Shown here: one piece after another, positions 1 to 64,000 of the stretch
Layout of the letters: the number at the start of each line of letters is the position of its first letter
Position numbering within the stretch: position 1 is the first letter of the stretch
Assembly: GCF_030063305.1 (NCBI RefSeq)
Contig: NZ_JASISV010000001.1
Span: 124,001-188,000, forward strand
Origin: Salinibacterium sp. G-O1
Lineage (GTDB): Bacteria > Actinomycetota > Actinomycetes > Actinomycetales > Microbacteriaceae
Length of the DNA stretch: 64,000 nucleotides
Direction of reading: 5' to 3'
Translations under genes and position numbers: made by a program
The notes under the pieces: generated by a model
The model's input: only the letters and a program-made list of their open reading frames with translations
Databases searched by the model: none
Told to the model about the DNA's origin: nothing

Positions 1-381
1 TCGGGCGGAGAGCAGCAGCGGCTGCGGGTGGGCCAGGCCCTCGCGAGTGATCCCGCGCTGTTGCTGTGCGACGAACCACTGTCGAGTCTCGACCTCCATC
101 ACCAGCGCGGGGTCGCTGAGCTCATCGACAAGGGGCTGCACGAGCGTGGCACCGCGGTCGTCTTCGTCACCCACGACATCAACCCGGTGCTCGACATGGT
201 CGACACCGTGCTGTACCTCGCGGCCGGGAAGTTCACCTCCGGCCCGCCCGAGGAGGTGCTGCGCTCTGACGTGCTCAGCGACATGTACGGCACCGAGGTC
301 GAGGTCATCCACACCGGCAACCGGGTGTTTGTCGCGGGAGTTCCCGAGTTTCCGCACCACCACGGGGAGGTTGGCGCATGA
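1..381 (+). CDS. znuC: Zinc/manganese-type ABC transporter ATP-binding protein (5' end outside window)
   Basis: This is the C-terminal part of an ABC ATPase; the reading frame is open from the first base. The signature motif SGGEQQRLRVGQAL opens the window, followed by Walker B (LLLCDEPLSSLD) and the switch histidine (VFVTHD). The end is typical of metal-chelate importers of the ZnuC/MntB family. It energises import through the permease encoded next, whose ATG overlaps its stop by four bases, so the two are translationally coupled. A Fur-family regulator completes the operon and makes zinc the most likely substrate. The Walker A half and any binding-protein gene lie outside the window. Manganese cannot be excluded. 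Confidence 0.85.
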   Translation, partial: SGGEQQRLRVGQALASDPALLLCDEPLSSLDLHHQRGVAELIDKGLHERGTAVVFVTHDINPVLDMVDTVLYLAAGKFTSGPPEEVLRSDVLSDMYGTEVEVIHTGNRVFVAGVPEFPHHHGEVGA

Positions 382-1289
382 TGAGCGACGTGCTCGCGAC
401 CGACTTCTGGTCATCCATCTTCAATTTCAGCGACTACGGTCGCCTGCTCGTTCTCGTGCAGAACTCCATCATCGCCGCAGCCATCCTCGGCATCGTGGGG
501 GGCCTGATCGGCGTCTTCGTGATGCAGCGAGACATGGCGTTCGCGGTGCACGGAATCAGTGAACTCTCGTTCGCCGGTGCGGCCGGCGCGCTGCTGTTCG
601 GCGCCAACGTCGTGGCCGGGTCGCTCGTCGGGTCGTTGCTGGCCGCGGCGATCATCGGTGTGCTGGGAGCGAGGGCACGGGATCGCAACTCCATCATCGG
701 AGTGCTGATGCCGTTCGGGCTCGGTCTTGGCATCCTCTTCCTCGCGTTGTATCCGGGTCGAAGCGGCAACAAGTTCGGCCTGCTCACCGGTCAGATCCTG
801 TCGGTCGACATCCCGCAGCTCGGGGTGCTCATCGGCATCAGCATCGTCGTGCTCGCTGTGCTGCTGGTGATCTGGCGTCCGCTGGTCTTCGACAGCGTCG
901 ACCCCGATGTCGCCATGGCACGCGGTGTTCCGGCCGGCATGCTGTCGATCGTCTTCATGATCCTGCTCGGTCTGATGGTCGCCGTCTCGGTGCAGATCAT
1001 CGGGGCGCTGCTCGTGCTGGCACTGCTCGTGACGCCCGCGGCTGCGGCCCTGCGCATCTCGTCGTCGCCCGTGGTCGTGCCGCTGCTCGCGATGCTGTTC
1101 GGCTTTGTGTCGGCCGTGGGCGGAGTGCTGCTCGCCATCGGCGGTTCGCTTCCCATCAGCCCATACGTCACCACACTCTCGTTCCTCATTTACATCGGAT
1201 GCCGCATCGCGGGCCGCATCAAGGGCAGCCGCCTGCGCCGCCGGCGTGAGCCGTCCGCTCGCGCAGCGACGGCGGGAGTCACAGGATGA
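378..1289 (+). CDS. znuB: Metal ABC transporter permease, ZnuB family
   Basis: A 303-residue hydrophobic protein with about eight membrane segments, matching the ABC-3 (ZnuB/MntB/TroC) permease family in length and layout. It forms the channel of the importer driven by the preceding ATPase. The conserved late segment rich in Ala and Leu (VQIIGALLVLALLVTPAAAA) is characteristic of the family. The start is ATG at 378, overlapping the upstream stop; a second ATG follows at once at 381. Its stop overlaps the ATG of the regulator gene, so ATPase, permease and regulator form one unit. The metal is inferred from that regulator. Confidence 0.9.
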   Translation: MMSDVLATDFWSSIFNFSDYGRLLVLVQNSIIAAAILGIVGGLIGVFVMQRDMAFAVHGISELSFAGAAGALLFGANVVAGSLVGSLLAAAIIGVLGARARDRNSIIGVLMPFGLGLGILFLALYPGRSGNKFGLLTGQILSVDIPQLGVLIGISIVVLAVLLVIWRPLVFDSVDPDVAMARGVPAGMLSIVFMILLGLMVAVSVQIIGALLVLALLVTPAAAALRISSSPVVVPLLAMLFGFVSAVGGVLLAIGGSLPISPYVTTLSFLIYIGCRIAGRIKGSRLRRRREPSARAATAGVTG

Positions 1290-1693
1290 AGCGCCACACC
1301 TGGCAGCGCGACGCGGTGCGCGACGCACTCAGCACCCGCGAGAATTTCGTGAGCGCGCAGCAACTGCACGCCGCGCTGAGGGCGGGTGGGTCATCCATTG
1401 GGCTTGCCACCGTCTATCGGGCGCTCGCAGACCTCGCGGTCGAGGGCGAGGCAGACTCGTTGCAGCAGGAGGGCGAAAGCCTGTACCGCGCGTGCACCCC
1501 GGGCACGCACCACCACCACCTCATCTGCCGCCGCTGTGGGCTGACGGTCGAGATCGAAGCGGATGCGGTCGAGCAATGGGCCAACTCCGTCGCGGCCGAG
1601 CACGGGTTCACCGACGCCCACCACGTCGTCGATGTGTTCGGCACCTGCGCGGAATGCGCCTCCGAGATTGCGCAACTGCCTTCCGCCACGTAA
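1286..1693 (+). CDS. zur: Fur-family metalloregulator, probably Zur
   Basis: A 135-residue Fur-family repressor. The N-terminal winged helix ends near residue 65 with the DNA-recognition segment LATVYRALADL. The dimerisation half has HHHH at residues 75-78 and two CxxC pairs (C81/C84 and C121/C124) that form the structural zinc site. Its position at the end of a ZnuCB-type operon and just upstream of zinc-independent ribosomal protein genes fits Zur rather than an iron- or peroxide-sensing Fur. In Streptomyces and Mycobacterium, Zur represses both kinds of target. I found no clear TGAAAATGATTTTCA-type box between 1694 and 1824; the operon's own promoter lies outside the window. Confidence 0.82.
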   Translation: MKRHTWQRDAVRDALSTRENFVSAQQLHAALRAGGSSIGLATVYRALADLAVEGEADSLQQEGESLYRACTPGTHHHHLICRRCGLTVEIEADAVEQWANSVAAEHGFTDAHHVVDVFGTCAECASEIAQLPSAT

Positions 1694-1778
1694 TCTAGGC
1701 AAGTTGGGCATTTCCGCCCACACGCATGCCCCCATGAATATGTGGGATCACGGCACGCAGACAAGTGATCTTGGGCGG

Positions 1779-1796
1779 GCATCCTGAAACGGATGC
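1779..1796. other. Short inverted repeat in the rpmB leader
   Basis: GCATCC (1779-1784) and GGATGC (1791-1796) form a perfect 6-bp stem with a 6-base loop. It ends 28 bases before the rpmB start and 16 bases before its ribosome-binding site. It could be a weak leader hairpin or a protein-binding site. GGATGC/GCATCC words are common throughout this genome, so the pairing could be coincidental. Confidence 0.35.
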
Positions 1797-1824
1797 TCGC
1801 GGTAACCAGAACAGGAGTAGCACC

Positions 1825-2061
1825 ATGGCAGCAACATGCCAGGTGACAGGAGCCATCCCAGGTTTCGGTCATAACATCTCGCATTCGCACCGACGCACCA
1901 AGCGTCGTTTCGATCCGAACATCCAGAAGAAGAAGTACTACGTACCGTCGCTTCGCCGTAACGTCACGCTGCAGCTGTCCGCCAAGGGCATCAAGGTTAT
2001 CGACGCTCGTGGCATCGAAGCAGTGGTCAAGGACCTTCTCGCCCGTGGGGAGAAAATCTAA
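1825..2061 (+). CDS. rpmB: 50S ribosomal protein L28, zinc-independent form
   Basis: A 78-residue L28 with the family blocks [15 protein letters not shown] and VSAKG-like [15 protein letters not shown]. It has a single cysteine (CQVTG) and lacks the paired CxxC motifs of zinc-binding L28 forms. The start is fixed by AGGAG eleven bases upstream of ATG 1825; an earlier in-frame ATG at 1768 would add a non-conserved extension. It leads the L28-L33-S14 group, and L33 begins on the last base of its stop codon. Such cysteine-free paralogues usually replace zinc-containing versions when zinc is scarce, which suits the zur neighbour, although in some Microbacteriaceae they may be the only copies. Confidence 0.95.
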
Positions 2062-2228
2062 TGGCTAAGGCTCAGGACGTACGCCCGATCATCAAGCTCC
2101 GTTCCACCGCTGGAACCGGCTACACCTATGTGACGCGCAAAAACCGTCGCAACAACCCGGATCGCCTCGTACTCAAGAAGTACGACCCGGTGATTCGCCA
2201 GCACGTCGAATTCCGTGAGGAGCGCTAA
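2061..2228 (+). CDS. rpmG: 50S ribosomal protein L33, zinc-independent form
   Basis: A 55-residue L33 (begins [18 protein letters not shown], ends HVEFREER). It has no cysteine at all, so it is a zinc-free form. The ATG shares one base with the rpmB stop (TAATG), indicating coupled translation. It sits between L28 and S14, the usual order in zinc-responsive ribosomal protein operons of actinobacteria. Confidence 0.95.
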
Positions 2229-2230
2229 CA

Positions 2231-2536
2231 ATGGCTAAGAAGAGCAAAATTGCACGCAACGAGCAGCGCAAGGTCATCGTGGCTCGCTACGCGACCAAGC
2301 GTCTCGAACTGAAGAAGGCACTCGTCGACCCGGCGGGTACCGACGAGTCCCGCGAGGCAGCACGCCTCGGCCTGCAGAAGCTTCCACGCAACGCTTCGCC
2401 GGTGCGCGTTCGCGGTCGCGACGCCATCGACGGACGCCCCCGTGGTTTCCTCAGCCAGTTCGGTGTTTCACGTGTTCGCTTCCGCGACATGGCGCACCGG
2501 GGCGAATTGCCCGGAATTACCAAGTCAAGCTGGTAG
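2231..2536 (+). CDS. rpsN: 30S ribosomal protein S14, long zinc-independent form
   Basis: A 101-residue S14 (begins [14 protein letters not shown], ends PGITKSSW). It is the long form without the CxxC...CxxC zinc site of the roughly 61-residue S14 type Z normally encoded in the spc operon. It starts two bases after rpmG and is clearly co-transcribed with it. S14 helps assemble the head of the 30S subunit. Together with the neighbouring L28 and L33 it forms a set that can release zinc demand from the ribosome. Confidence 0.95.
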
Positions 2537-2618
2537 ATTCCTAGCGGTTCCGGCGTTTTATTACCGGATCATCCACTAGATCCACCTATAACTGCATCAG
2601 GTCCGAGGAGGACATCCC

Positions 2619-2909
2619 ATGGCTGACAAGTCACTAAACCGTACCGAGTTCGTCGCGGCAGTTGCCGCAGAGTCTGGACAGACCCAGGCTGCAGTCAGCG
2701 GCATCGTTGACTCGCTTTTCTCAGTTCTCGCCAAGTCGGTCGGCGAAGGCACGAAGGTTTCCATCCCGGGATGGATCTCCGTCGAGCGCACCGACCGCGC
2801 AGCGCGCACCGGCCGCAACCCGCAGACCGGTGAAGCGATCGACATCAAGGCAAGCAAGGGCGTCAAGATCAGCGCCGGAAGCAAGCTGAAGGCCGCAGCA
2901 AAGGGCTAA
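2619..2909 (+). CDS. hup: HU-family DNA-binding protein
   Basis: A 96-residue nucleoid protein of the HU/IHF family. The N-terminal helices (NRTEFVAAVAAESGQTQAAV) are followed by the beta-arm region with GRNPQTGEAIDI, the family signature. It binds and bends DNA non-specifically. The lysine-rich tail seen in mycobacterial and streptomycete HU is absent, so this is the short form. A strong ribosome-binding site (GAGGAGG) lies seven bases upstream of ATG 2619. It is a single gene, about 80 bases after rpsN, and ends at the terminator at 2926-2954. Confidence 0.95.
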   Translation: MADKSLNRTEFVAAVAAESGQTQAAVSGIVDSLFSVLAKSVGEGTKVSIPGWISVERTDRAARTGRNPQTGEAIDIKASKGVKISAGSKLKAAAKG

Positions 2910-2925
2910 GTAGCTACACAACGTC

Positions 2926-2954
2926 AGGGCGGCATCCGTAAAGGGTGCCGCCCT
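2926..2954 (+). terminator. Rho-independent-type terminator after hup
   Basis: AGGGCGGCATCC (2926-2937) pairs with GGGTGCCGCCCT (2943-2954), a 12-bp stem with one G-T pair and a 5-base loop. It lies 16 bases after the hup stop. The T-run is weak (TTCGTCGTT), as is common in high-GC actinobacteria. Confidence 0.85.
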
Positions 2955-2993
2955 TCGTCGTTGGCGCTCGGCTCTCTACCTGCGCCGCCAACG

Positions 2994-2999
2994 TAAGCT
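2994..2999 (+). promoter_or_regulatory. -10 box of a probably leaderless promoter (copD-ctaG)
   Basis: TAAGCT lies exactly six bases before GTG 3006. No Shine-Dalgarno sequence is present. This fits the TANNNT-N6-start pattern repeated in this window. Confidence 0.5.
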
Positions 3000-3005
3000 G
3001 TTCTG

Positions 3006-4982
3006 GTGCCACGCCTCGTTCGGATCGCCGCCCCCGCGACCCTCATCCTCGTTGCGTTGCTCGCACTCCTGACCGCACTCGCTTTCGGCGGTGGGGCCGA
3101 TGCGCCCCAGCTGATCGACCCCGGCGCCGTTGCCCGATACGGCCTGCCGATCGCGAAACTGATCGTCAACATTGGGGCCGCCGCTGCGATCGGCTCGCTC
3201 GTGCTGGCGCTTTTCGCGCTCGACTCGACCAGGCCCGAGTTTTCGAAGGCGATGGATGTCGCAGCAGGAGCAGCAGCGCTGTGGGCTGTGGCCGCGGCAT
3301 CCAGCGCCTTCTTCACGTTTCTGACGGTGTTGCAGCCGACCATCCGCCTCGACAACGCCTTCGGTGATCTGCTGGCAGGATTCTTGACGGACACCGCGTT
3401 GGGGCAGGCCTGGCTGGCGACCACGCTCATCGCGGCGGGGGTCACTGTGCTGTGCTTCGCGGTGCGCAATGTGACGGTCGTCTTCTTCGTGGCGCTGCTT
3501 GCCGTGGTGGGGCTGGTTCCGATGTCCCTCGAGGGCCACACTGGTGGCACCGCATCGCACGATTCCGCGACCACCGCGATCTTCCTGCACGTGCTGTTCG
3601 CCGCGGTCTGGCTGGGTGGGCTCGTCACCATCGTGTTGATCAAACCGACCCTCGAGAAGGGCAGACTCGCTGTGGTGATGGGGCGCTACTCCACCGTTGC
3701 GCTCGTCAGTTTCGTGGTCGTCGCGGCGTCCGGCTACCTGAGTGCGCAGATCAGGGTCGAAGAGCTCGGCAACCTCCTTAGCCCGTACGGCATCCTCGTG
3801 CTCGTCAAGACGGCGTCGCTCCTGGCGCTGGGCCTGTTCGGCGCGATGCAGCGCCGCTTCTTTATCGGCAGGATGAAGCGCTCCCCTGGCAGCGGCCGCG
3901 GATACTTCTGGTGGGTGGTGACCGCAGAGCTCGCCTTCATGGGCATCGCGTCCGGCGTCGCCGCGGCGCTAGCCCGGACCGCGACCCCCGTGCCGGAGAT
4001 TACGGCAGCAGACCTCGCGAGGCCCACCCCGGCCGAGCTGCTGACCGGGAGCCCGTTACCACCGCCGGTGACGTTCGAGCGACTGTTCACCCAGTGGAAT
4101 TTCGATCTACTCTGGCTGCTGGCCTGCGCATTCGGGATCTTCTTCTATGTCGCGGCCGTGCTGCGACTGCGCCGCCGCGGCGACTCATGGCCGGTACTGC
4201 GCACCGTGATGTGGATCGCGGGAATGCTCCTGCTGTTCTACATCACCAACGGCGGCATCAACGTGTACGAGAAATACCTCTTCTCACAACACATGCTCGC
4301 TCACATGATCCTGGGGATGGGCATCCCGGTGTTGCTCGTGCCGGGGGCTCCCATCACGCTCGCGTTGCGCACCATGGAGAAGCGCACGGACGGCAGCCGC
4401 GGACCACGGGAGTGGCTGCTGATGCTCACCCACACCAAGCTCTTCGCCTTCTTCGGTAACCCGCTGGTGGCGGCCGGGATCTTTGCCGGATCGCTCTGGG
4501 TGTTCTACTACACACCCGTCTTCAGCTGGGCCACCACAAACCACATCGGTCATCAGTGGATGATCGTGCACTTCCTGCTCGCCGGATACCTCTTCGTGCA
4601 GGCGCTCATCGGCATCGACCCGTCACCGTCCAGGCCGCCGTACCCCATCCGGTTGCTGATTCTGCTGGCGACCATGGCCTTCCACGCCTTCTTCGGCCTC
4701 GCCCTGATGTCGGGAACCGGGCTGTTGCTCGCGAACTGGTACGGATCGATGGGCTGGGAGACCGGCATCACCGCACTTCAGGATCAGCAGATCGGTGGCG
4801 GGATCGCGTGGAGCGTTGGGGAGATCCCCACCGTCGCGCTGGCCATCGTCGTGGCGATCATGTGGGCGCGAAGCGATGCGCGGGAGTCCAAACGCTACGA
4901 CCGCAAGGCGGAGCGTGATGGCGACGCCGAACTCGAGGAGTACAACGAGATGCTCGCGGGTCGTGCCCGCCGCAACTCCTAG
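3006..4982 (+). CDS. CopD-CtaG fusion: copper-handling / cytochrome oxidase assembly membrane protein
   Basis: A 658-residue polytopic protein in two halves. Residues about 1-310 resemble the CopD copper-transport domain, with EGHTGGTASHDS and FLHVLFAAVWLGG. Residues about 345-625 resemble CtaG, the caa3-type cytochrome c oxidase assembly factor, with the His-rich SQHMLAHMILGMG and NHIGHQWMIVHF. The His and Met residues near the membrane are probable copper ligands. The fusion is common in actinobacteria and presumably delivers copper to the CuB centre of the terminal oxidase. GTG 3006 was chosen because a TAAGCT box lies six bases upstream. Its stop overlaps the stop of the convergent gene. 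Confidence 0.88.
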   Translation: MPRLVRIAAPATLILVALLALLTALAFGGGADAPQLIDPGAVARYGLPIAKLIVNIGAAAAIGSLVLALFALDSTRPEFSKAMDVAAGAAALWAVAAASSAFFTFLTVLQPTIRLDNAFGDLLAGFLTDTALGQAWLATTLIAAGVTVLCFAVRNVTVVFFVALLAVVGLVPMSLEGHTGGTASHDSATTAIFLHVLFAAVWLGGLVTIVLIKPTLEKGRLAVVMGRYSTVALVSFVVVAASGYLSAQIRVEELGNLLSPYGILVLVKTASLLALGLFGAMQRRFFIGRMKRSPGSGRGYFWWVVTAELAFMGIASGVAAALARTATPVPEITAADLARPTPAELLTGSPLPPPVTFERLFTQWNFDLLWLLACAFGIFFYVAAVLRLRRRGDSWPVLRTVMWIAGMLLLFYITNGGINVYEKYLFSQHMLAHMILGMGIPVLLVPGAPITLALRTMEKRTDGSRGPREWLLMLTHTKLFAFFGNPLVAAGIFAGSLWVFYYTPVFSWATTNHIGHQWMIVHFLLAGYLFVQALIGIDPSPSRPPYPIRLLILLATMAFHAFFGLALMSGTGLLLANWYGSMGWETGITALQDQQIGGGIAWSVGEIPTVALAIVVAIMWARSDARESKRYDRKAERDGDAELEEYNEMLAGRARRNS

Positions 4983-5953
4983 CGCTGGGCAGTGATCAGC
5001 ACGTCGTCGTTCGACAGGAACGTCACGAGATAGCTGACCGTGAACGGGACATCCTCATCGAAGGATGAGGTGGTGCCATCGAACAGCGACTGCACGTCGA
5101 CAGTCAGGTGGGCTGCACCGTTCGTCACCGGCATCAGCCAGGTGGCCGGCTCGCTGCCTGGGATCAGCCTCACGGCCGGATACTCGCTCATCGACCACTG
5201 CGGTGTCGAAACGATGCGATTGGAGATCTGCTGGCCGAACGGGCATCCCGTCGGCAGAAGCACCGTCTGGGTGGTGCACGTGTCGAGGAGGTCGTCGACC
5301 TTGCCCTGCACCGCCGCGACGAGGGCGGAGTTGGCGCGCACATCGAGAGCCGCGACGACGGATGCCCCGGGCTGCGCGGCCACGACGATCAGAGGATTCG
5401 CCGTCAGGAACTTCGACTCGTGAGTGATCGTGATGGCGCTCGGGGTGAACACCACCAGCGGCACCACCGTGCCCTGTTCCGGAGTGGTCAGATCAACACC
5501 GTTCGCGGTGAAGTCCTGCGAGTTGAGCACAGACATTTGCACCACGCTGTACGGCGCCGTCGCGAAGGTCCAGCTGGAGAATAGGCCGAGGACGTTCCCG
5601 GTGCGCTGCACGTCGAAACTCGATTGGCCGGGCCTGCCGCCGGCGACGTAGGAGAAGACGACCCGCTGGATGCCGTAGGCGAAACTCGACTCGCTGATGA
5701 ACTGGATGTTCTCCAGGTCGCCCATCGCCGCCGGATCGAGCATCGCCCGCGAGGCCGTGCTGCGCTGGCCGGAGCCGGCCAGCTCCAGGGCGACCGGAGC
5801 GTTCTTGCTCGAGAGCGCATCGAGGTAGCTCCTCACGAAACCGCTCGCGCTGTACAGGGTCGAATTTAGGATGACGACGGTGCCAGCGAAGGCGCCGAGC
5901 ACCACCGCCGCCACGACGGTCCAGGTGATTATCGCTCGGCGCACGACACCCAT
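4979..5953 (-). CDS. Membrane-anchored protein of unknown function
   Basis: A 324-residue protein with one N-terminal membrane segment (about residues 6-30, VVRRAIITWTVVAAVVLGAF), a short cytoplasmic tail and a large extracytoplasmic domain. The domain begins with a helical region (FVRSYLDALSSKNAPVALELAG) like that of secreted DUF4878/NTF2-like lipoproteins, but I do not recognise the rest. A Cys pair (about residues 240 and 250, CTTQTVLLPTGC) may form a disulfide. The start is ATG 5953, since upstream codons lack conservation features and the membrane segment follows directly. It is convergent with copD-ctaG, sharing stop-codon bases, and divergent from the helicase gene. Confidence 0.7.
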   Translation of the reverse strand: MGVVRRAIITWTVVAAVVLGAFAGTVVILNSTLYSASGFVRSYLDALSSKNAPVALELAGSGQRSTASRAMLDPAAMGDLENIQFISESSFAYGIQRVVFSYVAGGRPGQSSFDVQRTGNVLGLFSSWTFATAPYSVVQMSVLNSQDFTANGVDLTTPEQGTVVPLVVFTPSAITITHESKFLTANPLIVVAAQPGASVVAALDVRANSALVAAVQGKVDDLLDTCTTQTVLLPTGCPFGQQISNRIVSTPQWSMSEYPAVRLIPGSEPATWLMPVTNGAAHLTVDVQSLFDGTTSSFDEDVPFTVSYLVTFLSNDDVLITAQR

Positions 5954-6031
5954 CCTAAATTGCACAGGGCCGACACGGCCGCATACTGCCCAGCCTCGGC
6001 ATGGTCGCCACCACGCTCCGGATGCCACGGG

Positions 6032-6037
6032 TACAGT
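6032..6037 (+). promoter_or_regulatory. -10 box of a probably leaderless promoter (helicase)
   Basis: TACAGT lies exactly six bases before GTG 6044, which defines that codon as the start. Confidence 0.5.
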
Positions 6038-6043
6038 GAAGCG

Positions 6044-7345
6044 GTGAGTGAGCTGCAGCTGTCGCCTGAGCAGCAGGCGGTGTTCGATGCCATCGAGACG
6101 ACCCAGCAGAACCTGTTCATCACCGGGCGCGCCGGAACGGGCAAGTCGACGCTGCTGAACCACCTCTCGGAGAACACCTCCAAGCAGATCGTGATCTGTG
6201 CGCCCACGGGAGTTGCCGCGCTGAACGTCGGCGGGCAGACCATCCATTCGTTGTTCCGGTTGCCGATCGGTGTGATCGCAGATCACGACATCGAGCAGGG
6301 CGTCGAACTGCGCAAGCTCCTCAGCACCACCGACACCCTGGTCATCGACGAGGTGTCGATGGTCAACGCCGATCTTCTTGACGCGATCGATCGTTCACTG
6401 CGCCAGGCCCGGCAGCGCAAGAATGAGGCATTCGGCGGTGTTCAGGTCGTGCTTTTCGGCGACCCGTACCAGTTGGCTCCGGTGCCCGGCGAGGGCGAAG
6501 AGCGAGCCTACTTCGAGGACCATTACCGCTCGATCTGGTTCTTTGATGCGAAGGTCTGGGATGACACCGACCTCACGATTTACGAGCTGACGACCATCCA
6601 TCGCCAGCATGAGGCCGAGTTCAAATACATGCTCAACGCTGTGAGACACGGCGGGGTGACCGCCGAGATCGCGGCTCGCCTCAACGAGGTGGGCGCTCGG
6701 CCCGCGCCGACCGACGGCGCGATCACGCTGGCCACCACCAATGGCACGGTCACCCGCATCAACGCGACCGAACTCGCGCGGCTGCCGGGGCGGGTGCTCA
6801 CGGCCAAGGCTGAGGTGAGCGGCGACTTCAACGGGCGGGCGTTCCCGGCCGACGAGGCGCTTGAGCTGAAAACCGGGGCGCGGGTGATGTTTCTGCGCAA
6901 CGACACCGGGTACGAAAACGGCGGCCAGCGCTGGGTCAACGGCACGGTCGGCACGGTCATCAAGATCGACTCGACGGTGTGGGTGGATGTCGACGGCGAG
7001 CGTCACGAGGTGCGACCGGCGGTCTGGGAGAAGTTCAAGTACAGCTATTCGTCGCTCACCAAGTCGCTGCGCAAGGATGTCGTTGCCGAGTTCACGCAGT
7101 TCCCGCTGCGGCTGGCGTGGGCCGTGACCATCCACAAGTCCCAGGGCAAGACCTACGATCGCGCGATCATCGACCTCGGCCAGCGATCATTCGCTCCCGG
7201 CCAGACCTATGTCGCCCTGAGCCGGATCAGCGCGCTCGATGGACTGTTCATGTCGCGTCCGCTGCGCCCGAGCGACATCATCGTCGACGAAAACGTCGTG
7301 CGCTTCATGTCGCGCGTCACGGCGATCCCGGCCATCCGGGCCTAG
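6044..7345 (+). CDS. PIF1/RecD-like superfamily 1B DNA helicase
   Basis: A 433-residue ATP-dependent DNA helicase. Walker A is GRAGTGKSTL near residue 30, motif Ia is APTGVAALNVGG, Walker B is VIDEVSMV and motif III is FGDPYQLAPV. The C-terminal motifs V and VI read WAVTIHKSQGKTYDRAI and TYVALSRI. This set defines the PIF1-like branch of SF1B, 5'-3' helicases that act on forks, G-quadruplexes or recombination intermediates. The protein has only the core, without accessory domains, which is typical of short bacterial PIF1 homologues. GTG 6044 was preferred to an upstream in-frame ATG at 5960 because the conserved protein begins there and TACAGT stands six bases before it. Confidence 0.88.
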   Translation: MSELQLSPEQQAVFDAIETTQQNLFITGRAGTGKSTLLNHLSENTSKQIVICAPTGVAALNVGGQTIHSLFRLPIGVIADHDIEQGVELRKLLSTTDTLVIDEVSMVNADLLDAIDRSLRQARQRKNEAFGGVQVVLFGDPYQLAPVPGEGEERAYFEDHYRSIWFFDAKVWDDTDLTIYELTTIHRQHEAEFKYMLNAVRHGGVTAEIAARLNEVGARPAPTDGAITLATTNGTVTRINATELARLPGRVLTAKAEVSGDFNGRAFPADEALELKTGARVMFLRNDTGYENGGQRWVNGTVGTVIKIDSTVWVDVDGERHEVRPAVWEKFKYSYSSLTKSLRKDVVAEFTQFPLRLAWAVTIHKSQGKTYDRAIIDLGQRSFAPGQTYVALSRISALDGLFMSRPLRPSDIIVDENVVRFMSRVTAIPAIRA

Positions 7346-7414
7346 GCGCGGGCCCAGCGGCTTGAGCCGCGCGGCTGCGCGCCCGCGGGCTGCCCCGGCG
7401 CCGTCCCATCCCGT

Positions 7415-7465
7415 CCCGGGCTTCCGCCCAACCCGGGCTTCCTCCCAAACCGGGCTTCCTCCCGA
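7415..7465. repeat. Tandem repeat, 17 bp x 3
   Basis: Three 17-bp units start at 7415, 7432 and 7449. The core is CCGGGCTTCCTCCCAA; unit 1 has G for T at position 12 and unit 3 begins with A and ends in GA. The array runs straight into the palindrome at 7466. The gene-free stretch 7346-7782 holds this array, two palindromes and a second array; I see no gene or promoter in it. Confidence 0.9.
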
Positions 7466-7536
7466 ATGAAGGAGATTTCGGCGCCGACCCCCGCGCTTCC
7501 GTGCAACCTGCTCGTGGCGGCGCAAATCTCCTTCAT
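7466..7536. repeat. Interrupted palindrome, AATGAAGGAGA family, copy 1
   Basis: ATGAAGGAGATTT (7466-7478) and AAATCTCCTTCAT (7524-7536) are perfect 13-bp inverted arms around 45 GC-rich bases. The same arms recur at 44041-44116, also directly after a short tandem array. It may be a REP-like transposable palindrome, a transcription terminator between the convergent helicase and heme oxygenase genes, or a protein-binding site. Confidence 0.85.
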
Positions 7537-7599
7537 ATGGGGGTGGGAAGGGCGCGAGGGCCGGCGCGGGGACGGCACGGTGGCCGTGGCACCGATCCC

Positions 7600-7686
7600 T
7601 TCCGAAATGACGGATGTCGCGGCATCCTGCCCCGGAACTACGGGCGGAACAGCGCCCGGGATGCCCGATGTTCCGTCATTTCGGAA
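7600..7686. repeat. Nested palindrome related to the AAATGA(A/C)GGA family
   Basis: TTCCGAAATGACGGA (7600-7614) and TCCGTCATTTCGGAA (7672-7686) are perfect 15-bp arms. An inner pair, GGCATCC (7621-7627) and GGATGCC (7659-7665), makes a palindrome within a palindrome. The element at 44041-44116 has the same inner words. It lies 63 bases after copy 1 and runs into the next tandem array. Confidence 0.85.
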
Positions 7687-7731
7687 GGTCGGGTCGCGGG
7701 AAGGTCGGGCCGCGGGAAGGTCGGGGTCGCG
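7683..7731. repeat. Tandem repeat, 16-17 bp x 3
   Basis: Units start at 7683, 7699 and 7715: GGAAGGTCGGGTCGCG, GGAAGGTCGGGCCGCG and a third with one extra G. A partial unit follows. The array overlaps the last bases of the preceding palindrome, giving a mirror-like order: array, palindrome, palindrome, array. Confidence 0.85.
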
Positions 7732-7782
7732 GGCGGGAAGCTGGCAGGGGGACACGCGGGCCCGCGGCGGGCGACCGGAGCG

Positions 7783-8436
7783 CTAGGCGACGGCGGTGGA
7801 CTTGGCCGCGGCGAGGTCGACGAAGAGGTCGGTGTTGAAGCGGTATGCGGTCACCACCTCGTCGATGACGCGGTCGCGCTCCGCAGAATCCCAGCCGGCC
7901 TGGTCGAGCTGCTCGCGGTAGGTGTCTTTGAACTCCCTCGGCTTCGCGATCTGGTCGAAGAGGTAGAAGCCCACCCCGTTCGTTTCGAATCCGAACTGGC
8001 GCTGCATGAGGGTGCGGATCACCTGCCCGCCCGAGAGGTCGCCGAGGTAGCGGGTGTAGTGATGGGCGATGAAGCCACCGGCCCACCCCTCGGTGGTGAC
8101 CTCCGCGATGCGGCCCACGTACCGCTCGGTGGTGGGGAGGGGCGTGATCGCCTCGCGCCACCCGCTTCCGAGCAGGAACTCGAGGTCGGCCTCAAGCGCC
8201 GGCAGCCTCGTCAGCTGCGGCGTGATGAATCGGGCCGCGACGGGATCGCCGGCGAACTGGGTGGCAGCCGCCTCGATTGCGGAGTAGATGAAGTAGTGCT
8301 GGGCGACGAGGGCGATGTAGTCGTCGCGGGTGCCCCTGCCCGTCATCAGGTCGTCCATGAAGTCGGCGCCCTCGCTCTCGCCGTGGTTCGTCCGGGTGCG
8401 GTCGCGAAGCGCTTGCGAGAACGGGATGACACTCAT
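7783..8436 (-). CDS. hmuO: Biliverdin-producing heme oxygenase
   Basis: A 217-residue soluble heme oxygenase that opens heme to biliverdin, CO and Fe2+, supplying iron. The proximal heme ligand is H18 in RTNHGESE, and the distal helix carries the signature YLGDLSGGQVI. Length and motifs match HmuO of Corynebacterium. The start is ATG 8436 with TGGAG five bases upstream. A DtxR/IdeR-type box lies just upstream at 8454-8472, so expression should rise in iron limitation. The gene upstream on the same strand is a DUF2470 protein, a domain also found at the end of HugZ-type heme-degrading proteins. Confidence 0.93.
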   Translation of the reverse strand: MSVIPFSQALRDRTRTNHGESEGADFMDDLMTGRGTRDDYIALVAQHYFIYSAIEAAATQFAGDPVAARFITPQLTRLPALEADLEFLLGSGWREAITPLPTTERYVGRIAEVTTEGWAGGFIAHHYTRYLGDLSGGQVIRTLMQRQFGFETNGVGFYLFDQIAKPREFKDTYREQLDQAGWDSAERDRVIDEVVTAYRFNTDLFVDLAAAKSTAVA

Positions 8437-8453
8437 CGAGACTCCAGACTGCG

Positions 8454-8472
8454 GCAGGTTAGGGCACCCTAA
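8454..8472 (-). promoter_or_regulatory. Probable DtxR/IdeR iron box upstream of hmuO
   Basis: On the + strand the site reads GCAGGTTAGGGCACCCTAA and matches 14 of 19 positions of the DtxR/IdeR consensus. The arms TTAGGG and CCCTAA are perfectly inverted. It starts 17 bases upstream of the hmuO start codon, a repressing position. Confidence 0.65.
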
Positions 8473-8499
8473 GTCTAGGGGTATCGATCGTGAGCCCCG

Positions 8500-8808
8500 C
8501 TAGTGAGGGCGCGGGGTGATGCCGAGCTTCTCGCACGACAGCTCATAGAGCCGCACGATCTCACGGCGGATCTCTGCGCGCTCGGCGATATCCCTCGACC
8601 ACGGCACCGTCAGGGTCCGCTCGACCCCCGCGGTGTACACCCACGTTCCGCCCGCATGGTCGAGCGTCGTCATGACGGCGGCCGTGGCATCCTGCGCCCC
8701 GAAGGCACGCACGATGAGCAGGTTGTCGTCGGGATGGTCGCTGTTCATGTGGGTGAGCACCGCGGCAACGATGTCGTCGGAAAACACGGCGGAGGGCGAG
8801 TTTGGCAC
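8500..8808 (-). CDS. DUF2470 domain protein, probably heme/iron related
   Basis: A 102-residue protein that is essentially one DUF2470 domain: AAVLTHMNSDHPDDNLLIVRAF at residues about 15-36, then the beta core ending in WSRDIAERAEIRREIVRLYE. DUF2470 is the small C-terminal domain of HugZ-like split-barrel heme-binding proteins; the M-x-x-D-H segment is its hallmark. The stand-alone form next to hmuO suggests heme binding or delivery to the oxygenase, but this is inference. The start is GTG 8808; TACCGT (8821-8816 on the minus strand) stands seven bases before it and no Shine-Dalgarno sequence is seen. It ends 27 bases before the hmuO iron box. Confidence 0.82.
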   Translation of the reverse strand: MPNSPSAVFSDDIVAAVLTHMNSDHPDDNLLIVRAFGAQDATAAVMTTLDHAGGTWVYTAGVERTLTVPWSRDIAERAEIRREIVRLYELSCEKLGITPRPH

Positions 8809-8852
8809 GAAATCTACGGTACTTGGTGGTGGGCAGGCGCGACGATGGTGGC

Positions 8853-9365
8853 ATGCCTATCACTCCCGATACGAAGAACTGGACCTGGGTCATCGAAAAG
8901 CCGTGCGCTGAGTGCGGATTCGACGCCTCGACCTTCGAGGCGACGGATGTCGCGGCTCTGCTTCGCACGAATGCCGCAGCCTGGCCCGCGGTGCTCGAGC
9001 GCCCGGACGTGCGCACCCGTCCCGACGAGTCGACGTGGTCGCCGCTGGAGTATGCGGCTCACGTGCGCGACGTGTTCAGGTTGTACGGCCAGCGCCTCGA
9101 ACTCATGCAGACGGCAGACAACGCGCTGTACCCGAACTGGGATCAGGATGCCACGGCCGAGGCCGAGCGCTACAACGAACAGGATCCGGCTGTCGTCTCG
9201 GTGGAGCTGACCGAGGCTGCGGAGGCGCTCGCTGATGCGTTCGACCGGGTGAGCGACTGGTCGCGGCAGGGGCGTCGCAGTGACGGTGTGCAGTTCACGA
9301 TTGCAACGTTCGCGACGTATTTCATCCACGACCCGATCCATCACCTGTACGACGTCAATCGATGA
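8853..9365 (+). CDS. DinB-family protein
   Basis: A 170-residue four-helix DinB/MDMPI-like protein. Conserved features are TWSPLEYAAHVRDVFR (about residues 63-78), with the first metal-binding histidine, and FIHDPIHHLYDVNR at the C terminus with further histidines. DinB proteins bind a divalent metal and often act as thiol (mycothiol or bacillithiol) transferases. The N terminus holds an unusual CAEC motif near residue 19. ATG 8853 was chosen because the conserved protein begins there; the leader is short and the ribosome-binding site weak. It overlaps the end of the convergent hydrolase gene by 11 bases. Confidence 0.82.
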   Translation: MPITPDTKNWTWVIEKPCAECGFDASTFEATDVAALLRTNAAAWPAVLERPDVRTRPDESTWSPLEYAAHVRDVFRLYGQRLELMQTADNALYPNWDQDATAEAERYNEQDPAVVSVELTEAAEALADAFDRVSDWSRQGRRSDGVQFTIATFATYFIHDPIHHLYDVNR

Positions 9366-10002
9366 GCTGAGCCTCCAGAAACACGGCCGTGCGGGCGAAC
9401 GCGAGCGCGGCGGCCCTGGTATCCACGGTGTCGGCCACGCTCGCGTTCGCGAACGAGTGCTGGGTGCCGGCGTAGGTGTGCTCGGTGACAGGAGTTCCGT
9501 GGTCTTTGAGTCGCTCGACGAACGACAGGGGATCTTCGTCAGGGCGCCAGCTGTCGAACTCCGCCCACTGCAGAAGCACTGCGCAGGGAATCACTCCATG
9601 GTCTGCTGCGCTGAGGCTCGCGTAATAGGCGACCACTGCATCCGCTCCACCGCCCTGCGCGTGCAGTAACGCGAGCCAGCCGCCCATGGAGAAGCCGACC
9701 AGCCCGACCCGCTCGACGCCGGTTTCCTGATCCTGCTCAACGGCATCGTCGATGATCGAAAGAGCGCGCGCGACGTCGAGCTTCTGCATCAGGTCGCGCG
9801 CGTCGTCCGTATCGGTCGTGCAGAAGCCGTTGTAGAGGTCGGGCACGGCCACTCGGAAACCACGGCTTGCGACAGCGGCTGCGAAAGGGTCGAGCCACGG
9901 CATTCGGCCATACATGTCGTGGATCACCACGACGGCAGGGTTACCTGGCTCGCCATAGAACAGGGTCTCGCCGGGCGAGGGAATCGGTACCAGGGGGGTC
10001 AT
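9355..10002 (-). CDS. Dienelactone hydrolase family protein
   Basis: A 215-residue alpha/beta hydrolase. The nucleophile elbow is GFSMGG, with Ser rather than the Cys of true dienelactone hydrolases; the catalytic Asp is probably in the WAEFDSWRPDEDP segment and the His is in TQHSFAN. The N terminus VIHDMYG matches the oxyanion region of the family. The substrate is unknown; relatives act on esters or carboxylactones. The start is ATG 10002, with AAGGGACAGG just upstream. It seems to be a single-gene unit, preceded by a 144-base gap (10003-10146) in which I see nothing convincing. Confidence 0.85.
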   Translation of the reverse strand: MTPLVPIPSPGETLFYGEPGNPAVVVIHDMYGRMPWLDPFAAAVASRGFRVAVPDLYNGFCTTDTDDARDLMQKLDVARALSIIDDAVEQDQETGVERVGLVGFSMGGWLALLHAQGGGADAVVAYYASLSAADHGVIPCAVLLQWAEFDSWRPDEDPLSFVERLKDHGTPVTEHTYAGTQHSFANASVADTVDTRAAALAFARTAVFLEAQLID

Positions 10003-10146
10003 CCTGTCCCTTCCGCTGTGGCGACGGTGAACTTTTCTCCAATATCGCGCAACATGAGAGCTTTATGTCAACCCAAGAATATGCAATCGCAGCCCTGCCA
10101 GTGTCCCCCAAATTCGCCGTTGAGGGCCCTGTGGGAAGAAAGTTTG

Positions 10147-10533
10147 TCACACGACGCCGATGGCCGCGACGATGCCGATCCCAATCGCGAGCGCAATACT
10201 GACCGGGATCTGTACGACTCGCTCCTTGCGACTCTTGGACACCACGTTGGGCAGAACGCTGAATGCGGCGTAGCCGAACAGCACCCACGCCCCCACGATG
10301 ATCGGCGCTGAGTTTCCGCCGTCGAGGAGACCGCCGCGGCTCATGAGAACCGCAGCAAACGATGCGTAGAGAATGATCGCCAGCCCGGCCGCGACGCGTA
10401 GGCGCGCAGGTAATACCAGGTGTTGGCCGCCCCACGCGTACCGGCCCAACGGCAGACCGATCATGAGAAGCATCTGCAGCAGCATGAGACCAGCTAGCAG
10501 AGCCAGCGTCCCATGGAGCGCAATCGCGGTCAT
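10147..10533 (-). CDS. Small integral membrane protein, unknown function
   Basis: A 128-residue protein with four predicted membrane segments: about residues 8-28, 46-64, 77-94 and 108-127. A basic loop, SKSRKERV, precedes the last segment, giving a clear positive-inside signal. I do not recognise a family. The start is ATG 10531-10533, with GGGTGG four bases upstream. It follows the alpha/beta hydrolase on the same strand after 93 bases and may be the last gene of that group. Confidence 0.65.
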   Translation of the reverse strand: MTAIALHGTLALLAGLMLLQMLLMIGLPLGRYAWGGQHLVLPARLRVAAGLAIILYASFAAVLMSRGGLLDGGNSAPIIVGAWVLFGYAAFSVLPNVVSKSRKERVVQIPVSIALAIGIGIVAAIGVV

Positions 10534-10626
10534 AGTTCCACCCCCGCGTGCGAGATCCGGGCGGTATCTTGTCGGCTGGTCATGGTCGGCCTCTTCTTTC
10601 TTTTGGGCGGGATTGGATGGTTAGGC

Positions 10627-11601
10627 CTAAGAGGTGACGTGCGCCGCAATGAAGTCGGTCATGATTCGCGCAAGCGTTGGCGACTGAGTCCAGTGGAGGT
10701 AGTGCGATCCGTCGAGCACCTCGAGCTGACTGGTGGTGACTTCTGTGAGTTCCGCGGTGTGGTTCGACAGCCAACCGGGGATCGAGGCGATGCTCTCGCT
10801 GGAGAGAATTTCGAGCACAGGAAGGTCCGTTGAAAATGGTTTGGCCGCGGCTTTCGTCGAGTTCGCGCCGAGGCGGCTCCATTCGTCTGAGATCGACGGG
10901 TTGCCATAGTTCCAGTTGGTCATTGCTGCCGTGCGCCGGCGTTCCTCGGCCGTGTAGGCAGTTCCCGGAGGCTGGATGAGGTCCGGCGCGATCGATGACA
11001 CTAAGCGGAAAAGGCCGAGCGAGTTCTGAACACCTTCGGTCGTCGATGGCGTTCCGACCTCAAGGCTGGATTGCTTCGCGACCATGGGGTCGATGCCGAT
11101 GTATGCAGCGACCTCGCCCGGATATGCGTCCGAGTAGTAGCGCGCGTAGAGTCCGCCGATGGAGTGACCAACGAGGATCACCGGGCTGTCCACGTGCAGG
11201 TGATGGAGAACCTCGTGGAGTTCGCTCGTGATGTTCTCGATCGTGCGGTCCGCGATATCGGTGTCGCTGTATCCGTACCCGAACCCCTCGACAACGAGCA
11301 CATTGAAGTCATCGAGTTCTCGAATCAGCGGGGCAAAGTCGATGGCGGGAGCAGGGGTGCCGAAGCCGCTGAGAAGAACCATCGTCGGGCCAGATCCACC
11401 GTTGCGGTAGACGTTGATGTCGCCCGCGCTGATGGTGACTCTCTGGCCATATGCGGTGATGGTCGACTTCTCGGTGCCTGTGATTGCCGCGTTGGCGATG
11501 GCTGACACTGCCGTCAGCAGGGCGAGGGTCACGACGATCACGGCGGTGATGCGAAGGATGCGGGTCCACGCGCGACCGCGCGTGCTTCTGGTGGAGGTCA
11601 T
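10627..11601 (-). CDS. Membrane-anchored alpha/beta hydrolase
   Basis: A 324-residue hydrolase with an N-terminal membrane or signal segment at about residues 13-34, placing the enzyme outside the membrane. The fold shows LLSGFGTPAPAIDF (oxyanion region), the nucleophile elbow GHSIGGLYARYY and, near the end, LDGSHYLHWTQSP, which supplies the catalytic His. Relatives include lipases, esterases and haloalkane dehalogenase-like enzymes; the substrate is unknown. The ATG overlaps the stop of the upstream serine hydrolase gene by four bases, so the two are co-translated. The pair is divergent from a TetR gene that probably represses it. Confidence 0.85.
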   Translation of the reverse strand: MTSTRSTRGRAWTRILRITAVIVVTLALLTAVSAIANAAITGTEKSTITAYGQRVTISAGDINVYRNGGSGPTMVLLSGFGTPAPAIDFAPLIRELDDFNVLVVEGFGYGYSDTDIADRTIENITSELHEVLHHLHVDSPVILVGHSIGGLYARYYSDAYPGEVAAYIGIDPMVAKQSSLEVGTPSTTEGVQNSLGLFRLVSSIAPDLIQPPGTAYTAEERRRTAAMTNWNYGNPSISDEWSRLGANSTKAAAKPFSTDLPVLEILSSESIASIPGWLSNHTAELTEVTTSQLEVLDGSHYLHWTQSPTLARIMTDFIAAHVTS

Positions 11602-12878
11602 GTGGGGTTCCGTTCAGTGAGTAGGTCGATTCCGATGGTCGAGATGGCTGGGTTGGAGACGTCGGATAGGAGGATTACGGCGGTGCCGTTTTCTCGGTCG
11701 AGGCCGAAGTAGGTGGAGTAGCCGCCGGTTTGACCGGTGTGCCAGGTGAGGACCTGGTTCGTTAAGGAGACTGTGGTGTGCCAAAACATCCCGATGCTGG
11801 TGTGAGGCAGTCCGGTGGGCGTGTTCGGATCCATCGCCGTCATGCCGGGGGCTGTTCCGTCGAGCAGAGCGCTCGCGAGCTTCGCCAGGTCTGCTGCGGT
11901 CGACACCACGCCGCCGCCCGGGGCATCAGCGCCGAGGATCCAGGGTTCGACGGGAAGGCCCGACTTCGACCAGCCGCCGTCGACGGCATTGCCGTCGTCT
12001 TCCACGGCGGTGTTCGTCATATCGAGAGGTTCGAACAATCGGGTGCGCATGAGATCGGAGTACGACAGTCCTGTCGCCGCGGCAACCGCCATTCCTGCGG
12101 TGGATGCACCCAGGGATGAGTACACGTAGCTTCCGCGGGTGTCCAACGTGCCTGCGCGTACCCCAGCAATGAGATCTTCGACGTCCGTGGCGAAGAAGTT
12201 GTGGCCGACCGGGGCGCCCCAGAATCCGCGACCGAGTGCGGTCGGACCGAACGGTGCGTAGCCAGCCGTGTGGGTGACGAGTTCCTCGAGGGTGACGGTG
12301 CCGGCCTCGGTTCCAGCGAGCTCCGGCAGGTAGGTGGCGACCGGCACATCCAACCGGATGTCGCCGCGTGCAACGGCATCGGCGATCACGAGGCCCGTCA
12401 TTGCCTTGGTCAGCGAGCCGACTTCGAAGCGGGTGGTCGCATCCGCACCGAAACCCCCGAATTGAACCGGACGTGTCGCACTGAGGTCGACCACTGCCGC
12501 CGCCACGTCGCGAAAGTCGGCGAGCTGTCCACGGTCTCGCGCGACGTCCAACTCCGCCAGAACACCCGTCTCACCAGTTCGCTCAGTCGCGAGCCGAGGC
12601 GCGGTGCCAAACATTGTCAGCCCTATGACGACCGCTGAGACGAGCACCGACACAATGAGCCGCGTGGAGACCAGGTACGTCACGCCGAGCACGACCAGCG
12701 TCAACAGTGCGACCCAACTGTCGTTGATGTAGGTACCCCGGTAGAGCGAGCCCAGCAGTAACGCGGCCGGCGCACCGACGAGAAGAGCGGCGACAACCAG
12801 CTTGCCGGGCCAACGACTGGCGAAGGTCGCCGAGTCACGGGCAAGAAACGAGCGGAGGATGTGCTTGATGCTGCTCAT
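11598..12878 (-). CDS. Serine hydrolase, class C beta-lactamase family, membrane-anchored
   Basis: A 426-residue protein. Three N-terminal membrane segments (about residues 26-45, 52-70 and 73-92) precede a beta-lactamase/PBP-like domain. The catalytic motifs are SLTK (SxxK), YSS in place of YxN, and HTG in HTGQTGGYST as the KTG equivalent. Such proteins are usually esterases or D-aminopeptidases rather than drug-inactivating enzymes. It is the first gene of a two-gene unit with the alpha/beta hydrolase. AAAGGATC precedes ATG 12878. A TetR gene is divergent across an 86-base gap holding inverted repeats. Confidence 0.85.
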   Translation of the reverse strand: MSSIKHILRSFLARDSATFASRWPGKLVVAALLVGAPAALLLGSLYRGTYINDSWVALLTLVVLGVTYLVSTRLIVSVLVSAVVIGLTMFGTAPRLATERTGETGVLAELDVARDRGQLADFRDVAAAVVDLSATRPVQFGGFGADATTRFEVGSLTKAMTGLVIADAVARGDIRLDVPVATYLPELAGTEAGTVTLEELVTHTAGYAPFGPTALGRGFWGAPVGHNFFATDVEDLIAGVRAGTLDTRGSYVYSSLGASTAGMAVAAATGLSYSDLMRTRLFEPLDMTNTAVEDDGNAVDGGWSKSGLPVEPWILGADAPGGGVVSTAADLAKLASALLDGTAPGMTAMDPNTPTGLPHTSIGMFWHTTVSLTNQVLTWHTGQTGGYSTYFGLDRENGTAVILLSDVSNPAISTIGIDLLTERNPT

Positions 12879-12898
12879 ATGCGCTTGATCCTTTACTT

Positions 12899-12910
12899 AT
12901 ACATCAGTGT
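12899..12910. promoter_or_regulatory. Candidate TetR operator between hydrolase operon and tetR
   Basis: ATACATCAGTGT contains ACA-N4-TGT. It resembles ATACATAACTGT at 14130-14141, upstream of the second TetR gene. A further inverted repeat, AAACA-CAAA-TGTTT (12931-12944), lies in the same gap. Either could overlap the promoters of the divergent genes. Confidence 0.45.
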
Positions 12911-12964
12911 CTAATTTCCTGCGCTAAACTAAACACAAATGTTTGAGATAGTCAAGGGTGTGAC

Positions 12965-13555
12965 GTGGCATCAGCGCTAGCGGGGAGGATCCGATCCGAC
13001 TCGATCCGCAATCGGGTCGCGATTGTCGATGCGGCTCTGCACGCGCTGAGTGAGACGCCGTTCGCGAGCATGGCCGACATTGCCGGGGCGGCAGGCGTGA
13101 GCCGAGGAACGCTTTACGGGCACTTCCCCAGTCGACGCGCCCTTGTGCTCGCGGCTTCGGGCTGCGCTGCGATAGCCCTCAAGGAGGTGTTCACCCACCT
13201 GGATCCGGCATTGGCGCCTCAAGACGCCCTGGGTGCACTGGTGGCCACCTCATGGAGGGAGCTCGGCTACTTCACTGGCATTTTGGTGGCGGCCCAGGTT
13301 GACCTCCGCGCCGAGGAGCTGGAGCGGCTGCGCAACGTACCGATGTCGGGCATCGTGAGCATCCTCGAGCGCGGGCGCGATGCCGGCGCATTTCGATCAG
13401 ATCAGGATGTCGGATGGCAGGTCGCCTGCATCCTTGCGGTCATGCACGTTGGCGCGATGCGCATCGCGGCCGGTCGTCCAGAGTCAAATGTGGCTGACGA
13501 GATGACGTCTACGGTGTGGGCGGTTCTTGCAGCAGAGTTCGAAGGCTCGGCATGA
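12965..13555 (+). CDS. TetR-family transcriptional regulator
   Basis: A 196-residue TetR protein with the helix-turn-helix at about residues 37-57 (DIAGAAGVSRGTLYGHF). The C-terminal ligand domain is not recognisable. It is divergent from the two-hydrolase operon and is its likely repressor. The start is GTG 12965, the first start that keeps the conserved RIRSDSIRNRVAIVDAAL helix intact; no good ribosome-binding site is visible. Its last 47 bases overlap the end of the convergent second TetR gene. The two regulators are similar (RSDS-RNR start, LYGHF-SR motif), which suggests an old local duplication and inversion. Confidence 0.88.
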   Translation: MASALAGRIRSDSIRNRVAIVDAALHALSETPFASMADIAGAAGVSRGTLYGHFPSRRALVLAASGCAAIALKEVFTHLDPALAPQDALGALVATSWRELGYFTGILVAAQVDLRAEELERLRNVPMSGIVSILERGRDAGAFRSDQDVGWQVACILAVMHVGAMRIAAGRPESNVADEMTSTVWAVLAAEFEGSA

Positions 13556-14099
13556 GTTCCTTCTGGACCTCGGCCTCCGTCAGCGTCCCGGCCCTGATTT
13601 CCGATGCCGCGCCGTGCACGAGCGCAAAATAACACGAGCTCTGCCACCTGATGCTTTGATCGGAGCGGAACGCTCCCTCCGCGCGGCCGCGCGCAAGAAG
13701 GTGCTCGACACGCTCCCGTGTGTCGACGTGACTTCCGTGCATGTCTTCATCAGGAAGCGCTTGTTCCGCGACTCCGCGCAAAACGCTCAGACTGTTCATG
13801 AGGCGCCACGACGACGCCACGAGTGCTTCCAGCACGCGCCAGGGGTCACCGCTCACATCGACTGACGAGAGCTCTTCCTCCACGTGATTCATCGACGAGC
13901 TGAGTAGCGCCTTGACAAGATCGCTCCGTGACGAGAAATGACCGTAGAGGGTGATGCGGGCGATGCCGGCGGCGTGCGCAATGTCGGCGAGAGTCGCGCG
14001 TGGATTCGCGGTCAGGCACTCTGCCGCCGCTTTCAGGATCGCGTCGCGATTGCGCAGCGAGTCCGAGCGCATCGCGCGCTCACGTTGTGCTTCTGCCAT
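13509..14099 (-). CDS. TetR-family transcriptional regulator, paralogue of the convergent one
   Basis: A 196-residue TetR protein with the helix-turn-helix DIAHAAGIARITLYGHFSSRSDL at about residues 42-64. A clear GAGGAGGG ribosome-binding site precedes ATG 14099. A perfect 6-bp inverted repeat with a 4-base spacer (14128-14143) lies 29 bases upstream of the start and is the likely autoregulatory operator. It converges on the other TetR gene with a 47-base overlap of coding ends, so simultaneous strong transcription would produce antisense pairing. Target genes beyond itself are unknown. Confidence 0.88.
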   Translation of the reverse strand: MAEAQRERAMRSDSLRNRDAILKAAAECLTANPRATLADIAHAAGIARITLYGHFSSRSDLVKALLSSSMNHVEEELSSVDVSGDPWRVLEALVASSWRLMNSLSVLRGVAEQALPDEDMHGSHVDTRERVEHLLARGRAEGAFRSDQSIRWQSSCYFALVHGAASEIRAGTLTEAEVQKELMPSLRTLLQEPPTP

Positions 14100-14127
14100 C
14101 AGCCCTCCTCGCGCCGCCGCGCTAGCT

Positions 14128-14143
14128 CATACATAACTGTATG
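14128..14143 (-). promoter_or_regulatory. Candidate TetR operator upstream of the second tetR gene
   Basis: CATACA (14128-14133), TAAC, TGTATG (14138-14143) is a perfect palindrome with a 4-base centre. It shares ATACAT-N3-TGT with the site at 12899-12910, so both regulators may recognise one operator type. Confidence 0.55.
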
Positions 14144-14220
14144 CGATGGCTGGGCGCGCCCGGGCGCCATTCTGAACGGTAGCCAAGGGATAGCGCCAGA
14201 AGCACCAGAACTCACATCAG

Positions 14221-14291
14221 AGCGGATGACGGGAATCGAACCCGCGCTATCAGCTTGGGAAGCTGAAGTTCTGCCATTGAACTACATCCGC
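14221..14291 (-). tRNA. tRNA-Gly(CCC)
   Basis: The minus strand folds into a 71-nt cloverleaf. The acceptor GCGGATG pairs with CATCCGC, the D stem is GTTC/GAAC and the anticodon stem-loop is TCAGC-TTCCCAA-GCTGA with anticodon CCC. The T arm contains GGTTCGATTCC. The discriminator base is U, as expected for bacterial tRNA-Gly. CCA is not encoded. It reads GGG codons. Confidence 0.95.
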
Positions 14292-14355
14292 ATTGGCGAT
14301 TGCACGCCAGAAAATGATCCTACATGCGCCTGTTGCGGGTGCGTCCAGGAGGAGT

Positions 14356-14997
14356 ATGGTCGCGCCTATGAACAGGATGCGCGTGGCTGCAGCCTGCGCT
14401 GGCGTCGCGGTTGCGCTGGGGCTGACTGGCTGCGCGCCATCCGGCCCGACACCGACGCCCACCCCCACAGCCGAGCCGTTCACAGCCTCGGCGGTGCCAA
14501 CGGCCACGGCGAGCCCAACCGGAGCGCCGGCGGCGCTGGCGATACCGGAGTGCGAGGCCATGGTGTCGATCGAGCTCGCTCGCGCATCGTTCAGTGAGTT
14601 CACCGAGTATCTCGGCGAACTCTCGACGGCCGTCTACCTCGCCGACCTCGCCAGCCCCGAACTTGTCGCGGCAAGCGCCGGCGCCACACCGGCGAGGGCG
14701 TGCCTGTGGGGCGTGCCCAACTCCGATGGCGGTTTCACGCTTTTCGTCGGGAGCGGGGTCGATGGTGCTCGAATCCAGGCCGAACTCATCGCTGAGGGCT
14801 TTTCGAGCGTCACGATGGGCACCGTCACGGCCATGGAAGCCACGTTCGACACCGTGATCGGATCGCGGGCTGACACACACCTGTTCACCGGTGATGTGTG
14901 GATCGTTGCTCATGGCACCGACCTGAGTCTCTCGGGCATGATCGCGGGTGCCGCTCTTGACGCAATGCGCGCGGCAAACCCATCATTTGACCTGTAG
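14356..14997 (+). CDS. Secreted lipoprotein of unknown function
   Basis: A protein of 213 residues with a lipoprotein signal peptide: the basic start MNRMR, the hydrophobic core AAACAGVAVALG and the lipobox LTGC. After the acylated Cys comes a Pro/Thr/Ala-rich linker (PSGPTPTPTPTAEP), then a domain of about 150 residues with two cysteines (PECEAM, RACLWG) that may form a disulfide. I do not recognise the domain. ATG 14356 follows AGGAGG at 14347-14352 by three bases; ATG 14368 is the alternative and gives a more typical signal peptide. The gene is divergent from the tRNA gene. Confidence 0.75.
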   Translation: MVAPMNRMRVAAACAGVAVALGLTGCAPSGPTPTPTPTAEPFTASAVPTATASPTGAPAALAIPECEAMVSIELARASFSEFTEYLGELSTAVYLADLASPELVAASAGATPARACLWGVPNSDGGFTLFVGSGVDGARIQAELIAEGFSSVTMGTVTAMEATFDTVIGSRADTHLFTGDVWIVAHGTDLSLSGMIAGAALDAMRAANPSFDL

Positions 14998-15005
14998 CTT
15001 TTCGT

Positions 15006-15011
15006 TAGTCT
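15006..15011 (+). promoter_or_regulatory. -10 box of a probably leaderless promoter (dcd)
   Basis: TAGTCT lies exactly six bases before ATG 15018. The same hexamer at the same distance precedes crtE (19930) and pyrE (40459). Confidence 0.55.
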
Positions 15012-15017
15012 GGGCGC

Positions 15018-15623
15018 ATGCTTCTCAGCGATCGCGATATCAAGGCAGAACTGAAATCCGGCCGTATCGGCCTCGACCCCCTCGACCTCGACATGGTGCA
15101 GCCGTCGAGCATCGATGTTCGCCTCGATCGTTTCTTCCGACTGTTCGACAATCACAAGTACCCCTTCATCGATCCGGCCGAGGACCAGCCCGACCTCACT
15201 CACCTGGTTGAGGTCGACGCCGACCAGCCGTTCATTCTTCACCCCGGCGAGTTCGTGCTCGGCTCCACCTTCGAGCTCGTGACGCTTCCGGATGACGTTG
15301 CCGCCCGTCTCGAAGGCAAAAGCTCGCTGGGGCGTCTGGGGTTGCTCACGCACTCCACCGCCGGGTTCGTCGACCCGGGTTTCTCGGGCCACGTCACGCT
15401 CGAGCTGTCGAACGTCGCGACCCTGCCAATCAAGCTCTGGCCGGGGATGAAGATCGGCCAGCTGTGCTTCATCCGAACCAGCTCCCCCGTCGAAAACCCC
15501 TACGGTTCGGGGCCGTCGGGTTCTCGCTACCAGGGCCAGCGCGGGCCGACCGCTTCGCGCAGTTTCCAAAACTTCCACCGCACCGACGTGCGCTCGACCG
15601 ATGCCGGTGCGCCGGGGGCGTAA
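15018..15623 (+). CDS. dcd: dCTP deaminase
   Basis: A 201-residue trimeric dCTP deaminase of the dUTPase fold, providing dUTP or, in bifunctional members, dUMP for thymidylate synthesis. Signatures are [12 protein letters not shown] at the start, PSSIDVRL, the active-site [23 protein letters not shown] and the C-terminal QGQRGPT. Actinobacterial homologues of this length are often bifunctional dCTP deaminase/dUTP diphosphatases, but I cannot tell which from motifs alone. TAGTCT six bases before the ATG and the lack of a ribosome-binding site suggest a leaderless mRNA. It is a single gene, followed by the iron transporter operon with its own iron box. Confidence 0.95.
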
Positions 15624-15667
15624 TCGTCGCGCGCCCATGCGCGAATTGCGGGATGCGAGTGAATTGT

Positions 15668-15686
15668 TTAGGGTTGCCTTACCTAA
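15668..15686 (+). promoter_or_regulatory. DtxR/IdeR iron box upstream of the ferric-iron transporter
   Basis: TTAGGGTTGCCTTACCTAA matches 16 of 19 positions of the DtxR/IdeR consensus. It ends 23 bases before the start codon of the binding-protein gene, where binding of the iron-loaded repressor would block transcription. Confidence 0.85.
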
Positions 15687-15709
15687 CCCTCGATCGGGAG
15701 TAATTCCAC

Positions 15710-16753
15710 ATGCGCTTTGTTCGCCCCTCCGCACTCGTTTTGACTCTGGCCGGCGCGCTGGTTCTTACCGGGTGCACCCCTGCCGTCGAGCCCGACGTCT
15801 CAGAGACTGCTCCCGCCAGCGACGGCACCTTCGTGCTCTATTCGGGTCGCGACGAAGCGCTCGTGCAGCCGCTCATCGACCAGTTTGAGGCCGCGAGCGA
15901 CATCAAGGTCGAGGTGCGCTACGGCAACACCGCCGAGCTCGCGGCGCTGCTGATCGAGGAGGGCGATGCGACCCCCGCGCAGGTCTACCTGTCGCAGGAC
16001 GCTGGAGCGCTCGGCGCCCTCAGCAACGCCGGACTATTCAGTACTCTGCCCTCCGACATCGCGGATGCCGTTCCGGCCGGCCTCACCTCCACCGACGGAT
16101 CCTGGGTCGGTATCACGGGCCGGGCCCGCGTGATCGCTTACGACTCCACCGCGCTGGACTCGAAGGACGTGCCCACCTCGATTGACGCCTTCACCGAGCC
16201 CGAATGGAACGGACGACTCGGTATTGCCCCCACCAACGCGAGCTTCCAGTCGTTCATCACGGCATACCGCGTGCTGAAGGGCGAAGCTGCTGCAGATGCC
16301 TGGGTCGCCGGGATCGCAGGCAACAACCCCCAGATCTTCGACAACAATCGGGCGATCCTCGCCGCTGTCAACGATGGTGTCGTCGACGCTGGCCTGATCA
16401 ACCACTACTACTGGTTCGCGCAGGCAGCGGAAACGGGCGCGGCCGGAATGCGCGCACAGCTCTCGTACCCGGCCACGGGCGACGCGGGGTCGGTCGTGAA
16501 TGTCACGGGAGCCGGCATCCTGAATAACGGTGCGATGGATGCCGACGCCCTGGAATTCGTTCGCTACCTGATCTCGGCTGACGCGCAGAACTACTTTGTC
16601 GAGCAGACCTTCGAGTACCCGCTTGTGGCGGGTGTTGATGCACCCGAGGGGCTGCCCGAGCTGGAGGCGCTGATCAACCCCGATCTCGATCTGGCCGATC
16701 TCGCCACTCTCGCGGAAACGCAGGCTCTGCTCGCGCAGTATGGCCTGATCTAG
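15710..16753 (+). CDS. Ferric-iron ABC transporter substrate-binding lipoprotein
   Basis: A 347-residue extracellular binding protein of the FutA/FbpA/IdiA family. The signal peptide ends in the lipobox LTGC at about residues 19-22. The mature part begins TFVLYSGRDEALVQPLIDQFE, typical of the family, and has the hinge-region tyrosines DAGLINHYYWF that bind Fe3+. It captures ferric iron and hands it to the permease encoded four bases downstream. The iron box at 15668-15686 places the operon under iron control. GGGAG precedes ATG 15710. It is the first of three co-transcribed genes. Confidence 0.92.
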   Translation: MRFVRPSALVLTLAGALVLTGCTPAVEPDVSETAPASDGTFVLYSGRDEALVQPLIDQFEAASDIKVEVRYGNTAELAALLIEEGDATPAQVYLSQDAGALGALSNAGLFSTLPSDIADAVPAGLTSTDGSWVGITGRARVIAYDSTALDSKDVPTSIDAFTEPEWNGRLGIAPTNASFQSFITAYRVLKGEAAADAWVAGIAGNNPQIFDNNRAILAAVNDGVVDAGLINHYYWFAQAAETGAAGMRAQLSYPATGDAGSVVNVTGAGILNNGAMDADALEFVRYLISADAQNYFVEQTFEYPLVAGVDAPEGLPELEALINPDLDLADLATLAETQALLAQYGLI

Positions 16754-16757
16754 CCCG

Positions 16758-18317
16758 ATGGCAGCAGAACGCGGCACGACCGGGCGCTCCGCCGTCCGGT
16801 CGTTGCGAAGCGCTCCGCTGTGGCTCATCGTCACCGCCGCGGCTGTTGCGGCCATCGCCGCGATTCCGCTGGTCTACCTCGCGGTTCGCGCGAGTGAAGC
16901 CGGACTTGGCACCCTCGTGGAGACCCTCGGGCGTGCCCGCGTCGCCCAGCTCACCATCAACTCGCTGGGACTCGCGCTCGCCGTGACGGCGTCGTCGCTG
17001 CTGCTGGGGACGGCGGTCGCCTGGGTTCTGACGAGGCTGCGGGTGCCATTCCCGCGCGCGTGGCTGCTGTTCTCGGCCCTTCCGCTCGCGGTCCCGTCGT
17101 ATTTGGCATCGTACGGCTGGCTCGTCGTGTCTCCATCTATGAATGGATTCTTCGCCGCCTGGTTGCTGATGACCGCCGTCTGCACCCCTTACGTCACCCT
17201 GCCCGTCGCTGCTGCCCTGCGAGCAGCACCCACCGACATGGAGGGGGTCGCCCGCACCCTCGGGTACGGCCCGACGCGTGCATTCTTTGTCGCCACCTGG
17301 CCCGAGGTTCGGCCCGCTGCCGCCGCGGGCGCCCTGCTGGTGTGCCTGTACACCCTGAGTGACTTCGGTCTCGTGTCCATGCTGAGATTCCAGACCCTCA
17401 CCTGGGGAATCAATGCCGCGTACGGTGCGAGCTTTGACCGCAACCAGGCAGCGCTTCTGGCCCTGCTGCTGGTGGCGATCGCCCTGGTTGTCGTCGCTGG
17501 TGAGCGTCGCTCCCGCAAACACATCCCGACGGTGTCGGCTCGGCGGGCGCGCCCCAGACAGATTTCGAAACTCGTCCTGCTGGGCTTCCTCCCTCTTGTT
17601 GCCGCTTCGCCGATCGTGGGGGTCGCCATCCCGCTGGGTGGTCTCGCGGCCCGGCTATTGCAGGCCGAGACCATCCGCGAGATCGATCTCGCCCGTCTGT
17701 TCGCCGCGATTGGTTCGACGCTCGGGGTCGCGGCGCTCGCCGCCATCGTCGCCGTCATCCTTGCCCTGCCCATCGCTGCTCTTGCGGCTCGCTACCGCGG
17801 CACGCTGGCAACGATGATCGAATCACTGGGCATGGTCGGGCACGCCCTCCCCGGTATCGTGGTGGGGCTTTCACTTGTCTTCTTCGCGCTTGCGGTGGTT
17901 CCTTCGCTGTACCAGAGCGTCGCGGTGCTCGTGTTTGGCTATGTTGTGCTCTTTCTGCCCAAATCGATCGGGACTATGCGCGCGGGTATCTCCACAGTTT
18001 CTCCGAGGCTTGCCACCGTTGCTCGCACCCTGGGGCTCACCCCGTGGCAGGCCTGGTGGCGGGTCACGGCTCGCCTCGCGCTGCCATCGGTGGGGGTCGG
18101 CGCGATGCTCGTCGCGATCGCGACCATGAAAGAACTGCCCGCAACGCTGCTGCTGCGACCGACCGGCGTCACCACTCTCGCGACCGAACTGTGGTCGCGA
18201 ACCGTCATCTTCGAGTTCGGAGCTGCGGCTCCCTATGCCGCAGCACTCGTGTTGCTCGCTGCGGTTCCGGCGGTGGCGCTGTCTGGTGTGCGCGGGCTCG
18301 CGCGGGAGACCCTGTGA
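16758..18317 (+). CDS. Ferric-iron ABC transporter permease, fused two-domain FbpB type
   Basis: A 519-residue permease with about twelve membrane segments in two homologous halves. Each half carries a binding-protein-dependent EAA loop: MEGVARTLGYGPTRAFFVATWP near residue 160 and LATVARTLGLTPWQAWWRVT near residue 425. This fused arrangement is standard for FbpB/SfuB transporters. It starts four bases after the binding-protein stop, and its own stop overlaps the GTG of the ATPase gene by four bases, so the transporter is made from one coupled message. Confidence 0.92.
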   Translation: MAAERGTTGRSAVRSLRSAPLWLIVTAAAVAAIAAIPLVYLAVRASEAGLGTLVETLGRARVAQLTINSLGLALAVTASSLLLGTAVAWVLTRLRVPFPRAWLLFSALPLAVPSYLASYGWLVVSPSMNGFFAAWLLMTAVCTPYVTLPVAAALRAAPTDMEGVARTLGYGPTRAFFVATWPEVRPAAAAGALLVCLYTLSDFGLVSMLRFQTLTWGINAAYGASFDRNQAALLALLLVAIALVVVAGERRSRKHIPTVSARRARPRQISKLVLLGFLPLVAASPIVGVAIPLGGLAARLLQAETIREIDLARLFAAIGSTLGVAALAAIVAVILALPIAALAARYRGTLATMIESLGMVGHALPGIVVGLSLVFFALAVVPSLYQSVAVLVFGYVVLFLPKSIGTMRAGISTVSPRLATVARTLGLTPWQAWWRVTARLALPSVGVGAMLVAIATMKELPATLLLRPTGVTTLATELWSRTVIFEFGAAAPYAAALVLLAAVPAVALSGVRGLARETL

Positions 18318-19384
18318 GCGGGGTCAGCATCAGCGGCCTGCACATTTCGCAGGGCAACACTGAGGTGCTCACCGGCGTGGATCTCGAGATCGAGCCAGCG
18401 AGCTTCGTGGCGGTACTGGGGCCGAGCGGGTGCGGAAAAACCACGTTGCTGCTGAGCATCGCGGGTCTCCTCCCCGTCACCGCTGGCACGATCAGCGTCG
18501 GTGGTCGGCAGTTGTCGGCGGCAGGCACCACCGTGCCGCCCGAGAAACGTAGCGTCGGCTGGATGCCACAGGAGGCGTCACTTTTTCCGCACCTGAGTGT
18601 TGCCGACAACATCGGATTCGGCCTGCCGGGGCGAAGAAAAGCAGCCTCGCGCACCGCGAGAGTCGCCGAGTTGATGCGCCTCGTCGGTCTCGACGGTTAC
18701 GGCGATCGAGCTCCGTCGCAGCTTTCGGGCGGCCAGGCACAGCGAGTGGCGCTGGCGCGCGCGCTCGCCCCCAAGCCCGACGTGCTGCTGCTGGATGAGC
18801 CGTTCGCCGCGCTCGACACCCAGCTGCGCGGCTCGTTGCGGCAGGAAGTCAGCGAGCTCCTGGGTGCCCAGCGCACCACCTGCATTCTCGTGACGCACGA
18901 TCAGGAGGAGGCGCTGACCCTCGCGGACCGGGTGGCCGTCATGCGCGACGGCAGGATCGTTCACAGCGGAACACCGTCAGAGGTCTACGACCGACCCAGT
19001 TCACGATGGGCGGCCAGCTTCGTCGGCGACGCGGTCGAGCTTGAGGGCCGCTGGCATGCCGGCCGCGTGAGGTGTGCGCTGGGTTCGGTCGAAGCCGACG
19101 CCGTGGGCTTCGACCCTGCCGAGGGTGACGTGGTTGTGCTCGTCCTGCGACCCGAGTGGATTGTCCTTCGGCCAGAATGGATCGCCCATGCCGTTGAGAG
19201 TGCTGATGCTCGGGTCACGGGGATCTCGTATGCGGGGCACGACGCACTTGTGAGCTGTGCGCTCAGCGACGGGAGCGTCATCCGTGCGCGGATCGCGCCG
19301 TTCGAACTGCCAGCTTTGGGCGACAGACTTCGCCTCGCCGTTCGCCGACCGGGTCTCGCCTACCCGGCAGGGGCTGGCAAGTAG
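18314..19384 (+). CDS. Ferric-iron ABC transporter ATP-binding protein, FbpC type
   Basis: A 356-residue ABC ATPase. Walker A is GPSGCGKTTLL, the Q-loop is WMPQEASLFPHL, the signature is LSGGQAQRVALARAL, Walker B is LLLDEPFAALD and the switch is VTHDQEEAL. A C-terminal TOBE-type regulatory domain of about 110 residues follows. It holds a short in-frame duplication, VLRPEWI repeated back to back near residue 280, which looks like slippage or a small tandem duplication. The GTG start overlaps the permease stop. It powers the ferric importer. A shorter alternative role in sugar uptake is unlikely given the iron box. Confidence 0.9.
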   Translation: MSGVSISGLHISQGNTEVLTGVDLEIEPASFVAVLGPSGCGKTTLLLSIAGLLPVTAGTISVGGRQLSAAGTTVPPEKRSVGWMPQEASLFPHLSVADNIGFGLPGRRKAASRTARVAELMRLVGLDGYGDRAPSQLSGGQAQRVALARALAPKPDVLLLDEPFAALDTQLRGSLRQEVSELLGAQRTTCILVTHDQEEALTLADRVAVMRDGRIVHSGTPSEVYDRPSSRWAASFVGDAVELEGRWHAGRVRCALGSVEADAVGFDPAEGDVVVLVLRPEWIVLRPEWIAHAVESADARVTGISYAGHDALVSCALSDGSVIRARIAPFELPALGDRLRLAVRRPGLAYPAGAGK

Positions 19385-19387
19385 CGG

Positions 19388-19924
19388 TCAGTCCGGGTCC
19401 GGCGCCGTCAGCTGTTCGAGCTGCCACCCGAGCCAGGGGCTGAAAGCGAAGGGCGTCGCCGCCGCGGCAGCGTGCAGTTCCGATGGGGTCACCCATGCGA
19501 ACTCGGCAACCTCGGCAGGGTTGGGTGCGACGGTATCGGCGGTCACGGCGCGGTAGACGGGGCAGACCTCGTTCTCCACGATTCCTGACGCGTCGACGGC
19601 ACGGTACCGGAAATCGGGTAACACGATCTCCAGCGAATCGACGGTGATGCCCAACTCGAACTCCGCGCGGCGACGGATGGCTACATCCATCGGCTCATCT
19701 GGGGCCGGATGCCCGCAGAACGAGTTGGTCCACACCCCCGGCCACGTAAGTTTCGACAGCGCCCGACGCGTGACGAGCACCTCGCCGTCCGCGTTGTAGA
19801 TGTGGCAGGAGAACGCGAGGTGAAGCGCGGTATCGGTCGTATGCACGTCGATCTTGTCGGCAACCCCGATGGGCATTGCGTCGTTGTCAAGCAGTACCAC
19901 CTGCTCGGGGTGCTGAGGGTTCAT
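19388..19924 (-). CDS. idi: Isopentenyl-diphosphate delta-isomerase, type I
   Basis: A 178-residue Nudix-fold isomerase that interconverts IPP and DMAPP, the starters of carotenoid synthesis. Active-site segments are SKLTWPGVWTNSFCGHP (catalytic Cys in NSFCGHP) and the Glu in GIVENEVCPVY; AIRRRAEFELGI is the Nudix helix. ATG 19924 was chosen because the conserved N terminus QVVLLDNDAMPIG follows directly. It is divergent from crtE with only 17 bases between start codons, so the promoters must overlap the coding ends. Idi at the border of crt clusters is usual in Microbacteriaceae. Confidence 0.95.
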   Translation of the reverse strand: MNPQHPEQVVLLDNDAMPIGVADKIDVHTTDTALHLAFSCHIYNADGEVLVTRRALSKLTWPGVWTNSFCGHPAPDEPMDVAIRRRAEFELGITVDSLEIVLPDFRYRAVDASGIVENEVCPVYRAVTADTVAPNPAEVAEFAWVTPSELHAAAAATPFAFSPWLGWQLEQLTAPDPD

Positions 19925-19929
19925 CGAGG

Positions 19930-19935
19930 TAGTCT
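19930..19935 (+). promoter_or_regulatory. -10 box of a probably leaderless promoter (crtE)
   Basis: TAGTCT lies exactly six bases before ATG 19942, within the 17-base gap between idi and crtE. Any -35 region would lie inside idi. Confidence 0.5.
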
Positions 19936-19941
19936 GCCTAT

Positions 19942-21012
19942 ATGGATGGATCGGGGCTGCTCGACCTCTCACGCGAGAGGCAAGTGCAGGTCGACGCCGT
20001 GTTGGCGCGCTTCTTCAGCCTATCCAAGAACCGCGCAGCAGCCTTCGGGCCGCAATACGTCGCTCTGTGGGAGACGCTGGAGAAAAACACCGTCGGCGGC
20101 AAACGTTTTCGCCCGAGGATGGTGATGTGCGCCTATCAGGCGATGGGCGGCACCGACCTCGAAGCCGCCGCCAACGTGGGCGCCGCATTTGAGTTGCTGC
20201 ATACCGCGCTCATCGTGCACGACGACGTGATCGACCACGATTTCATCCGCCGCGGAGTTCCCAACATCGCGGGAACCTACCGCGAGCTCGCCACGGCAGG
20301 CGGGTCGTCGGCTCGGGTGGCCGAGCACAGCGGAATCTCGGCGGCGGTCATCGCCGGTGACCTCGCCCTGTTCAACTCGTACAGGCTGATCGACCGCAGT
20401 GGTGTGTCAGACCAGACCAGAACGCGCCTGATCGAGGTGATGGATGAAGCGTTGTTCGCCTCCGCGGCGGGCGAGTTGATCGACGTCGACTTCCAGATCG
20501 CGGATGAGGTGCCTCGCGTCGACGACATCCTCACCATGGAGCGCTTCAAGACCGCGGTGTACTCGTTTGAGTGTCCCCTCCAGGCTGGCGCGATCCTCGC
20601 CGGTGCCTCCGAGGATGTCGTCACGACCCTGGGTGACTTTGGCCGGGAGATTGGCATCGCGTATCAGATTGTTGACGACCTCCTCGGTGTCTTCGGGCTC
20701 GAAGAGGAGACCGGCAAGACCACGAGCGGCGACCTGCGCGAGGGCAAACGCACCGTGATGATCGCGTATGCGACGAGCACTCGCGAGTGGGCTGCGGTTG
20801 AGCACCTGCTCGGCGACCCCGAGCTGACGGAGGAGCAGGCCCAGATGCTGCGCGATGTGCTCATCGGGTGCGGCGCGCGATCGTTTGCTGAGGGCCTCGC
20901 GCGTTACTACGCGAATCGTGCCCTTGCGCGGCTCGCAGAGCCGCACATCCCCCCGGCGCTGCGTGCCGAACTTCATCCGGTCGCCGACTCCGTGCTGGGC
21001 CGCGTCAAGTGA
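19942..21012 (+). CDS. crtE: Geranylgeranyl diphosphate synthase
   Basis: A 356-residue trans-prenyl diphosphate synthase. The first Asp-rich motif is HDDVIDHD, preceded by GGKRFRP. The second is the actinobacterial variant DDLLGVFG, followed by GDLREGKRT. It condenses IPP units to GGPP, the substrate of phytoene synthase. It is the first gene of the operon crtE-crtB-crtI-crtYe-crtYf/crtEb, in which every junction is a four-base stop/start overlap. ATG 19942 has TAGTCT six bases upstream and no ribosome-binding site, so translation is probably leaderless. Confidence 0.95.
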   Translation: MDGSGLLDLSRERQVQVDAVLARFFSLSKNRAAAFGPQYVALWETLEKNTVGGKRFRPRMVMCAYQAMGGTDLEAAANVGAAFELLHTALIVHDDVIDHDFIRRGVPNIAGTYRELATAGGSSARVAEHSGISAAVIAGDLALFNSYRLIDRSGVSDQTRTRLIEVMDEALFASAAGELIDVDFQIADEVPRVDDILTMERFKTAVYSFECPLQAGAILAGASEDVVTTLGDFGREIGIAYQIVDDLLGVFGLEEETGKTTSGDLREGKRTVMIAYATSTREWAAVEHLLGDPELTEEQAQMLRDVLIGCGARSFAEGLARYYANRALARLAEPHIPPALRAELHPVADSVLGRVK

Positions 21013-21902
21013 GTGGGCGTGACGCGAGCAGGATCAGGCTTTCGCTGTATGACCGTGTCGCCGAGGAGACCTCGAGCGTCATCATCCGGCGCTATTCCAC
21101 CTCATTCGCGCTGGCCAGCCGGCTGCTCGGCGCTGGCGTTCGCCAGCACGTCGAGAATATCTATGCGCTGGTGAGGATCGCCGACGAGATTGTCGACGGC
21201 GCCGCCGACGACGCAGGGCTCGACGTGACGGGCGCCGGTCGCGTGCTCACCGAGCTCGAACAGGAGACCGAGCGAGCCATGCGGGAGGGTTTCAGCGCGA
21301 ACCTCGTGGTGCACGCCTTCGCGCTCACAGCCAGGGAGGTGTCGTTCGGCAGCGAGCTGACGACGCCGTTCTTCGAGTCGATGCGCGCAGACCTCAGCCA
21401 GAAGGTGCACGACCAGGCCAGCTTCGAACGATACGTGTACGGCTCGGCCGAAGTCGTCGGGCTCATGTGCCTGAAGGCATTCCTGGTCGGTGAAACCGTG
21501 ACGGACCATGCCCGACTCGAGACAGGAGCGCGTGCCCTGGGGGCAGCGTTCCAGAAGGTGAATTTCTTGCGAGACCTCTCAGCCGATTTCGAGACACTCG
21601 GTCGCAGCTACTTTCCGGATGTCGCGGTCGACTCGTTCGACGAGGCCACCAAGGTGCGGCTGCTCGACGATATCGACGCCGACCTGGCCGTCTCGGCCGC
21701 CGTCGTCCCGGACCTGCCCCGCAGCTCACGCCGCGCGGTCGCCCTCGCCCAGTCGCTGTTCGCGGAGCTCTCGGTGCGCCTGCGCGCCACCCCGGCATCC
21801 GAACTCGTGCACACCCGGGTTCGTGTGCCCAACCCGGTGAAGGCTCGCCTCGCGCTCGCGGCAGCCATGGGAGCCCGGCCCGGCACGGGAGTGCAGTCAT
21901 GA
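21009..21902 (+). CDS. crtB: Phytoene synthase
   Basis: A 297-residue squalene/phytoene synthase that joins two GGPP molecules head to head to give 15-cis-phytoene. Signatures are YSTSFALASRLL, the first Asp-rich motif VRIADEIVDG and the second, FLRDLSADFETLGRSYFPD. The GTG start overlaps the crtE stop, and its stop overlaps the ATG of crtI. Confidence 0.95.
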   Translation: MSGRDASRIRLSLYDRVAEETSSVIIRRYSTSFALASRLLGAGVRQHVENIYALVRIADEIVDGAADDAGLDVTGAGRVLTELEQETERAMREGFSANLVVHAFALTAREVSFGSELTTPFFESMRADLSQKVHDQASFERYVYGSAEVVGLMCLKAFLVGETVTDHARLETGARALGAAFQKVNFLRDLSADFETLGRSYFPDVAVDSFDEATKVRLLDDIDADLAVSAAVVPDLPRSSRRAVALAQSLFAELSVRLRATPASELVHTRVRVPNPVKARLALAAAMGARPGTGVQS

Positions 21903-23455
21903 GCCGCGTCGTCGTCATCGGTGGGGGAATCGCGGGGCTCGCCACCTCCGCCCTGCTCGCGCGGGAGGGTCACGAGGTCACCCTGCTGGAGGGCCGGCCC
22001 GAGGTCGGCGGTCGCGCTGGATCGTGGCAGAGTGACGGCTTCCGCTTCGACACCGGCCCATCGTGGTACCTCATGCCCGAGGTGTTCGATCACTTCTACC
22101 GCCTGCTGGGCACCACCGCCGACGAGCAACTCAGACTGGTAACCCTCGATCCCGGTTACAGGGTATTTTTCGAGGGTGAGGCCGATCCGCTCGACATTCT
22201 CGCGGATCGGGCCGAAAACGTCGCCCTGTTCGAGTCGGTGGAGAAGGGCGCGGGGAAGAAGCTTGAGCGCTACCTCGACTCGGCCGAAGAGACCTACACT
22301 CTGGCGAAGCGCCACTTTTTGTACACGACCTTCGCCGACTTCCGTCCGCTGTTCAATGGGGACGTTCTCGGCCGCGCCGGGAAGTTCCTCCGGCTGCTGC
22401 TGCAACCCCTGTCGTCGTATGTGTCGCACACGTTCAAGAGCCGCAAGCTGCGGCAGGTGCTCGGGTATCCCGCGGTGTTCCTCGGATCGTCGCCGTACCT
22501 GACGCCCAGCCTGTACCACCTGATGAGCCACCTCGACCTGAGCGACGGCGTGCTGTATCCGATGGGAGGATTCACCAGCGTCATCCGCAGCATTGCTGAT
22601 CTGGCCACCGCGGAGGGCGTCACGATCATCACCGGCGCCGCCGCTACAAAGATTCTGGTCGAGCGTGGCGCGACTACCGGTGTCGAGTACACGGCCAACG
22701 GCACGACAACGACGGCCGCTGCCGACATCGTGGTGTCTGCAGCAGACCTGCACCACACCGAGACCACACTTCTCGAGCCTGGGCAGCAGACCTATCCCGA
22801 GCACTATTGGGACAAGAAACTCGCTGGCCCCAGCGCACTGTTGCTCTACCTGGGGGTCGAAGGCGCACTGCCCGAACTCGAACACCACACGTTGCTGTTC
22901 ACCCGGGAGTGGGAGAAGGGATTCGACGCGATTTTCGGCGCGAACCCGACGGTTCCCGATCCGGCATCGCTGTACGTCTGCAAGCCCAGCGGGGTCGATC
23001 CGGATGTCGCGCCGGACGGGTTCGAGAACCTGTTTGTGCTCGTGCCGATCCCGGCCGACCCCACGATCGGTCGCGGGGGTGTCGGCGGCGACGGGGACCC
23101 GAGGGTCGAGGCGCTCGCCGACCGTGTCATCCAGCAGATCGCGGACTGGACCGGTGTCGCCGACCTGGCGTCGCGGATCACGGTCCGACGCACTGTCGCC
23201 CCGGGGGACTTCGAACACGATCTGAACTCATGGAAGGGCACCGCCCTCGGGCCGGCCCACACTCTCAAGCAGAGCGCGTTCTTCAGGGCGGGCAACGTGT
23301 CGAAGAAGGTGCGCGGGCTCTACTACGTTGGTGGCTCGACCATCCCCGGCATCGGACTGCCGATGTGTCTGATCAGCGCGGAGCTGATCGTGAAGCGCCT
23401 GCGCGGCGACACCTCGACGGGCCCGCTACCCGAACCGCTCATCCCCAGATCATGA
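21899..23455 (+). CDS. crtI: Phytoene desaturase, lycopene-forming
   Basis: A 518-residue FAD-dependent desaturase. The N-terminal dinucleotide-binding motif is VVIGGGIAGLATSALLAREG, followed by GGRAGSWQSDGFRFDTGPSWY. The C-terminal bacterial-type carotenoid desaturase signature is YYVGGSTIPGIGLPMCLIS. It introduces the four double bonds that turn phytoene into lycopene, the substrate for elongation to C50. The stop overlaps the crtYe start. Confidence 0.95.
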   Translation: MSRVVVIGGGIAGLATSALLAREGHEVTLLEGRPEVGGRAGSWQSDGFRFDTGPSWYLMPEVFDHFYRLLGTTADEQLRLVTLDPGYRVFFEGEADPLDILADRAENVALFESVEKGAGKKLERYLDSAEETYTLAKRHFLYTTFADFRPLFNGDVLGRAGKFLRLLLQPLSSYVSHTFKSRKLRQVLGYPAVFLGSSPYLTPSLYHLMSHLDLSDGVLYPMGGFTSVIRSIADLATAEGVTIITGAAATKILVERGATTGVEYTANGTTTTAAADIVVSAADLHHTETTLLEPGQQTYPEHYWDKKLAGPSALLLYLGVEGALPELEHHTLLFTREWEKGFDAIFGANPTVPDPASLYVCKPSGVDPDVAPDGFENLFVLVPIPADPTIGRGGVGGDGDPRVEALADRVIQQIADWTGVADLASRITVRRTVAPGDFEHDLNSWKGTALGPAHTLKQSAFFRAGNVSKKVRGLYYVGGSTIPGIGLPMCLISAELIVKRLRGDTSTGPLPEPLIPRS

Positions 23456-23778
23456 CCCTGCTCTACCTTGCGGCGCTGCTCGTCGCCCTGTTCGGGATGG
23501 TCATGCTCGACCGGCGCTTCACCCTCTTCTTCTGGCGGGATGCCCGCAGGGCCGGGGTTGTGCTCGCCGTCGGGGTGCTGTTCTTCTTCGCCTGGGATCT
23601 CGCGGGCGTGGGCGGCGGCATTTTCTTCCGGGGCGAGACGTCGTTCATGACGGGGCTGCAGGTGGCTCCCGAGATTCCGCTCGAGGAGATCTTCTTCCTC
23701 GCGCTGCTGTGCTACCTGACCATGAATGTGTACGGTGCGCTCACCTCGCGTCAGCACAACCCGGGGGCCGCACCGTGA
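23452..23778 (+). CDS. crtYe: Heterodimeric C50 carotenoid cyclase, subunit Ye
   Basis: A 108-residue membrane protein with three segments and the conserved PLEEIFFLALLCYLTMNVYG. It is one half of the split lycopene-cyclase-type enzyme that closes the end rings of C50 carotenoids such as decaprenoxanthin or sarcinaxanthin. The sequence alone does not tell epsilon- from gamma-ring specificity. The ATG overlaps the crtI stop, and its stop overlaps the GTG of the next gene. Confidence 0.9.
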   Translation: MTLLYLAALLVALFGMVMLDRRFTLFFWRDARRAGVVLAVGVLFFFAWDLAGVGGGIFFRGETSFMTGLQVAPEIPLEEIFFLALLCYLTMNVYGALTSRQHNPGAAP

Positions 23779-24947
23779 CGTACTGGGCCCTCAACGCGAT
23801 CTTCCTGGCGGTCGTGCTTGCCACCGTGGTTATCGCATCCATTGTTGAGCGTCGTCGCCTGAACTGGCCTGCCCTCGGTATCACGCTTGCGGTGCTGCTG
23901 GTGATGACGGCCGTCTTCGACAATGTGATGATCGGCATCGGGCTGGTCGCCTACAACCAGTCACTGATCAGCGGTGCGTTCATCGGTGTTGCCCCGCTTG
24001 AGGACTTCGCGTACGCGGTCGCTGCGGTCGTGGGCTTGCCGTCGCTGTGGGTGTTGCTGGGGAGAGGACGACATGAACGAGGCAGGGCGATGCTTAAGGC
24101 GCTGTTCGTCTCATCCAGGCCACTGAGTTGGATCAACACCGCCTTCCCCTTTGCTGCCGCCTACATTCTGACGACTCAGCGGATCGACCTGACTCTCGTG
24201 CTCGGGACCATCTACTTCCTGGTGCCATACAACCTCGCGATGTACGGCATCAACGACGTCTTCGACTACGAGTCAGACCTGCGCAACCCGCGCAAGGGCG
24301 GCGTCGAGGGCGCGTTGCTTGATCGGCGGATGCATCGCCCGACCATCATCGCCGCGATTCTCACGAACATTCCGTTTCTGGCATATCTCATCGTTGTGGG
24401 TGGCTCGCTGTCCTGGCTGGTGCTGGCCATCAGTGTTTTTGCCGTCGTCGCCTACTCGGCGAAAGGCCTGCGTTTCAAAGAAAAGCCCTTCCTCGATTCA
24501 CTGACCTCCAGCACACACTTCGTGTCTCCCGCCGTGTACGGCCTCGTGCTTGCGGGCGCCATATTCAGCCCCCAGCTGTGGGCGTTGCTGGCCGCCTTCT
24601 TCCTGTGGGGGGTCGCATCGCACGCCTTTGGGGCGGTGCAGGATGTGATCGCCGACCGTGAGGGAGGCATCTCGTCGGTCGCGACGGTGATTGGAGCGCG
24701 GGCGACGGCCAGGCTCGCGGTGGTCGCCTATCTTCTCGGCGGCGTGCTGCTGCTGTTCACCGAGTGGCCCGGCCCCCTCGCGGCCATTCTGGTGTTGCCA
24801 TACGCGGCGGTGTGCGCGCCGTTCTGGAACGTGACGGATGCCGACGCCGACACCGCCAATCGTGGCTGGCGCAGGTTTCTGCTGCTCAACTTCATCTCGG
24901 GATTCTTCGTCACCATGCTCATGATCTGGTGGCGGCTGACGACCTAG
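23775..24947 (+). CDS. crtYf-crtEb: Fusion of C50 cyclase subunit Yf and lycopene elongase (CrtYf-CrtEb)
   Basis: A continuous 390-residue frame. Residues about 1-100 are the second cyclase subunit, with the hallmark GVAPLEDFAYAV. Residues about 106-390 are a UbiA-family prenyltransferase with SSRPLSWINTAFPFAAAY, the Asp-rich site NDVFDYESDLRNPRKGG and the second site VQDVIADREGG. This part is the lycopene elongase that adds C5 units to give the C50 skeleton. In Corynebacterium these are separate genes; here no stop separates them. ATG 24090 (residue 106) would be the elongase start if made separately. A similar fusion, lbtBC, is known to me from Dietzia. The start is GTG 23775. Confidence 0.9.
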   Translation: MTYWALNAIFLAVVLATVVIASIVERRRLNWPALGITLAVLLVMTAVFDNVMIGIGLVAYNQSLISGAFIGVAPLEDFAYAVAAVVGLPSLWVLLGRGRHERGRAMLKALFVSSRPLSWINTAFPFAAAYILTTQRIDLTLVLGTIYFLVPYNLAMYGINDVFDYESDLRNPRKGGVEGALLDRRMHRPTIIAAILTNIPFLAYLIVVGGSLSWLVLAISVFAVVAYSAKGLRFKEKPFLDSLTSSTHFVSPAVYGLVLAGAIFSPQLWALLAAFFLWGVASHAFGAVQDVIADREGGISSVATVIGARATARLAVVAYLLGGVLLLFTEWPGPLAAILVLPYAAVCAPFWNVTDADADTANRGWRRFLLLNFISGFFVTMLMIWWRLTT

Positions 24948-24955
24948 TCGCGCGG

Positions 24956-25402
24956 CTAGCCGTCCCAGCCGAGGTTGCGCGCCATGCGCTCGAGCGCACT
25001 CGTGGTCGCGTCATATTCGTCAGGGGTGATGCCCTCGGTCATGACCGTGCGTTGGGTGGCCACGACCTGTGCGAGTCGTTCGAAGGCAAGATTGCCGCGC
25101 TCCGTCAGCTCATAGGTTCCGGACGCGTCGAGAACCCATGCGCTCTCGATGAGCTCTGCGAGGTGGGCGACCGAGGTTTCGGCGGGGTCGTCACTTGGGG
25201 CTGCTGACACGAGCGGCGCAGCCAGGAACGGCGCCACGGCGGCATCCAGTTGCTCCACCGTCGCGGACTCTCGGGAGAGCACGTTCAGGAGTTGCCACTG
25301 GCGCCGCGTGACGCCGTGTTCCTCAAGTGTCGAGGCGAATTGCTCGTCGATCATGCGGTCGACGAGCTTGAGCCAGAATCCGATCGGTCGAGAGGTATCC
25401 AT
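24956..25402 (-). CDS. MarR-family regulator, possible carotenoid regulator
   Basis: A 148-residue MarR-type winged-helix protein with GVTRRQWQLLNVLSRES as the first half of the DNA-binding domain and YELTERGNLAFERLAQ as the wing. It converges on the crt operon with eight bases between stop codons. Corynebacterium CrtR, a MarR protein that senses GGPP, represses crt genes; this gene could play that part, although it sits at the far end of the operon. TAGTGT lies six bases before ATG 25402, so it is probably leaderless. Confidence 0.8.
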   Translation of the reverse strand: MDTSRPIGFWLKLVDRMIDEQFASTLEEHGVTRRQWQLLNVLSRESATVEQLDAAVAPFLAAPLVSAAPSDDPAETSVAHLAELIESAWVLDASGTYELTERGNLAFERLAQVVATQRTVMTEGITPDEYDATTSALERMARNLGWDG

Positions 25403-25408
25403 AAACCG

Positions 25409-25414
25409 ACACTA
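25409..25414 (-). promoter_or_regulatory. -10 box of a probably leaderless promoter (marR)
   Basis: TAGTGT on the minus strand lies exactly six bases before ATG 25402. Confidence 0.5.
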
Positions 25415-25475
25415 TTCCTCGGGCGCCGCGAGGGGAACATCCCCACCGGGCGTGCCGCGCGTCGTGAATGCCCGC

Positions 25476-26264
25476 CTAGTAGCTGAATCCGAGCTCTGCC
25501 GGGTAGTCGCCGAGGGCGGTGAGCTGGGTCGCTGTCGCCTGCAGGTGTGCGAGGGTGAGGCCCAGGATGCCGGGACCGAAGCTCACCCGCGAGACGCCGA
25601 GCTCCGCGAGCTTCTTCAGGGGAACCGAGCTCGGGTTGGAGATGACCGACACCTTCCCGTCGATCTCGGAGATGGCCCTGGCGACCTTCGCCTCGTCGCC
25701 GAGGCCGAGCACGAAGACGCAGTCAGCGCCGGCGCCCAGGTAGGCGTTGGCCCGAGTGATCGCGTCATCCCATTCGCCCCCTCCGGCGAGCGTGTCGACC
25801 CGTGCGTTGATGACGATCGGGACACCGGTGGCGTCGCCCGCAGCGCGCGCCGCTGCCACCCGTGAAACGGCGGTGTCGAGGTCGAAGAGCGGAGCCTTCG
25901 ACGGCCCGCTGCTGTCTTCGATGTTGATGCCGGCGGCGCCCACGCCGATCAGGGCCTCGACGTTGCGCTGTACCCCCGCGGCATCCTGGGCATAGCCCTT
26001 CTCGAAGTCCACGCTGACGGGAATCTCAACAGCCGAGGCGATCACGCGGGCGACGTCGAGAGCCTGCTCGATGCTGAGTCCTTCGCCGTCCGGCAGACCG
26101 TGCGCGAAGCTGACCGCGTGACTCGCGGTCGCGAGTGCCTTCACTCCGGGAGCGCCAGCCACGATTCTTGCGGTGACGGCATCCCACACGTTGGTGAGGA
26201 TGAGCGGAGTTCCGGGGACGTGCAGCGAGCGGAGGAGTTCGGCCTGGGCGGCGGTATTAGTCAT
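25476..26264 (-). CDS. Isocitrate lyase / PEP mutase family enzyme
   Basis: A 262-residue TIM-barrel protein of the PEP mutase/isocitrate lyase superfamily. Visible motifs are NVWDAVTARIV near the start, SVDFEKGYAQD in place of the usual SVDIExGYG, GINIEDSSG and INARVDTL. Relatives include carboxyphosphonoenolpyruvate mutase-like lyases and oxaloacetate decarboxylases that act on small 2-oxo acids; the substrate is not known. ATG 26264 was chosen because the conserved protein begins there, though the same frame is open far upstream. It is 53 bases downstream of the MFS gene on the same strand. Confidence 0.85.
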   Translation of the reverse strand: MTNTAAQAELLRSLHVPGTPLILTNVWDAVTARIVAGAPGVKALATASHAVSFAHGLPDGEGLSIEQALDVARVIASAVEIPVSVDFEKGYAQDAAGVQRNVEALIGVGAAGINIEDSSGPSKAPLFDLDTAVSRVAAARAAGDATGVPIVINARVDTLAGGGEWDDAITRANAYLGAGADCVFVLGLGDEAKVARAISEIDGKVSVISNPSSVPLKKLAELGVSRVSFGPGILGLTLAHLQATATQLTALGDYPAELGFSY

Positions 26265-26317
26265 GACCACAGCCTGCCGGAAGTGCCCTGACAGTTTCCG
26301 GCGAGTTTCGGACGCTG

Positions 26318-27712
26318 CTAGCGCTCCCTGACGTGCTTGGGCAGCTTCACGAGCAGCATGAGGCCGAGCCCGACCGCGAGCACGACAACAATGCCCAGGA
26401 TGCCCCAGTACTGGAAGCCGAAGATCGCGATGAACAGCGCCCACAGCCCTGGCGACAGGAAGCTCGCCGCGCGGCCGGTCGTCGCGTAGAGGCCGAAGAT
26501 CTCGCCCTCGCGCCCGGCCGGGGTCACCCGGGTGAGCAGCGACCTGCTCGCGGCCTGCGCGGGACCCACGAAGACGGTGAGCAGCAGCCCGGCGACCCAG
26601 AACACCAGCTTGCCCGCGTCGTGAAGGAGGAAGGTGGCGGTGCCTGCGACGATCAGCCCGAACAGGGAGAAAATGATCACGGCACGTGGACCGAAGATGT
26701 CGTCGAAGCGACCAGCGATGATCGTGCTGATGCCGGCGACGAGGTTCGCCACAACACCGAACAGCAGCACCTCGTTGCTCGTGAACCGGAAGGTGACCGC
26801 AGCAATGATCGCGCCGAAGGCGAAAACTCCGGCCAGACCGTCGCGGTAGACGGCGCTGGCCAGCAGGAACCAGAAGGTCGGGCGGGTCTCGCGGTACAGG
26901 CGGGCGACATCCTTCACGAGAACGACGTAGCTGGCAAAGAAGCCGACCTGTGGGCGGCCGGGTGCTGGCTCGGCCTCCGGCACGTTCAGGAAGATCGGGA
27001 TGCTGAACAGCACAGTCCACACGGCGCATCCCACCGCGATCACGCGGAACGCCATCCCGTTCTCGGTCGACATGCCTAGCCAATCGAGTTGGGTGAGCAC
27101 GACGACGATGATCAGGGCGACGATGCCACCGAGATAGCCGAAGCCCCAGCCGAGTCCGCTGATCTTGCCGATGGTCTTACGTGTCGATACCTGCACGAGC
27201 ATCGCGTTGTAGTTGACCCCGGCAATCTCGCTGAAGACGCTTCCGATCGCGATGAGGGAAATGCCCAGGATGAAGAACGGAGGCGACGCCTGCACGAAGA
27301 AGAGCGCGGCCATGCACAGCACGAGCACCCCGGTGCTGACGGCGAGCCAAAGCTTGCGTCGGCCCGAGGCGTCGGCGCGCTGGCCCTGCACGGGAGCGAG
27401 CAGTGCGATCAGGGCTCCCGCGACGAAGATGGCGACGCCGTATTGGCTCGACAGCTGTGACAGCGCGAGGTCGTACTCGGTGTTGCCGGCGCCGAGAGCC
27501 GCGATCTCCGGCGGCAGGAAGGTGTCCGTTGTCAGGTACAGCGCTGTGAAAACGAAGGTGAGGATGACCGAGTTGAATGGTTGTGTCGCCCAGTCCCACA
27601 GGGCCCACGAGAAAACCTGCTTGCGGGGGATGACCTTTCCCTCCTGCAGATCGAGCCCGACGGCCGCGATGGCCCCCGTGTTTGCCGCGGTGGGAACCGT
27701 CTTGTCAGTCAT
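26318..27712 (-). CDS. MFS transporter, UMF1/Atg22-like
   Basis: A 464-residue membrane protein with about twelve segments. The start QVFSWALWDWATQPFNSVI is the UMF1/Atg22 family signature, and the inter-segment loop APVQGQRADASGRRKLW is its MFS motif A equivalent. Family members are presumed exporters of amino acids or other small solutes; nothing here fixes the substrate. TAGCGT lies six bases before ATG 27712, so it appears leaderless. It is divergent from dnaK. Confidence 0.88.
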   Translation of the reverse strand: MTDKTVPTAANTGAIAAVGLDLQEGKVIPRKQVFSWALWDWATQPFNSVILTFVFTALYLTTDTFLPPEIAALGAGNTEYDLALSQLSSQYGVAIFVAGALIALLAPVQGQRADASGRRKLWLAVSTGVLVLCMAALFFVQASPPFFILGISLIAIGSVFSEIAGVNYNAMLVQVSTRKTIGKISGLGWGFGYLGGIVALIIVVVLTQLDWLGMSTENGMAFRVIAVGCAVWTVLFSIPIFLNVPEAEPAPGRPQVGFFASYVVLVKDVARLYRETRPTFWFLLASAVYRDGLAGVFAFGAIIAAVTFRFTSNEVLLFGVVANLVAGISTIIAGRFDDIFGPRAVIIFSLFGLIVAGTATFLLHDAGKLVFWVAGLLLTVFVGPAQAASRSLLTRVTPAGREGEIFGLYATTGRAASFLSPGLWALFIAIFGFQYWGILGIVVVLAVGLGLMLLVKLPKHVRER

Positions 27713-27718
27713 GCTGAC

Positions 27719-27724
27719 ACGCTA
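27719..27724 (-). promoter_or_regulatory. -10 box of a probably leaderless promoter (MFS gene)
   Basis: TAGCGT on the minus strand lies exactly six bases before ATG 27712. Confidence 0.5.
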
Positions 27725-27768
27725 GCGGCTGGGGGTGGCCGACGGGTGAACGACATTCTGGGGGAAAA

Positions 27769-27789
27769 CTTGAGTCACTCACACTCAAG
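27769..27789 (+). promoter_or_regulatory. HAIR element (HspR operator) 1 upstream of dnaK
   Basis: CTTGAGT-N7-ACTCAAG, a perfect match to the HAIR consensus bound by HspR. It lies about 100 bases upstream of the dnaK start. TTGACT at 27805-27810, between the two HAIR sites, is a candidate -35 element. Confidence 0.95.
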
Positions 27790-27831
27790 TCTCAGGTTTC
27801 CAACTTGACTCTCGAATTCGCGCCGTGCAAA

Positions 27832-27852
27832 CTTGATACAACGCGACTCAAC
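27832..27852 (+). promoter_or_regulatory. HAIR element 2, degenerate, upstream of dnaK
   Basis: CTTGATA-N7-ACTCAAC keeps the 7-7-7 layout with three mismatches in the half-sites. It lies 35 bases before the dnaK start, at or just after the expected transcription start. Confidence 0.7.
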
Positions 27853-27881
27853 TAAGCCGCGATGAGACCAACAAGGAGTAA

Positions 27882-29762
<1,881 letters not shown>

Positions 29763-29764
29763 CC

Positions 29765-30427
29765 ATGGCTCACAAGAAGAACAACGACGACAACCAGGAA
29801 GAGCCCGTCATCCGCGACAAGCGGAGGGTCGACCCGGAGACCGGCAATGTTCGCGAGCCAGCCGACGCCGGTGACGGTACCGACGGGGTGGATGCTTCGG
29901 CATCCGCCCCGGCGGCCGGCACCGATGGCGCTGCAGCGGATGATGACACAGAGGACGGCGCTGAACTGACAGACGCTGATCAGGTGCTCCTCGACCAGGC
30001 GGCAACTGATCTGGTCGCCGAGATGCGATCAGACATGCTGCGGGCACAGGCCGAACTTGTGAACTTCCGTACGCGGGTCGAACGCGACCGTGCGCTCAAC
30101 CGCGACGCAGTCATTGCCGAGGTCATCAGATCTCTGCTGCCTGCTCTCGACGACCTCGCACTCGCTGAAACTCACGGAGACCTCAAGGACGGTGCGCCGC
30201 TGACGATCGTGGCCCAGAAAATTCGGGGCGCTTTCGAGAAGTACGGACTCAAGCAGGTGGGAGTGAAGGGCGAGCCCTTCGATCCCGCCTTCCACGAGGC
30301 CGTCGTGCAGCTGCCGAACCCCGAGGTTACGGTCAACACCATCGGCGACGTGATCTCGGCGGGGTATGTGCTCGGCGACAGGCTGGTTCGTCCAGCAAAG
30401 GTCGCCGTGTTCGTTCCGGCAGAATAA
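29765..30427 (+). CDS. grpE: Nucleotide exchange factor GrpE
   Basis: A 220-residue GrpE. A long acidic, Ala-rich N-terminal extension (about residues 1-70) precedes the coiled coil (LRAQAELVNFRTRVERDR) and the C-terminal beta domain with FDPAFHEAVVQLPNPEV. It releases ADP from DnaK. It starts two bases after dnaK. Confidence 0.96.
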   Translation: MAHKKNNDDNQEEPVIRDKRRVDPETGNVREPADAGDGTDGVDASASAPAAGTDGAAADDDTEDGAELTDADQVLLDQAATDLVAEMRSDMLRAQAELVNFRTRVERDRALNRDAVIAEVIRSLLPALDDLALAETHGDLKDGAPLTIVAQKIRGAFEKYGLKQVGVKGEPFDPAFHEAVVQLPNPEVTVNTIGDVISAGYVLGDRLVRPAKVAVFVPAE

Positions 30428-30457
30428 GCCCGCGGCAAAGATTAGGCAGGAACGCAT

Positions 30458-31435
30458 ATGGCGAGCCAGGACTGGTTCGATAAGGACTTCTACGCGGTAC
30501 TCGGCGTCTCCAAGACGATCAGCGAGGCTGACCTGAAGAAGACCTATCGCAAGCTCGCTCGGCAGTATCATCCGGATTCCAACCCGGGCGATGCGAAGGC
30601 CGAGGCGAAGTTCAAGGAGATCAGCGAAGCACATTCGGTGCTCTCTGACCCCGCTCTTCGCAAGGAGTACGACCAGATCCGCGCCATGGGCGGTGGCGCC
30701 CGCTTCTCGGCGGGCGGCCAGCAGGGTGGCGGCTTCGAAGACGTGTTCGGCGGGATGTTCGGGCAGCAACAGCGCCCGGGCACCCAGTCGAGCGCGTCAT
30801 TCGAAGACCTACTCGGCGGGATGTTCGGCGGTGGCGGCTTCGGCTCAACCAGCGGCGGATTTCGTGGGGCTGGTGGACCCACCAAGGGCCGCGACCTCAC
30901 GGCCAGCACCACCCTCGACTTCGTCACCGCGATTCGCGGTGAGACGATCAAACTGCAGCCCGCCGGGGCCAAGGCGATCAACGTCAAGATTCCGGCCGGT
31001 GTCAGTGACGGGCAGAAGATCCGCCTCAAAGGCAAGGGCGAACCGAGCCATGACGGCGGCCCCGCCGGAGACTTGGTGCTCTCGATCACGGTGCGCAAGC
31101 ATCCGGTCTTCGAACGGGACGGCCTGAATCTTCGCGTCGTGGTTCCAGTCACCTTCGTCGAGGCAACCCTCGGAGCCACCATCGAGGTGCCGACCCTCGG
31201 TGGCGACCCGGTCAAGCTCCGCGTGGCTCCCGGCACACCGAGCGGCAGAATCCTTCGCGTGAAAGACCGGGGGGTGACATCCGCCAAGGGTGTCGGCGAC
31301 CTCCTTGCCGAGGTGCAGGTCGCCGTGCCGGCGAGGTTGACGGAAGACGCCCTCAAGCATCTCGAGGCGTTCGCCGCGGCAATGCCTCGAGGCAATCCCC
31401 GCGAAGAACTGCTCGAGAAGGCCACCTCCGCCTGA
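30458..31435 (+). CDS. dnaJ: DnaJ/CbpA-type co-chaperone without zinc finger
   Basis: A 325-residue J-protein. The J domain (DFYAVLGVSKTISEADLKKTYRKLARQYHPD with HPD) is followed by a Gly/Phe-rich linker (about residues 85-140) and two C-terminal substrate-binding beta domains (VKIPAGVSDGQKIRLKGKG). The four CxxCxGxG zinc repeats of classical DnaJ are absent, so it is of the class B/CbpA type. It stimulates DnaK. It lies 30 bases after grpE with AGGAACG as ribosome-binding site, and its stop shares a base with the hspR start. Confidence 0.95.
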   Translation: MASQDWFDKDFYAVLGVSKTISEADLKKTYRKLARQYHPDSNPGDAKAEAKFKEISEAHSVLSDPALRKEYDQIRAMGGGARFSAGGQQGGGFEDVFGGMFGQQQRPGTQSSASFEDLLGGMFGGGGFGSTSGGFRGAGGPTKGRDLTASTTLDFVTAIRGETIKLQPAGAKAINVKIPAGVSDGQKIRLKGKGEPSHDGGPAGDLVLSITVRKHPVFERDGLNLRVVVPVTFVEATLGATIEVPTLGGDPVKLRVAPGTPSGRILRVKDRGVTSAKGVGDLLAEVQVAVPARLTEDALKHLEAFAAAMPRGNPREELLEKATSA

Positions 31436-31857
31436 TGGACGAGTACTCGCCCCTGTTCGCGATCGCGGTTGCCGCGGAGCTTGCGGGTATGCACCCGCAG
31501 ACCCTGCGGCAGTACGACCGCATCGGGCTGGTGAGTCCGACTCGCACCGCCGGGCACTCGCGCCGCTACTCGATGCGCGACGTCGTGCAATTGCGCGAGA
31601 TCGCCGCTTTGAGCGCGCAAGGGCTGAACCTTGAGGGCATCAGGCGCATCCTCGAACTGGAAAATCAGGTAGCCGAGCTGAATGCGCGCGTGCGCGAGCT
31701 CGAGCACGCCCTGTCCAACGAAATGCTCGCGCGGCCGGGTCGCCGGGTCTTCGCTGCAGGATCTGAGGGTGACGTTGTGTCGATGCGCACCGGGGAGCGT
31801 TCCAAGCGCTCGAATGCCGTCGTGGTCTGGCGCCAACTGGGGCAGCGCTCAGAATGA
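31435..31857 (+). CDS. hspR: Heat-shock repressor HspR (MerR family)
   Basis: A 140-residue MerR-family protein. The winged helix is FAIAVAAELAGMHPQTLRQYDRIGLVSPTR (residues about 7-36), followed by SRRYSMRDVVQLREI and a coiled coil (about residues 70-95). HspR binds HAIR boxes with DnaK as co-repressor; perfect boxes stand before dnaK (27769) and clpB (33656). The C-terminal tail contains a second basic stretch (ERSKRSNAVVVWR). ATG 31435 shares its A with the dnaJ stop. Confidence 0.96.
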   Translation: MDEYSPLFAIAVAAELAGMHPQTLRQYDRIGLVSPTRTAGHSRRYSMRDVVQLREIAALSAQGLNLEGIRRILELENQVAELNARVRELEHALSNEMLARPGRRVFAAGSEGDVVSMRTGERSKRSNAVVVWRQLGQRSE

Positions 31858-32954
31858 GCGAGCTCGAATTCGATTCCCTGCGCCGCTGGCCGGACCTCGA
31901 ATCGCCGGATCTTCGGGCTTGGGATACCGCAGACACCCTCATTCTCGACGAGGCTGGGGCACGTCTAAGGGGTGCTGTGGTGGTGATCGGCGACGAATAC
32001 GGCGCCCTGACCCTCGGCGCTCTCGGCCGTGGAGCCACTCACGTGCGTGTGCACCAGGACCGGCTCTCGGGAGAACTCGCGCTCCACGCTAATAGCGAGG
32101 GAAGTTTCGAGGGCAGTTTCGAGTCGCTGCCGCTGACGCCGGAACTGGTGGACGGCGCCACGCTCGTGCTGCTCCGGCTGCCGCGATCGCTCGACGCGCT
32201 CGACGAGATCGCGGCCCTCATCGCCAGGCACGCCTCACCCGACGTGGTGGTGGTCGCCGGCGGTCGCATCAAGCACATGACGGTCACGATGAACGAGGTG
32301 CTGCGCCGCCATTTCGGAACCGTGGATGTGACCCACGCCCGGCAGAAGTCGCGCGGACTAATCGCTCGCCAACCGCTGACGGGGACGCTCACCGAGCCCC
32401 GCCGAAAGTTTCACGCCGACCTCGGACTCTGGGTGGTGGCGACCGGCGGTGTCTTCGCCGGAACCTCCATCGACATCGGCACCCGCGCGCTCCTCGGGTC
32501 GCTCGACCGCGTCGCGCCGTTCGAGTCCGCGGTCGACCTGGGCTGCGGCACGGGAATCCTCGCGGCAGCCCTCGCGCGGCAAAACCCGACGGCGTCGGTA
32601 CTCGCCACCGACGAGTCTGCTGCCGCTGTGGCATCCGCCACGCTCACCGCGCTGGCGAACGATCTCGCGGTGACGGTGACGGTGACGAGGGATGATGCGG
32701 CCTCAACGGTCGCGAAACGCAGCGTCGACCTCGTCGTGCTCAACCCGCCCTTCCACACGGGGGCGGCCGTCCACTCGGGCGTCTCGACGAAACTCTTCGA
32801 GGCGGCCACCCGGATGTTGCGGCCCGGCGGCGAACTGTGGACGGTGTTCAACTCGCACCTGGACTACCGCCCGACCCTGGAGCGCATCATCGGCGGGACG
32901 CGTCAGATCGAACGCACCCCGAAGTTCACGGTGACCTTGTCGCGCAAGCGCTGA
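31854..32954 (+). CDS. RsmC/RlmG-like class I methyltransferase
   Basis: A 366-residue protein in two related methyltransferase-like halves, as in RsmC and RlmG, the 16S and 23S rRNA guanine-N2 methyltransferases. The N-terminal half (about residues 1-180) lacks a clear SAM motif. The C-terminal half has the SAM loop DLGCGTGILAAALA and the catalytic NPPFHTG, which is characteristic of guanine or glutamine N-methylation. The target is probably rRNA. The ATG overlaps the hspR stop by four bases, so it may be induced with the heat-shock operon. Confidence 0.85.
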   Translation: MSELEFDSLRRWPDLESPDLRAWDTADTLILDEAGARLRGAVVVIGDEYGALTLGALGRGATHVRVHQDRLSGELALHANSEGSFEGSFESLPLTPELVDGATLVLLRLPRSLDALDEIAALIARHASPDVVVVAGGRIKHMTVTMNEVLRRHFGTVDVTHARQKSRGLIARQPLTGTLTEPRRKFHADLGLWVVATGGVFAGTSIDIGTRALLGSLDRVAPFESAVDLGCGTGILAAALARQNPTASVLATDESAAAVASATLTALANDLAVTVTVTRDDAASTVAKRSVDLVVLNPPFHTGAAVHSGVSTKLFEAATRMLRPGGELWTVFNSHLDYRPTLERIIGGTRQIERTPKFTVTLSRKR

Positions 32955-32992
32955 CCGATACCGTAGGAGCCGAGCGAGAGAAAGGTGCCACC

Positions 32993-33637
32993 GTGGCCGA
33001 CGCGACCAATGTCTACCAGCCCAATGCACAGAGGCCGGCGATCCCGAAGCCGCCGCTGCTACCCCGCCAGAAGTCGGGCGCGCGCCTCGCCGGCATCATC
33101 GGGTTCCTCCTGCTCAGCCTCGGGTTTTGGATGTTCAGCGTTCCCCTCGCGGTCCTTGCGATGATGGCCGTCCTCAGTCTGGTATTCCAGTCCGTCGGCC
33201 GCTCGTCGGGGAATTCCGACTGGTACCGCCAGATTGCGGTCTTCGTAGACAGGCTCCACCCCGAGTTGTGGATGATTCCGCTGGTGATTGCGGTCCTGGT
33301 GGGCATGGTGCTGATGGCCGTTGCCCTGTTCGTCAGCGCGCGCATCCTCAGATCCCACGGAATTGTGAAGCCATGGCCGGTCACCTGGGCCGCTGCGGGT
33401 ATCGCCATTGTTGCGAGCTGGATCGCGTCGGGTGTGCTCAGCGTGCCGTTTCAACTCACCGGCATCGGGTTCGATAATGACAGCAGTCAAACCCTGCCGC
33501 TGGGCGTCGCGCTCGGCGTCATCGCCTTCCTGGTGAGCATCGCGTCGACCGCCGTGATCGGGTGGTTGTCATGGTGGTGGATGGCGCATGTGATGCGCCC
33601 CGCGGCCGATATTCAGGACGTAGGTCCCGCCACCTGA
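32993..33637 (+). CDS. Membrane protein of unknown function
   Basis: A 214-residue protein. A Pro-rich cytoplasmic start (ADATNVYQPNAQRPAIPKPP) precedes four or five membrane segments at about residues 34-67, 101-123, 135-153 and 170-195. I do not recognise a family. GTG 32993 was chosen because GAGAGAAAGG stands seven bases before it. It fills the space between the methyltransferase and the clpB promoter and reads the same way, so it may be the last gene of the dnaK operon. Confidence 0.72.
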   Translation: MADATNVYQPNAQRPAIPKPPLLPRQKSGARLAGIIGFLLLSLGFWMFSVPLAVLAMMAVLSLVFQSVGRSSGNSDWYRQIAVFVDRLHPELWMIPLVIAVLVGMVLMAVALFVSARILRSHGIVKPWPVTWAAAGIAIVASWIASGVLSVPFQLTGIGFDNDSSQTLPLGVALGVIAFLVSIASTAVIGWLSWWWMAHVMRPAADIQDVGPAT

Positions 33638-33655
33638 CCGACATCATGTCGTAAA

Positions 33656-33676
33656 CTTGAGTCGAACCAACTCAAG
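33656..33676 (+). promoter_or_regulatory. HAIR element (HspR operator) upstream of clpB
   Basis: CTTGAGT-N7-ACTCAAG, a perfect HAIR box ending 14 bases before the clpB start codon and partly overlapping the space needed by RNA polymerase. It places clpB in the HspR regulon. Confidence 0.95.
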
Positions 33677-33690
33677 TTTTTGGAGGCATT

Positions 33691-35844
33691 ATGGCGAACA
33701 TGCAGGGCGCTCCCGCCAGCGACGACGAACAGAAATCCGCCCTCGAGACTTACGGGGTGAATCTCACCGAGATCGCTCGCAGCGGCAAACTCGACCCGGT
33801 GATCGGGCGTGACGCCGAGATCCGCCGGATCAGTCAGGTGCTCACCCGCCGGACCAAGAACAACCCTGTTCTCATCGGAGAGCCCGGCGTCGGCAAGACG
33901 GCGGTAGTGGAGGGGCTCGCGCAACGGATCATCGCCGGCGACGTTGCCGACTCCCTCAAAGACAAGCAGCTCGTGTCTCTTGACCTCGCGGCGCTCGTTG
34001 CCGGAGCCAAATACCGTGGAGAGTTCGAAGAGCGCCTGAAGGCCGTGCTCAAAGAGATCAAGGACTCAGACGGTCAGGTCATCACCTTCATCGACGAACT
34101 GCACACGCTCATGGGAGCGGGTGGTGGCGAAGGTTCAGTCGCCGCATCGAACATGCTGAAGCCGATGCTGGCACGCGGCGAACTGCGGCTGATCGGAGCG
34201 ACGACCCTCGACGAGTACCGCCAGTACATCGAGAAGGATGCCGCCCTCGAACGCAGATTCCAGCAGGTGTTCGTCGGTGAACCCTCGGTGGAAGACACGG
34301 TCGCCATCCTCCGCGGCCTCAAGGAGCGCTACGAGGCGCACCACAAGGTCGCGATCGCCGACTCAGCTCTCGTGGCGGCCGCTACCCTCAGCAACCGCTA
34401 CATCACCGGCCGCAAACTGCCGGACAAGGCGATTGACCTGATCGATGAGGCGGCATCCCGACTCAAAATGGAGATCGACTCGAGCCCGGTCGAAATCGAC
34501 CAGCTCAAGCGGGCCGTCGACAGGCTGCGCATCGAGGAGGTCGCGCTCAAGAAGGAAAAAGACGACGCGTCCCGCGAGAGGCTCGCGAAGCTGCGGGAAG
34601 ACCTCGCCACCAGCGGAGCGAAACTGGCGGAACTCGAGAAGCGGTGGAAGGCCGAAAAGGCGTCACTCACCGGAGTTGGCAACCTGAAGTCCCAGCTGAA
34701 CGATGCCCGAATCCGGCTCGACCGGGCCATGCGCGAGGGCGACTACCAGGCAGCGTCAAAGCTCAACTACGAGACCATCCCCGGGATCGAGACCGCCATC
34801 GTCGAGGCCGAATCCGCTGAGCCGATCGGCGATCGCATGGTCAATGACCAGGTGACCGAAGGCGACATCGCCAGCGTCATCGCGGCGTGGACCGGAATTC
34901 CGATCGACAAGCTGACACAGGGTGAGACCGAGAAACTGCTTCATCTCGAGACCGAACTCGGTAAGCGACTCATCGGGCAGAGGGATGCCGTGCAGTCGGT
35001 CTCCGAGGCAGTCAGGCGCACGCGCGCGGGCATCTCAGACCCCGATCGCCCGACCGGGTCATTCCTGTTCCTCGGACCCACCGGCGTCGGCAAGACGGAG
35101 CTCGCGAAGGCACTCGCCGAGTACCTCTTCGACGACGAGAAGGCGCTCGTGCGCATCGACATGAGCGAATACGGCGAGAAGCACACAGTGTCACGGCTGG
35201 TCGGAGCCCCTCCCGGCTACATCGGGTACGAGCAGGGTGGGCAGCTGACCGAGGCCGTTCGCCGCCGGCCGTACTCCGTGATCCTCCTCGACGAGGTCGA
35301 AAAGGCGCACCCGGAGGTTTTCGACGTGCTGCTGCAGGTGCTCGACGACGGGCGGCTGACCGATGGGCAGGGTCGCACGATCGACTTCCGCAACGTCATC
35401 CTGATCCTGACCAGCAATCTCGGCAGCCAGTACATCACCGATCAGGCACTGCCGTGGGAGCAGCGTAAGGCGGCCGTGAACGAGCTCGTCCGGCAGGCAT
35501 TCAAGCCGGAATTCGTGAACAGGCTCGACGACATCGTGGTGTTCTCACCGCTGACCACCGACGACCTCAGCCAGATCGTCGAGCTGTACATCGACCGTCT
35601 CGCGAAGCGGCTCGTGGGACGACGGCTCGAGCTCGCGGTGACGCCGGGTGCTCGCAGCTGGCTCGCGGAGCGGGGCTACGATCCGGTGTACGGAGCCCGC
35701 CCGTTGCGCAGGCTCATGCAGCGCCAGATCGACGACTCGCTCGCGAAGTCACTGCTGTCGGGAGATGTGCGTGACGGTGACACGGTGCTGGTGGAAGTCA
35801 ACTCCGCCAACGACGGCCTCGCGGTTCACAAGCTCACATCGTAG
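33691..35844 (+). CDS. clpB: ClpB-type disaggregase lacking the N-terminal domain
   Basis: A 717-residue Hsp100 ATPase. The first AAA+ module starts almost at once ([17 protein letters not shown], Walker [10 protein letters not shown] near residue 66); the coiled-coil M domain occupies about residues 265-385 ([19 protein letters not shown]); the second module has Walker [12 protein letters not shown]. Full-length ClpB has about 860 residues because of an N-terminal domain of about 145 residues, absent here. The M domain separates it from ClpC and ClpA. It dissolves aggregates with DnaK. TGGAGG lies seven bases before ATG 33691, directly after a HAIR box, so the short form is the primary product and not an internal start. 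Confidence 0.93.
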
Positions 35845-35861
35845 TAATCGATCACTGGGCA

Positions 35862-36839
35862 CTAGAAGCCCTCGGGGGCGCGAGGGAGGTAGTCGGCGGC
35901 GAGGCTGGCCAGCTCGTCTTCGGTCAAAGTGAGCTCAACGGAGGCGACGGCATCCGTGAGGTGGCTCGCTTTGGTCGCGCCCACGATGGGCGACGTCACG
36001 GCGGGCTGCTGGCGCACCCAGGCGAGGGCCACTTGCGCCCGCGGAACTCCGCGCTCGCGCGCGATCAGGGCCACCGCGTCGGCGATCTTGCGGTCGCCGG
36101 CCTCCTGCTGCTTGTACAACGACTTGCCAAACTCGTCGGTCTCGGAGCGGGAGGTGGAGTCATCCCAATCTCGGGTGAGCCTGCCGCGGGCCAGTGGGCT
36201 CCAGGGCAGCACGCCCACGCCCTGGTCGAGGCAATACGGGAGCATTTCACGCTCCTCCTCCCGGTTGAGCAGGTTGTACTGATCCTGCATCGACACGAAC
36301 CGGGTGAACCCTCCGAGGTCGGCAGTGTGCTGCGCCGTGGCGAAGTGCCACGCGAACATGGATGAGGCACCGATGTAGCGCGCCTTGCCGGCCTTGACCA
36401 CGTCGTGCAGTGCCTCCATGGTCTCTGCGATCGGGGTCAGCGGATCCCAGCGGTGGATCTGGTACAGGTCGACGTGATCGGTGCCGAGTCGGGTAAGACT
36501 GTGATCGATCTCGGCCAGGATGGCGCGGCGGGAGAGCCCGGCGCCGTTGGGCCCTGGCCGCATCCGCCCGTGCGCCTTCGTGGCCAGCACGTAGTCGTCC
36601 CGGTTGCTGAAATCGCGCAGCGCGCGGCCGAGGATCTCCTCACTGCTGCCATCCGAATAGACATTGGCGGTGTCGAAGGTGGTGATGCCGGCTTCGAGGG
36701 CCTGCTTGATGAGCGGACGACTGTGCTCTTCCGAGAGGGTCCACGGGTGACCACCGCGCTGCGATTCGCCGAAACTCATGCAGCCGAGGGTGATCGCGGA
36801 GACTTCGAGACCGGACTTGCCGAGACGTGCGTACTTCAT
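35862..36839 (-). CDS. Aldo/keto reductase
   Basis: A 325-residue NADPH-dependent aldo/keto reductase, YajO/Tas-like branch. The catalytic tetrad is visible as D and Y in TFDTANVYSDG, K in ATKAHG and H in LYQIHRWD; the cofactor-binding end is SPIVGATKASHL. It reduces an unknown carbonyl compound. ATG 36839 has AAAGG seven bases upstream. It is convergent with clpB and 34 bases downstream of the nitroreductase gene, with which it may share a promoter. Confidence 0.92.
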   Translation of the reverse strand: MKYARLGKSGLEVSAITLGCMSFGESQRGGHPWTLSEEHSRPLIKQALEAGITTFDTANVYSDGSSEEILGRALRDFSNRDDYVLATKAHGRMRPGPNGAGLSRRAILAEIDHSLTRLGTDHVDLYQIHRWDPLTPIAETMEALHDVVKAGKARYIGASSMFAWHFATAQHTADLGGFTRFVSMQDQYNLLNREEEREMLPYCLDQGVGVLPWSPLARGRLTRDWDDSTSRSETDEFGKSLYKQQEAGDRKIADAVALIARERGVPRAQVALAWVRQQPAVTSPIVGATKASHLTDAVASVELTLTEDELASLAADYLPRAPEGF

Positions 36840-36873
36840 CGTGAGCCTTTCTTCGGATGGGAGATTAGCGCGG

Positions 36874-37461
36874 CTAGGCGAACACCAGTACCAGGTCGTC
36901 GAGCGATGCGCGCTCGCGCCCTGCAACCTCGCGGGCCTGGTATCGCTCATCCAATTCTGAAACATCCGCGATCGACCCGATCGCGGTGACGCTCACAGGA
37001 ACGAGGGAGTCGTCCAGCTCGAAGTGCTGCGCGACGGCGATTGGGTCGAAGCCGCCGATCTGGTGAACGTGCAGCCCTTCGGTGTGTGCCTGCACCGAGA
37101 GGTGAGCGAGGGACTGGCCGAGGTCGTATTCGGCCCAGCGGTATGGCTTTCCGTCGGAGTCAGCGGTCACGGCGATACCGATGACGAGCGCGGAGGCCCG
37201 AACCGCCCACGGCTGATTTCCCTCGGCGAGCATGCCCACGATGGCGTGGAACTCCGCGGTGCCGCGGCGGGCAGCAATGAAGCGCCTGGGCTGAAAATTC
37301 GCAGCAGACGGCGCCCAGCGAGCGGCCTCGAGGAGGGTGGTGAGTTGCTGATCGGTGAGCTCGGCCGTGGAGTCGAACGAGCGGGGGCTCCACCGGTCGG
37401 CGAGGACTCCGGCGATGGGATGAGCGGTGACGGCGCGACGGTCGTCAGCTGTGATGGTCAT
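36874..37461 (-). CDS. Nitroreductase-family flavoprotein
   Basis: A 195-residue FMN-dependent nitroreductase-like protein with the N-terminal DRWSPRSFDST, the FMN-binding ARWAPSAANFQPRRF and the dimer helix YDLGQSLAHLSVQAHTEGLHVHQIGGF. Such enzymes reduce quinones, nitroaromatics or enals. ATG 37461 was chosen for CAAAGG seven bases upstream; an in-frame upstream start would add non-conserved residues. It lies between the aldo/keto reductase (downstream) and a divergent alcohol dehydrogenase, so all three may serve redox detoxification. Confidence 0.88.
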   Translation of the reverse strand: MTITADDRRAVTAHPIAGVLADRWSPRSFDSTAELTDQQLTTLLEAARWAPSAANFQPRRFIAARRGTAEFHAIVGMLAEGNQPWAVRASALVIGIAVTADSDGKPYRWAEYDLGQSLAHLSVQAHTEGLHVHQIGGFDPIAVAQHFELDDSLVPVSVTAIGSIADVSELDERYQAREVAGRERASLDDLVLVFA

Positions 37462-37543
37462 GTCAATCCTTTGGGTCAGTGAGCGGGTGGGGCTCCGGTG
37501 ACCCATCACGGCAAACACACATTCTGGTCGGCGCATTCCCGCT

Positions 37544-37549
37544 TAGGCT
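37544..37549 (+). promoter_or_regulatory. -10 box of a probably leaderless promoter (alcohol dehydrogenase)
   Basis: TAGGCT lies exactly six bases before ATG 37556. Confidence 0.5.
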
Positions 37550-37555
37550 CGAATA

Positions 37556-38605
37556 ATGCGCGCAACAGTGATCCACGGTGAACGAGATGTCCGACTCGAA
37601 GAGGTTCCCGACCCCGAGTTGTCCACCGGGGGCGACGCCATCGTGAAGGTGGTCGCAGCCTGCGTGTGCGGTTCGGATCTGTGGCCGTATCGCGGAGTAA
37701 CCCCGACAGCGTCCCCGAGCCGGATCGGTCACGAGTTCATTGGCATCGTCGAATCCGTCGGCCCCGACGTCGTGACCATCAAGCCCGGCGACTTCGTCAT
37801 CGCCCCCTTCTACGACTGCGACATGACCTGCGCCAACTGCCTCAATGGCGTGAGCCCCTCATGCCTGCACGGCGGCTGGTGGGGTCGGGATGATCGGCTC
37901 GGCGGTTTCGCGGATGGCGCCCAGGGCGAGCGCGTGCGCGTGCCACATGCCGACGGATCACTTGTCGCAACGCCGGGACAGCCCGCGGATGACCTCATCC
38001 CCAGCCTGCTCACCCTCGCCGATGTCATGGGGACCGGCCACCACGCTGCGGTCTCGGCCGGAGTCACCGTCGGCAGCACCGTCGTGGTGGTTGGCGACGG
38101 CGCGGTCGGGCTGTGCGCAGTGCTGGCGGCCAAACGCCTCGGTGCCTCGCGGATCGTCGCGATGTCGCGTCACGCCGCTCGCCAGGAGGTCGCCCGCGAG
38201 TTCGGCGCGACCGACATCGTGGAGGAGCGCGGAGCCGACGGCATCGCGCGCATCAAGGAACTCTTCGATGGCATCGGCCCCGACTGCGTGCTCGAATGCG
38301 TGGGCACGACGGAGTCGATGGATCAGGCCCTGCGATCGGTGCGACCCGGGGGCACGGTCGGTTACGTCGGCGTGCCGAGCGGAGGGGCCGAGCTGCCGAT
38401 CGGGTTCATGTTCGGCAACAACATCGGGGCAAACGGCGGAGTGGCTCCCGTGCGCAACTACATCGACGAACTGCTGCCCGAGGTGCTCTCGGGAGCGATC
38501 AATCCCGGTCGTGTCTTCGATCTGGAGTTGCCGCTGGCCGAGGTGGCCGAGGCGTACGCCGCGATGGACGAGCGGCGCGCGATCAAGGTGCTGCTGCGCC
38601 CCTGA
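37556..38605 (+). CDS. Zinc-dependent alcohol dehydrogenase family protein
   Basis: A 349-residue medium-chain dehydrogenase. Catalytic zinc ligands are the Cys of CVCGSD and the His and Glu of GHEF. The structural zinc site has the four Cys in CDMTCANCLNGVSPSC. The NAD(P) fold is VVVVGDGAVGLCAVLAAKRLGA. The substrate is an unknown alcohol or aldehyde. It converges on the GntR gene, 15 bases away, and is divergent from the nitroreductase. It lacks a ribosome-binding site, in line with a leaderless start. Confidence 0.92.
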   Translation: MRATVIHGERDVRLEEVPDPELSTGGDAIVKVVAACVCGSDLWPYRGVTPTASPSRIGHEFIGIVESVGPDVVTIKPGDFVIAPFYDCDMTCANCLNGVSPSCLHGGWWGRDDRLGGFADGAQGERVRVPHADGSLVATPGQPADDLIPSLLTLADVMGTGHHAAVSAGVTVGSTVVVVGDGAVGLCAVLAAKRLGASRIVAMSRHAARQEVAREFGATDIVEERGADGIARIKELFDGIGPDCVLECVGTTESMDQALRSVRPGGTVGYVGVPSGGAELPIGFMFGNNIGANGGVAPVRNYIDELLPEVLSGAINPGRVFDLELPLAEVAEAYAAMDERRAIKVLLRP

Positions 38606-38620
38606 GCGCGTCGGCGGCGC

Positions 38621-39286
38621 TCAGGCGACCGGGATCTCGATCTCGCCGAGTACCACCATTGCCTGGCGGGCGACCACAAGGTCGTGATCGCGGACGGCCT
38701 GGAGGAGCAACTCCTGGGCCTGGATCAGGGCCTGAAGGTCGATGAACGTGGGCAGGTGCTGACCGCCGATGCTCAGGATGTGCACCACAGAGTTGATTGC
38801 TCGCTGAAGGGCGACGTTGGATGATTCCGGCGGAAGTCTGGAGAAGAAGTCTAGGTTCGTCCTCGCGAGCTCCCGGGCGTCCCGGGTGGGCACGGCGGCC
38901 AAAAAGCTCGCATTGTCGCGCATCATCACGTTGAACGCACGGGCGGGAGCGTCGGGGATCACCTCGTTGATGAGGACCGCGTAGAGGGCACGCCACACGA
39001 TGTAGGCATGCTCGGTTTGTTCGGGCGTCACATCCACAACGCGGGTGAACCTACCCGACGACGCCTCGATGAGCCCGATCTCCCGAAGGCGCTGGATCGC
39101 TTCCCTGACGGGAGTGCGTGACACCCCGAATTGTTCAGCAATCTCACCGTCGCTGATGTGCTGGCCGGGGAGGAGGGTTCCGTTCTGGATCGCCTGGAGG
39201 ATGCGATCGTAGACCGTGGTGACCACCTTGCTGGTGGTGATGACAGCAGGCACCTGCCCGAATTCCGGGTCGTTGCTGTCGTTCAT
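38621..39286 (-). CDS. GntR-family regulator, FCD subfamily
   Basis: A 221-residue FadR-like GntR protein. The winged helix (about residues 24-90) contains ISDGEIAEQFGVSRTPVREAIQRL; the helical FCD effector domain follows, with the metal/ligand histidines less obvious than usual. FCD regulators sense small organic acids. The target may be the neighbouring dehydrogenase or itself. TATGAT lies six bases before ATG 39286. Confidence 0.88.
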   Translation of the reverse strand: MNDSNDPEFGQVPAVITTSKVVTTVYDRILQAIQNGTLLPGQHISDGEIAEQFGVSRTPVREAIQRLREIGLIEASSGRFTRVVDVTPEQTEHAYIVWRALYAVLINEVIPDAPARAFNVMMRDNASFLAAVPTRDARELARTNLDFFSRLPPESSNVALQRAINSVVHILSIGGQHLPTFIDLQALIQAQELLLQAVRDHDLVVARQAMVVLGEIEIPVA

Positions 39287-39292
39287 CCTTTG

Positions 39293-39298
39293 ATCATA
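39293..39298 (-). promoter_or_regulatory. -10 box of a probably leaderless promoter (gntR)
   Basis: TATGAT on the minus strand lies exactly six bases before ATG 39286. Confidence 0.5.
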
Positions 39299-39353
39299 TG
39301 CGTTATCGGCCCACGCCTGTCCGATCGGTCAGGCATGGGTGTCGCCCCAGCCC

Positions 39354-40190
39354 CTACAGAAACATGGGCCGATCGTCATCATCGTCGAGTTCCACTGCCA
39401 GATCGACACTCACGGGCACGTGGTCGCTCGGTCCGTCGCCTTTGCGCTCCTCGCGGTGAATTTTCGGCTCAGACACCAACGCGTCGAACGCGGCGGATCC
39501 CAGGATGAAGTCGATGCGCATGCCCTCGTTGCGCGGGAATCTGAGCTGCTGGTAGTCCCAATAGGTGTAACCCTCGACACCACGGCTGCGCAGCGCATCG
39601 ATCATCCCCGCGGTCTCGAACGCCGCGAAAGCATCACGCTCCGGCTGGCTGACATGCGTGCGTCCCTCGAAGGCGGCGATGTCCCAGACATCGAAGTCGA
39701 ATGGTGCGATATTGAAATCGCCCATGAGCGCGAGGGGCTGGTCGGGATGAGCGGCCAGCCAGCCGCGAGTCTCTGCTGCCAGGTTGGCCAGCCATTCGAG
39801 CTTGTAGGGATAGTGCGCATTGTCGAGCTCGCGGCCGTTGGGCACGTACAGGCTCCACAGGCGCACACCGGCCACCGTCACCCCGAGAGCGCGGGCCTCC
39901 TGCGAAAGTGATCCGTCATCATCCGGCCGGCCGAAGCCGGGCGCACTGGCAAAGCCGACAGACACGTCCTCCATGGGCAGTCGGCTGGCGAATGCGACGC
40001 CGTTCCACTGGCTGAGCCCATGCATCTCGACCTCATACCCGGCCTCAGCGAACTGTTCGAACGGGAACTGTGACTCCTTGCACTTGATTTCCTGCATGCC
40101 GAGCACGTCGATGTCTTCACGCAGCATCCAGTCGATGACCCTGCCGGCTCGGCTTCGGATCGAGTTCACATTCCAGGTGGCAACACGCAT
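39354..40190 (-). CDS. xth: Exodeoxyribonuclease III
   Basis: A 278-residue AP endonuclease/3'-5' exonuclease of the ExoIII family. Active-site segments are ATWNVNSIRSR, MQEIKCKE (catalytic Glu), LMGDFNIAP and the terminal SDHVPVSVDL. It repairs abasic sites and blocked 3' ends. The acidic tail ELDDDDD is unusual but short. TACCGT lies six bases before ATG 40190 and no Shine-Dalgarno sequence is visible. Confidence 0.95.
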   Translation of the reverse strand: MRVATWNVNSIRSRAGRVIDWMLREDIDVLGMQEIKCKESQFPFEQFAEAGYEVEMHGLSQWNGVAFASRLPMEDVSVGFASAPGFGRPDDDGSLSQEARALGVTVAGVRLWSLYVPNGRELDNAHYPYKLEWLANLAAETRGWLAAHPDQPLALMGDFNIAPFDFDVWDIAAFEGRTHVSQPERDAFAAFETAGMIDALRSRGVEGYTYWDYQQLRFPRNEGMRIDFILGSAAFDALVSEPKIHREERKGDGPSDHVPVSVDLAVELDDDDDRPMFL

Positions 40191-40196
40191 GCTCTA

Positions 40197-40202
40197 ACGG
40201 TA
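40197..40202 (-). promoter_or_regulatory. -10 box of a probably leaderless promoter (xth)
   Basis: TACCGT on the minus strand lies exactly six bases before ATG 40190. Confidence 0.5.
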
Positions 40203-40280
40203 TCCGGAAGCGCGCGCGAGAGCCGAACCACGCCCGTGCCTCCCCCTAACTGGGCCGCGACAGCAAGGCCACCGCGCCCA

Positions 40281-40286
40281 TACCCT
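40281..40286 (+). promoter_or_regulatory. -10 box of a probably leaderless promoter (small membrane protein)
   Basis: TACCCT lies exactly six bases before GTG 40293. This is the main evidence that the small gene is real. Confidence 0.4.
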
Positions 40287-40292
40287 AAGCAC

Positions 40293-40439
40293 GTGTTATC
40301 GCGCGAAGAACGTGTGGATGACGACTCCGCCTCCGCCACCCGCAGGGAAACGAAGTGTGCCATGGTCGTCACCATTGTCGCGCTCGCGGCGATCGTCATC
40401 GCCAGCCTGCTGCTCGTCTTCGCCGACTTTCTCGAGTGA
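40293..40439 (+). CDS. Small single-span membrane protein, hypothetical
   Basis: A 48-residue protein: a charged start (SREERVDDDSASATRRETK), then one membrane segment (about residues 23-43, CAMVVTIVALAAIVIASLLL) and a short acidic end. I do not recognise it. The charged-then-hydrophobic pattern, the lack of another gene in the gap between xth and pyrE, and a TANNNT box six bases before GTG 40293 support it. A longer frame from GTG 40236 would add a Pro-rich stretch with no start signal. It is 31 bases before pyrE. Confidence 0.45.
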   Translation: MLSREERVDDDSASATRRETKCAMVVTIVALAAIVIASLLLVFADFLE

Positions 40440-40458
40440 AGTGCGGGGAATCAGTCGC

Positions 40459-40464
40459 TAGTCT
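40459..40464 (+). promoter_or_regulatory. -10 box of a probably leaderless promoter (pyrE)
   Basis: TAGTCT lies exactly six bases before GTG 40471, the same hexamer and spacing as at dcd and crtE. Confidence 0.55.
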
Positions 40465-40470
40465 GGAACC

Positions 40471-41022
40471 GTGACGGACGCCAGGCAGCAGCTCATTGAC
40501 TACATCTCGGCCGATGCCGTGTTCCATGGTGACTTCACGCTCACCAGCGGCAAGAAGGCGAGCTACTACGTCGACCTGCGCAGAGTGAGTCTCGACCACA
40601 GGGTTGCGCCCCTCATCGGCCAGGTGATGCTCGACCTCATCGCCGACGTTGCTGACGTAAGCGCCGTAGGCGGGATGACCATGGGAGCCGATCCCGTCGC
40701 ATCCGCGATCATGCACCAGGGTGCTGCGCGAGGCCTCTCGTACGATGCCTTCGTTGTGCGCAAGGAGCCGAAGGACCACGGTCGCGGCAAGCAGGTCGAA
40801 GGGCCCGATCTTGCGGGACAGCGTGTCATTGTGCTGGAAGACACATCGACGACGGGTGGTTCCCCGCTCGCCGCCGTCGAGGCCCTCCTCAAAGTCGGAG
40901 CCGAGATCGCCGCGGTCGCGGTCGTCGTCGACCGCGATACTGGCGCTCGCGAACGGATCGAAGCCGCCGGTTACCCCTACCTCGCTGCCATTGGATTGGC
41001 GGATCTGGGTCTCGCCCCATGA
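40471..41022 (+). CDS. pyrE: Orotate phosphoribosyltransferase
   Basis: A 183-residue enzyme that joins orotate to PRPP in pyrimidine synthesis. Family segments are FTLTSGKKASYYVDLRR, VGGMTMGADPVASAI, the lysine loop VVRKEPKDHGRGKQVEG and the PRPP-binding VIVLEDTSTTGGSPL. GTG 40471 has TAGTCT six bases upstream. Its stop overlaps the start of the next gene by four bases. Confidence 0.95.
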   Translation: MTDARQQLIDYISADAVFHGDFTLTSGKKASYYVDLRRVSLDHRVAPLIGQVMLDLIADVADVSAVGGMTMGADPVASAIMHQGAARGLSYDAFVVRKEPKDHGRGKQVEGPDLAGQRVIVLEDTSTTGGSPLAAVEALLKVGAEIAAVAVVVDRDTGARERIEAAGYPYLAAIGLADLGLAP

Positions 41023-42209
41023 CGGACGGTTCGGACGAACCTGGCGGCTTCCGGTGGAACCTGACACCGACGAGCCACAAAGGCACTGATCCAGCGCCCG
41101 AGCCAGCGGCGACGACACCCGAGGCGCCGGCGCCGACACCCGAACCAGAGGCCACACAGGCGATCGCTGTTATCCCCGCGGATGATTGGGATGTGCCAAC
41201 CGCTGCGTCTCCCGTCGTCGGTCGCTCCGTCTTCCCCCTGGCGCCGCCGACACAGCCGCCGCCCTACATGCCACCTGTCTCAGCGCGACAGCTTCCGCCC
41301 CCTCTCGACAGTGCGATGACCGGGGTGACCGAGTTGCTGGCTGCCCACCCCGTCGGACTGCCTGATCCCGTCAACGAGGGCCTCGAGTCATCCGACATCG
41401 ACGTGATCTTCGGGGAGTCGAAGTTCGTCAACTACGACACTCCTGTCGACTCGGGTTATCCGACCCCCACGACGGCGATGCCACCCACGCTGGTTCAGCC
41501 CCCGGAGTATGCGCGAGAGCAGGTGTGGCCCGCGGTTGCCGCACAATCGGGTTTTCAGAGTGCCTACACGCCGCTTCCCTTCGGGACACCGTCCCCGGTG
41601 TCGACTGTCGCACTGTACGAGGGGCCACGTCGTGCGGCGCCGAACGTCATGCCCCGATCGCAGAAGATTCTCATTGGTGCAGCTGGTGGCCTGGTGGCTG
41701 TGCTGGCCCTCGTTGCGCTTTTCCTGCTCGGGATGCGGATCGGCGGCGGATCGGCAGTCACCGAGGCCGTCGCCACCCCGGCCCCGGAGCCGATTGCGAC
41801 CCAGTCCGCCCCGGCGGTGGGTCCATTAGCCGACGGGGACCATGCGTGGGACGAATTGCTTGGGGGTGAATGCCTCACGGCATATGAGTCACCGTGGCAG
41901 GACACCTACACGGTGATCGATTGCGCCGAACCTCACACCGGCCAGCTGCTGTCGAAGTCGACACTTCCGGATGACTCAGCGGCCACGTACCCGTCAGAGA
42001 CCGAGCTGCAGTCGAGAATAACGCTCGAATGCTCAGCAACCACGGTTCTGGACTATGCCGCGGCCGAGGCATACGACGACATCCAGCTTGACTCGAGCTT
42101 CCCCGCCACCCCCAAAGCATGGGCCGCGGGCGAGCGAAACACGTACTGCTTCGTTACGCGCGCGGGTGGTGGCGACCTGGAAGGGTCACTCGCGGTACCG
42201 ACCGCCTGA
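41019..42209 (+). CDS. Single-span membrane protein with septum-formation-like extracellular domain
   Basis: A 396-residue protein. Residues about 1-215 are a disordered, Pro/Thr/Ala-rich cytoplasmic region (PAPEPAATTPEAPAPTPEPE). One membrane segment follows at about 217-240 (GAAGGLVAVLALVALFLLG), then a linker and an external domain of about 120 residues with GECLTAYESPW, VIDCAEPHTGQLLS and later cysteines. The Cys pattern and C-x-x-PH motif resemble the Pfam Septum_form domain, whose role is unclear. It is translationally coupled to pyrE, which says little about its function. Confidence 0.7.
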   Translation: MTDGSDEPGGFRWNLTPTSHKGTDPAPEPAATTPEAPAPTPEPEATQAIAVIPADDWDVPTAASPVVGRSVFPLAPPTQPPPYMPPVSARQLPPPLDSAMTGVTELLAAHPVGLPDPVNEGLESSDIDVIFGESKFVNYDTPVDSGYPTPTTAMPPTLVQPPEYAREQVWPAVAAQSGFQSAYTPLPFGTPSPVSTVALYEGPRRAAPNVMPRSQKILIGAAGGLVAVLALVALFLLGMRIGGGSAVTEAVATPAPEPIATQSAPAVGPLADGDHAWDELLGGECLTAYESPWQDTYTVIDCAEPHTGQLLSKSTLPDDSAATYPSETELQSRITLECSATTVLDYAAAEAYDDIQLDSSFPATPKAWAAGERNTYCFVTRAGGGDLEGSLAVPTA

Positions 42210-42221
42210 CCGCTCGCCCGG

Positions 42222-43022
42222 CTAGTCGAGTTCAGTTTCGACCGGTTCTGCCGACAGCAAATCCGCGACGCTGTTCAGGATCTCGTCTGGACGGAACGGG
42301 TACTTGTCGATCTCGGCCTGGTCGCTGATGCCGGTGAGCACCAGGATCGTGTGCAGTCCCGCCTCGATCCCGGCAACGATGTCTGTGTCCATTCGGTCGC
42401 CGATCATGCCGGTGTTCTCGCTGTGAGCGCCGATCTTGTTCATGGCCGAGCGGAACATCATCGGGTTCGGCTTGCCGACCACGTACGGTTCCTTGCCGGT
42501 GGCCTTCGTGATGAGGGCAGCGACGGCGCCGGTGGCAGGCAGGGGCCCGTCTGCGCTTGGGCCGGTGGCATCCGGGTTCGTCACAATGAATCTGGAGCCG
42601 GCCCCGATAAGCCTGATGGCTTTGGTGATGGCCTCGAACGAGTAGTTGCGCGTTTCGCCGATGACGACGTAGTCGGGGTCGCTCTCGGTCATGATGAAAC
42701 CGGCCTCGTGCAGGGCCGTCGTGATGCCCGCCTCGCCAATGACGAACGCGGTGCCTCCCGGCATCTGCGACTTGAGGAAGTCGGCCGTGGCAAGTGCGGA
42801 GGTCCAGATCGATTCCTCGGGCACGTGCAGGCCGGAGGCACGTAGTCGGGCACTCAGGTCGCGCGGGGTGAAGATCGAATTATTGGTGAGCACGAGGTAG
42901 GGCTTGCCCTCGTCGCGCCACTGCTGCAGCAGGTCGGAGGCGCCAGGAATCGGCTGGTTCTCGTGGACGAGAACGCCATCCATGTCGGTTAGCCAGCACT
43001 CGATCTCGCCGCGATCACTCAT
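42222..43022 (-). CDS. HAD-IIA family sugar-phosphate phosphatase (NagD-like)
   Basis: A 266-residue HAD hydrolase with motif I LTDMDGVLVHE, motif II VLTNNS, the capping domain typical of NagD/pNPPase (subclass IIA) and motif IV MIGDRMDTDIVAG. It removes phosphate from small sugar phosphates or nucleotides. TACGAT six bases before ATG 43022 suggests a leaderless mRNA. It converges on the pyrE operon and is 23 bases downstream of the methyltransferase gene. Confidence 0.9.
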   Translation of the reverse strand: MSDRGEIECWLTDMDGVLVHENQPIPGASDLLQQWRDEGKPYLVLTNNSIFTPRDLSARLRASGLHVPEESIWTSALATADFLKSQMPGGTAFVIGEAGITTALHEAGFIMTESDPDYVVIGETRNYSFEAITKAIRLIGAGSRFIVTNPDATGPSADGPLPATGAVAALITKATGKEPYVVGKPNPMMFRSAMNKIGAHSENTGMIGDRMDTDIVAGIEAGLHTILVLTGISDQAEIDKYPFRPDEILNSVADLLSAEPVETELD

Positions 43023-43028
43023 GCGGCC

Positions 43029-43034
43029 ATCGTA
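43029..43034 (-). promoter_or_regulatory. -10 box of a probably leaderless promoter (HAD phosphatase)
   Basis: TACGAT on the minus strand lies exactly six bases before ATG 43022, inside the 23-base gap to the methyltransferase gene. Confidence 0.5.
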
Positions 43035-43045
43035 CCGGGGGCACC

Positions 43046-43924
43046 CTACGAGAACGTTGCCCTGTCGCCGAGCCTGGACCGCATCACCGTGATCGCATCG
43101 GGATTCTCATCGACCAGCACAAAGCGGCGGTCGAGCGCGCTCGCCGCAGCGCCCGTCGTGCCGCTGCCCGCGAAGAAGTCGAGCACCCAGTCGCCGGGAG
43201 CACTGGAGGCCTGGATGATGCGGCGAACGACCCCTTCCGGCTTCTGGGTGGCGTATCCCGTCTTCTCCCTGCCGGTGGGCGAGACGATGGTGTGCCACCA
43301 CACGTCGGTCGGAAGCTTGCCGCGAGCGGCCTTCTCGGCGGTGACCAGACCCGGCGCCATGTAGGGCTCGCGGTCGACCGCCAGGTTGTCGAAGTAGTAG
43401 GTCTTCGGGTTCTTGACGTAGACGAGGATCGTGTCGTGCTTCGATGGCCACTTCTTTGTGGCCCTCGCTCCGTAGTCGTACGCCCAGATGATCTCGTTGA
43501 GAAAGTTGTCGCGGCCGAACAGGGCATCGAGGATGACCTTGGCGTAGTGGGATTCGCGGTAGTCGAGGTGCAGGTAGAGGGTTCCACGGTCATCCAGCAG
43601 CCGCCAGGCCTCGATGAGTCTCGGCTCCAGGAACGCCCAGTAGTCGGCGAATGTGTCGTCGTATTTGGTCAGGGTGCCCTTGACGGTCTCGTAGCTTCGA
43701 CCCTGGAATCCGGTGCGGACTCCGTTGGTGCTGCGCACTGTCTTGATCGAGGTTCGTGTCTGCGTTCGACCGGTGTTGAAGGGAGGGTCGAGATAGATGA
43801 GTCTGAAACTCTCATCGGGCAGTGCCGCAATCACGGGGAGGTTGTCGCCGTGGATGACGAGGTTGGGTCCGTCGGGCGTCCAGGGCGTGCTCCCCGGTGT
43901 GGCGGGGGCGAGGTCCAGGTCCAT
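43046..43924 (-). CDS. Orphan site-specific DNA methyltransferase, beta class
   Basis: A 292-residue DNA methyltransferase. The catalytic motif IV IYLDPPFNTGR comes first (about residue 46), and the SAM-binding motif I DFFAGSGTTGAA comes late (about residue 250), the beta-class order shared by M.HinfI and CcrM. DPPF points to N6-adenine methylation, although N4-cytosine cannot be excluded. No restriction endonuclease is next to it, so it may serve regulation or be a solitary remnant. The recognition site cannot be read from the sequence. TAATCT lies six bases before ATG 43924. A repeat cluster lies directly upstream. Confidence 0.9.
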   Translation of the reverse strand: MDLDLAPATPGSTPWTPDGPNLVIHGDNLPVIAALPDESFRLIYLDPPFNTGRTQTRTSIKTVRSTNGVRTGFQGRSYETVKGTLTKYDDTFADYWAFLEPRLIEAWRLLDDRGTLYLHLDYRESHYAKVILDALFGRDNFLNEIIWAYDYGARATKKWPSKHDTILVYVKNPKTYYFDNLAVDREPYMAPGLVTAEKAARGKLPTDVWWHTIVSPTGREKTGYATQKPEGVVRRIIQASSAPGDWVLDFFAGSGTTGAAASALDRRFVLVDENPDAITVMRSRLGDRATFS

Positions 43925-43930
43925 GTTGCG

Positions 43931-43936
43931 AGATTA
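43931..43936 (-). promoter_or_regulatory. -10 box of a probably leaderless promoter (DNA methyltransferase)
   Basis: TAATCT on the minus strand lies exactly six bases before ATG 43924. Confidence 0.55.
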
Positions 43937-43967
43937 ACAGGTGCCGCCATGTCCGGGTGCGGCTCCC

Positions 43968-44036
43968 ACCCAGGGTCCCCGTGCCCTCACACCCAGGGTC
44001 CCCGTGCCCTCACACCCAAGGTCCCCGTGCCCTCAC
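43968..44036. repeat. Tandem repeat, 23 bp x 3
   Basis: Units start at 43968, 43991 and 44014, each of the form ACCCAGGGTCCCCGTGCCCT plus CAC; the third has A for the first G of the GGG run. A fourth unit starts at 44037 and is cut off after ACCCA by the palindrome. The order, tandem array then AATGAAGGAGA palindrome, copies that at 7415-7536. Confidence 0.9.
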
Positions 44037-44040
44037 ACCC

Positions 44041-44116
44041 AAATGAAGGAGAAACCGTTCTCTGGATGCCGCGCTGCTGGGCTCCGTGGCATCCGCTCGA
44101 GAAATCTCCTTCATTT
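44041..44116. repeat. Interrupted palindrome, AATGAAGGAGA family, copy 2
   Basis: AAATGAAGGAGA (44041-44052) and TCTCCTTCATTT (44105-44116) are 12-bp inverted arms. An inner pair GGATGCC/GGCATCC makes it a nested palindrome like that at 7600-7686. It lies in the 247-base gap between the divergent methyltransferase and RNA methyltransferase genes. It ends 43 bases before the TAGCCT box at 44159, the likely promoter of the latter. Confidence 0.85.
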
Positions 44117-44171
44117 GGTTGGTGGGTCGCGGGGCGCGGCGGAGTGCGCGAGCGCCGGTAGCCTCGAGTGC

Positions 44172-44807
44172 GTGACCGAACCCAACCCGAGCGTCGAGCT
44201 CAGCACCAACGGCGTCGGGCCGTGGCAGGGCGAGCTTCCGACCGAGGAGCACTACGACCCCGAACTGCTGGAGCGTGGTGACTCGCGCAACGTGATCGAT
44301 CGCTATCGCTACTGGACGATGGCCGCGATCGTGGCCGACCTCGACGAGCACCGGCACGAGTTCCACGTGGCCATCGAGAACTGGCAGCACGACATGAACA
44401 TCGGGTCGATCGTGCGCAGCGCCAATGCCTTCGCCGCCGACACGGTGCACATCATCGGTCGACGCCGCTGGAACAAGCGCGGGGCGATGGTGACCGACCG
44501 CTACCAGCATGTGATGCATCATCCGGATGTCGCGGCCTTCGTCGCGTGGGCGAACGAGGCTGGCGTCCCGATCCTGGCCATCGACAACGTGCCCGGCAGC
44601 GTCATCATCGAGACCTTCGACCTGCCCAAACGCTGCGTGCTGCTGTTTGGACAGGAAGGCCCCGGGCTCAGCCCCGAGGCGATCGACGCGGCGGATGCGG
44701 TGCTGGAGATCAGCCAGTTCGGCTCGACCAGGAGCATGAACGCGTCGGCCGCCGCAGCGGTAACCATGCACGCCTGGGTGCTGCAGCACGTCTTTCCGCG
44801 CGGCTGA
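44172..44807 (+). CDS. TrmH/SpoU-family RNA 2'-O-methyltransferase
   Basis: A 211-residue SPOUT methyltransferase. The three SpoU motifs are clear: NIGSIVRSANAF, CVLLFGQEGPGLSPEAI and STRSMNASAAAAV. It methylates ribose 2'-OH in tRNA or rRNA; the site is unknown. An N-terminal extension of about 60 residues replaces the usual substrate domain. GTG 44172 was chosen because TAGCCT (44159-44164) stands seven bases before it and the conserved protein begins soon after; the frame is open further upstream through the repeats but is not coding there. Confidence 0.9.
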   Translation: MTEPNPSVELSTNGVGPWQGELPTEEHYDPELLERGDSRNVIDRYRYWTMAAIVADLDEHRHEFHVAIENWQHDMNIGSIVRSANAFAADTVHIIGRRRWNKRGAMVTDRYQHVMHHPDVAAFVAWANEAGVPILAIDNVPGSVIIETFDLPKRCVLLFGQEGPGLSPEAIDAADAVLEISQFGSTRSMNASAAAAVTMHAWVLQHVFPRG

Positions 44808-44813
44808 GGCCGC

Positions 44814-44871
44814 CGAGACCTCCACTTCTGCTGCTTGCAGGGGGAGGGACGCAGCAAAAGTGGAGGTCTCG
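44814..44871. terminator. Strong bidirectional hairpin between convergent genes
   Basis: Left arm 44814-44834 begins CGAGACCTCCACTT and ends TGCTGC; right arm 44851-44871 is its inverse with one mismatch in 21 positions, around a 16-base loop. It lies 6 bases after the RNA methyltransferase stop and 16 before the stop of the convergent YhgE gene. It probably terminates both, and may also be a dispersed repeat. Confidence 0.8.
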
Positions 44872-44887
44872 ACGAGAAGACGAGTCG

Positions 44888-46783
44888 TCAGCCCGCAAGC
44901 GGCGTTGGGCGCAGCTCGCGCAGGGTGCGGCCGCGGCCCTGCTTCAGCGCGCCGAGCACGCTGATCGCGAGGGCGGCGATCATCCACACCACAAGCGGCA
45001 GGATGGCGCCACCGAGGTTTGACGGGTCGCCGTACATCAGCTGCCGCAGACCCTCGACGGCGTGACTCATCGGCAGCACCTGATGCAGCATCGCGAGCGG
45101 TTCCGGAAGGGTCTGCCAGGGGAATGTGCCGCCGGCCACGACCAGCTGCACGATCATTAGCATCAGCGCGAGGAACTGCCCGACGCTCCCCAGCCAGATG
45201 TTCAACGCATGCACGATCGCCGCAAAGGTCACCGAGATGAGGATCATGAAGGCGAGGAGACCGGCGGCATTCGCCGGCCGCAGTCCGAGCATCACGGTCA
45301 CCACCCCGAACAGCGCGGCCATCTGCACGGTTCCGAGCATCGCGGGCGCCAGCCAGCCCGCGATGGTGGTGCGGATGGGCCGTCGAACCGCGGTCAGGGC
45401 GCGCCGGGAGAGCGGGCGCACCAGCAGGAAGAGGGCGTACATGCCGATCCAGGCCGCGAGGCTGATGAAGAAGGGCGCGAGCCCCGCACCATAGTTCTGC
45501 GCCTCGGTGATAGCCGTCTGGTCGACCGCGACCGGGTCTGAAATGGCGGCGGCGGTGGCGGCTCGCGACTCAGCCGACGTGGAGGGAACCTCCGCAGCGC
45601 CCCCGGCGAGCGAGTCACGCAGGGTCGTCGAGCCCTCGGTGACCTGCGCGATGCCGTCGCTCAACGTTGTCGCGCCAGCCGAGGCGCTGGCAGCGCCGTC
45701 AGACAGGGTGGATGCGCCAGCCGCTGCGCTGTCGATCGCCTCGGCGAGCGCCGGTGCCTGGGCGCTCAACTGTTGAGCTCCCGTCGAGACCTGTATTGCC
45801 CCGGCGGCCAGAGCGGTCATGTTGGGCGCGATCGCCGACGCAATCGCGCTGGTGCCGCCCGTCGCACGACTGAGCGCGTCGAGCTGGTCCAGGATCGGCT
45901 GCTGGTCGGCGGCGGAGACGCCAGCGTCGTCGAGGGCGGCGGCAACCTGGGAGCGCACCGCGGGGGACAGTGCCGCGGCCTGCGATGCGGCGGCGGCGAG
46001 CCCCGTTGCGGCGTCTGACGCTGAGCCGATTCCGGCGGACACGGAGGAGGCCCCGCTGGCGAGGGCGGCCGCGCTCGAGGGCAGCGCTCCGGCGCTGGCG
46101 TCGAGGGTTGCGAGGCCGTCGCTCAGCGACGCGGCCCCGGCGGCGAGAGACGCCGAACCCGAGGAGAGCGACGTCGCGCCGGCCGCGGCGGTGGCCATGG
46201 CATCCGCCATTCTCGATGCACCGTCGCTCGCGTCGACCAGCCCGGTGCGCAATGAATCGACGGCATCGAGCAAGGTTCTGGATGCCCCGGCACCCACCCT
46301 CTCGACCAGTGCGACCTGCACCGCCGCTGCCGCCTGTTTGGCAAGGGTCGTGCTGAGGTAGCTGTTGGTGTCGTTGGTGGTCAGAACGAGCGACGCGGCC
46401 TGCGGGTCGCTGCCGCCCGCTGACACCAGGTAGTTCGAGAAGTTCGCGGGGAACGTGAGGCTGAAGTCGTACGTTCCGTCAGTTACACCGGTGTTGGCGT
46501 CGTCGGCAGAGACGAGCACCCAGCCGAAGCGCTGGTCGTCGAGAAGCTGCTCGGCCGCCTCGTTGCCGTAGTTGACGCGCTCGCCGTCAGAGGTCGCGCC
46601 GGTATCGGCAACGACGATCGCCGCGGGAATCTGGTCGAGCCGGCTGTACGGGTCGGCGTTACCCCAGAGGTACATGCCGCCGTAGATGACGGGCACGGCC
46701 ATCAGCGCGATGAGTGCGGTCACTCCCATGCGGCTCGCGGTGAGGCGGGCGAACTCGGAACGAATGAGGGTGAAAATTGTCAT
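44888..46783 (-). CDS. YhgE/Pip-family membrane protein
   Basis: A 631-residue protein. A first membrane segment (about residues 16-36) is followed by a large external region of about 390 residues, much of it low-complexity Ala/Ser heptad-like repeats (LSSGSASLAAGAASLSDG, then similar), and five membrane segments at the C terminus that resemble an ABC-2-type permease. This is the layout of YhgE/Pip and related exporters, linked to phage receptors, type VII secretion and small-molecule export. ATG 46783 shares a base with the upstream stop. It is the last gene of a TetR / ABC-like / YhgE operon. Confidence 0.85.
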   Translation of the reverse strand: MTIFTLIRSEFARLTASRMGVTALIALMAVPVIYGGMYLWGNADPYSRLDQIPAAIVVADTGATSDGERVNYGNEAAEQLLDDQRFGWVLVSADDANTGVTDGTYDFSLTFPANFSNYLVSAGGSDPQAASLVLTTNDTNSYLSTTLAKQAAAAVQVALVERVGAGASRTLLDAVDSLRTGLVDASDGASRMADAMATAAAGATSLSSGSASLAAGAASLSDGLATLDASAGALPSSAAALASGASSVSAGIGSASDAATGLAAAASQAAALSPAVRSQVAAALDDAGVSAADQQPILDQLDALSRATGGTSAIASAIAPNMTALAAGAIQVSTGAQQLSAQAPALAEAIDSAAAGASTLSDGAASASAGATTLSDGIAQVTEGSTTLRDSLAGGAAEVPSTSAESRAATAAAISDPVAVDQTAITEAQNYGAGLAPFFISLAAWIGMYALFLLVRPLSRRALTAVRRPIRTTIAGWLAPAMLGTVQMAALFGVVTVMLGLRPANAAGLLAFMILISVTFAAIVHALNIWLGSVGQFLALMLMIVQLVVAGGTFPWQTLPEPLAMLHQVLPMSHAVEGLRQLMYGDPSNLGGAILPLVVWMIAALAISVLGALKQGRGRTLRELRPTPLAG

Positions 46784-47430
46784 CAGGCCACTTCTTCGGA
46801 TGGTGCAGCGTCGGGTCCGGCGGTCGCGTCGCGCGCGCCCAGATCGAGGAGTCTTTCTGCGGTCACGGCGTCGGTCACGATGACCACGGTGATTCCCCGA
46901 AACGCGATCGCCTCGAGTGACTCGTACCAGCCGTCGGGCTCGCCGCCGTGACGCTCCGGCGAGGTCAGGATGATCGCCCGCACGCCCGGTCTCAGCAGGG
47001 CCAGCTCGCACAGCAGCCGCACCCGGTCATTCGGTGGAAGCGCGCGCATCGGCACCCGTGCAAACCGCAGCAACTCGTGCTGCTCGAGGAAGGCGCGCAC
47101 GGCCCGGCGGCCTGCCGGACGATCGGCGAAGACCAGCTCCTCCGCGACCACGCCCGCGAGGCTCACTCCGGCGACCGGCTCGGCGACGACGGGGGTGTCG
47201 ACGAGAGCCGTGTGCTGTCTGAGCGCGACAGGATCGGTGCGGTCATCCACGCGGATGGCGCCGGTGTCTGCACCGATGCGACCCGCGAGCATCATCGAGA
47301 CGAGCATCGGCCGCTCGGCGGTCTCGACCTGCACAACGCTGGGGGCACCCGGGCCCGCCCACAGGGTCATCGGTGGCACCTCGGCGCCCAGCCCGCGGCC
47401 GATCGCCGCGGCATCCATGGCGAGACGCAT
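46783..47430 (-). CDS. Degenerate ABC-ATPase-like protein, unknown function
   Basis: A 215-residue protein that follows the outline of an ABC transporter ATPase but lacks Walker A (no GxxGxGKST). The region LPPNDRVRLLCELALLRPGVRAIILTSPE occupies the place of the signature helix and Walker B (normally LSGGQxxRxxxARAL...LLLDEP). VVIVTDAVTAERLLDLG resembles the switch-region end. It therefore probably cannot hydrolyse ATP. It is sandwiched between TetR and YhgE with one- to three-base overlaps, suggesting a partner or regulator of the YhgE protein. Function unknown. Confidence 0.7.
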   Translation of the reverse strand: MRLAMDAAAIGRGLGAEVPPMTLWAGPGAPSVVQVETAERPMLVSMMLAGRIGADTGAIRVDDRTDPVALRQHTALVDTPVVAEPVAGVSLAGVVAEELVFADRPAGRRAVRAFLEQHELLRFARVPMRALPPNDRVRLLCELALLRPGVRAIILTSPERHGGEPDGWYESLEAIAFRGITVVIVTDAVTAERLLDLGARDATAGPDAAPSEEVA

Positions 47431-48056
47431 CAGCGCGCCGGCCAGGCCAGCTCAGGGGTGCCGTCGATCACCGCGGCGGCCTCGGTGGCACTCAGCCCCA
47501 CTGTGGAAAGCACGAGCAACATCGCGAGCCGGTGCGCCTCGGGAGCAGCAATATTGTCGCGAGAGGATGCCGCCAGCGCAGAGAGTGCACTGTCTTCGAC
47601 CAGACGGGCAAGCCGGCCTGCGGGGATGTCGGTACGCAGTTCGCCGAGCGCCACGCCGTCGACGACCGCAGCGAGCACCCGGTCGCGCAGTGGTTGCAGT
47701 GCGGCGGCGGTGTGCGTTTTGAGCGGACCCCGCACGGCGAATACGGCCATGACTCGGATGTCGTCAACCTCGAACCAGAGCCGGGACGCGATGAGGGCGA
47801 GTCGGATGGTGGGGTCAGGATGATCGACGCCGGCCATGGCATGGGATACGCGTGTGGCGCCGCTGGTCAACAGCTCGCGTAAGAGCTCGTCCCGGGTTGC
47901 GAAGTGGCCGTAAACGGAGCGACGGGACAGTCCGGCGCGTGTCGCGATCGCCTCAAGCGAAGCGTCGGCGTCGAGGTTGAGTTCGACGCGCGCGGCGGCG
48001 AGGAGCGCGTCACGGTTTTCCGCGGCATCCCTGCGGGGAGCTCTCGTTGTGGTCAT
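47430..48056 (-). CDS. TetR-family regulator of the YhgE operon
   Basis: A 208-residue TetR protein with the helix-turn-helix AIATRAGLSRRSVYGHFATRDELL (about residues 34-57). It is the first gene of the three-gene operon. The start is ATG 48056: TAGCGT lies seven bases upstream, giving a probable leaderless message. A 30-bp palindrome sits over the promoter, so it almost certainly represses its own operon. The stop overlaps the start of the next gene. Confidence 0.9.
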   Translation of the reverse strand: MTTTRAPRRDAAENRDALLAAARVELNLDADASLEAIATRAGLSRRSVYGHFATRDELLRELLTSGATRVSHAMAGVDHPDPTIRLALIASRLWFEVDDIRVMAVFAVRGPLKTHTAAALQPLRDRVLAAVVDGVALGELRTDIPAGRLARLVEDSALSALAASSRDNIAAPEAHRLAMLLVLSTVGLSATEAAAVIDGTPELAWPAR

Positions 48057-48063
48057 GCTCTTC

Positions 48064-48098
48064 ACGCTACTATCTTGCACAGCACTGTGCAAGATAGT
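48064..48098 (-). promoter_or_regulatory. Promoter with overlapping 30-bp TetR operator
   Basis: ACTATCTTGCACAG (48069-48082), CA, CTGTGCAAGATAGT (48085-48098) is a perfect palindrome with 14-bp arms. On the minus strand TTGCAC (48092-48087, -35) and TAGCGT (48069-48064, -10) are 17 bases apart, so the palindrome covers the -35 and spacer. A bound TetR dimer pair would block RNA polymerase. Confidence 0.88.
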
Positions 48099-48199
48099 TT
48101 GCTGACTGTCGGGAAACGCTCAACTTCGTAAGACGGGGTCATGACACCGCACGGCAGGTAGAATGGGGTGTAATCCCGTTTTCTACGAGAGGCTTCAGC

Positions 48200-49498
48200 G
48201 TGCCAGCAATCGTCATCATCGGAGCCCAGTGGGGCGACGAGGGAAAAGGCAAAGCAACCGACCTGCTGGCCGAACGCACCGACTATGTTGTGAAGTTCAA
48301 CGGCGGAAATAACGCCGGCCACACCGTCGTTGTGGGCAACCAGAAGTACGCCCTGCATCTGCTTCCGTCCGGCATCCTGACCGACGGGGTGGTTCCCGTC
48401 ATCGGTAACGGCGTCGTCGTCGACATCGAGGTGCTGTTTGACGAGTTGAACGCGCTCTCGTCGCGAGGTGTCGACGTGTCGAAGCTCAAGGTGAGCGCCA
48501 ACGCGCACGTCATCACCCAGTACCACCGCACCCTCGACAAGGTGACTGAGCGATTCCTCGGCAAGCGCCAGATCGGTACCACCGGCCGCGGCATCGGCCC
48601 CGCGTACGCGGACAAGATCAACCGCGTTGGCATCAGAATTCAGGATCTGTTCGACGAGAACATCCTGCGCCAGAAGGTGGAGGGTGCCCTCCACGCCAAG
48701 AACCACCTGCTCGTCAAGATCTACAACCGCCGCGCGATTGCGGTCGATGAGGTCGTCGAAGACCTGCTGAGCTATGTCGAACGCCTGCGCCCGATGGTGG
48801 CAGACACCGGCCTGCTGCTGAACGAGGCTCTCGACGCCGGCAAGACCGTCGTCTTCGAGGGTGGCCAGGCGACGATGCTGGATGTGGATCACGGCACATA
48901 TCCGTTCGTCACCTCGTCCAACTCCACCAGCGGAGGGGCGGCGACGGGTTCCGGCGTGGCGCCCAACCGCCTCGAGCGCGTCATCGGAATCGTCAAGGCG
49001 TACACAACCCGCGTCGGCGCAGGGCCATTCCCCACCGAACTCAACGACGAATCGGGTGAGTGGCTACGCGCGCGCGGCTTCGAGTTCGGCACCACCACGG
49101 GGCGTCCGCGCCGCACCGGCTGGTACGACGCACCGATCGCGCGCTACTCGGCACGCATCAACGGCGTCACCGACTTCGTTCTCACCAAGCTCGATGTGCT
49201 CACCGGGTTGAAGACCATCCCCGTGTGTGTTGCATACAGCGTCGACGGCGTGCGGGTGGACGAGGTTCCGGTCTCGCAGTCCGACTTCCACCACGCGGTG
49301 CCCATCTACGAAGAATTCCCCGGATGGGACGAAGACATCACCGGCGCCCGCACTTTTGACGAGCTGCCGAAGAACGCGCAGGATTACGTGCTCGCCGTCG
49401 AGGCGATCAGCGGTTCGCGCATCTCGGCCATCGGCGTCGGGCCCGACCGCGAGGCGATCATCACCCGCCATGATTTGTTAGGCGCGCTGGAGCTATAA
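48200..49498 (+). CDS. purA: Adenylosuccinate synthetase
   Basis: A 432-residue enzyme that joins IMP and aspartate with GTP in AMP synthesis. Signatures are [20 protein letters not shown], the catalytic [26 protein letters not shown] and [16 protein letters not shown] 48200 has GAGAGG seven bases upstream; TAGAAT at 48159-48164 is a candidate -10. The last codons (ALEL) and stop are part of a 71-bp tandem repeat that continues downstream. Confidence 0.97.
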
Positions 49499-49636
49499 AG
49501 ATCGCGCCAGCGATCTTGCGACGCCAGCGCCGAGGGAGCCTGCGACCGAGGGTGGCGCTGGAGCTATAAAGATCGCGCCAGCGATCTTGCGACGCCAGCG
49601 CCGAGGGAGCCTGCGACCGAGGGTGGCGCTGGAGCT
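49484..49636. repeat. 71-bp tandem repeat, two full copies plus 11 bp, overlapping the purA end
   Basis: Copies occupy 49484-49554 and 49555-49625, essentially identical, and a third starts at 49626 (GCGCTGGAGCT). Each holds the hairpin AAGATCGC-GCCA-GCGATCTT (49498-49517 and 49569-49588) and longer inverted words CCAGCGCC/GGCGCTGG. The first hairpin directly follows the purA stop and may act as its terminator. The remaining gene-free stretch, 49637-49923, holds the promoter and leader of the polysaccharide locus. Confidence 0.92.
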
Positions 49637-49719
49637 CTAGCGACGTTTTGCGTCCTTTCGGCGCCATCCCGCGCAGGAATCAGGGGCGATTCGCGACCAC
49701 CTCGGTCTGATCCGACGCC

Positions 49720-49738
49720 TTAACCCTCTTCTTAACCC
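49720..49738 (+). promoter_or_regulatory. Direct repeat TTAACCC-N5-TTAACCC, site 1
   Basis: TTAACCC at 49720-49726 and again at 49732-49738, 12-bp period, 185 bases before the first polysaccharide gene. Identical spacing and orientation occur at 56942 and 62924. TAATCT at 49794-49799 is a candidate -10. The layout suits an OmpR/PhoB-type response regulator. Confidence 0.7.
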
Positions 49739-49874
49739 CTGCATGACCCTGCGTTTCGACCGGGTAAACCGGTGTCCTCCTTTGTGGGGACTCTAATCTG
49801 ATAAAGCCAACAACCCGACGGCAGCGTTTACCCCCGTACGACGCTGACGGTTGGTTCCCCCAAAACCCGTAATC

Positions 49875-49908
49875 CCCTTCGGCTCGATTCCCCCATCGAG
49901 CCGAAGGG
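49875..49908 (+). promoter_or_regulatory. Perfect 14-bp hairpin covering the ribosome-binding region
   Basis: CCCTTCGGCTCGAT (49875-49888) pairs perfectly with ATCGAGCCGAAGGG (49895-49908) around a 6-base loop. The AAGGG at the 3' end of the stem is the only Shine-Dalgarno-like sequence before the start at 49924, so the fold would limit translation. Confidence 0.75.
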
Positions 49909-49923
49909 TGATTGGACTTACCC

Positions 49924-51423
49924 ATGACGCAATTCGCCCACCGCGAATATCCCTGGCAGGCTGCCAACTCCGCCCGCAGGCCCATGCAGCGCACCCGTGT
50001 GCAGCCCGCACGCTGGGTCAGGACGTTCTCAACCATCGTGACGGCAAGCGATCTCGTGACGGTCATCATGGCCACGACGGCCACGCACCTGACCTGGTTC
50101 GGATTCCGCGAGGTGATGGTCAGCGCGCCCTCATCGATCGGCGTCAACTACTTCACGGTGTCAATGCTCCTGGTCGTCGCGTGGATGACCGTGCTCGCCG
50201 CCTCCGGCTCGCGGGATCCGCAGATCCTCGGCACTGACCTGACCGAGTACCGGAGAGTTATCAACGGCACGCTGCTGCTGTTCGGCGCGATCGGCGTGTT
50301 CGCAGCAATGACGCAGACCGACTTTGCCCGCGGTTACCTCATCACCGCTTTCCCGCTCGGACTGCTGCTGCTGATCGTCTCGCGCTGGTCGTTGCGCCGC
50401 TGGTTGCATGTGCGTCGTCGCCGCGGTGACTTCACGTTCCGCGTGCTGATCATCGGCACGATGGATAACGTTCGCGAACTCATGGCGGCCCTCGCCCAGC
50501 GCCCGGATGCCGGATACCGCGTCATCGCGGCATTCATCACGGACGTTTCTGACCCCGATCCCATTCCCGGCGTGAGGGTCAGGGCAGCGAATCGCGGTTC
50601 GCTGTTCGAGGGACTGCAGGATGTCTCGGCAGATACCGTCGTTGTCGTCGGCTCGGATGACCTCTCGTCAGCCACCATCAACGAGCTCAGTTGGGAGTTG
50701 GACCCCGGGCAGCAGCTGGTGGTCGCACCCCAGCTCGTCGGGGTCGCGGGGTCGCGCATCCACACCCGTCCCGTTGCCGGGCTGCCACTGATTCACGTCG
50801 AGACGCCCTCCTACGACGGACCCAAGCGGTTCCTTAAGCGGGCGTTCGACATCGTCGGGTCATTCCTGTTGATCGTGATGCTCGCGCCGGTCTTGCTGCT
50901 GACCATCATCCTCGTGGCGTTGTCGTCACCGGGCCCGATCTTCTACCGCCAGGAGCGCATCGGTCTGAGCGGCGCACCGTTCATGATCCTGAAGTTCCGC
51001 AGCATGGTCACAGGAGCAGACTCCAGACTTACCGCACTCCTGCGGGAGCAGGGCACGGCAGACGTGCCGCTGTTCAAGCTCGCAAACGACCCAAGGGTCA
51101 CACCGATCGGTGCGATCCTGCGCCGCTATTCGCTCGACGAACTGCCGCAACTCTTCAACGTGTTGTTCGGCGACATGAGCCTCGTCGGCCCGCGGCCCCA
51201 GGTTGATGGCGAGGTGCGCATGTACGACTCGAAGTCGAGCCGCCGCCTCGCGGTGAAGCCGGGGATGAGCGGCCTGTGGCAGGTCAGCGGCCGGTCGAAC
51301 CTCTCGTGGGAGGACAGCATCCGCCTCGATCTTTACTACGTCGAGAACTGGTCGGTCACCAGCGACATCGTCATTCTGCTGCGCACCTTGCGGGCGGTCA
51401 TCGGCCACAACGGGGCTGTCTGA
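49924..51423 (+). CDS. Polyprenyl-phosphate glycosyl-1-phosphate transferase (WbaP/CpsE type)
   Basis: A 499-residue initiating transferase. Four or five N-terminal membrane segments (about residues 35-165) and a central Rossmann-like domain (VLIIGTMDNVRELM) precede the C-terminal bacterial sugar transferase domain, with KRAFDIVGSFLL, YRQERIGLSGAPFMILKFRSM and SLDELPQLFNVLFGDMSLVGPRP. It links the first sugar phosphate to undecaprenyl phosphate at the inner membrane face, beginning the repeat unit. ATG 49924 is taken as the start; TTG 49912 is a weaker alternative. It leads the operon that continues to 56033. Confidence 0.93.
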   Translation: MTQFAHREYPWQAANSARRPMQRTRVQPARWVRTFSTIVTASDLVTVIMATTATHLTWFGFREVMVSAPSSIGVNYFTVSMLLVVAWMTVLAASGSRDPQILGTDLTEYRRVINGTLLLFGAIGVFAAMTQTDFARGYLITAFPLGLLLLIVSRWSLRRWLHVRRRRGDFTFRVLIIGTMDNVRELMAALAQRPDAGYRVIAAFITDVSDPDPIPGVRVRAANRGSLFEGLQDVSADTVVVVGSDDLSSATINELSWELDPGQQLVVAPQLVGVAGSRIHTRPVAGLPLIHVETPSYDGPKRFLKRAFDIVGSFLLIVMLAPVLLLTIILVALSSPGPIFYRQERIGLSGAPFMILKFRSMVTGADSRLTALLREQGTADVPLFKLANDPRVTPIGAILRRYSLDELPQLFNVLFGDMSLVGPRPQVDGEVRMYDSKSSRRLAVKPGMSGLWQVSGRSNLSWEDSIRLDLYYVENWSVTSDIVILLRTLRAVIGHNGAV

Positions 51424-51424
51424 T

Positions 51425-53509
51425 TTGTCGACAACCAGAGTGCTGCACGTGGTGGAAAGCTGGGGCAGCGGTGTGCGCGCCGCAGTGCTCGAGTTCGCGA
51501 CTCTGACCCCGGAGTTCGAGCACCACCTGCTGCGCGGCGTCTCCCGCAGCGAGTTCGCCGACGATGGTGAAGCCGTGTTTGCGAGCATCCACGACCTGCC
51601 GTCCGGGCTGTTGCCGTCGATGGCGGCCGTTCGCTCCCGCGCTGCGCAGTTGTTTCCGGATGTCGTGCACGCGCACTCTTCCCATGCGGGCATGGCGGTC
51701 AGGCTCGCGCTGAGGAGCACCCGTCGTCGTCGGGTGGTGTACAGCCCGCACTGTTTTGCGTTCGAACGCACCGATCTCCCGTGGGCGGTTCGCTCGGCTG
51801 TGCGCGTCGCCGAGCGCGCGCTCGCGGCCAATACCTCGGTGGTCGCGGCCTGTTCCCGCGCCGAGGCCAGCAGCGCGTCATCCCGCCGTGTCGTTTTCGT
51901 ACCGAACGTGTCGCGCATTCCCGCAACTGCCCCCCGCGCGGGACAGGATTCGCGGCGGATCGTCACCGTGGGTCGCGTCGGGGCGCAGAAAGATCCCGAC
52001 TTCTTCCGTGACGCAGTCGACCTGCTGCGCCACAGCGGGCACACGATCGAGCCACGATGGATCGGCGCCGGTGACGATGCGGCCGCGACCGCAAGACTCG
52101 AGGCCGCTGGCATCGCCACCACGGGCTGGCTCGTCGCTGCTGACGCGTTTCGCGAACTTGCCGGTGCTCGCCTGTACCTGCATACCGCTCGCTGGGAGGG
52201 ATTTCCGCTCGCGATTCTTGAGGCGATCGACCTCGGCATCCCGGTCATCGCACGCGAGGTCCCCACCCTCGCCGGCGCGATCGCGACCCCGGGCATCCGT
52301 ACCCCGGCACAGATGGCGGATGCCGCGGCAGAGCTTCTGGCGGGAGGCGCCGATGCCACCGGGCGGAACCTTGACGCCTGGCGCACGCTACTCGCGGGCA
52401 ACACCGTGGAACAGCAGGCTGCCGCCCTTCGGCGCGCGTATGTGACACGACCGCAGATTCTGATCAACGGCAAATGGCTGGGCGCCCGCCAGAGCGGGAT
52501 GCAGCGGTTCGCGGGCGAGGTAGCCCAGCGCGTGCTCGACCTGGAGCCTGACTCTCGCGTTCTGGTTCCTCGCGGCGCAGAGCTTCCCGACTGGCTGCCG
52601 GTCGATCGCACAACACGCTCCCGGCTGCGGGGCATGCTCTTCGAACAACTCGCGCTGCCGTGGATGGCCAGGGGCGCGATGCTGCTGAACCTCGCGGGTG
52701 CCGCGCCGCTGGTCGGGCGTGAGCAACTCGTGGTGATGCACGACGCCACGCCCGCCCGCTTCCCCGCCACCTTCTCGCGGGCGTTTGTGCTCTGGTATTC
52801 GCTGATGAACCGCGTGGCCTCGCGACGTTCGCGTCATCTCAGCACCGTGTCGGAATTCAGCCGCGCGGAGCTCAGCGAGGTGCTCGGCGTTCCCGCAGAT
52901 CGCTTCACCGTCACCCCGAACGGTGCGAGTCACCTCCCGCTTGTGGCCGGCGTCGACAATCCCGAGCTTGAGGCTCGCATCACCGGCGACTACGTCGTGT
53001 GCGTGGGCAACCTCACCCCGAACAAGAACCTCGCCCCGGTGACGACGGCGCTCGCCCGCGCCGGGCTCAGCGTGATCGTTGTCGGTGCTGGTGGCGCGAG
53101 CCGCGTGTACGCACAGCAATCCGGGTTGGATGAGCCGGGAATCTGGCTCGCAGGGCGGCTGAACGACGCCGAACTGGCCCTCGTCATCTCCCGCGCGGAG
53201 GCGCTCGTATTTCCCTCTCTGTATGAAGGCTTCGGCCTGCCCATCGTGGAGGCGCAGGCGCTCGGCTGCCCCGTCATCGCCTCAGATCGCTCGTCGGTGC
53301 CCGAGGTTGCGGGTGAGGGCGCGCTGTACTTCGACCCCACGATTCCGCAGCAGGCCGTTGACCTGGTGCGCGGCCTCGACGCAGCGCAACGGCAGCGCCT
53401 CGTCGCCCGCGGGTACCGCAACGCCGCGCGGTTCTCCTGGGACTCCACCGCGGCATCCATTCTTGACCGCGCCCTCGGTCTTCAAGCGAAAGAGCCGGTG
53501 ACCGCGTGA
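51425..53509 (+). CDS. Fused double GT4 glycosyltransferase
   Basis: A 694-residue protein holding two glycosyltransferase family 4-like modules. Module 1 (about residues 1-340) has an N-terminal VLHVVESWGSGVR and the donor site YLHTARWEGFPLAILEAIDLGIPVIA. Module 2 (about 341-694) begins ILINGKWLGARQSGMQRF, and has LSTVSEFSRAELSEVLG, NLTPNKNL and FPSLYEGFGLPIVEAQALGCPVIASDRSSVPEV. Both keep the EX7E-type Glu pair, so both may be active, adding two successive sugars. It starts at TTG 51425 just after the upstream stop; an internal GTG would truncate module 1. The stop overlaps the next start. Confidence 0.88.
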   Translation: MSTTRVLHVVESWGSGVRAAVLEFATLTPEFEHHLLRGVSRSEFADDGEAVFASIHDLPSGLLPSMAAVRSRAAQLFPDVVHAHSSHAGMAVRLALRSTRRRRVVYSPHCFAFERTDLPWAVRSAVRVAERALAANTSVVAACSRAEASSASSRRVVFVPNVSRIPATAPRAGQDSRRIVTVGRVGAQKDPDFFRDAVDLLRHSGHTIEPRWIGAGDDAAATARLEAAGIATTGWLVAADAFRELAGARLYLHTARWEGFPLAILEAIDLGIPVIAREVPTLAGAIATPGIRTPAQMADAAAELLAGGADATGRNLDAWRTLLAGNTVEQQAAALRRAYVTRPQILINGKWLGARQSGMQRFAGEVAQRVLDLEPDSRVLVPRGAELPDWLPVDRTTRSRLRGMLFEQLALPWMARGAMLLNLAGAAPLVGREQLVVMHDATPARFPATFSRAFVLWYSLMNRVASRRSRHLSTVSEFSRAELSEVLGVPADRFTVTPNGASHLPLVAGVDNPELEARITGDYVVCVGNLTPNKNLAPVTTALARAGLSVIVVGAGGASRVYAQQSGLDEPGIWLAGRLNDAELALVISRAEALVFPSLYEGFGLPIVEAQALGCPVIASDRSSVPEVAGEGALYFDPTIPQQAVDLVRGLDAAQRQRLVARGYRNAARFSWDSTAASILDRALGLQAKEPVTA

Positions 53510-54684
53510 AGATCATCCAGTTCACCAGTTCATTGCTCGCACCACTGGGTGGAGCCGAGCAATACTGCATCGAAATCTCGCGCTGGCTGCGTGACCAGGG
53601 TCACGACGTGACGATCATGACCGGATGGATTTCCCCGGAGGTGCAGGAGTCGCTAGCGGCCGAAGGGCTCCCCGTGACTGTCGTGCGCAGCCGCAGGCCC
53701 TACCCGCCAGACCGCAAGGGGCCACGGCCCGCCGCTGTGCTGTTCCACCTGCTCGACCTCCTCGGAACCGTGCGGCTATCGCCGACCCTGCACCGCGCTG
53801 TGCGCGACGCCGACGTGGTGCACGTTCACCGGCTCCACGGTTTTGGTACCGCGATTCTTCGCCACCCCGGCGTCGCGATGACCGTGCACGACTACGGTCT
53901 CGTCGACACGACGACGATGCTGCTGCGGCATGGCAACCAGGTGGATGCCCCACTCGTGCAGCGCCTGCGTGCAGCGTTGATCGGCCGCACCGCGCGCACG
54001 GCAACGCTGATTTTTCCCACGGGGAGGTTGCGAGACAAGCACGCCGCGTGGGGGCTCAGGATGCCGGAGCGCACCGAGGTGATCCCGCACGGCTGGCGCA
54101 TGAAGGCCACAGTCGCTGAGCCGAAGACCGGCCCTGTCGTGTTTCTGTACCTCGGCAAGCTGGTCACCACGAAGGGGGTCGAACTCCTGCTTGAGGCGTG
54201 GGGAGAAGGCATCTCTGGCGCGGAACTCTGGATTGCCGGAGCGGGCGATCTCGAACCGGAGGTGCTGCGCGCGGCGGCGGCTGGCAGGGTTCGCTATTTG
54301 GGCTGGGTTGACGCCGCCCAGCGCAGCGCCGCGCTCAGTTCCGCGTCTGCTCTTGTGGTGCCGTCGCTATGGCCGGAGAACTTCCCGCTCGTTGCCGCCG
54401 AGGCGGTCTTGGCAGGACTGCCCCTCATCAGCACGACCATCGCGGCCCCGCCCGTGCTGGAGCATCGCGGCAACGGGTTGCTGGCTGAACCGAACGCGGT
54501 CGATCTGCGCGGCGCGATGGTGACCATGCTCAGCAGCTCGCGTCGAGCCGAGCTGGCATCCGGCAGTCGTACACTCGCCGGCAGCCTCGACTTCGACCTG
54601 CACGGCAACCGAATCGTTCGGCTCTACAACCAGATCGTCCCCGGCGCCTCGGGGGTCGGGTCGAAAGGCCGCGGACTGCAGTGA
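53506..54684 (+). CDS. GT4 glycosyltransferase
   Basis: A 392-residue GT-B enzyme. The start KIIQFTSSLLAPLGGAEQYCIEIS is the acceptor-side signature of GT4 enzymes; FLYLGKLVTTKGVELLLEAW and PSLWPENFPLVAAEAVLAGLPLIST form the nucleotide-sugar site. It adds one sugar of the repeat unit on the cytoplasmic face. GTG 53506 overlaps the upstream stop by four bases, and its stop overlaps the GTG of the polymerase. Confidence 0.92.
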   Translation: MKIIQFTSSLLAPLGGAEQYCIEISRWLRDQGHDVTIMTGWISPEVQESLAAEGLPVTVVRSRRPYPPDRKGPRPAAVLFHLLDLLGTVRLSPTLHRAVRDADVVHVHRLHGFGTAILRHPGVAMTVHDYGLVDTTTMLLRHGNQVDAPLVQRLRAALIGRTARTATLIFPTGRLRDKHAAWGLRMPERTEVIPHGWRMKATVAEPKTGPVVFLYLGKLVTTKGVELLLEAWGEGISGAELWIAGAGDLEPEVLRAAAAGRVRYLGWVDAAQRSAALSSASALVVPSLWPENFPLVAAEAVLAGLPLISTTIAAPPVLEHRGNGLLAEPNAVDLRGAMVTMLSSSRRAELASGSRTLAGSLDFDLHGNRIVRLYNQIVPGASGVGSKGRGLQ

Positions 54685-56033
54685 TCACCATCCTCGGCAT
54701 CGTTACGATCGCAGCGGTCTGTGCCGTCTGGTTTCTGAAGCGCGAGTGGATGCAGTTCGTGGTCGGCGTGGCAGTGGCGTTCCCGCAGACCGCCGGACTG
54801 ATCGTGCTCGGCAACGGGTTCCCGCTGTTCTACCTTGCCGTCGTCATGATCGCTGTCCTGAGCATCCCGTATCTCCTGTTTGCGATCGCCGCGCCGGATC
54901 GCGTGCCGGCTATCGACTCGCGCGGGCTCACGGTCCCTGACCGTCTGGCTCTTGCGCTGGTCGCGTGGGCCGCCGTCATCACCATCGCCGGTCCGCGAAT
55001 ATTTCGGGGGATGCGGGTTTTCGCGCCAGAGCTGGGCGTCGACGCTCAGGTGACGAATATGGCCATGTTGCAGCCGTCTCTCGGCAACCTCGCCCAGCTC
55101 GGCTATCTGACGTTTGCCGTGCTGTTCCTGCTGCTGTCTGGCCGGATGTTCCAGGTCGATCGTCGCATCCTCGGCACCGCGCTGTGGGTGTCGATAGTGC
55201 TCGCCGCGGTGCGGATCGTCGCTGAGCCGTTTTGGCCCCGCGCGTTACTGCAGAACATGCCCACCTTCAACTACGCCACGCCAGAGCGGCTCTCCGGCAC
55301 GTTTTATGAGCCGTCTGTGCTCGGGCTGTATCTGGTGGCGGCTGCCGGGTATTTTGTGGCGCGGCTGTTCGCCCCCAGCGCTGGTGGTCGTATCCCGGCG
55401 GTGATCGCTCTCGCCCTCGTGGCGATCGATTTCGCCATGAACGAATCCGGTACGGCGCTTCTCGGCCTGGGGGTGCTCGGAATGCTTGCGGCGGTGTTCG
55501 CATTCGTGAGGTTGGCGGCGGCTCCCCGGCAGCGTGTGCGGCCGTTGCTGGTCGCCGGCAGCGTTGCCGCGATCGGACTCGTGCTGACGCAGCTTCCCTT
55601 GCTGGTCTCTCTCGCCGCTGGTTCCGCCGAAGACAAGGCGGACTCCAAAAGTTTCGTCGCCAGGACCGCCTCGAACTTACGGTCACTGCAGATCACGATC
55701 GAGAGCGCAGGACTCGGAATCGGCCTCGGCGGCAACCGTCCATCCAGTTTCTTCTTCCTGGTGCTGAGTTGCCTCGGAATCCTGGGTCTTGGGTTGCTCG
55801 CCGCACTCGTCGTCGTTGCCCTCACCAGGGCGTTGCGAATCGCCGTGGCGTCACCCGCCGCGTGGGGCCTCGCCGGTGTGCTGATCGCCGCGATCGTGGC
55901 GGTTCCTGATCTGTCGATGCCGGTGATCTGGATTTCGCTCGCTGCCTGCCTGTTCCCCTGGCGGCCACCTCAGGTCGAGGTCGAAAATCTCAGGCGGCGC
56001 GCTTACCCAATTCCTGTCGCGCTCGCCGACTGA
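54681..56033 (+). CDS. O-antigen polymerase/ligase-like membrane protein (Wzy candidate)
   Basis: A 450-residue protein with about eleven to twelve membrane segments and a large external loop (about residues 190-230, LLQNMPTFNYATPERLSGTFYEPSVLG). A second loop near ESAGLGIGLGGNRPSS resembles the GxGxG region of Wzy/WaaL-type proteins. In this setting it most likely polymerises lipid-linked repeat units outside the membrane. It ends the first polysaccharide operon and runs 44 bases into the convergent glycosyltransferase gene. Confidence 0.8.
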   Translation: MITILGIVTIAAVCAVWFLKREWMQFVVGVAVAFPQTAGLIVLGNGFPLFYLAVVMIAVLSIPYLLFAIAAPDRVPAIDSRGLTVPDRLALALVAWAAVITIAGPRIFRGMRVFAPELGVDAQVTNMAMLQPSLGNLAQLGYLTFAVLFLLLSGRMFQVDRRILGTALWVSIVLAAVRIVAEPFWPRALLQNMPTFNYATPERLSGTFYEPSVLGLYLVAAAGYFVARLFAPSAGGRIPAVIALALVAIDFAMNESGTALLGLGVLGMLAAVFAFVRLAAAPRQRVRPLLVAGSVAAIGLVLTQLPLLVSLAAGSAEDKADSKSFVARTASNLRSLQITIESAGLGIGLGGNRPSSFFFLVLSCLGILGLGLLAALVVVALTRALRIAVASPAAWGLAGVLIAAIVAVPDLSMPVIWISLAACLFPWRPPQVEVENLRRRAYPIPVALAD

Positions 56034-56874
56034 GCGACCAGCGCTCGACTGGCGCTAACGCGCCAAGCGACGCCGTGAAGCGGTGGATGAACGGGTCGAG
56101 CAGTTCGCGCCCATGCGCGGTCAGGGGTCCGCTGCGCGTAAACGCGAGCTCAGGGAACCACGGCATTGAGTCTGTGCCCCACAACCGCTGCAGCAGCGCC
56201 TGGTATGAGCGTCGGAGCGTCGGGTCTGTGGCAAGACTTTCGCGCCAGCCGGCAGCCCCGCTGACCTGCGTGGCGCTGACCCTGATCAGCACGGTCGGCC
56301 GTGCGAGGCGCCTCAGCACGGCGCCGTTCGCCGCAGCGCGCAGCCAGAGGTCGTAGTCCTCTGCGATCGCGGATGGCTGATAGCCACCCGCGTCCCGGAG
56401 CGCATCCGTGCGAGCGAGCATCGTGGAATGAGGGTACGGGCAGTCGACGAGCAGAGCTGCAGCAGCGGCATCCGGCCCGAAAGTGATGGGCGGAACAGGC
56501 TTCCGAAGGCCGCCCCCGATCATCTGATAGGTGGAGAACACGACATCGGCTCCCTGGTCGATAGCCGCCAGCTGGGCCCGGAATCTGCCGGGCAGGCTCA
56601 CATCGTCGGAGTCCATGCGCGCCACGAATTCACCGCTGGCGCGCGCGAGAAGGTGCTGGCCAGCGAGCGCGACTCCGCGTTGCTTCCCGCCCGGGATCAC
56701 TGTGACTCTGGGGTCACCAGTGGATGCCGCAATCGCTGCAGTGTCGTCGGTGCTGGCATCGTCGAGCACGAGCAACTCTGAGTCTGGTGGCATGGCGCGA
56801 AGTGTGGACACCACCGCCGAGCGGATGGTGGCGCTGGAGTTGCGCGCAGGCATGAGAACGCTCAGGCGGGGCAC
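55990..56874 (-). CDS. GT2 glycosyltransferase, encoded on the opposite strand
   Basis: A 294-residue GT-A enzyme. The start LSVLMPARNSSATIRSAVVSTL and the DDASTDDT and MDSDDVSLPGRF motifs (DxD) define family 2. It would transfer a sugar from a nucleotide donor. It is the only minus-strand gene of the locus, and its last 44 bases overlap the end of the polymerase gene. GTG 56874 is the start (MPRLSVLMPARN). Its divergent neighbour is the carrier-protein module; the direct repeat at 56942 lies in the 283-base gap between them. Confidence 0.9.
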   Translation of the reverse strand: MPRLSVLMPARNSSATIRSAVVSTLRAMPPDSELLVLDDASTDDTAAIAASTGDPRVTVIPGGKQRGVALAGQHLLARASGEFVARMDSDDVSLPGRFRAQLAAIDQGADVVFSTYQMIGGGLRKPVPPITFGPDAAAAALLVDCPYPHSTMLARTDALRDAGGYQPSAIAEDYDLWLRAAANGAVLRRLARPTVLIRVSATQVSGAAGWRESLATDPTLRRSYQALLQRLWGTDSMPWFPELAFTRSGPLTAHGRELLDPFIHRFTASLGALAPVERWSLSRRARQELGKRAA

Positions 56875-56941
56875 GGGCAGCTCCTCGTTGCAGGGGTGAT
56901 GGGCGGCTCCAGCATTCCATACCGGGGAGGCGGCCGAATGC

Positions 56942-56960
56942 TTAACCCTCCGATTAACCC
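56942..56960 (+). promoter_or_regulatory. Direct repeat TTAACCC-N5-TTAACCC, site 2
   Basis: TTAACCC at 56942-56948 and 56954-56960, 197 bases before the phosphopantetheinyl transferase gene. TAGCCT at 57029-57034 is a candidate -10. The site could also act on the divergent glycosyltransferase gene, 67 bases away. The rest of the gap shows nothing else I can support. Confidence 0.7.
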
Positions 56961-57157
56961 GACGGTGTGTGCCCCGGATGCACCCTCCGTTCGTGGCGCG
57001 CTCATGGCACGGCTGCGGTGCGATCCCCTAGCCTGAAGGTGAGCTACCCACTCACACCCGATACCCGAATATCGCCCGTCTCATCGAACCGACCCACGGC
57101 TCGAATGCGACCGACCGCGTCCTTGGCGCGTCGACCCGGCGACCGCTAAGGAATAAC

Positions 57158-57586
57158 ATGCACAGCACCCGAGCTGGCGCACCCGTCGCACCCCCGCGCG
57201 TACGGGTGGGCTGCGATCTGCAGCGCGTTGCCGAGGTGAGCGAGAGCGTTGCGTTGTTTGGCGCGCGCTACCTTGATCGCGTTTTCACTCCCGTGGAGCG
57301 GGCGCTCTGTACCGGCTCCCATTCGGCCGAGAGACTTGCTGGCCGGTGGGCCGCTAAGGAGGCTGTAGCAAAAGTGCTGCGTGTGCCTTCCTCGGCCTCG
57401 CTGCCGTGGAGCAGTATCGAGATCGGCGCCGAGGAATCCGGTGCTCCAACTGTCTCCCTGCTGGGCCCCGCTGCCGAGCTGGCCGCGCAGGCGGGACTCT
57501 CCCACATCGACGTTTCCATCACCCACGACGGAGGTTTCGCGCTCGCGTTCGCCGCCGCAATCGAACAGGAAGAGTGTGCAGCATGA
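57158..57586 (+). CDS. AcpS-type 4'-phosphopantetheinyl transferase
   Basis: A 142-residue holo-ACP synthase-like enzyme with the Mg-binding Asp in VGCDLQRVAEV and the catalytic helix RLAGRWAAKEAVAKVL. It attaches the phosphopantetheine arm from CoA to the carrier protein encoded next (four-base overlap). A dedicated transferase beside a single carrier protein suggests this ACP is not served by the housekeeping AcpS. AAGGA lies eight bases before ATG 57158. First gene of the 57158-62920 operon, in which neighbouring genes overlap or touch. Confidence 0.9.
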   Translation: MHSTRAGAPVAPPRVRVGCDLQRVAEVSESVALFGARYLDRVFTPVERALCTGSHSAERLAGRWAAKEAVAKVLRVPSSASLPWSSIEIGAEESGAPTVSLLGPAAELAAQAGLSHIDVSITHDGGFALAFAAAIEQEECAA

Positions 57587-57834
57587 GCCGCCTCGACACC
57601 ATCCACGGCGTACTCGACACTCACGGGAAGCTCGGCTCCGCGGCAGCGACGGTACCTGCGGGTGCCGACCTCTTCGCCCACGGAATGACCTCGCATGCGA
57701 GCGTCAATGTGATGCTCGCTCTCGAGGACGCCTTCGAGATCGAATTCCCCGACGAACTTCTGACCAAGGCCACATTCGGCACGATCGAAGCAATCGCGGC
57801 TGCCGTCGATGCGCTGTCGCCGGTGGCGGCATGA
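57583..57834 (+). CDS. Stand-alone acyl/aminoacyl carrier protein
   Basis: An 83-residue four-helix carrier protein. The phosphopantetheine site is S37 in GMTSHASVNVML, where fatty-acid ACPs have DSL; helix 2 then reads LALEDAFEIEFPDELL. The replacement of DSL by TSH occurs in carrier proteins that partner aminoacyl-carrier-protein ligases rather than fatty-acid synthase. Its neighbours, a dedicated phosphopantetheinyl transferase and an amino acid:CP ligase, support that role. Start and stop overlap adjoining genes by four bases. Confidence 0.92.
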   Translation: MSRLDTIHGVLDTHGKLGSAAATVPAGADLFAHGMTSHASVNVMLALEDAFEIEFPDELLTKATFGTIEAIAAAVDALSPVAA

Positions 57835-58994
57835 CACTGATCTCGATCGCACCGCTGTCGCTGCTCGAGCGGGCCGAACACGCCGCAGGTATTGCAGGGC
57901 AGTTCGCGGCAGACGTGGATGTCACGGCTCGATTCCCCGCGGAGGCCGTCGCCGCACTCCGCGAGTCGGGTCTGCTCGCAGCGTCGGTCCCACGGCGATT
58001 CGGTGGCGAGGGTGCCAGCCTGACCGAGCTCGCACAGGTTGCTGAGCTGCTGGGCGCAGCCTGCTCGTCGACCGGAATGGTGTTTGCGATGCATCACAGC
58101 CAGGTGCTCAGCCTGTCGAGGCATCTGGCGGGCGCGCCTGCGATAGAGCGCGTCGTCTCGCGCATCGCCGCCGACGGCCTGCTGGTCGCTTCGGCGACGA
58201 CAGAACTCGGGGTCGGCGGGGACGTGCGCTCGAGCCTGTGCTTCGTCGACGCAAGCGGCGGGGCGACAACGCTCGTCAAGAACACCCCCGTCATCTCCTA
58301 CGGCTCAGAAGCCGACCTCATTCTGGTGACGGCCCGCCGCGACGCCGATAGCGCCCCGGGCGACCAGGTACTCGTGGTGTGCGACCGCGCAGACACCGCA
58401 CTGGAGCGCACCGGAACGTGGGACACCATGGGCCTGCGCGGAACGTCAAGCTTCGGCTACCTGCTCACCGCCACCGTCGCGGCCGAGCGAGTCGTTCCCG
58501 TCGCGTACGAAACCATCTCGACCGAGACGATGCTGCCCGCCGCGCATGTGCTGTGGGCGGCGGTCTGGCTCGGGATGGCGCGCTCGGCTACCGACATCTC
58601 GCGCCGCTACGTGCGGGCGACGGCCCGCAGAAGCATCGGCACCATTCCGGCAGGAGCGACAGCTCTCGTGGGACTTGTAGCCGAGCTTGAACGCTTCGAA
58701 TCACTCGTCGCGTCGAGTGCCCACAGGTTCGACGAAATCGCCGACGATCGAGACGCACTCGGCAGCGTTGGCTTCGTGGTGAGCATGAACAACCTGAAGG
58801 TCACGGCATCCACCCTGGTGGCAGACATGGTGGCGCGTGCCCTGAACATCACCGGAATCTCCGGCTTCCGCAACGACGGACCGTACAGCGTCTCCCGGTT
58901 GTTCCGCGACGCTCAGGGAGCCGCCCTGATGGTGCACAACGACCGGATCACAGCCAACACCGCCCACCGTATCCTCATCCAGAAGGGGTCATGA
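57831..58994 (+). CDS. Acyl-CoA-dehydrogenase-like flavoprotein, probably acting on a carrier-bound substrate
   Basis: A 387-residue protein of the acyl-CoA dehydrogenase family: an N-terminal helical domain (ESGLLAASVPRRFGGEGASLTELAQVAELLG), the beta domain with WDTMGLRGTSSFGY, and the C-terminal helical bundle ending SVSRLFRDAQGAALMVHNDRIT. In classical members the last segment contains the catalytic Glu (YEG-T); here the place reads MVHND, so that base is missing or elsewhere. The position between carrier protein and ligase genes suggests oxidation of an aminoacyl or acyl thioester on the carrier, as prolyl-carrier-protein oxidases do. Substrate unknown. Confidence 0.85.
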   Translation: MTLISIAPLSLLERAEHAAGIAGQFAADVDVTARFPAEAVAALRESGLLAASVPRRFGGEGASLTELAQVAELLGAACSSTGMVFAMHHSQVLSLSRHLAGAPAIERVVSRIAADGLLVASATTELGVGGDVRSSLCFVDASGGATTLVKNTPVISYGSEADLILVTARRDADSAPGDQVLVVCDRADTALERTGTWDTMGLRGTSSFGYLLTATVAAERVVPVAYETISTETMLPAAHVLWAAVWLGMARSATDISRRYVRATARRSIGTIPAGATALVGLVAELERFESLVASSAHRFDEIADDRDALGSVGFVVSMNNLKVTASTLVADMVARALNITGISGFRNDGPYSVSRLFRDAQGAALMVHNDRITANTAHRILIQKGS

Positions 58995-58995
58995 C

Positions 58996-59952
58996 ATGAC
59001 CGACATCGCAACCAGTGACGACACCGCAACCCAGCTGGCCACCGCCCGAATCGCCTTCAGGAATGAGCTGCTCGACGCCGGCATCCTGATCGCGTCGTCG
59101 GTCGCCGGCGTGTATGGGCGATCCGGGACGTTCGAGTCGATCATCACCGGGCTCGACGCACTCCTCGCCCGGATGGCGGCACCGCTCAACGCGCAGGTGC
59201 TGCGCTTCCCGCCCGTCTACCCGCGCGTCGACTTCGAGCGCACCGACTACATCGCATCGTTCCCTGACCTGAGCGGCGTCGTCTCGAGCTTCGAGCGCGG
59301 CGACAAGGAGCACGCGGCCCTGCTCAGCGCCCGTGCAGACGGCGAAGCGTGGGACGGCTGGCTCGACCCGACCGATGTCGTGCTGACTCCCGCCATCTGT
59401 CATCCCCTTTACGCCACCCTCGAGGGCAGGCTCCCCGAGGAAGGCGGCGTCTTCGACCTCGCTGGCTACGGCTTCCGCCACGAGCCGTCAGAAGATCCCA
59501 TGCGCATGCAGTCATTCCGGATGCGCGAGTTCGTCTTCGTGGGCACCCCGGATGCCGCCCAGGTCTACCGGGACTCCTGGCTCGACCGGGCCATCGAGAC
59601 CCTCGCGTCGCTGGGTCTCGCCGTGGATGCGGTCCCCGCCAACGACCCGTTCTTCGGGCGCGCCGGACGCATGCTCGTCAACGCCCAGCTTCGGGAGAAC
59701 CTGAAGGTCGAGATCATCGTGCCGCTCTATGGCGACCTGCACGAGGGCACGGCGATCGCTTCGGCCAACTGCCAGCGTGATCACCTGACGGCAGCATTCG
59801 GAATTCTCACCCACGACGGTGACGTCGCCCACGGTGCCTGTGTCGCCTTCGGCATGGAGCGCACGGCCCTCGCACTGCTGCGCACCCACGGACTGAACCC
59901 CGCCGAATGGCCCGAGGGCGTGCGCGATCTGCTGGGACTCTGCTCGACATGA
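58996..59952 (+). CDS. Amino acid:carrier-protein ligase, seryl-tRNA-synthetase-like
   Basis: A 318-residue protein resembling the catalytic core of an atypical SerRS but without the tRNA-binding arm. Motif 2-like FRMREFVFVG and motif 3-like ACVAFGMERTALALL mark the class II active site. C135 (TPAICHPLY), E178 and C282 lie where the zinc ligands of Bradyrhizobium amino acid:CP ligase are (C131, E176 and C279, from memory). That family activates glycine or alanine with ATP and loads it onto a carrier protein instead of tRNA. The carrier protein and its phosphopantetheinyl transferase lie just upstream. The amino acid here is not known. Confidence 0.88.
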   Translation: MTDIATSDDTATQLATARIAFRNELLDAGILIASSVAGVYGRSGTFESIITGLDALLARMAAPLNAQVLRFPPVYPRVDFERTDYIASFPDLSGVVSSFERGDKEHAALLSARADGEAWDGWLDPTDVVLTPAICHPLYATLEGRLPEEGGVFDLAGYGFRHEPSEDPMRMQSFRMREFVFVGTPDAAQVYRDSWLDRAIETLASLGLAVDAVPANDPFFGRAGRMLVNAQLRENLKVEIIVPLYGDLHEGTAIASANCQRDHLTAAFGILTHDGDVAHGACVAFGMERTALALLRTHGLNPAEWPEGVRDLLGLCST

Positions 59953-61637
59953 TGGTCGACACGTGGCTGGGTGACCCCGAAACCCCCCTGCTCGGCTTCC
60001 TGCACCTCCCGGATGGCGGTGTCGCGCGAAGTGGCGTGGTCATCTGCCCGCCCTTTGGTTTCGACCAGGTCCAGGCCTACCGGGCCATGCGGTTCGTTGG
60101 GCAGGAGCTGGCCGGACGGGGAATCGCAGCATTGCGTTTCGATTACCTCGGCGAGGGCGACTCGAGCGGGTCCACCGCGGCGTCCGATGCCGCTGAAGGC
60201 TGGATGGCCAGCATCCGGCATGCCATCCAGTACCTCCGCGATTCAGGGGTGCAGCAGGTGGCGCTGCTCGGGCTGGGCAGCGGCAGCCTCGTGGCGGCTG
60301 AGGCGGCGGCCACGGAGGATGTGGCAAGCCTGGTGCTGTGGGATCCGGAGCTGTCTGGACGGCGGTTCATCCGGAAACAGCGTTCGCTGTATGAACTCGC
60401 CGTGGGCGGAACGCAGGACCAGGCCGATGACAGCAATGCGCTCGTGGCGTTCTCCCTGCATTCCACGGCCATGGAGTGGCTGAAGGTCAGGGAGACGACG
60501 GTTGCGTCCCTCACCGCCCTCGGCATCGAGACCCTCGTGCTCGGCCGCAGCGCCTACGCGGCGAACCCGGCACTCGGGCGGCTCGCCGCGGCGGAGGTCG
60601 ACAGCATCCATTTCAGGTCGATTGATGGCCAGGAGGGCCTTCTCGAAGTGCCCGGCGAGTTGGCGGTACTTCCGGTCGACGACATCGGCGCGCTGGTCGA
60701 CTGGCTCGATCAGCGGGCTCCGGCTGTAGCATCCGCACTCACTCCGGTCATCACGCCGGAGGCCGTCGTCGGAACCGCACCCGACGGTGGGGACATCGTG
60801 GAGAGGCTCCACCGGGTCGGTGAGCACGACCTTTTCGCCATCGAGACAACGAGCGCGGCAGCTGATGACAACCTCGTGGTGCTGCAACCAGGAGCGTCAG
60901 AACACCGGGTGGGTCCGAGTCGGTTCCAGGTGCTCGCCGCGCGGGAGCTCGCTGGCCGCGGCCGGCGCGCCGTGCGTTTCGATCGCAGGATCACCGGCGA
61001 CACCACAGAGGTCGTGCCCGGCGAACCCACCCTCATGTTCGCGCAGGAGTGGGTCGACGATACCCATGCGTTGCTCGCACGTTTCGCTCCGACCGGGCTC
61101 GCGATGGTGGGCCTGTGCGCGGGTGGCTGGGTGGGGGCCAGGGTTGCAGAGCAGCACCCGGCGCTGCTGACAGTGCTGATGAGCCCGAACTACTACAAGA
61201 CCACACCGCTGAAGCCCGGGCACTACTCCGTGCTCGCGGCCGAGGCAGGAAAGGAATCACGGCTGCGCGCCCTCAAGGGTGCCGTGAAAAAGCACATCCC
61301 GGGCTGGCTCTGGCGTGTGATGTCGAGACTGCAGTTGTTCCATGACCCGGCCGTGCTTCTCGCGGCTCCCAGCCGTCCCGGCAGCACCGTCGCTGTGCTA
61401 CTGACCCCGGCGGATGCCGTCAACTTCGCCGTCCGCCGTGGCCCAGAGGCGGTCGACCGGCTGACGCGTCGTGGCGCCGACGTTCGCATCATCAACTATT
61501 CGGTGGGGGATCACTCCCTCTACGGGGAGCAGATCCGGCACGAGATGATGGATGACCTGCTCGCGCTGGTCGAAGAGACCATGCCGCGCGCCGGCAGTGG
61601 TGCCGCAGCCACCATGACGTCAGCGACGCTCGCGTGA
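59949..61637 (+). CDS. Tandem alpha/beta hydrolase; candidate acyl/aminoacyl transferase
   Basis: A 562-residue protein of two alpha/beta hydrolase modules. Module 1 (about residues 1-255) has GLGSGS at the nucleophile elbow, so the nucleophile is Gly at residue 110 and no catalytic His is evident; it seems inactive or structural. Module 2 (about 290-550) has GLCAGG with Cys390 as nucleophile, and H522 in VGDHSLYGE. GxCxGG is the box of PHA synthases, which act on thioesters. I infer a thioester-using transferase or thioesterase taking the aminoacyl group off the carrier protein. ATG 59949 overlaps the upstream stop; its stop overlaps the flippase start. Confidence 0.82.
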   Translation: MMVDTWLGDPETPLLGFLHLPDGGVARSGVVICPPFGFDQVQAYRAMRFVGQELAGRGIAALRFDYLGEGDSSGSTAASDAAEGWMASIRHAIQYLRDSGVQQVALLGLGSGSLVAAEAAATEDVASLVLWDPELSGRRFIRKQRSLYELAVGGTQDQADDSNALVAFSLHSTAMEWLKVRETTVASLTALGIETLVLGRSAYAANPALGRLAAAEVDSIHFRSIDGQEGLLEVPGELAVLPVDDIGALVDWLDQRAPAVASALTPVITPEAVVGTAPDGGDIVERLHRVGEHDLFAIETTSAAADDNLVVLQPGASEHRVGPSRFQVLAARELAGRGRRAVRFDRRITGDTTEVVPGEPTLMFAQEWVDDTHALLARFAPTGLAMVGLCAGGWVGARVAEQHPALLTVLMSPNYYKTTPLKPGHYSVLAAEAGKESRLRALKGAVKKHIPGWLWRVMSRLQLFHDPAVLLAAPSRPGSTVAVLLTPADAVNFAVRRGPEAVDRLTRRGADVRIINYSVGDHSLYGEQIRHEMMDDLLALVEETMPRAGSGAAATMTSATLA

Positions 61638-62920
61638 GCCGCGATGCCGCGAGAGTGACTCGTGTCAGGGCGCTGGGACTGTACGGACTCACGGTGGTTC
61701 TCAATGGCACCGTAAGCCTCGTCAGCATTCCGATCGTTGTCGCCATCGTCGGCGCCGACCAGTGGGCATCAATGGCCACCGGTCAATCGATCGGTGGCGC
61801 CCTCGCAGTTTTTGTTGCGTTCGGCTGGGGCCTGACCGGTCCGGCGACCGTGGCAAGGCTCGCGCCCCACCTGCGCCAGCAACTGTTTCTCGACTCGCTT
61901 TTTGCCAGGGGATTACTCGTACTGCCGGTCGTCGTGGTGCATGCGGTAGCCACCATCGCCATCGTGCCGCACGCCAAACCTGTCGCGTTTTTTGCAGGCC
62001 TCGCGATGCTTCTGGCCGGCGTATCCGCTGGCTGGTTCTTCGCGGGAGAGAGCAGGCCGGGGCGCTTTCTCGTTCTCGACACGGTTCCCCGTGTCGCGGG
62101 AACCATCCTCGGGTTGGTGCTGGTCATCCTTACCCAAAACCTGCTGCTCTTCGCGCTCGCGCAGCTCCTCGGATCGCTGGTGGCACTCGCCGTATCCGCG
62201 TGGGTGATTTTGCACGGGCGAGGACTCGACTTCCGAGCCGCAGCGCGGTTCAGGGTCATCGCCGGAAATCTTCTCGAGCAGCGCCATGGCGTCGTGGCGA
62301 CGGGTATCTATTCCCTGTTTACTCCCGCCGTGCTCGGACTTGTGGCGGTCGTATCTCCCACGCTACTTCCCCAGTTCGTGTTGGCCGACAGGCTCTCCAA
62401 ATTCGTCAGCATGGCGGCATCGCCGCTCGGCCAGGTTTTCCAGGGTTGGGTGCCAGCAGTCACCGGCCGGGAGCTCGCGCGCAGGCTGCGCGTCTCCGGC
62501 ACCATCACGACGAGTCTCGCGCTCTCGGCTGGCGTGGGGTTCATGGTGTTCCTGCGCCCCTTCAGCGAATTAATGACCCATGGACAGGTCAATTACACCG
62601 TCGCCGCGGCCGTGGCCTTCGGACTGGTCGCCATGACCCAAATCGCGTTTCCCTACCTCTCGAACGTCGGCCTGATGGCGGTCAATCGCCTCAGCGTCAT
62701 CGTCACGTCGGTTGCGGTCGGTGTGCCGGTGGCGCTCGTGCTTCTCGTCGTCGTCGAATTCGTCGCTCCGGAACACACGGTCTGGGCGCTGGTGGCCGGC
62801 AACGCAATAATGGTGGGCTGGCAGCTGGCGTCGCTGCGCGCGGCGACCCGGCAGCTCGCGGATGCCGAACGGCCGACGGCTCCCTCACAAACAGAGCCCG
62901 TCCCCAGCGGCGGCAGGTGA
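61634..62920 (+). CDS. Polysaccharide flippase (Wzx-like, MOP superfamily)
   Basis: A 428-residue protein with about twelve membrane segments, weakly conserved as is usual for Wzx. Landmarks are FLDSLFARGLLVLPVVVVHAV and NLLEQRHGVVATGIYSLFTPAVLGL. It would move the lipid-linked repeat unit across the membrane before polymerisation. Being translated with the carrier-protein module (four-base overlap at 61634) suggests the modification occurs on the lipid-linked unit before or during export. A direct-repeat site begins four bases after its stop. Confidence 0.82.
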   Translation: MSRDAARVTRVRALGLYGLTVVLNGTVSLVSIPIVVAIVGADQWASMATGQSIGGALAVFVAFGWGLTGPATVARLAPHLRQQLFLDSLFARGLLVLPVVVVHAVATIAIVPHAKPVAFFAGLAMLLAGVSAGWFFAGESRPGRFLVLDTVPRVAGTILGLVLVILTQNLLLFALAQLLGSLVALAVSAWVILHGRGLDFRAAARFRVIAGNLLEQRHGVVATGIYSLFTPAVLGLVAVVSPTLLPQFVLADRLSKFVSMAASPLGQVFQGWVPAVTGRELARRLRVSGTITTSLALSAGVGFMVFLRPFSELMTHGQVNYTVAAAVAFGLVAMTQIAFPYLSNVGLMAVNRLSVIVTSVAVGVPVALVLLVVVEFVAPEHTVWALVAGNAIMVGWQLASLRAATRQLADAERPTAPSQTEPVPSGGR

Positions 62921-62923
62921 GCG

Positions 62924-62942
62924 TTAACCCGTCTCTTAACCC
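62924..62942 (+). promoter_or_regulatory. Direct repeat TTAACCC-N5-TTAACCC, site 3
   Basis: TTAACCC at 62924-62930 and 62936-62942, 170 bases before the chain-length/kinase gene. TAATAT at 62990-62995 is a candidate -10. The bases just downstream (TGCAGACCGCTGC) resemble those after site 1 (CTGCATGACCCTGC). Confidence 0.7.
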
Positions 62943-63112
62943 TGCAGACCGCTGCTCGGTTACTCAAAGTGCGCGTTGGGCCGCTGGGGTAATATCCGTA
63001 GATTGAAACCTATCGACGACCGCTTTGCCCCCGAAAGCATCGCCCGCCGATATTGAGACCTACCCGAGGTCTCTTACATCACACATAACCCGAATCCGGA
63101 GCCATCCACCCA

Positions 63113-64000
63113 ATGGACATCCACGAATACTTTGGCGTGCTTCGTCGCGGCTGGGCGCTCATCGCGCTCGGGCTGCTTGTCGGTCTCGTCGGGGCCGCCG
63201 GTGCGCAAACACTGCAGGTTCCGACCTACACGGCAACCTCCCGCGAGCTGTTGACCACGGACACCTCCGGCAACCTCGCTCAGTCGCTGCAGGCAACCAC
63301 GTTCGCGGAAGGGCGCATCGCCTCCTACGTGCTCGTCGCCTCGAGCGGTCTGGTGCTGCAGCCGGTTATCGACGAGCTCGGCCTCGACATGACCGTCGAG
63401 GAGCTGGCAGCAGACCTCGTCGTGACGGCGCCCGCCCAGACACTCGTGATCGACATCACCGCCACCGCGGCCACGCCCAGGCGCGCCCGGGACATCGCCA
63501 ACACCACAAGCCGGGTTTTCAGCGAGGTTGTGACCGCGCAGGTGCAGCCCCTGACAGTCGTTCCCGTCGATCCCGCAGCAGTCGTCGACCCGGCAGCGCC
63601 CCCGGTGGAGCCGGTGACCGTCGTCCCCATCCGCATCGTCAACATCGAGAAAGCGTCCCTGCCTCCAGCCGCCCCGAGTTCGACGGCGCTGATCCTGCTC
63701 CTCGGCAGCTTCCTGGGGCTCGCCGCGGGCCTGGTCGGCGCGTCGCTGCGTGAGTCGATGGATCGCCGCATCCGCAACCGCGCCGGAGTCGCCGCCATCA
63801 CTGCAGCTCCGGTCCTCGGCGCCATCCGGGGCGACCGCAAAGCCAGGATGTCGCCGCTCGTGGTTGCCGAAGCCCCAGACAGCGGCATCGCGGGATCGTT
63901 CCGGGCGCTGCGCGCCAACCTCGAGCACGTGCGCGTTCGCGGCGAGTTGAACAGCTTCGTCGTGACCGGCATCGCGTCGCGCCAGGGAACATCCACGGTG
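63113..64000 (+). CDS. Polysaccharide chain-length determinant / tyrosine-kinase-like protein (3' end outside window)
   Basis: The first 296 residues of a Wzz/BY-kinase-like protein, open to the window edge. It begins with MDIHEYFGVLRRGW and a first membrane segment (about residues 15-33), followed by an external domain with the coiled region ATTFAEGRIASYVLVASS, a Pro/Val-rich stretch and the second segment (about 203-225, ALILLLGSFLGLAAGLVG). The cytoplasmic part starts SFRALRANLEHVRVRGELNSFVVTG. The phosphate-loop position reads RQGTST where kinases have GEGKST, so the Walker Lys is Thr. It probably controls polymer length. ATG 63113 has GGAG 11 bases upstream. Confidence 0.87.
   Translation, partial: MDIHEYFGVLRRGWALIALGLLVGLVGAAGAQTLQVPTYTATSRELLTTDTSGNLAQSLQATTFAEGRIASYVLVASSGLVLQPVIDELGLDMTVEELAADLVVTAPAQTLVIDITATAATPRRARDIANTTSRVFSEVVTAQVQPLTVVPVDPAAVVDPAAPPVEPVTVVPIRIVNIEKASLPPAAPSSTALILLLGSFLGLAAGLVGASLRESMDRRIRNRAGVAAITAAPVLGAIRGDRKARMSPLVVAEAPDSGIAGSFRALRANLEHVRVRGELNSFVVTGIASRQGTSTV

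Follow-up and report, generated by a model that had tools for sequence, protein, structure and literature searches.

Several described systems activate amino acids on carrier proteins. The Dlt system, which D-alanylates teichoic acids, and AlmEFG, which glycylates lipid A, pass the carrier-activated amino acid on to a surface glycan or lipid. Bll0957-type ligases of Bradyrhizobium load glycine or alanine onto carrier proteins; for these, neither an end product nor a polysaccharide locus is described in the literature searched. A further set of genes belongs to the exosortase-A EPS loci, and comprises a ligase (TIGR03098), an ACP and two alpha/beta-hydrolases (TIGR03101 and TIGR03100). Here we describe a cassette from Salinibacterium sp. 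G-O1 that shares features with each of these. It lies in a window of 64,000 nucleotides, the whole stretch of DNA that was analysed. We did not find a description of such a cassette in a polysaccharide locus in the open-licence literature searched.

The cassette and its flanking genes

An earlier note, made from the sequence alone, placed a five-gene cassette at positions 57158-61637 amid polysaccharide genes, and all five open reading frames are found there, encoded on the forward strand. In brief, the first gene (57158-57586) encodes an AcpS-type 4'-phosphopantetheinyl transferase (PPTase; PF01648, 61.9 bits, cut-off 25). The second (57583-57834) encodes a carrier protein that has the 83 residues, and the S37 in a TSH motif, ascribed to it earlier, and that scores 86.4 bits against NF005480 (cut-off 72). 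The third (57831-58994) encodes an acyl-CoA-dehydrogenase-like (ACAD-like) flavoprotein and the fourth (58996-59952) a SerRS-like amino acid:carrier-protein ligase. The fifth encodes a tandem alpha/beta-hydrolase, starting at the ATG at 59949 or at an alternative ATG at 59907, and ending at 61637. Adjacent genes of the cassette overlap by four bases, the sole exception being a one-base gap between the flavoprotein and ligase genes. The tandem hydrolase gene also overlaps the flippase gene by four bases.

The ligase exceeds the curated cut-off of NF005479 (398.2 against 357 bits), and its best matches in the PDB are chains of Bll0957, with E-values of 1e-67 and 1e-65. The residues C135, E178 and C282, a Cys/Glu/Cys triad that we take to bind zinc, are invariant in all 20 aligned ligases. 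These results bear out its identification as a SerRS-like ligase with this triad. The enzyme is class II synthetase-like; no ANL-type ligase was found in the window, the eight PF00501 matches of the genome all being located elsewhere.

Upstream of the cassette are genes encoding a WcaJ-type initiating sugar-phosphate transferase (49912-51423, forward strand; PF02397, 222.4 bits, cut-off 27), a fused double GT4 glycosyltransferase (51425-53509, forward strand; PF13692 in two stretches, 119.9 bits), a second GT4 glycosyltransferase (53506-54684, forward strand; PF13692, 81.8 bits), a putative Wzy-like polymerase (54681-56033, forward strand) and a GT2 glycosyltransferase (55990-56874, reverse strand; PF00535, 83.9 bits). 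The cassette is followed by genes for a Wzx-like flippase (61634-62920, forward strand; PF01943, 26.9 bits, just below the cut-off of 28.2) and a Wzz-like chain-length determinant (63113-64000, forward strand; PF02706, 24.9 bits, below the cut-off of 25.5). The Wzz-like gene extends approximately 1.4 kb beyond the window (L183:1113-3380) and has a weak P-loop NTPase match. The embedding among polysaccharide genes thus stands with regard to the initiating transferase and the glycosyltransferases, both recognised by family models. The Wzx and Wzz names are less secure at these scores, and the Wzy-like protein, which has no Pfam or NCBIfam match, is named by position only. It has homologues at 56-60% in two relatives bearing the cassette. 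A homologue survey found Wzx proteins of the window's type also in genomes without the cassette. We did not find a sugar-specific gene pointing to the acceptor in the locus.

Occurrence beside polysaccharide genes

Of 20 related loci in the window's family, 18 carry all five genes, so that the grouping is more than chance. Within the window's own clade the full gene order is conserved, and the locus is kept in six of six cases. The earlier note held that a location away from polysaccharide loci in most relatives would refute its proposal of an aminoacylated polysaccharide. Inside the family such a location is indeed the rule: in 13 of 21 genomes no PF02397 gene turned up within 20 kb of the cassette, although contig ends can hide some. 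We take this criterion to be too strict and not decisive, because polysaccharide genes are strongly enriched beside the cassette in a wider sample and their association with the cassette changes repeatedly on the ligase tree.

Even within the family, a PF02397 gene lies within 10 kb of the cassette in six of the 21 genomes, whereas chance would give about 0.01 per genome. In the wider sample, 41 named loci have nine WcaJ matches beside the cassette where genome density predicts 0.42, a roughly 20-fold excess of initiating transferases. Of the 80 named genomes, this sample takes in 41 of our own choosing, none of them from the window's clade (L065-L068). As sibling genomes are not independent, the nine loci were also taken as six lineages out of an assumed 20 or 27, which gave p < 1e-6. 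Glycosyltransferases near the cassette are enriched 14.6-fold, a rough figure in which the nearby genes were counted with a profile of our own and the genome-wide genes with PF13692. The ligase tree shows at least eight forced changes of the WcaJ label. It was made without L060-L064 and the same-genome duplicates L068, L104 and L116; the duplicates are still included in the residue counts and the 80-locus counts. An annotated Tsukamurella plasmid carries, over approximately 10 kb, a transferase, a PPTase, a carrier protein, a ligase, glycosyltransferases, a lipopolysaccharide biosynthesis protein and a tandem hydrolase.

Relatives of the cassette are found in many bacteria. Many are stand-alone cassettes accompanied by DUF1839 and a GH2-like gene, with no polysaccharide gene annotated alongside. 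The cassette could encode a self-contained pathway whose product is a small metabolite or glycoside derived from an aminoacyl group, with the tandem protein releasing or condensing this product, and with its placement among polysaccharide genes due to chance or shared regulation. Such a pathway would account for the stand-alone cassettes of Azospirillum, Phyllobacterium and Mycetohabitans, for the one adjoining nif genes in Rhizobium acidisoli and for seven of the eight Curtobacterium loci, in which the cassette lies beside fatty-acid-synthesis genes with no polysaccharide match. The ATP-grasp genes next to some ligases would also fit. Against this, the enrichment near polysaccharide genes, the repeated association on the tree and the conserved gene order in the window's clade lead us to regard it as rather unlikely.

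The flavoprotein and the tandem hydrolase

The flavoprotein matches PF02771 (47.0 bits, cut-off 22.9) and PF00441 (39.5 bits, cut-off 22.4), with PF02770 at 21.7 bits under its cut-off of 33.3. Its predicted model (pLDDT 92.2) has an acyl-CoA dehydrogenase fold, and aligns with 8i4p over 359 residues (Z 41.4, rmsd 2.4). In acyl-CoA dehydrogenases a C-terminal Glu is the catalytic residue of dehydrogenation. V368 of the window protein sits opposite this Glu in 3pfd (C-terminal YEG motif), and the canonical Glu is present in none of the 92 flavoproteins compared (the window's and 91 of 98 matches, four low-scoring and three short ones being dropped), which have Val (79) or Ile (13) instead. The flavoprotein gene is also missing from six of the 22 loci holding an initiating transferase. 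For these two reasons, the suggestion that the loaded amino acid is perhaps oxidised lacks support. The fold comparison fits a dehydrogenase and a flavin monooxygenase about equally, the best dehydrogenase scoring Z 41.4 and DszC 39.6. A flavin-reductase gene (L184:388-999) beside one cassette hinted at a two-component monooxygenase, but was set aside because a tblastn search of other loci gave no homologue.

The C-half of the tandem hydrolase has the triad C390, D489 and H522. Among 75 proteins (the window's and 74 of 79 matches, open-ended or short ones being dropped) the Cys is conserved in 74, the His in 75 and the Asp in 71, and the N-half is without a nucleophile in 74. The C-half residue is Ser in L046 (G685), a cassette embedded in a polysaccharide locus. 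Judged by these residues, the protein reads better as a Cys acyltransferase than as the hydrolase it had been called. Dienelactone hydrolases use a Cys nucleophile.

Structural matches of the N-half include esterases and a myristoyl-ACP thioesterase; PHA synthase is absent among the matches listed, which is not evidence. Together with the alpha/beta-hydrolase fold, these matches would suit a thioesterase releasing the modified amino acid for a second enzyme to attach to a nucleotide sugar or glycan. The replacement of Ser by Cys in all but one protein makes this improbable, as does the lack of any amide-forming ligase or nucleotide-sugar acyltransferase among the locus genes scanned.

The two halves are similar to hydrolases 2 and 1 of the exosortase-A-associated set, with the window protein scoring below both curated cut-offs (TIGR03100, 61.3 against 168.45 bits; TIGR03101, 78.5 against 202.75 bits). 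The Cys elbow is GLCAG in the window and GLCD[GA]A in genuine hydrolase 1 at ten of ten loci. Where scanned, genuine hydrolase 1 adjoins another ligase and ACP, and in L156 it comes after a ligase, an ACP and hydrolase 2. In a Burkholderia EPS cluster, a TIGR03100 protein has been proposed to act in quality control of secreted polysaccharide (PMC3584217). It is very unlikely that the hydrolase has this role here and that the other four genes act separately, since in stand-alone cassettes, too, the ligase gene is followed by this gene, and in exosortase loci the hydrolase is grouped with an ACP and a ligase.

DUF1839 is present in 45 of the 80 named ligase loci (44 of 48 rows were kept). It was found neither in the window locus nor in 18 of 20 related family loci with the tandem hydrolase. 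One or the other is encoded in 21 of the 22 WcaJ loci. Among the named ligase loci, neither was found in L052, L105, L113, L122 and L130, of which L105 starts at the ligase. DUF1839 differs in fold from the tandem alpha/beta-hydrolase, being papain-like and of the same superfamily as BtrH. According to PMC10318531, BtrH transfers an acyl group from ACP to an aminoglycoside.

Proposed function and comparison with known systems

We suggest, at slightly under even chances, that the cassette carries out carrier-protein-dependent glycan aminoacylation. A glycan target, as in the earlier proposal of an aminoacylated polysaccharide, stays the best reading, although most copies in the family lie away from an initiating transferase. 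The identities of the genes, their conserved catalytic residues, their order and their recurrence beside polysaccharide genes are observed; we infer the amino acid, the transfer chemistry, the acceptor and the timing as follows. The PPTase would make the holo-carrier, and the ligase would adenylate a small amino acid, by precedent glycine or alanine, and load it as a thioester on the carrier. The flavoprotein may then alter the tethered group, perhaps other than by dehydrogenation. The tandem protein would take the acyl group on its C-half cysteine and transfer it to the lipid-linked repeat unit, at a hydroxyl or amino group, prior to export of the unit by the adjacent flippase.

More doubtfully, we speculate that SerRS-like carrier ligases form a widespread class of systems that chiefly aminoacylate glycans via a Cys-dependent transferase, either the tandem hydrolase or the papain-like DUF1839, and that this transfer step is common to the exosortase-A EPS "hydrolases". 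If true, carrier ligases descended from aminoacyl-tRNA synthetases would gain a physiological role, and two orphan "hydrolase" families would be reassigned as transferases. A class-II-synthetase route would also join the known carrier-dependent ways of adding amino acids to bacterial surface sugars.

The Bll0957 ligases (PDB 3mey, 4h2w) belong to the same family as the window's ligase, and share its triad and an adjoining carrier protein. The exosortase-A EPS set, whose function is likewise putative, resembles the cassette in its ligase, its ACP and the same alpha/beta-hydrolase pair, of which hydrolase 1 shares the Cys elbow with the window protein. It differs in that the ligase is of the AMP-binding (ANL) type and the hydrolases are separate genes; in L155 a PLP decarboxylase is added. 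As in Dlt and AlmEFG, a surface glycan or lipid would receive an amino acid that has been activated on a carrier protein. Those systems use an ANL-type ligase and other transferases, whereas here the ligase is class II synthetase-like and the putative transferase is a Cys alpha/beta-hydrolase.

The cassette and its locus

The five genes at 57158-61637 named in the earlier note are all real, lie at the positions given there and were assigned to families by profile. In brief, they encode a phosphopantetheinyl transferase (PPTase), a carrier protein with S37 within a TSH motif, an ACAD-like flavoprotein, a SerRS-like amino acid:carrier ligase and a tandem alpha/beta-hydrolase. The ligase scores 398 bits against NF005479 (cut-off 357), its closest solved structures are Bll0957 chains, and its Zn triad is unchanged in 20 of 20 aligned ligases.

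The locus is organized as a WcaJ-type transferase (PF02397, from 49912), glycosyltransferases, a putative polymerase, the cassette, a flippase and a Wzz-like gene that extends approximately 1.4 kb past the window end. The flippase and Wzz profile matches fall slightly under the Pfam cut-offs and no family model matched the polymerase, and thus these names are partly positional. Beyond the Wzz-like gene, on the minus strand, lies a gene (L183:3396-5912, approximately 65396-67912 in window numbering) whose 839-residue product has a GerE domain of the LuxR type and is possibly a regulator of the locus.

Of 398 family genomes, 98 encode Wzx homologues. Apart from the window's own, the top three (55, 61 and 34%) each share a contig with a cassette, the third at a distance of approximately 12 kb; the homologue from genome G685 (35%), approximately 12 kb from its cassette, is outranked by several from cassette-less genomes. 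For the polymerase, homologues are present in 9 of the 398, the top two (56-60%) in the cassette-bearing G436 and G506; judged from the listed positions, none of the other six (32-38%) is beside a cassette. This pattern would fit recognition of a modified unit.

Distribution and genomic setting

NF005479 ligases occur in 10 of 396 genomes sampled from the phylum and 21 of 398 from the family, the window's genome counted in both; the nine further genomes listed for the genus have none. Across the 20 related loci from the family, the genes present are the PPTase (20), carrier (20), ACAD-like protein (19), ligase (20) and tandem hydrolase (19), with the complete set in 18. In six (L036, L044, L046, L050, L051 and L052) PPTase and carrier form a single reading frame of 204-218 residues, which supports the two working together. 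One cassette adjoins an unrelated gene (L050:6192-7811) for a WXG100-like, TNT-domain protein that is likely a secreted effector.

The earlier note tied the cassette to glycans. Within the family this is formally contradicted, as the majority of copies lie elsewhere: PF02397 was not found within 20 kb of the ligase in 13 of 21 genomes. All eight Curtobacterium loci have neighbours that, in locus L038, were identified as fabH and fabD together with genes for a regulator of the PucR type, pyruvate dehydrogenase E1 and AhpC; seven have no polysaccharide match across 20 kb, and the eighth (L046, from G685) has glycosyltransferases and WcaJ. The cassette in L049 precedes SpoU and pheST genes. PF02397 and the ligase are no more than 10 kb apart in 6 of 21 genomes, and a limit of 20 kb raises this number to 8. 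With 36 matches in approximately 72.6 Mb, chance predicts about 0.01 per 20 kb, a rate that 6 of 21 greatly exceeds (p 4e-8, disregarding kinship).

A wider set comprised the best 80 of at least 567 ligase places from a scan of named genomes. These 80 loci include the PPTase in 43, carrier in 78, ACAD-like protein in 71, tandem hydrolase in 57, DUF1839 in 45 and a GH2-like gene in 40, always with DUF1839; tandem hydrolase or DUF1839 is present in 76. Some loci are truncated by contig ends, and absence counts are therefore upper bounds. In locus L059 (G139), approximately 10 kb separates two cassette ligases, of which a single one is accompanied by DUF1839 and GH2-like genes. ATP-grasp ligase homologues lie near the carrier ligase in L053 (four), L054, L071 and L122, possibly a peptide-forming variant.

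WcaJ homologues occur in the examined flanks of 16 of these best 80 loci, and at least one of four polysaccharide profiles matched in 43. In 41 of the genomes the PF02397 density (110 in 213.4 Mb) predicts 0.42 matches in the 41 loci; nine were observed. GT4-type genes numbered 41, in 16 of the 41 loci, against 2.8 predicted, the observed and predicted figures not being measured by the same standard. Mapped on the ligase tree, the WcaJ label, borne by 22 of 103 rows, requires 12 changes, at least eight forced by well-supported branches, so cassette and polysaccharide loci were repeatedly joined or parted. In the clade that contains the window (six rows, support 100/100), every row is WcaJ-linked and the order WcaJ, GT, GT, Wzy, GT2, cassette, Wzx is retained. 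In our view, this wider enrichment outweighs the count within the family.

The alternative is a stand-alone pathway to a small aminoacyl-derived metabolite or glycoside, present in the polysaccharide locus by chance or shared regulation. Seven annotated plasmid records count for it as much as for glycan aminoacylation. Five encode ACP, ACAD, ligase, DUF1839, GH2-like protein and alpha/beta-hydrolase together, by annotation outside polysaccharide loci. In the sixth, from Rhizobium acidisoli, the cassette (L188:8261-14400) directly follows nif genes and a gene annotated as an exopolysaccharide production repressor, with no hydrolase in the stretch; its GH2-like gene, unannotated and matched across several frames, looks broken. 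The seventh, from Tsukamurella, encodes within approximately 10 kb a polyprenyl glycosylphosphotransferase, PPTase, glycosyltransferase, carrier, ligase, two glycosyltransferases, a lipopolysaccharide biosynthesis protein, a glycosyltransferase and a 531-residue "hypothetical protein" matching both tandem hydrolase halves (elbow GVCSG). The GH2-like gene itself hints at a sugar substrate. Overall, we give glycan aminoacylation slightly less than an even chance of being the cassette's function. The earlier proposal, transfer of a loaded, perhaps oxidised, amino acid to the lipid-linked repeat unit, holds in outline; its hydrolase role and the oxidation are unsupported.

Probable cassette core and the flavoprotein

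No ACAD-like gene was found across 20.9 kb of the Tsukamurella plasmid, and it is missing from the examined stretch in 6 of 22 WcaJ-bearing loci, 21 of which have the tandem protein or DUF1839. Ligase, carrier and tandem protein (or DUF1839) thus seem to form the core, with the flavoprotein optional. In DUF1839, C33, T31, H149 and H240 are unchanged in 44 rows.

In a phmmer alignment, flavoprotein V368 faces the Glu of the C-terminal YEG motif in 3pfd; over 92 rows this position is Val (79) or Ile (13). H88, H239 and R372 are unchanged in the 92 rows and N370 is kept in 91. Classical alpha,beta-dehydrogenation is doubtful, and is impossible for glycine, which has no beta carbon; the fold is compatible with dehydrogenases and monooxygenases alike. 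An NADPH-dependent FMN reductase gene (PF03358; L184:388-999, the same gene in L036) ends head-to-head with the tandem hydrolase gene and is a possible flavoprotein partner; tblastn gave no match in any other locus searched.

The tandem hydrolase and exosortase-A hydrolases

The tandem hydrolase model (pLDDT 92.9, pTM 0.93) has an N-half matching esterases and lipases (best Z 22.9, rmsd 3.3, 241 aligned) and a C-half matching dienelactone hydrolase (Z 20.0, rmsd 2.7, 204 aligned). Over 75 rows, window included, the C-half has Cys at C390 in 74, Asp at D489 in 71 and His at H522 in all. At the N-half elbow (position 110), 74 rows carry Gly, Arg, Ala or Thr and a single row carries Ser. The sole Ser-for-Cys row at the C-half nucleophile, L046:7840-9507, sits in a polysaccharide locus.

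For the window protein as well as 5 of 5 homologues scanned, the two halves match exosortase-A hydrolases 2 and 1 with scores below the NCBIfam cut-offs. Hydrolase 1 scores above cut-off in 11 of 40 genomes of the family of G817, and 10 of 10 genuine hydrolase 1 loci examined have a GLCD[GA]A elbow. One such locus (L156) encodes, in order, a TIGR03098 ligase, an 83-aa ACP, hydrolase 2 and hydrolase 1, the family members above their own cut-offs and the ACP matching weakly; another (L155) encodes hydrolase 1, ligase, ACP and a decarboxylase. Among the proteins of a Burkholderia EPS cluster, PMC3584217 lists one of TIGR03100, for which it suggests a role in quality control. N-acyl amino acid synthases are linked with exosortase loci in work cited in a passage of PMC7293339, possibly another use for the ACP there. 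We infer that the window halves and the exosortase-A hydrolases represent one transfer pair, fed by two unrelated ligases.
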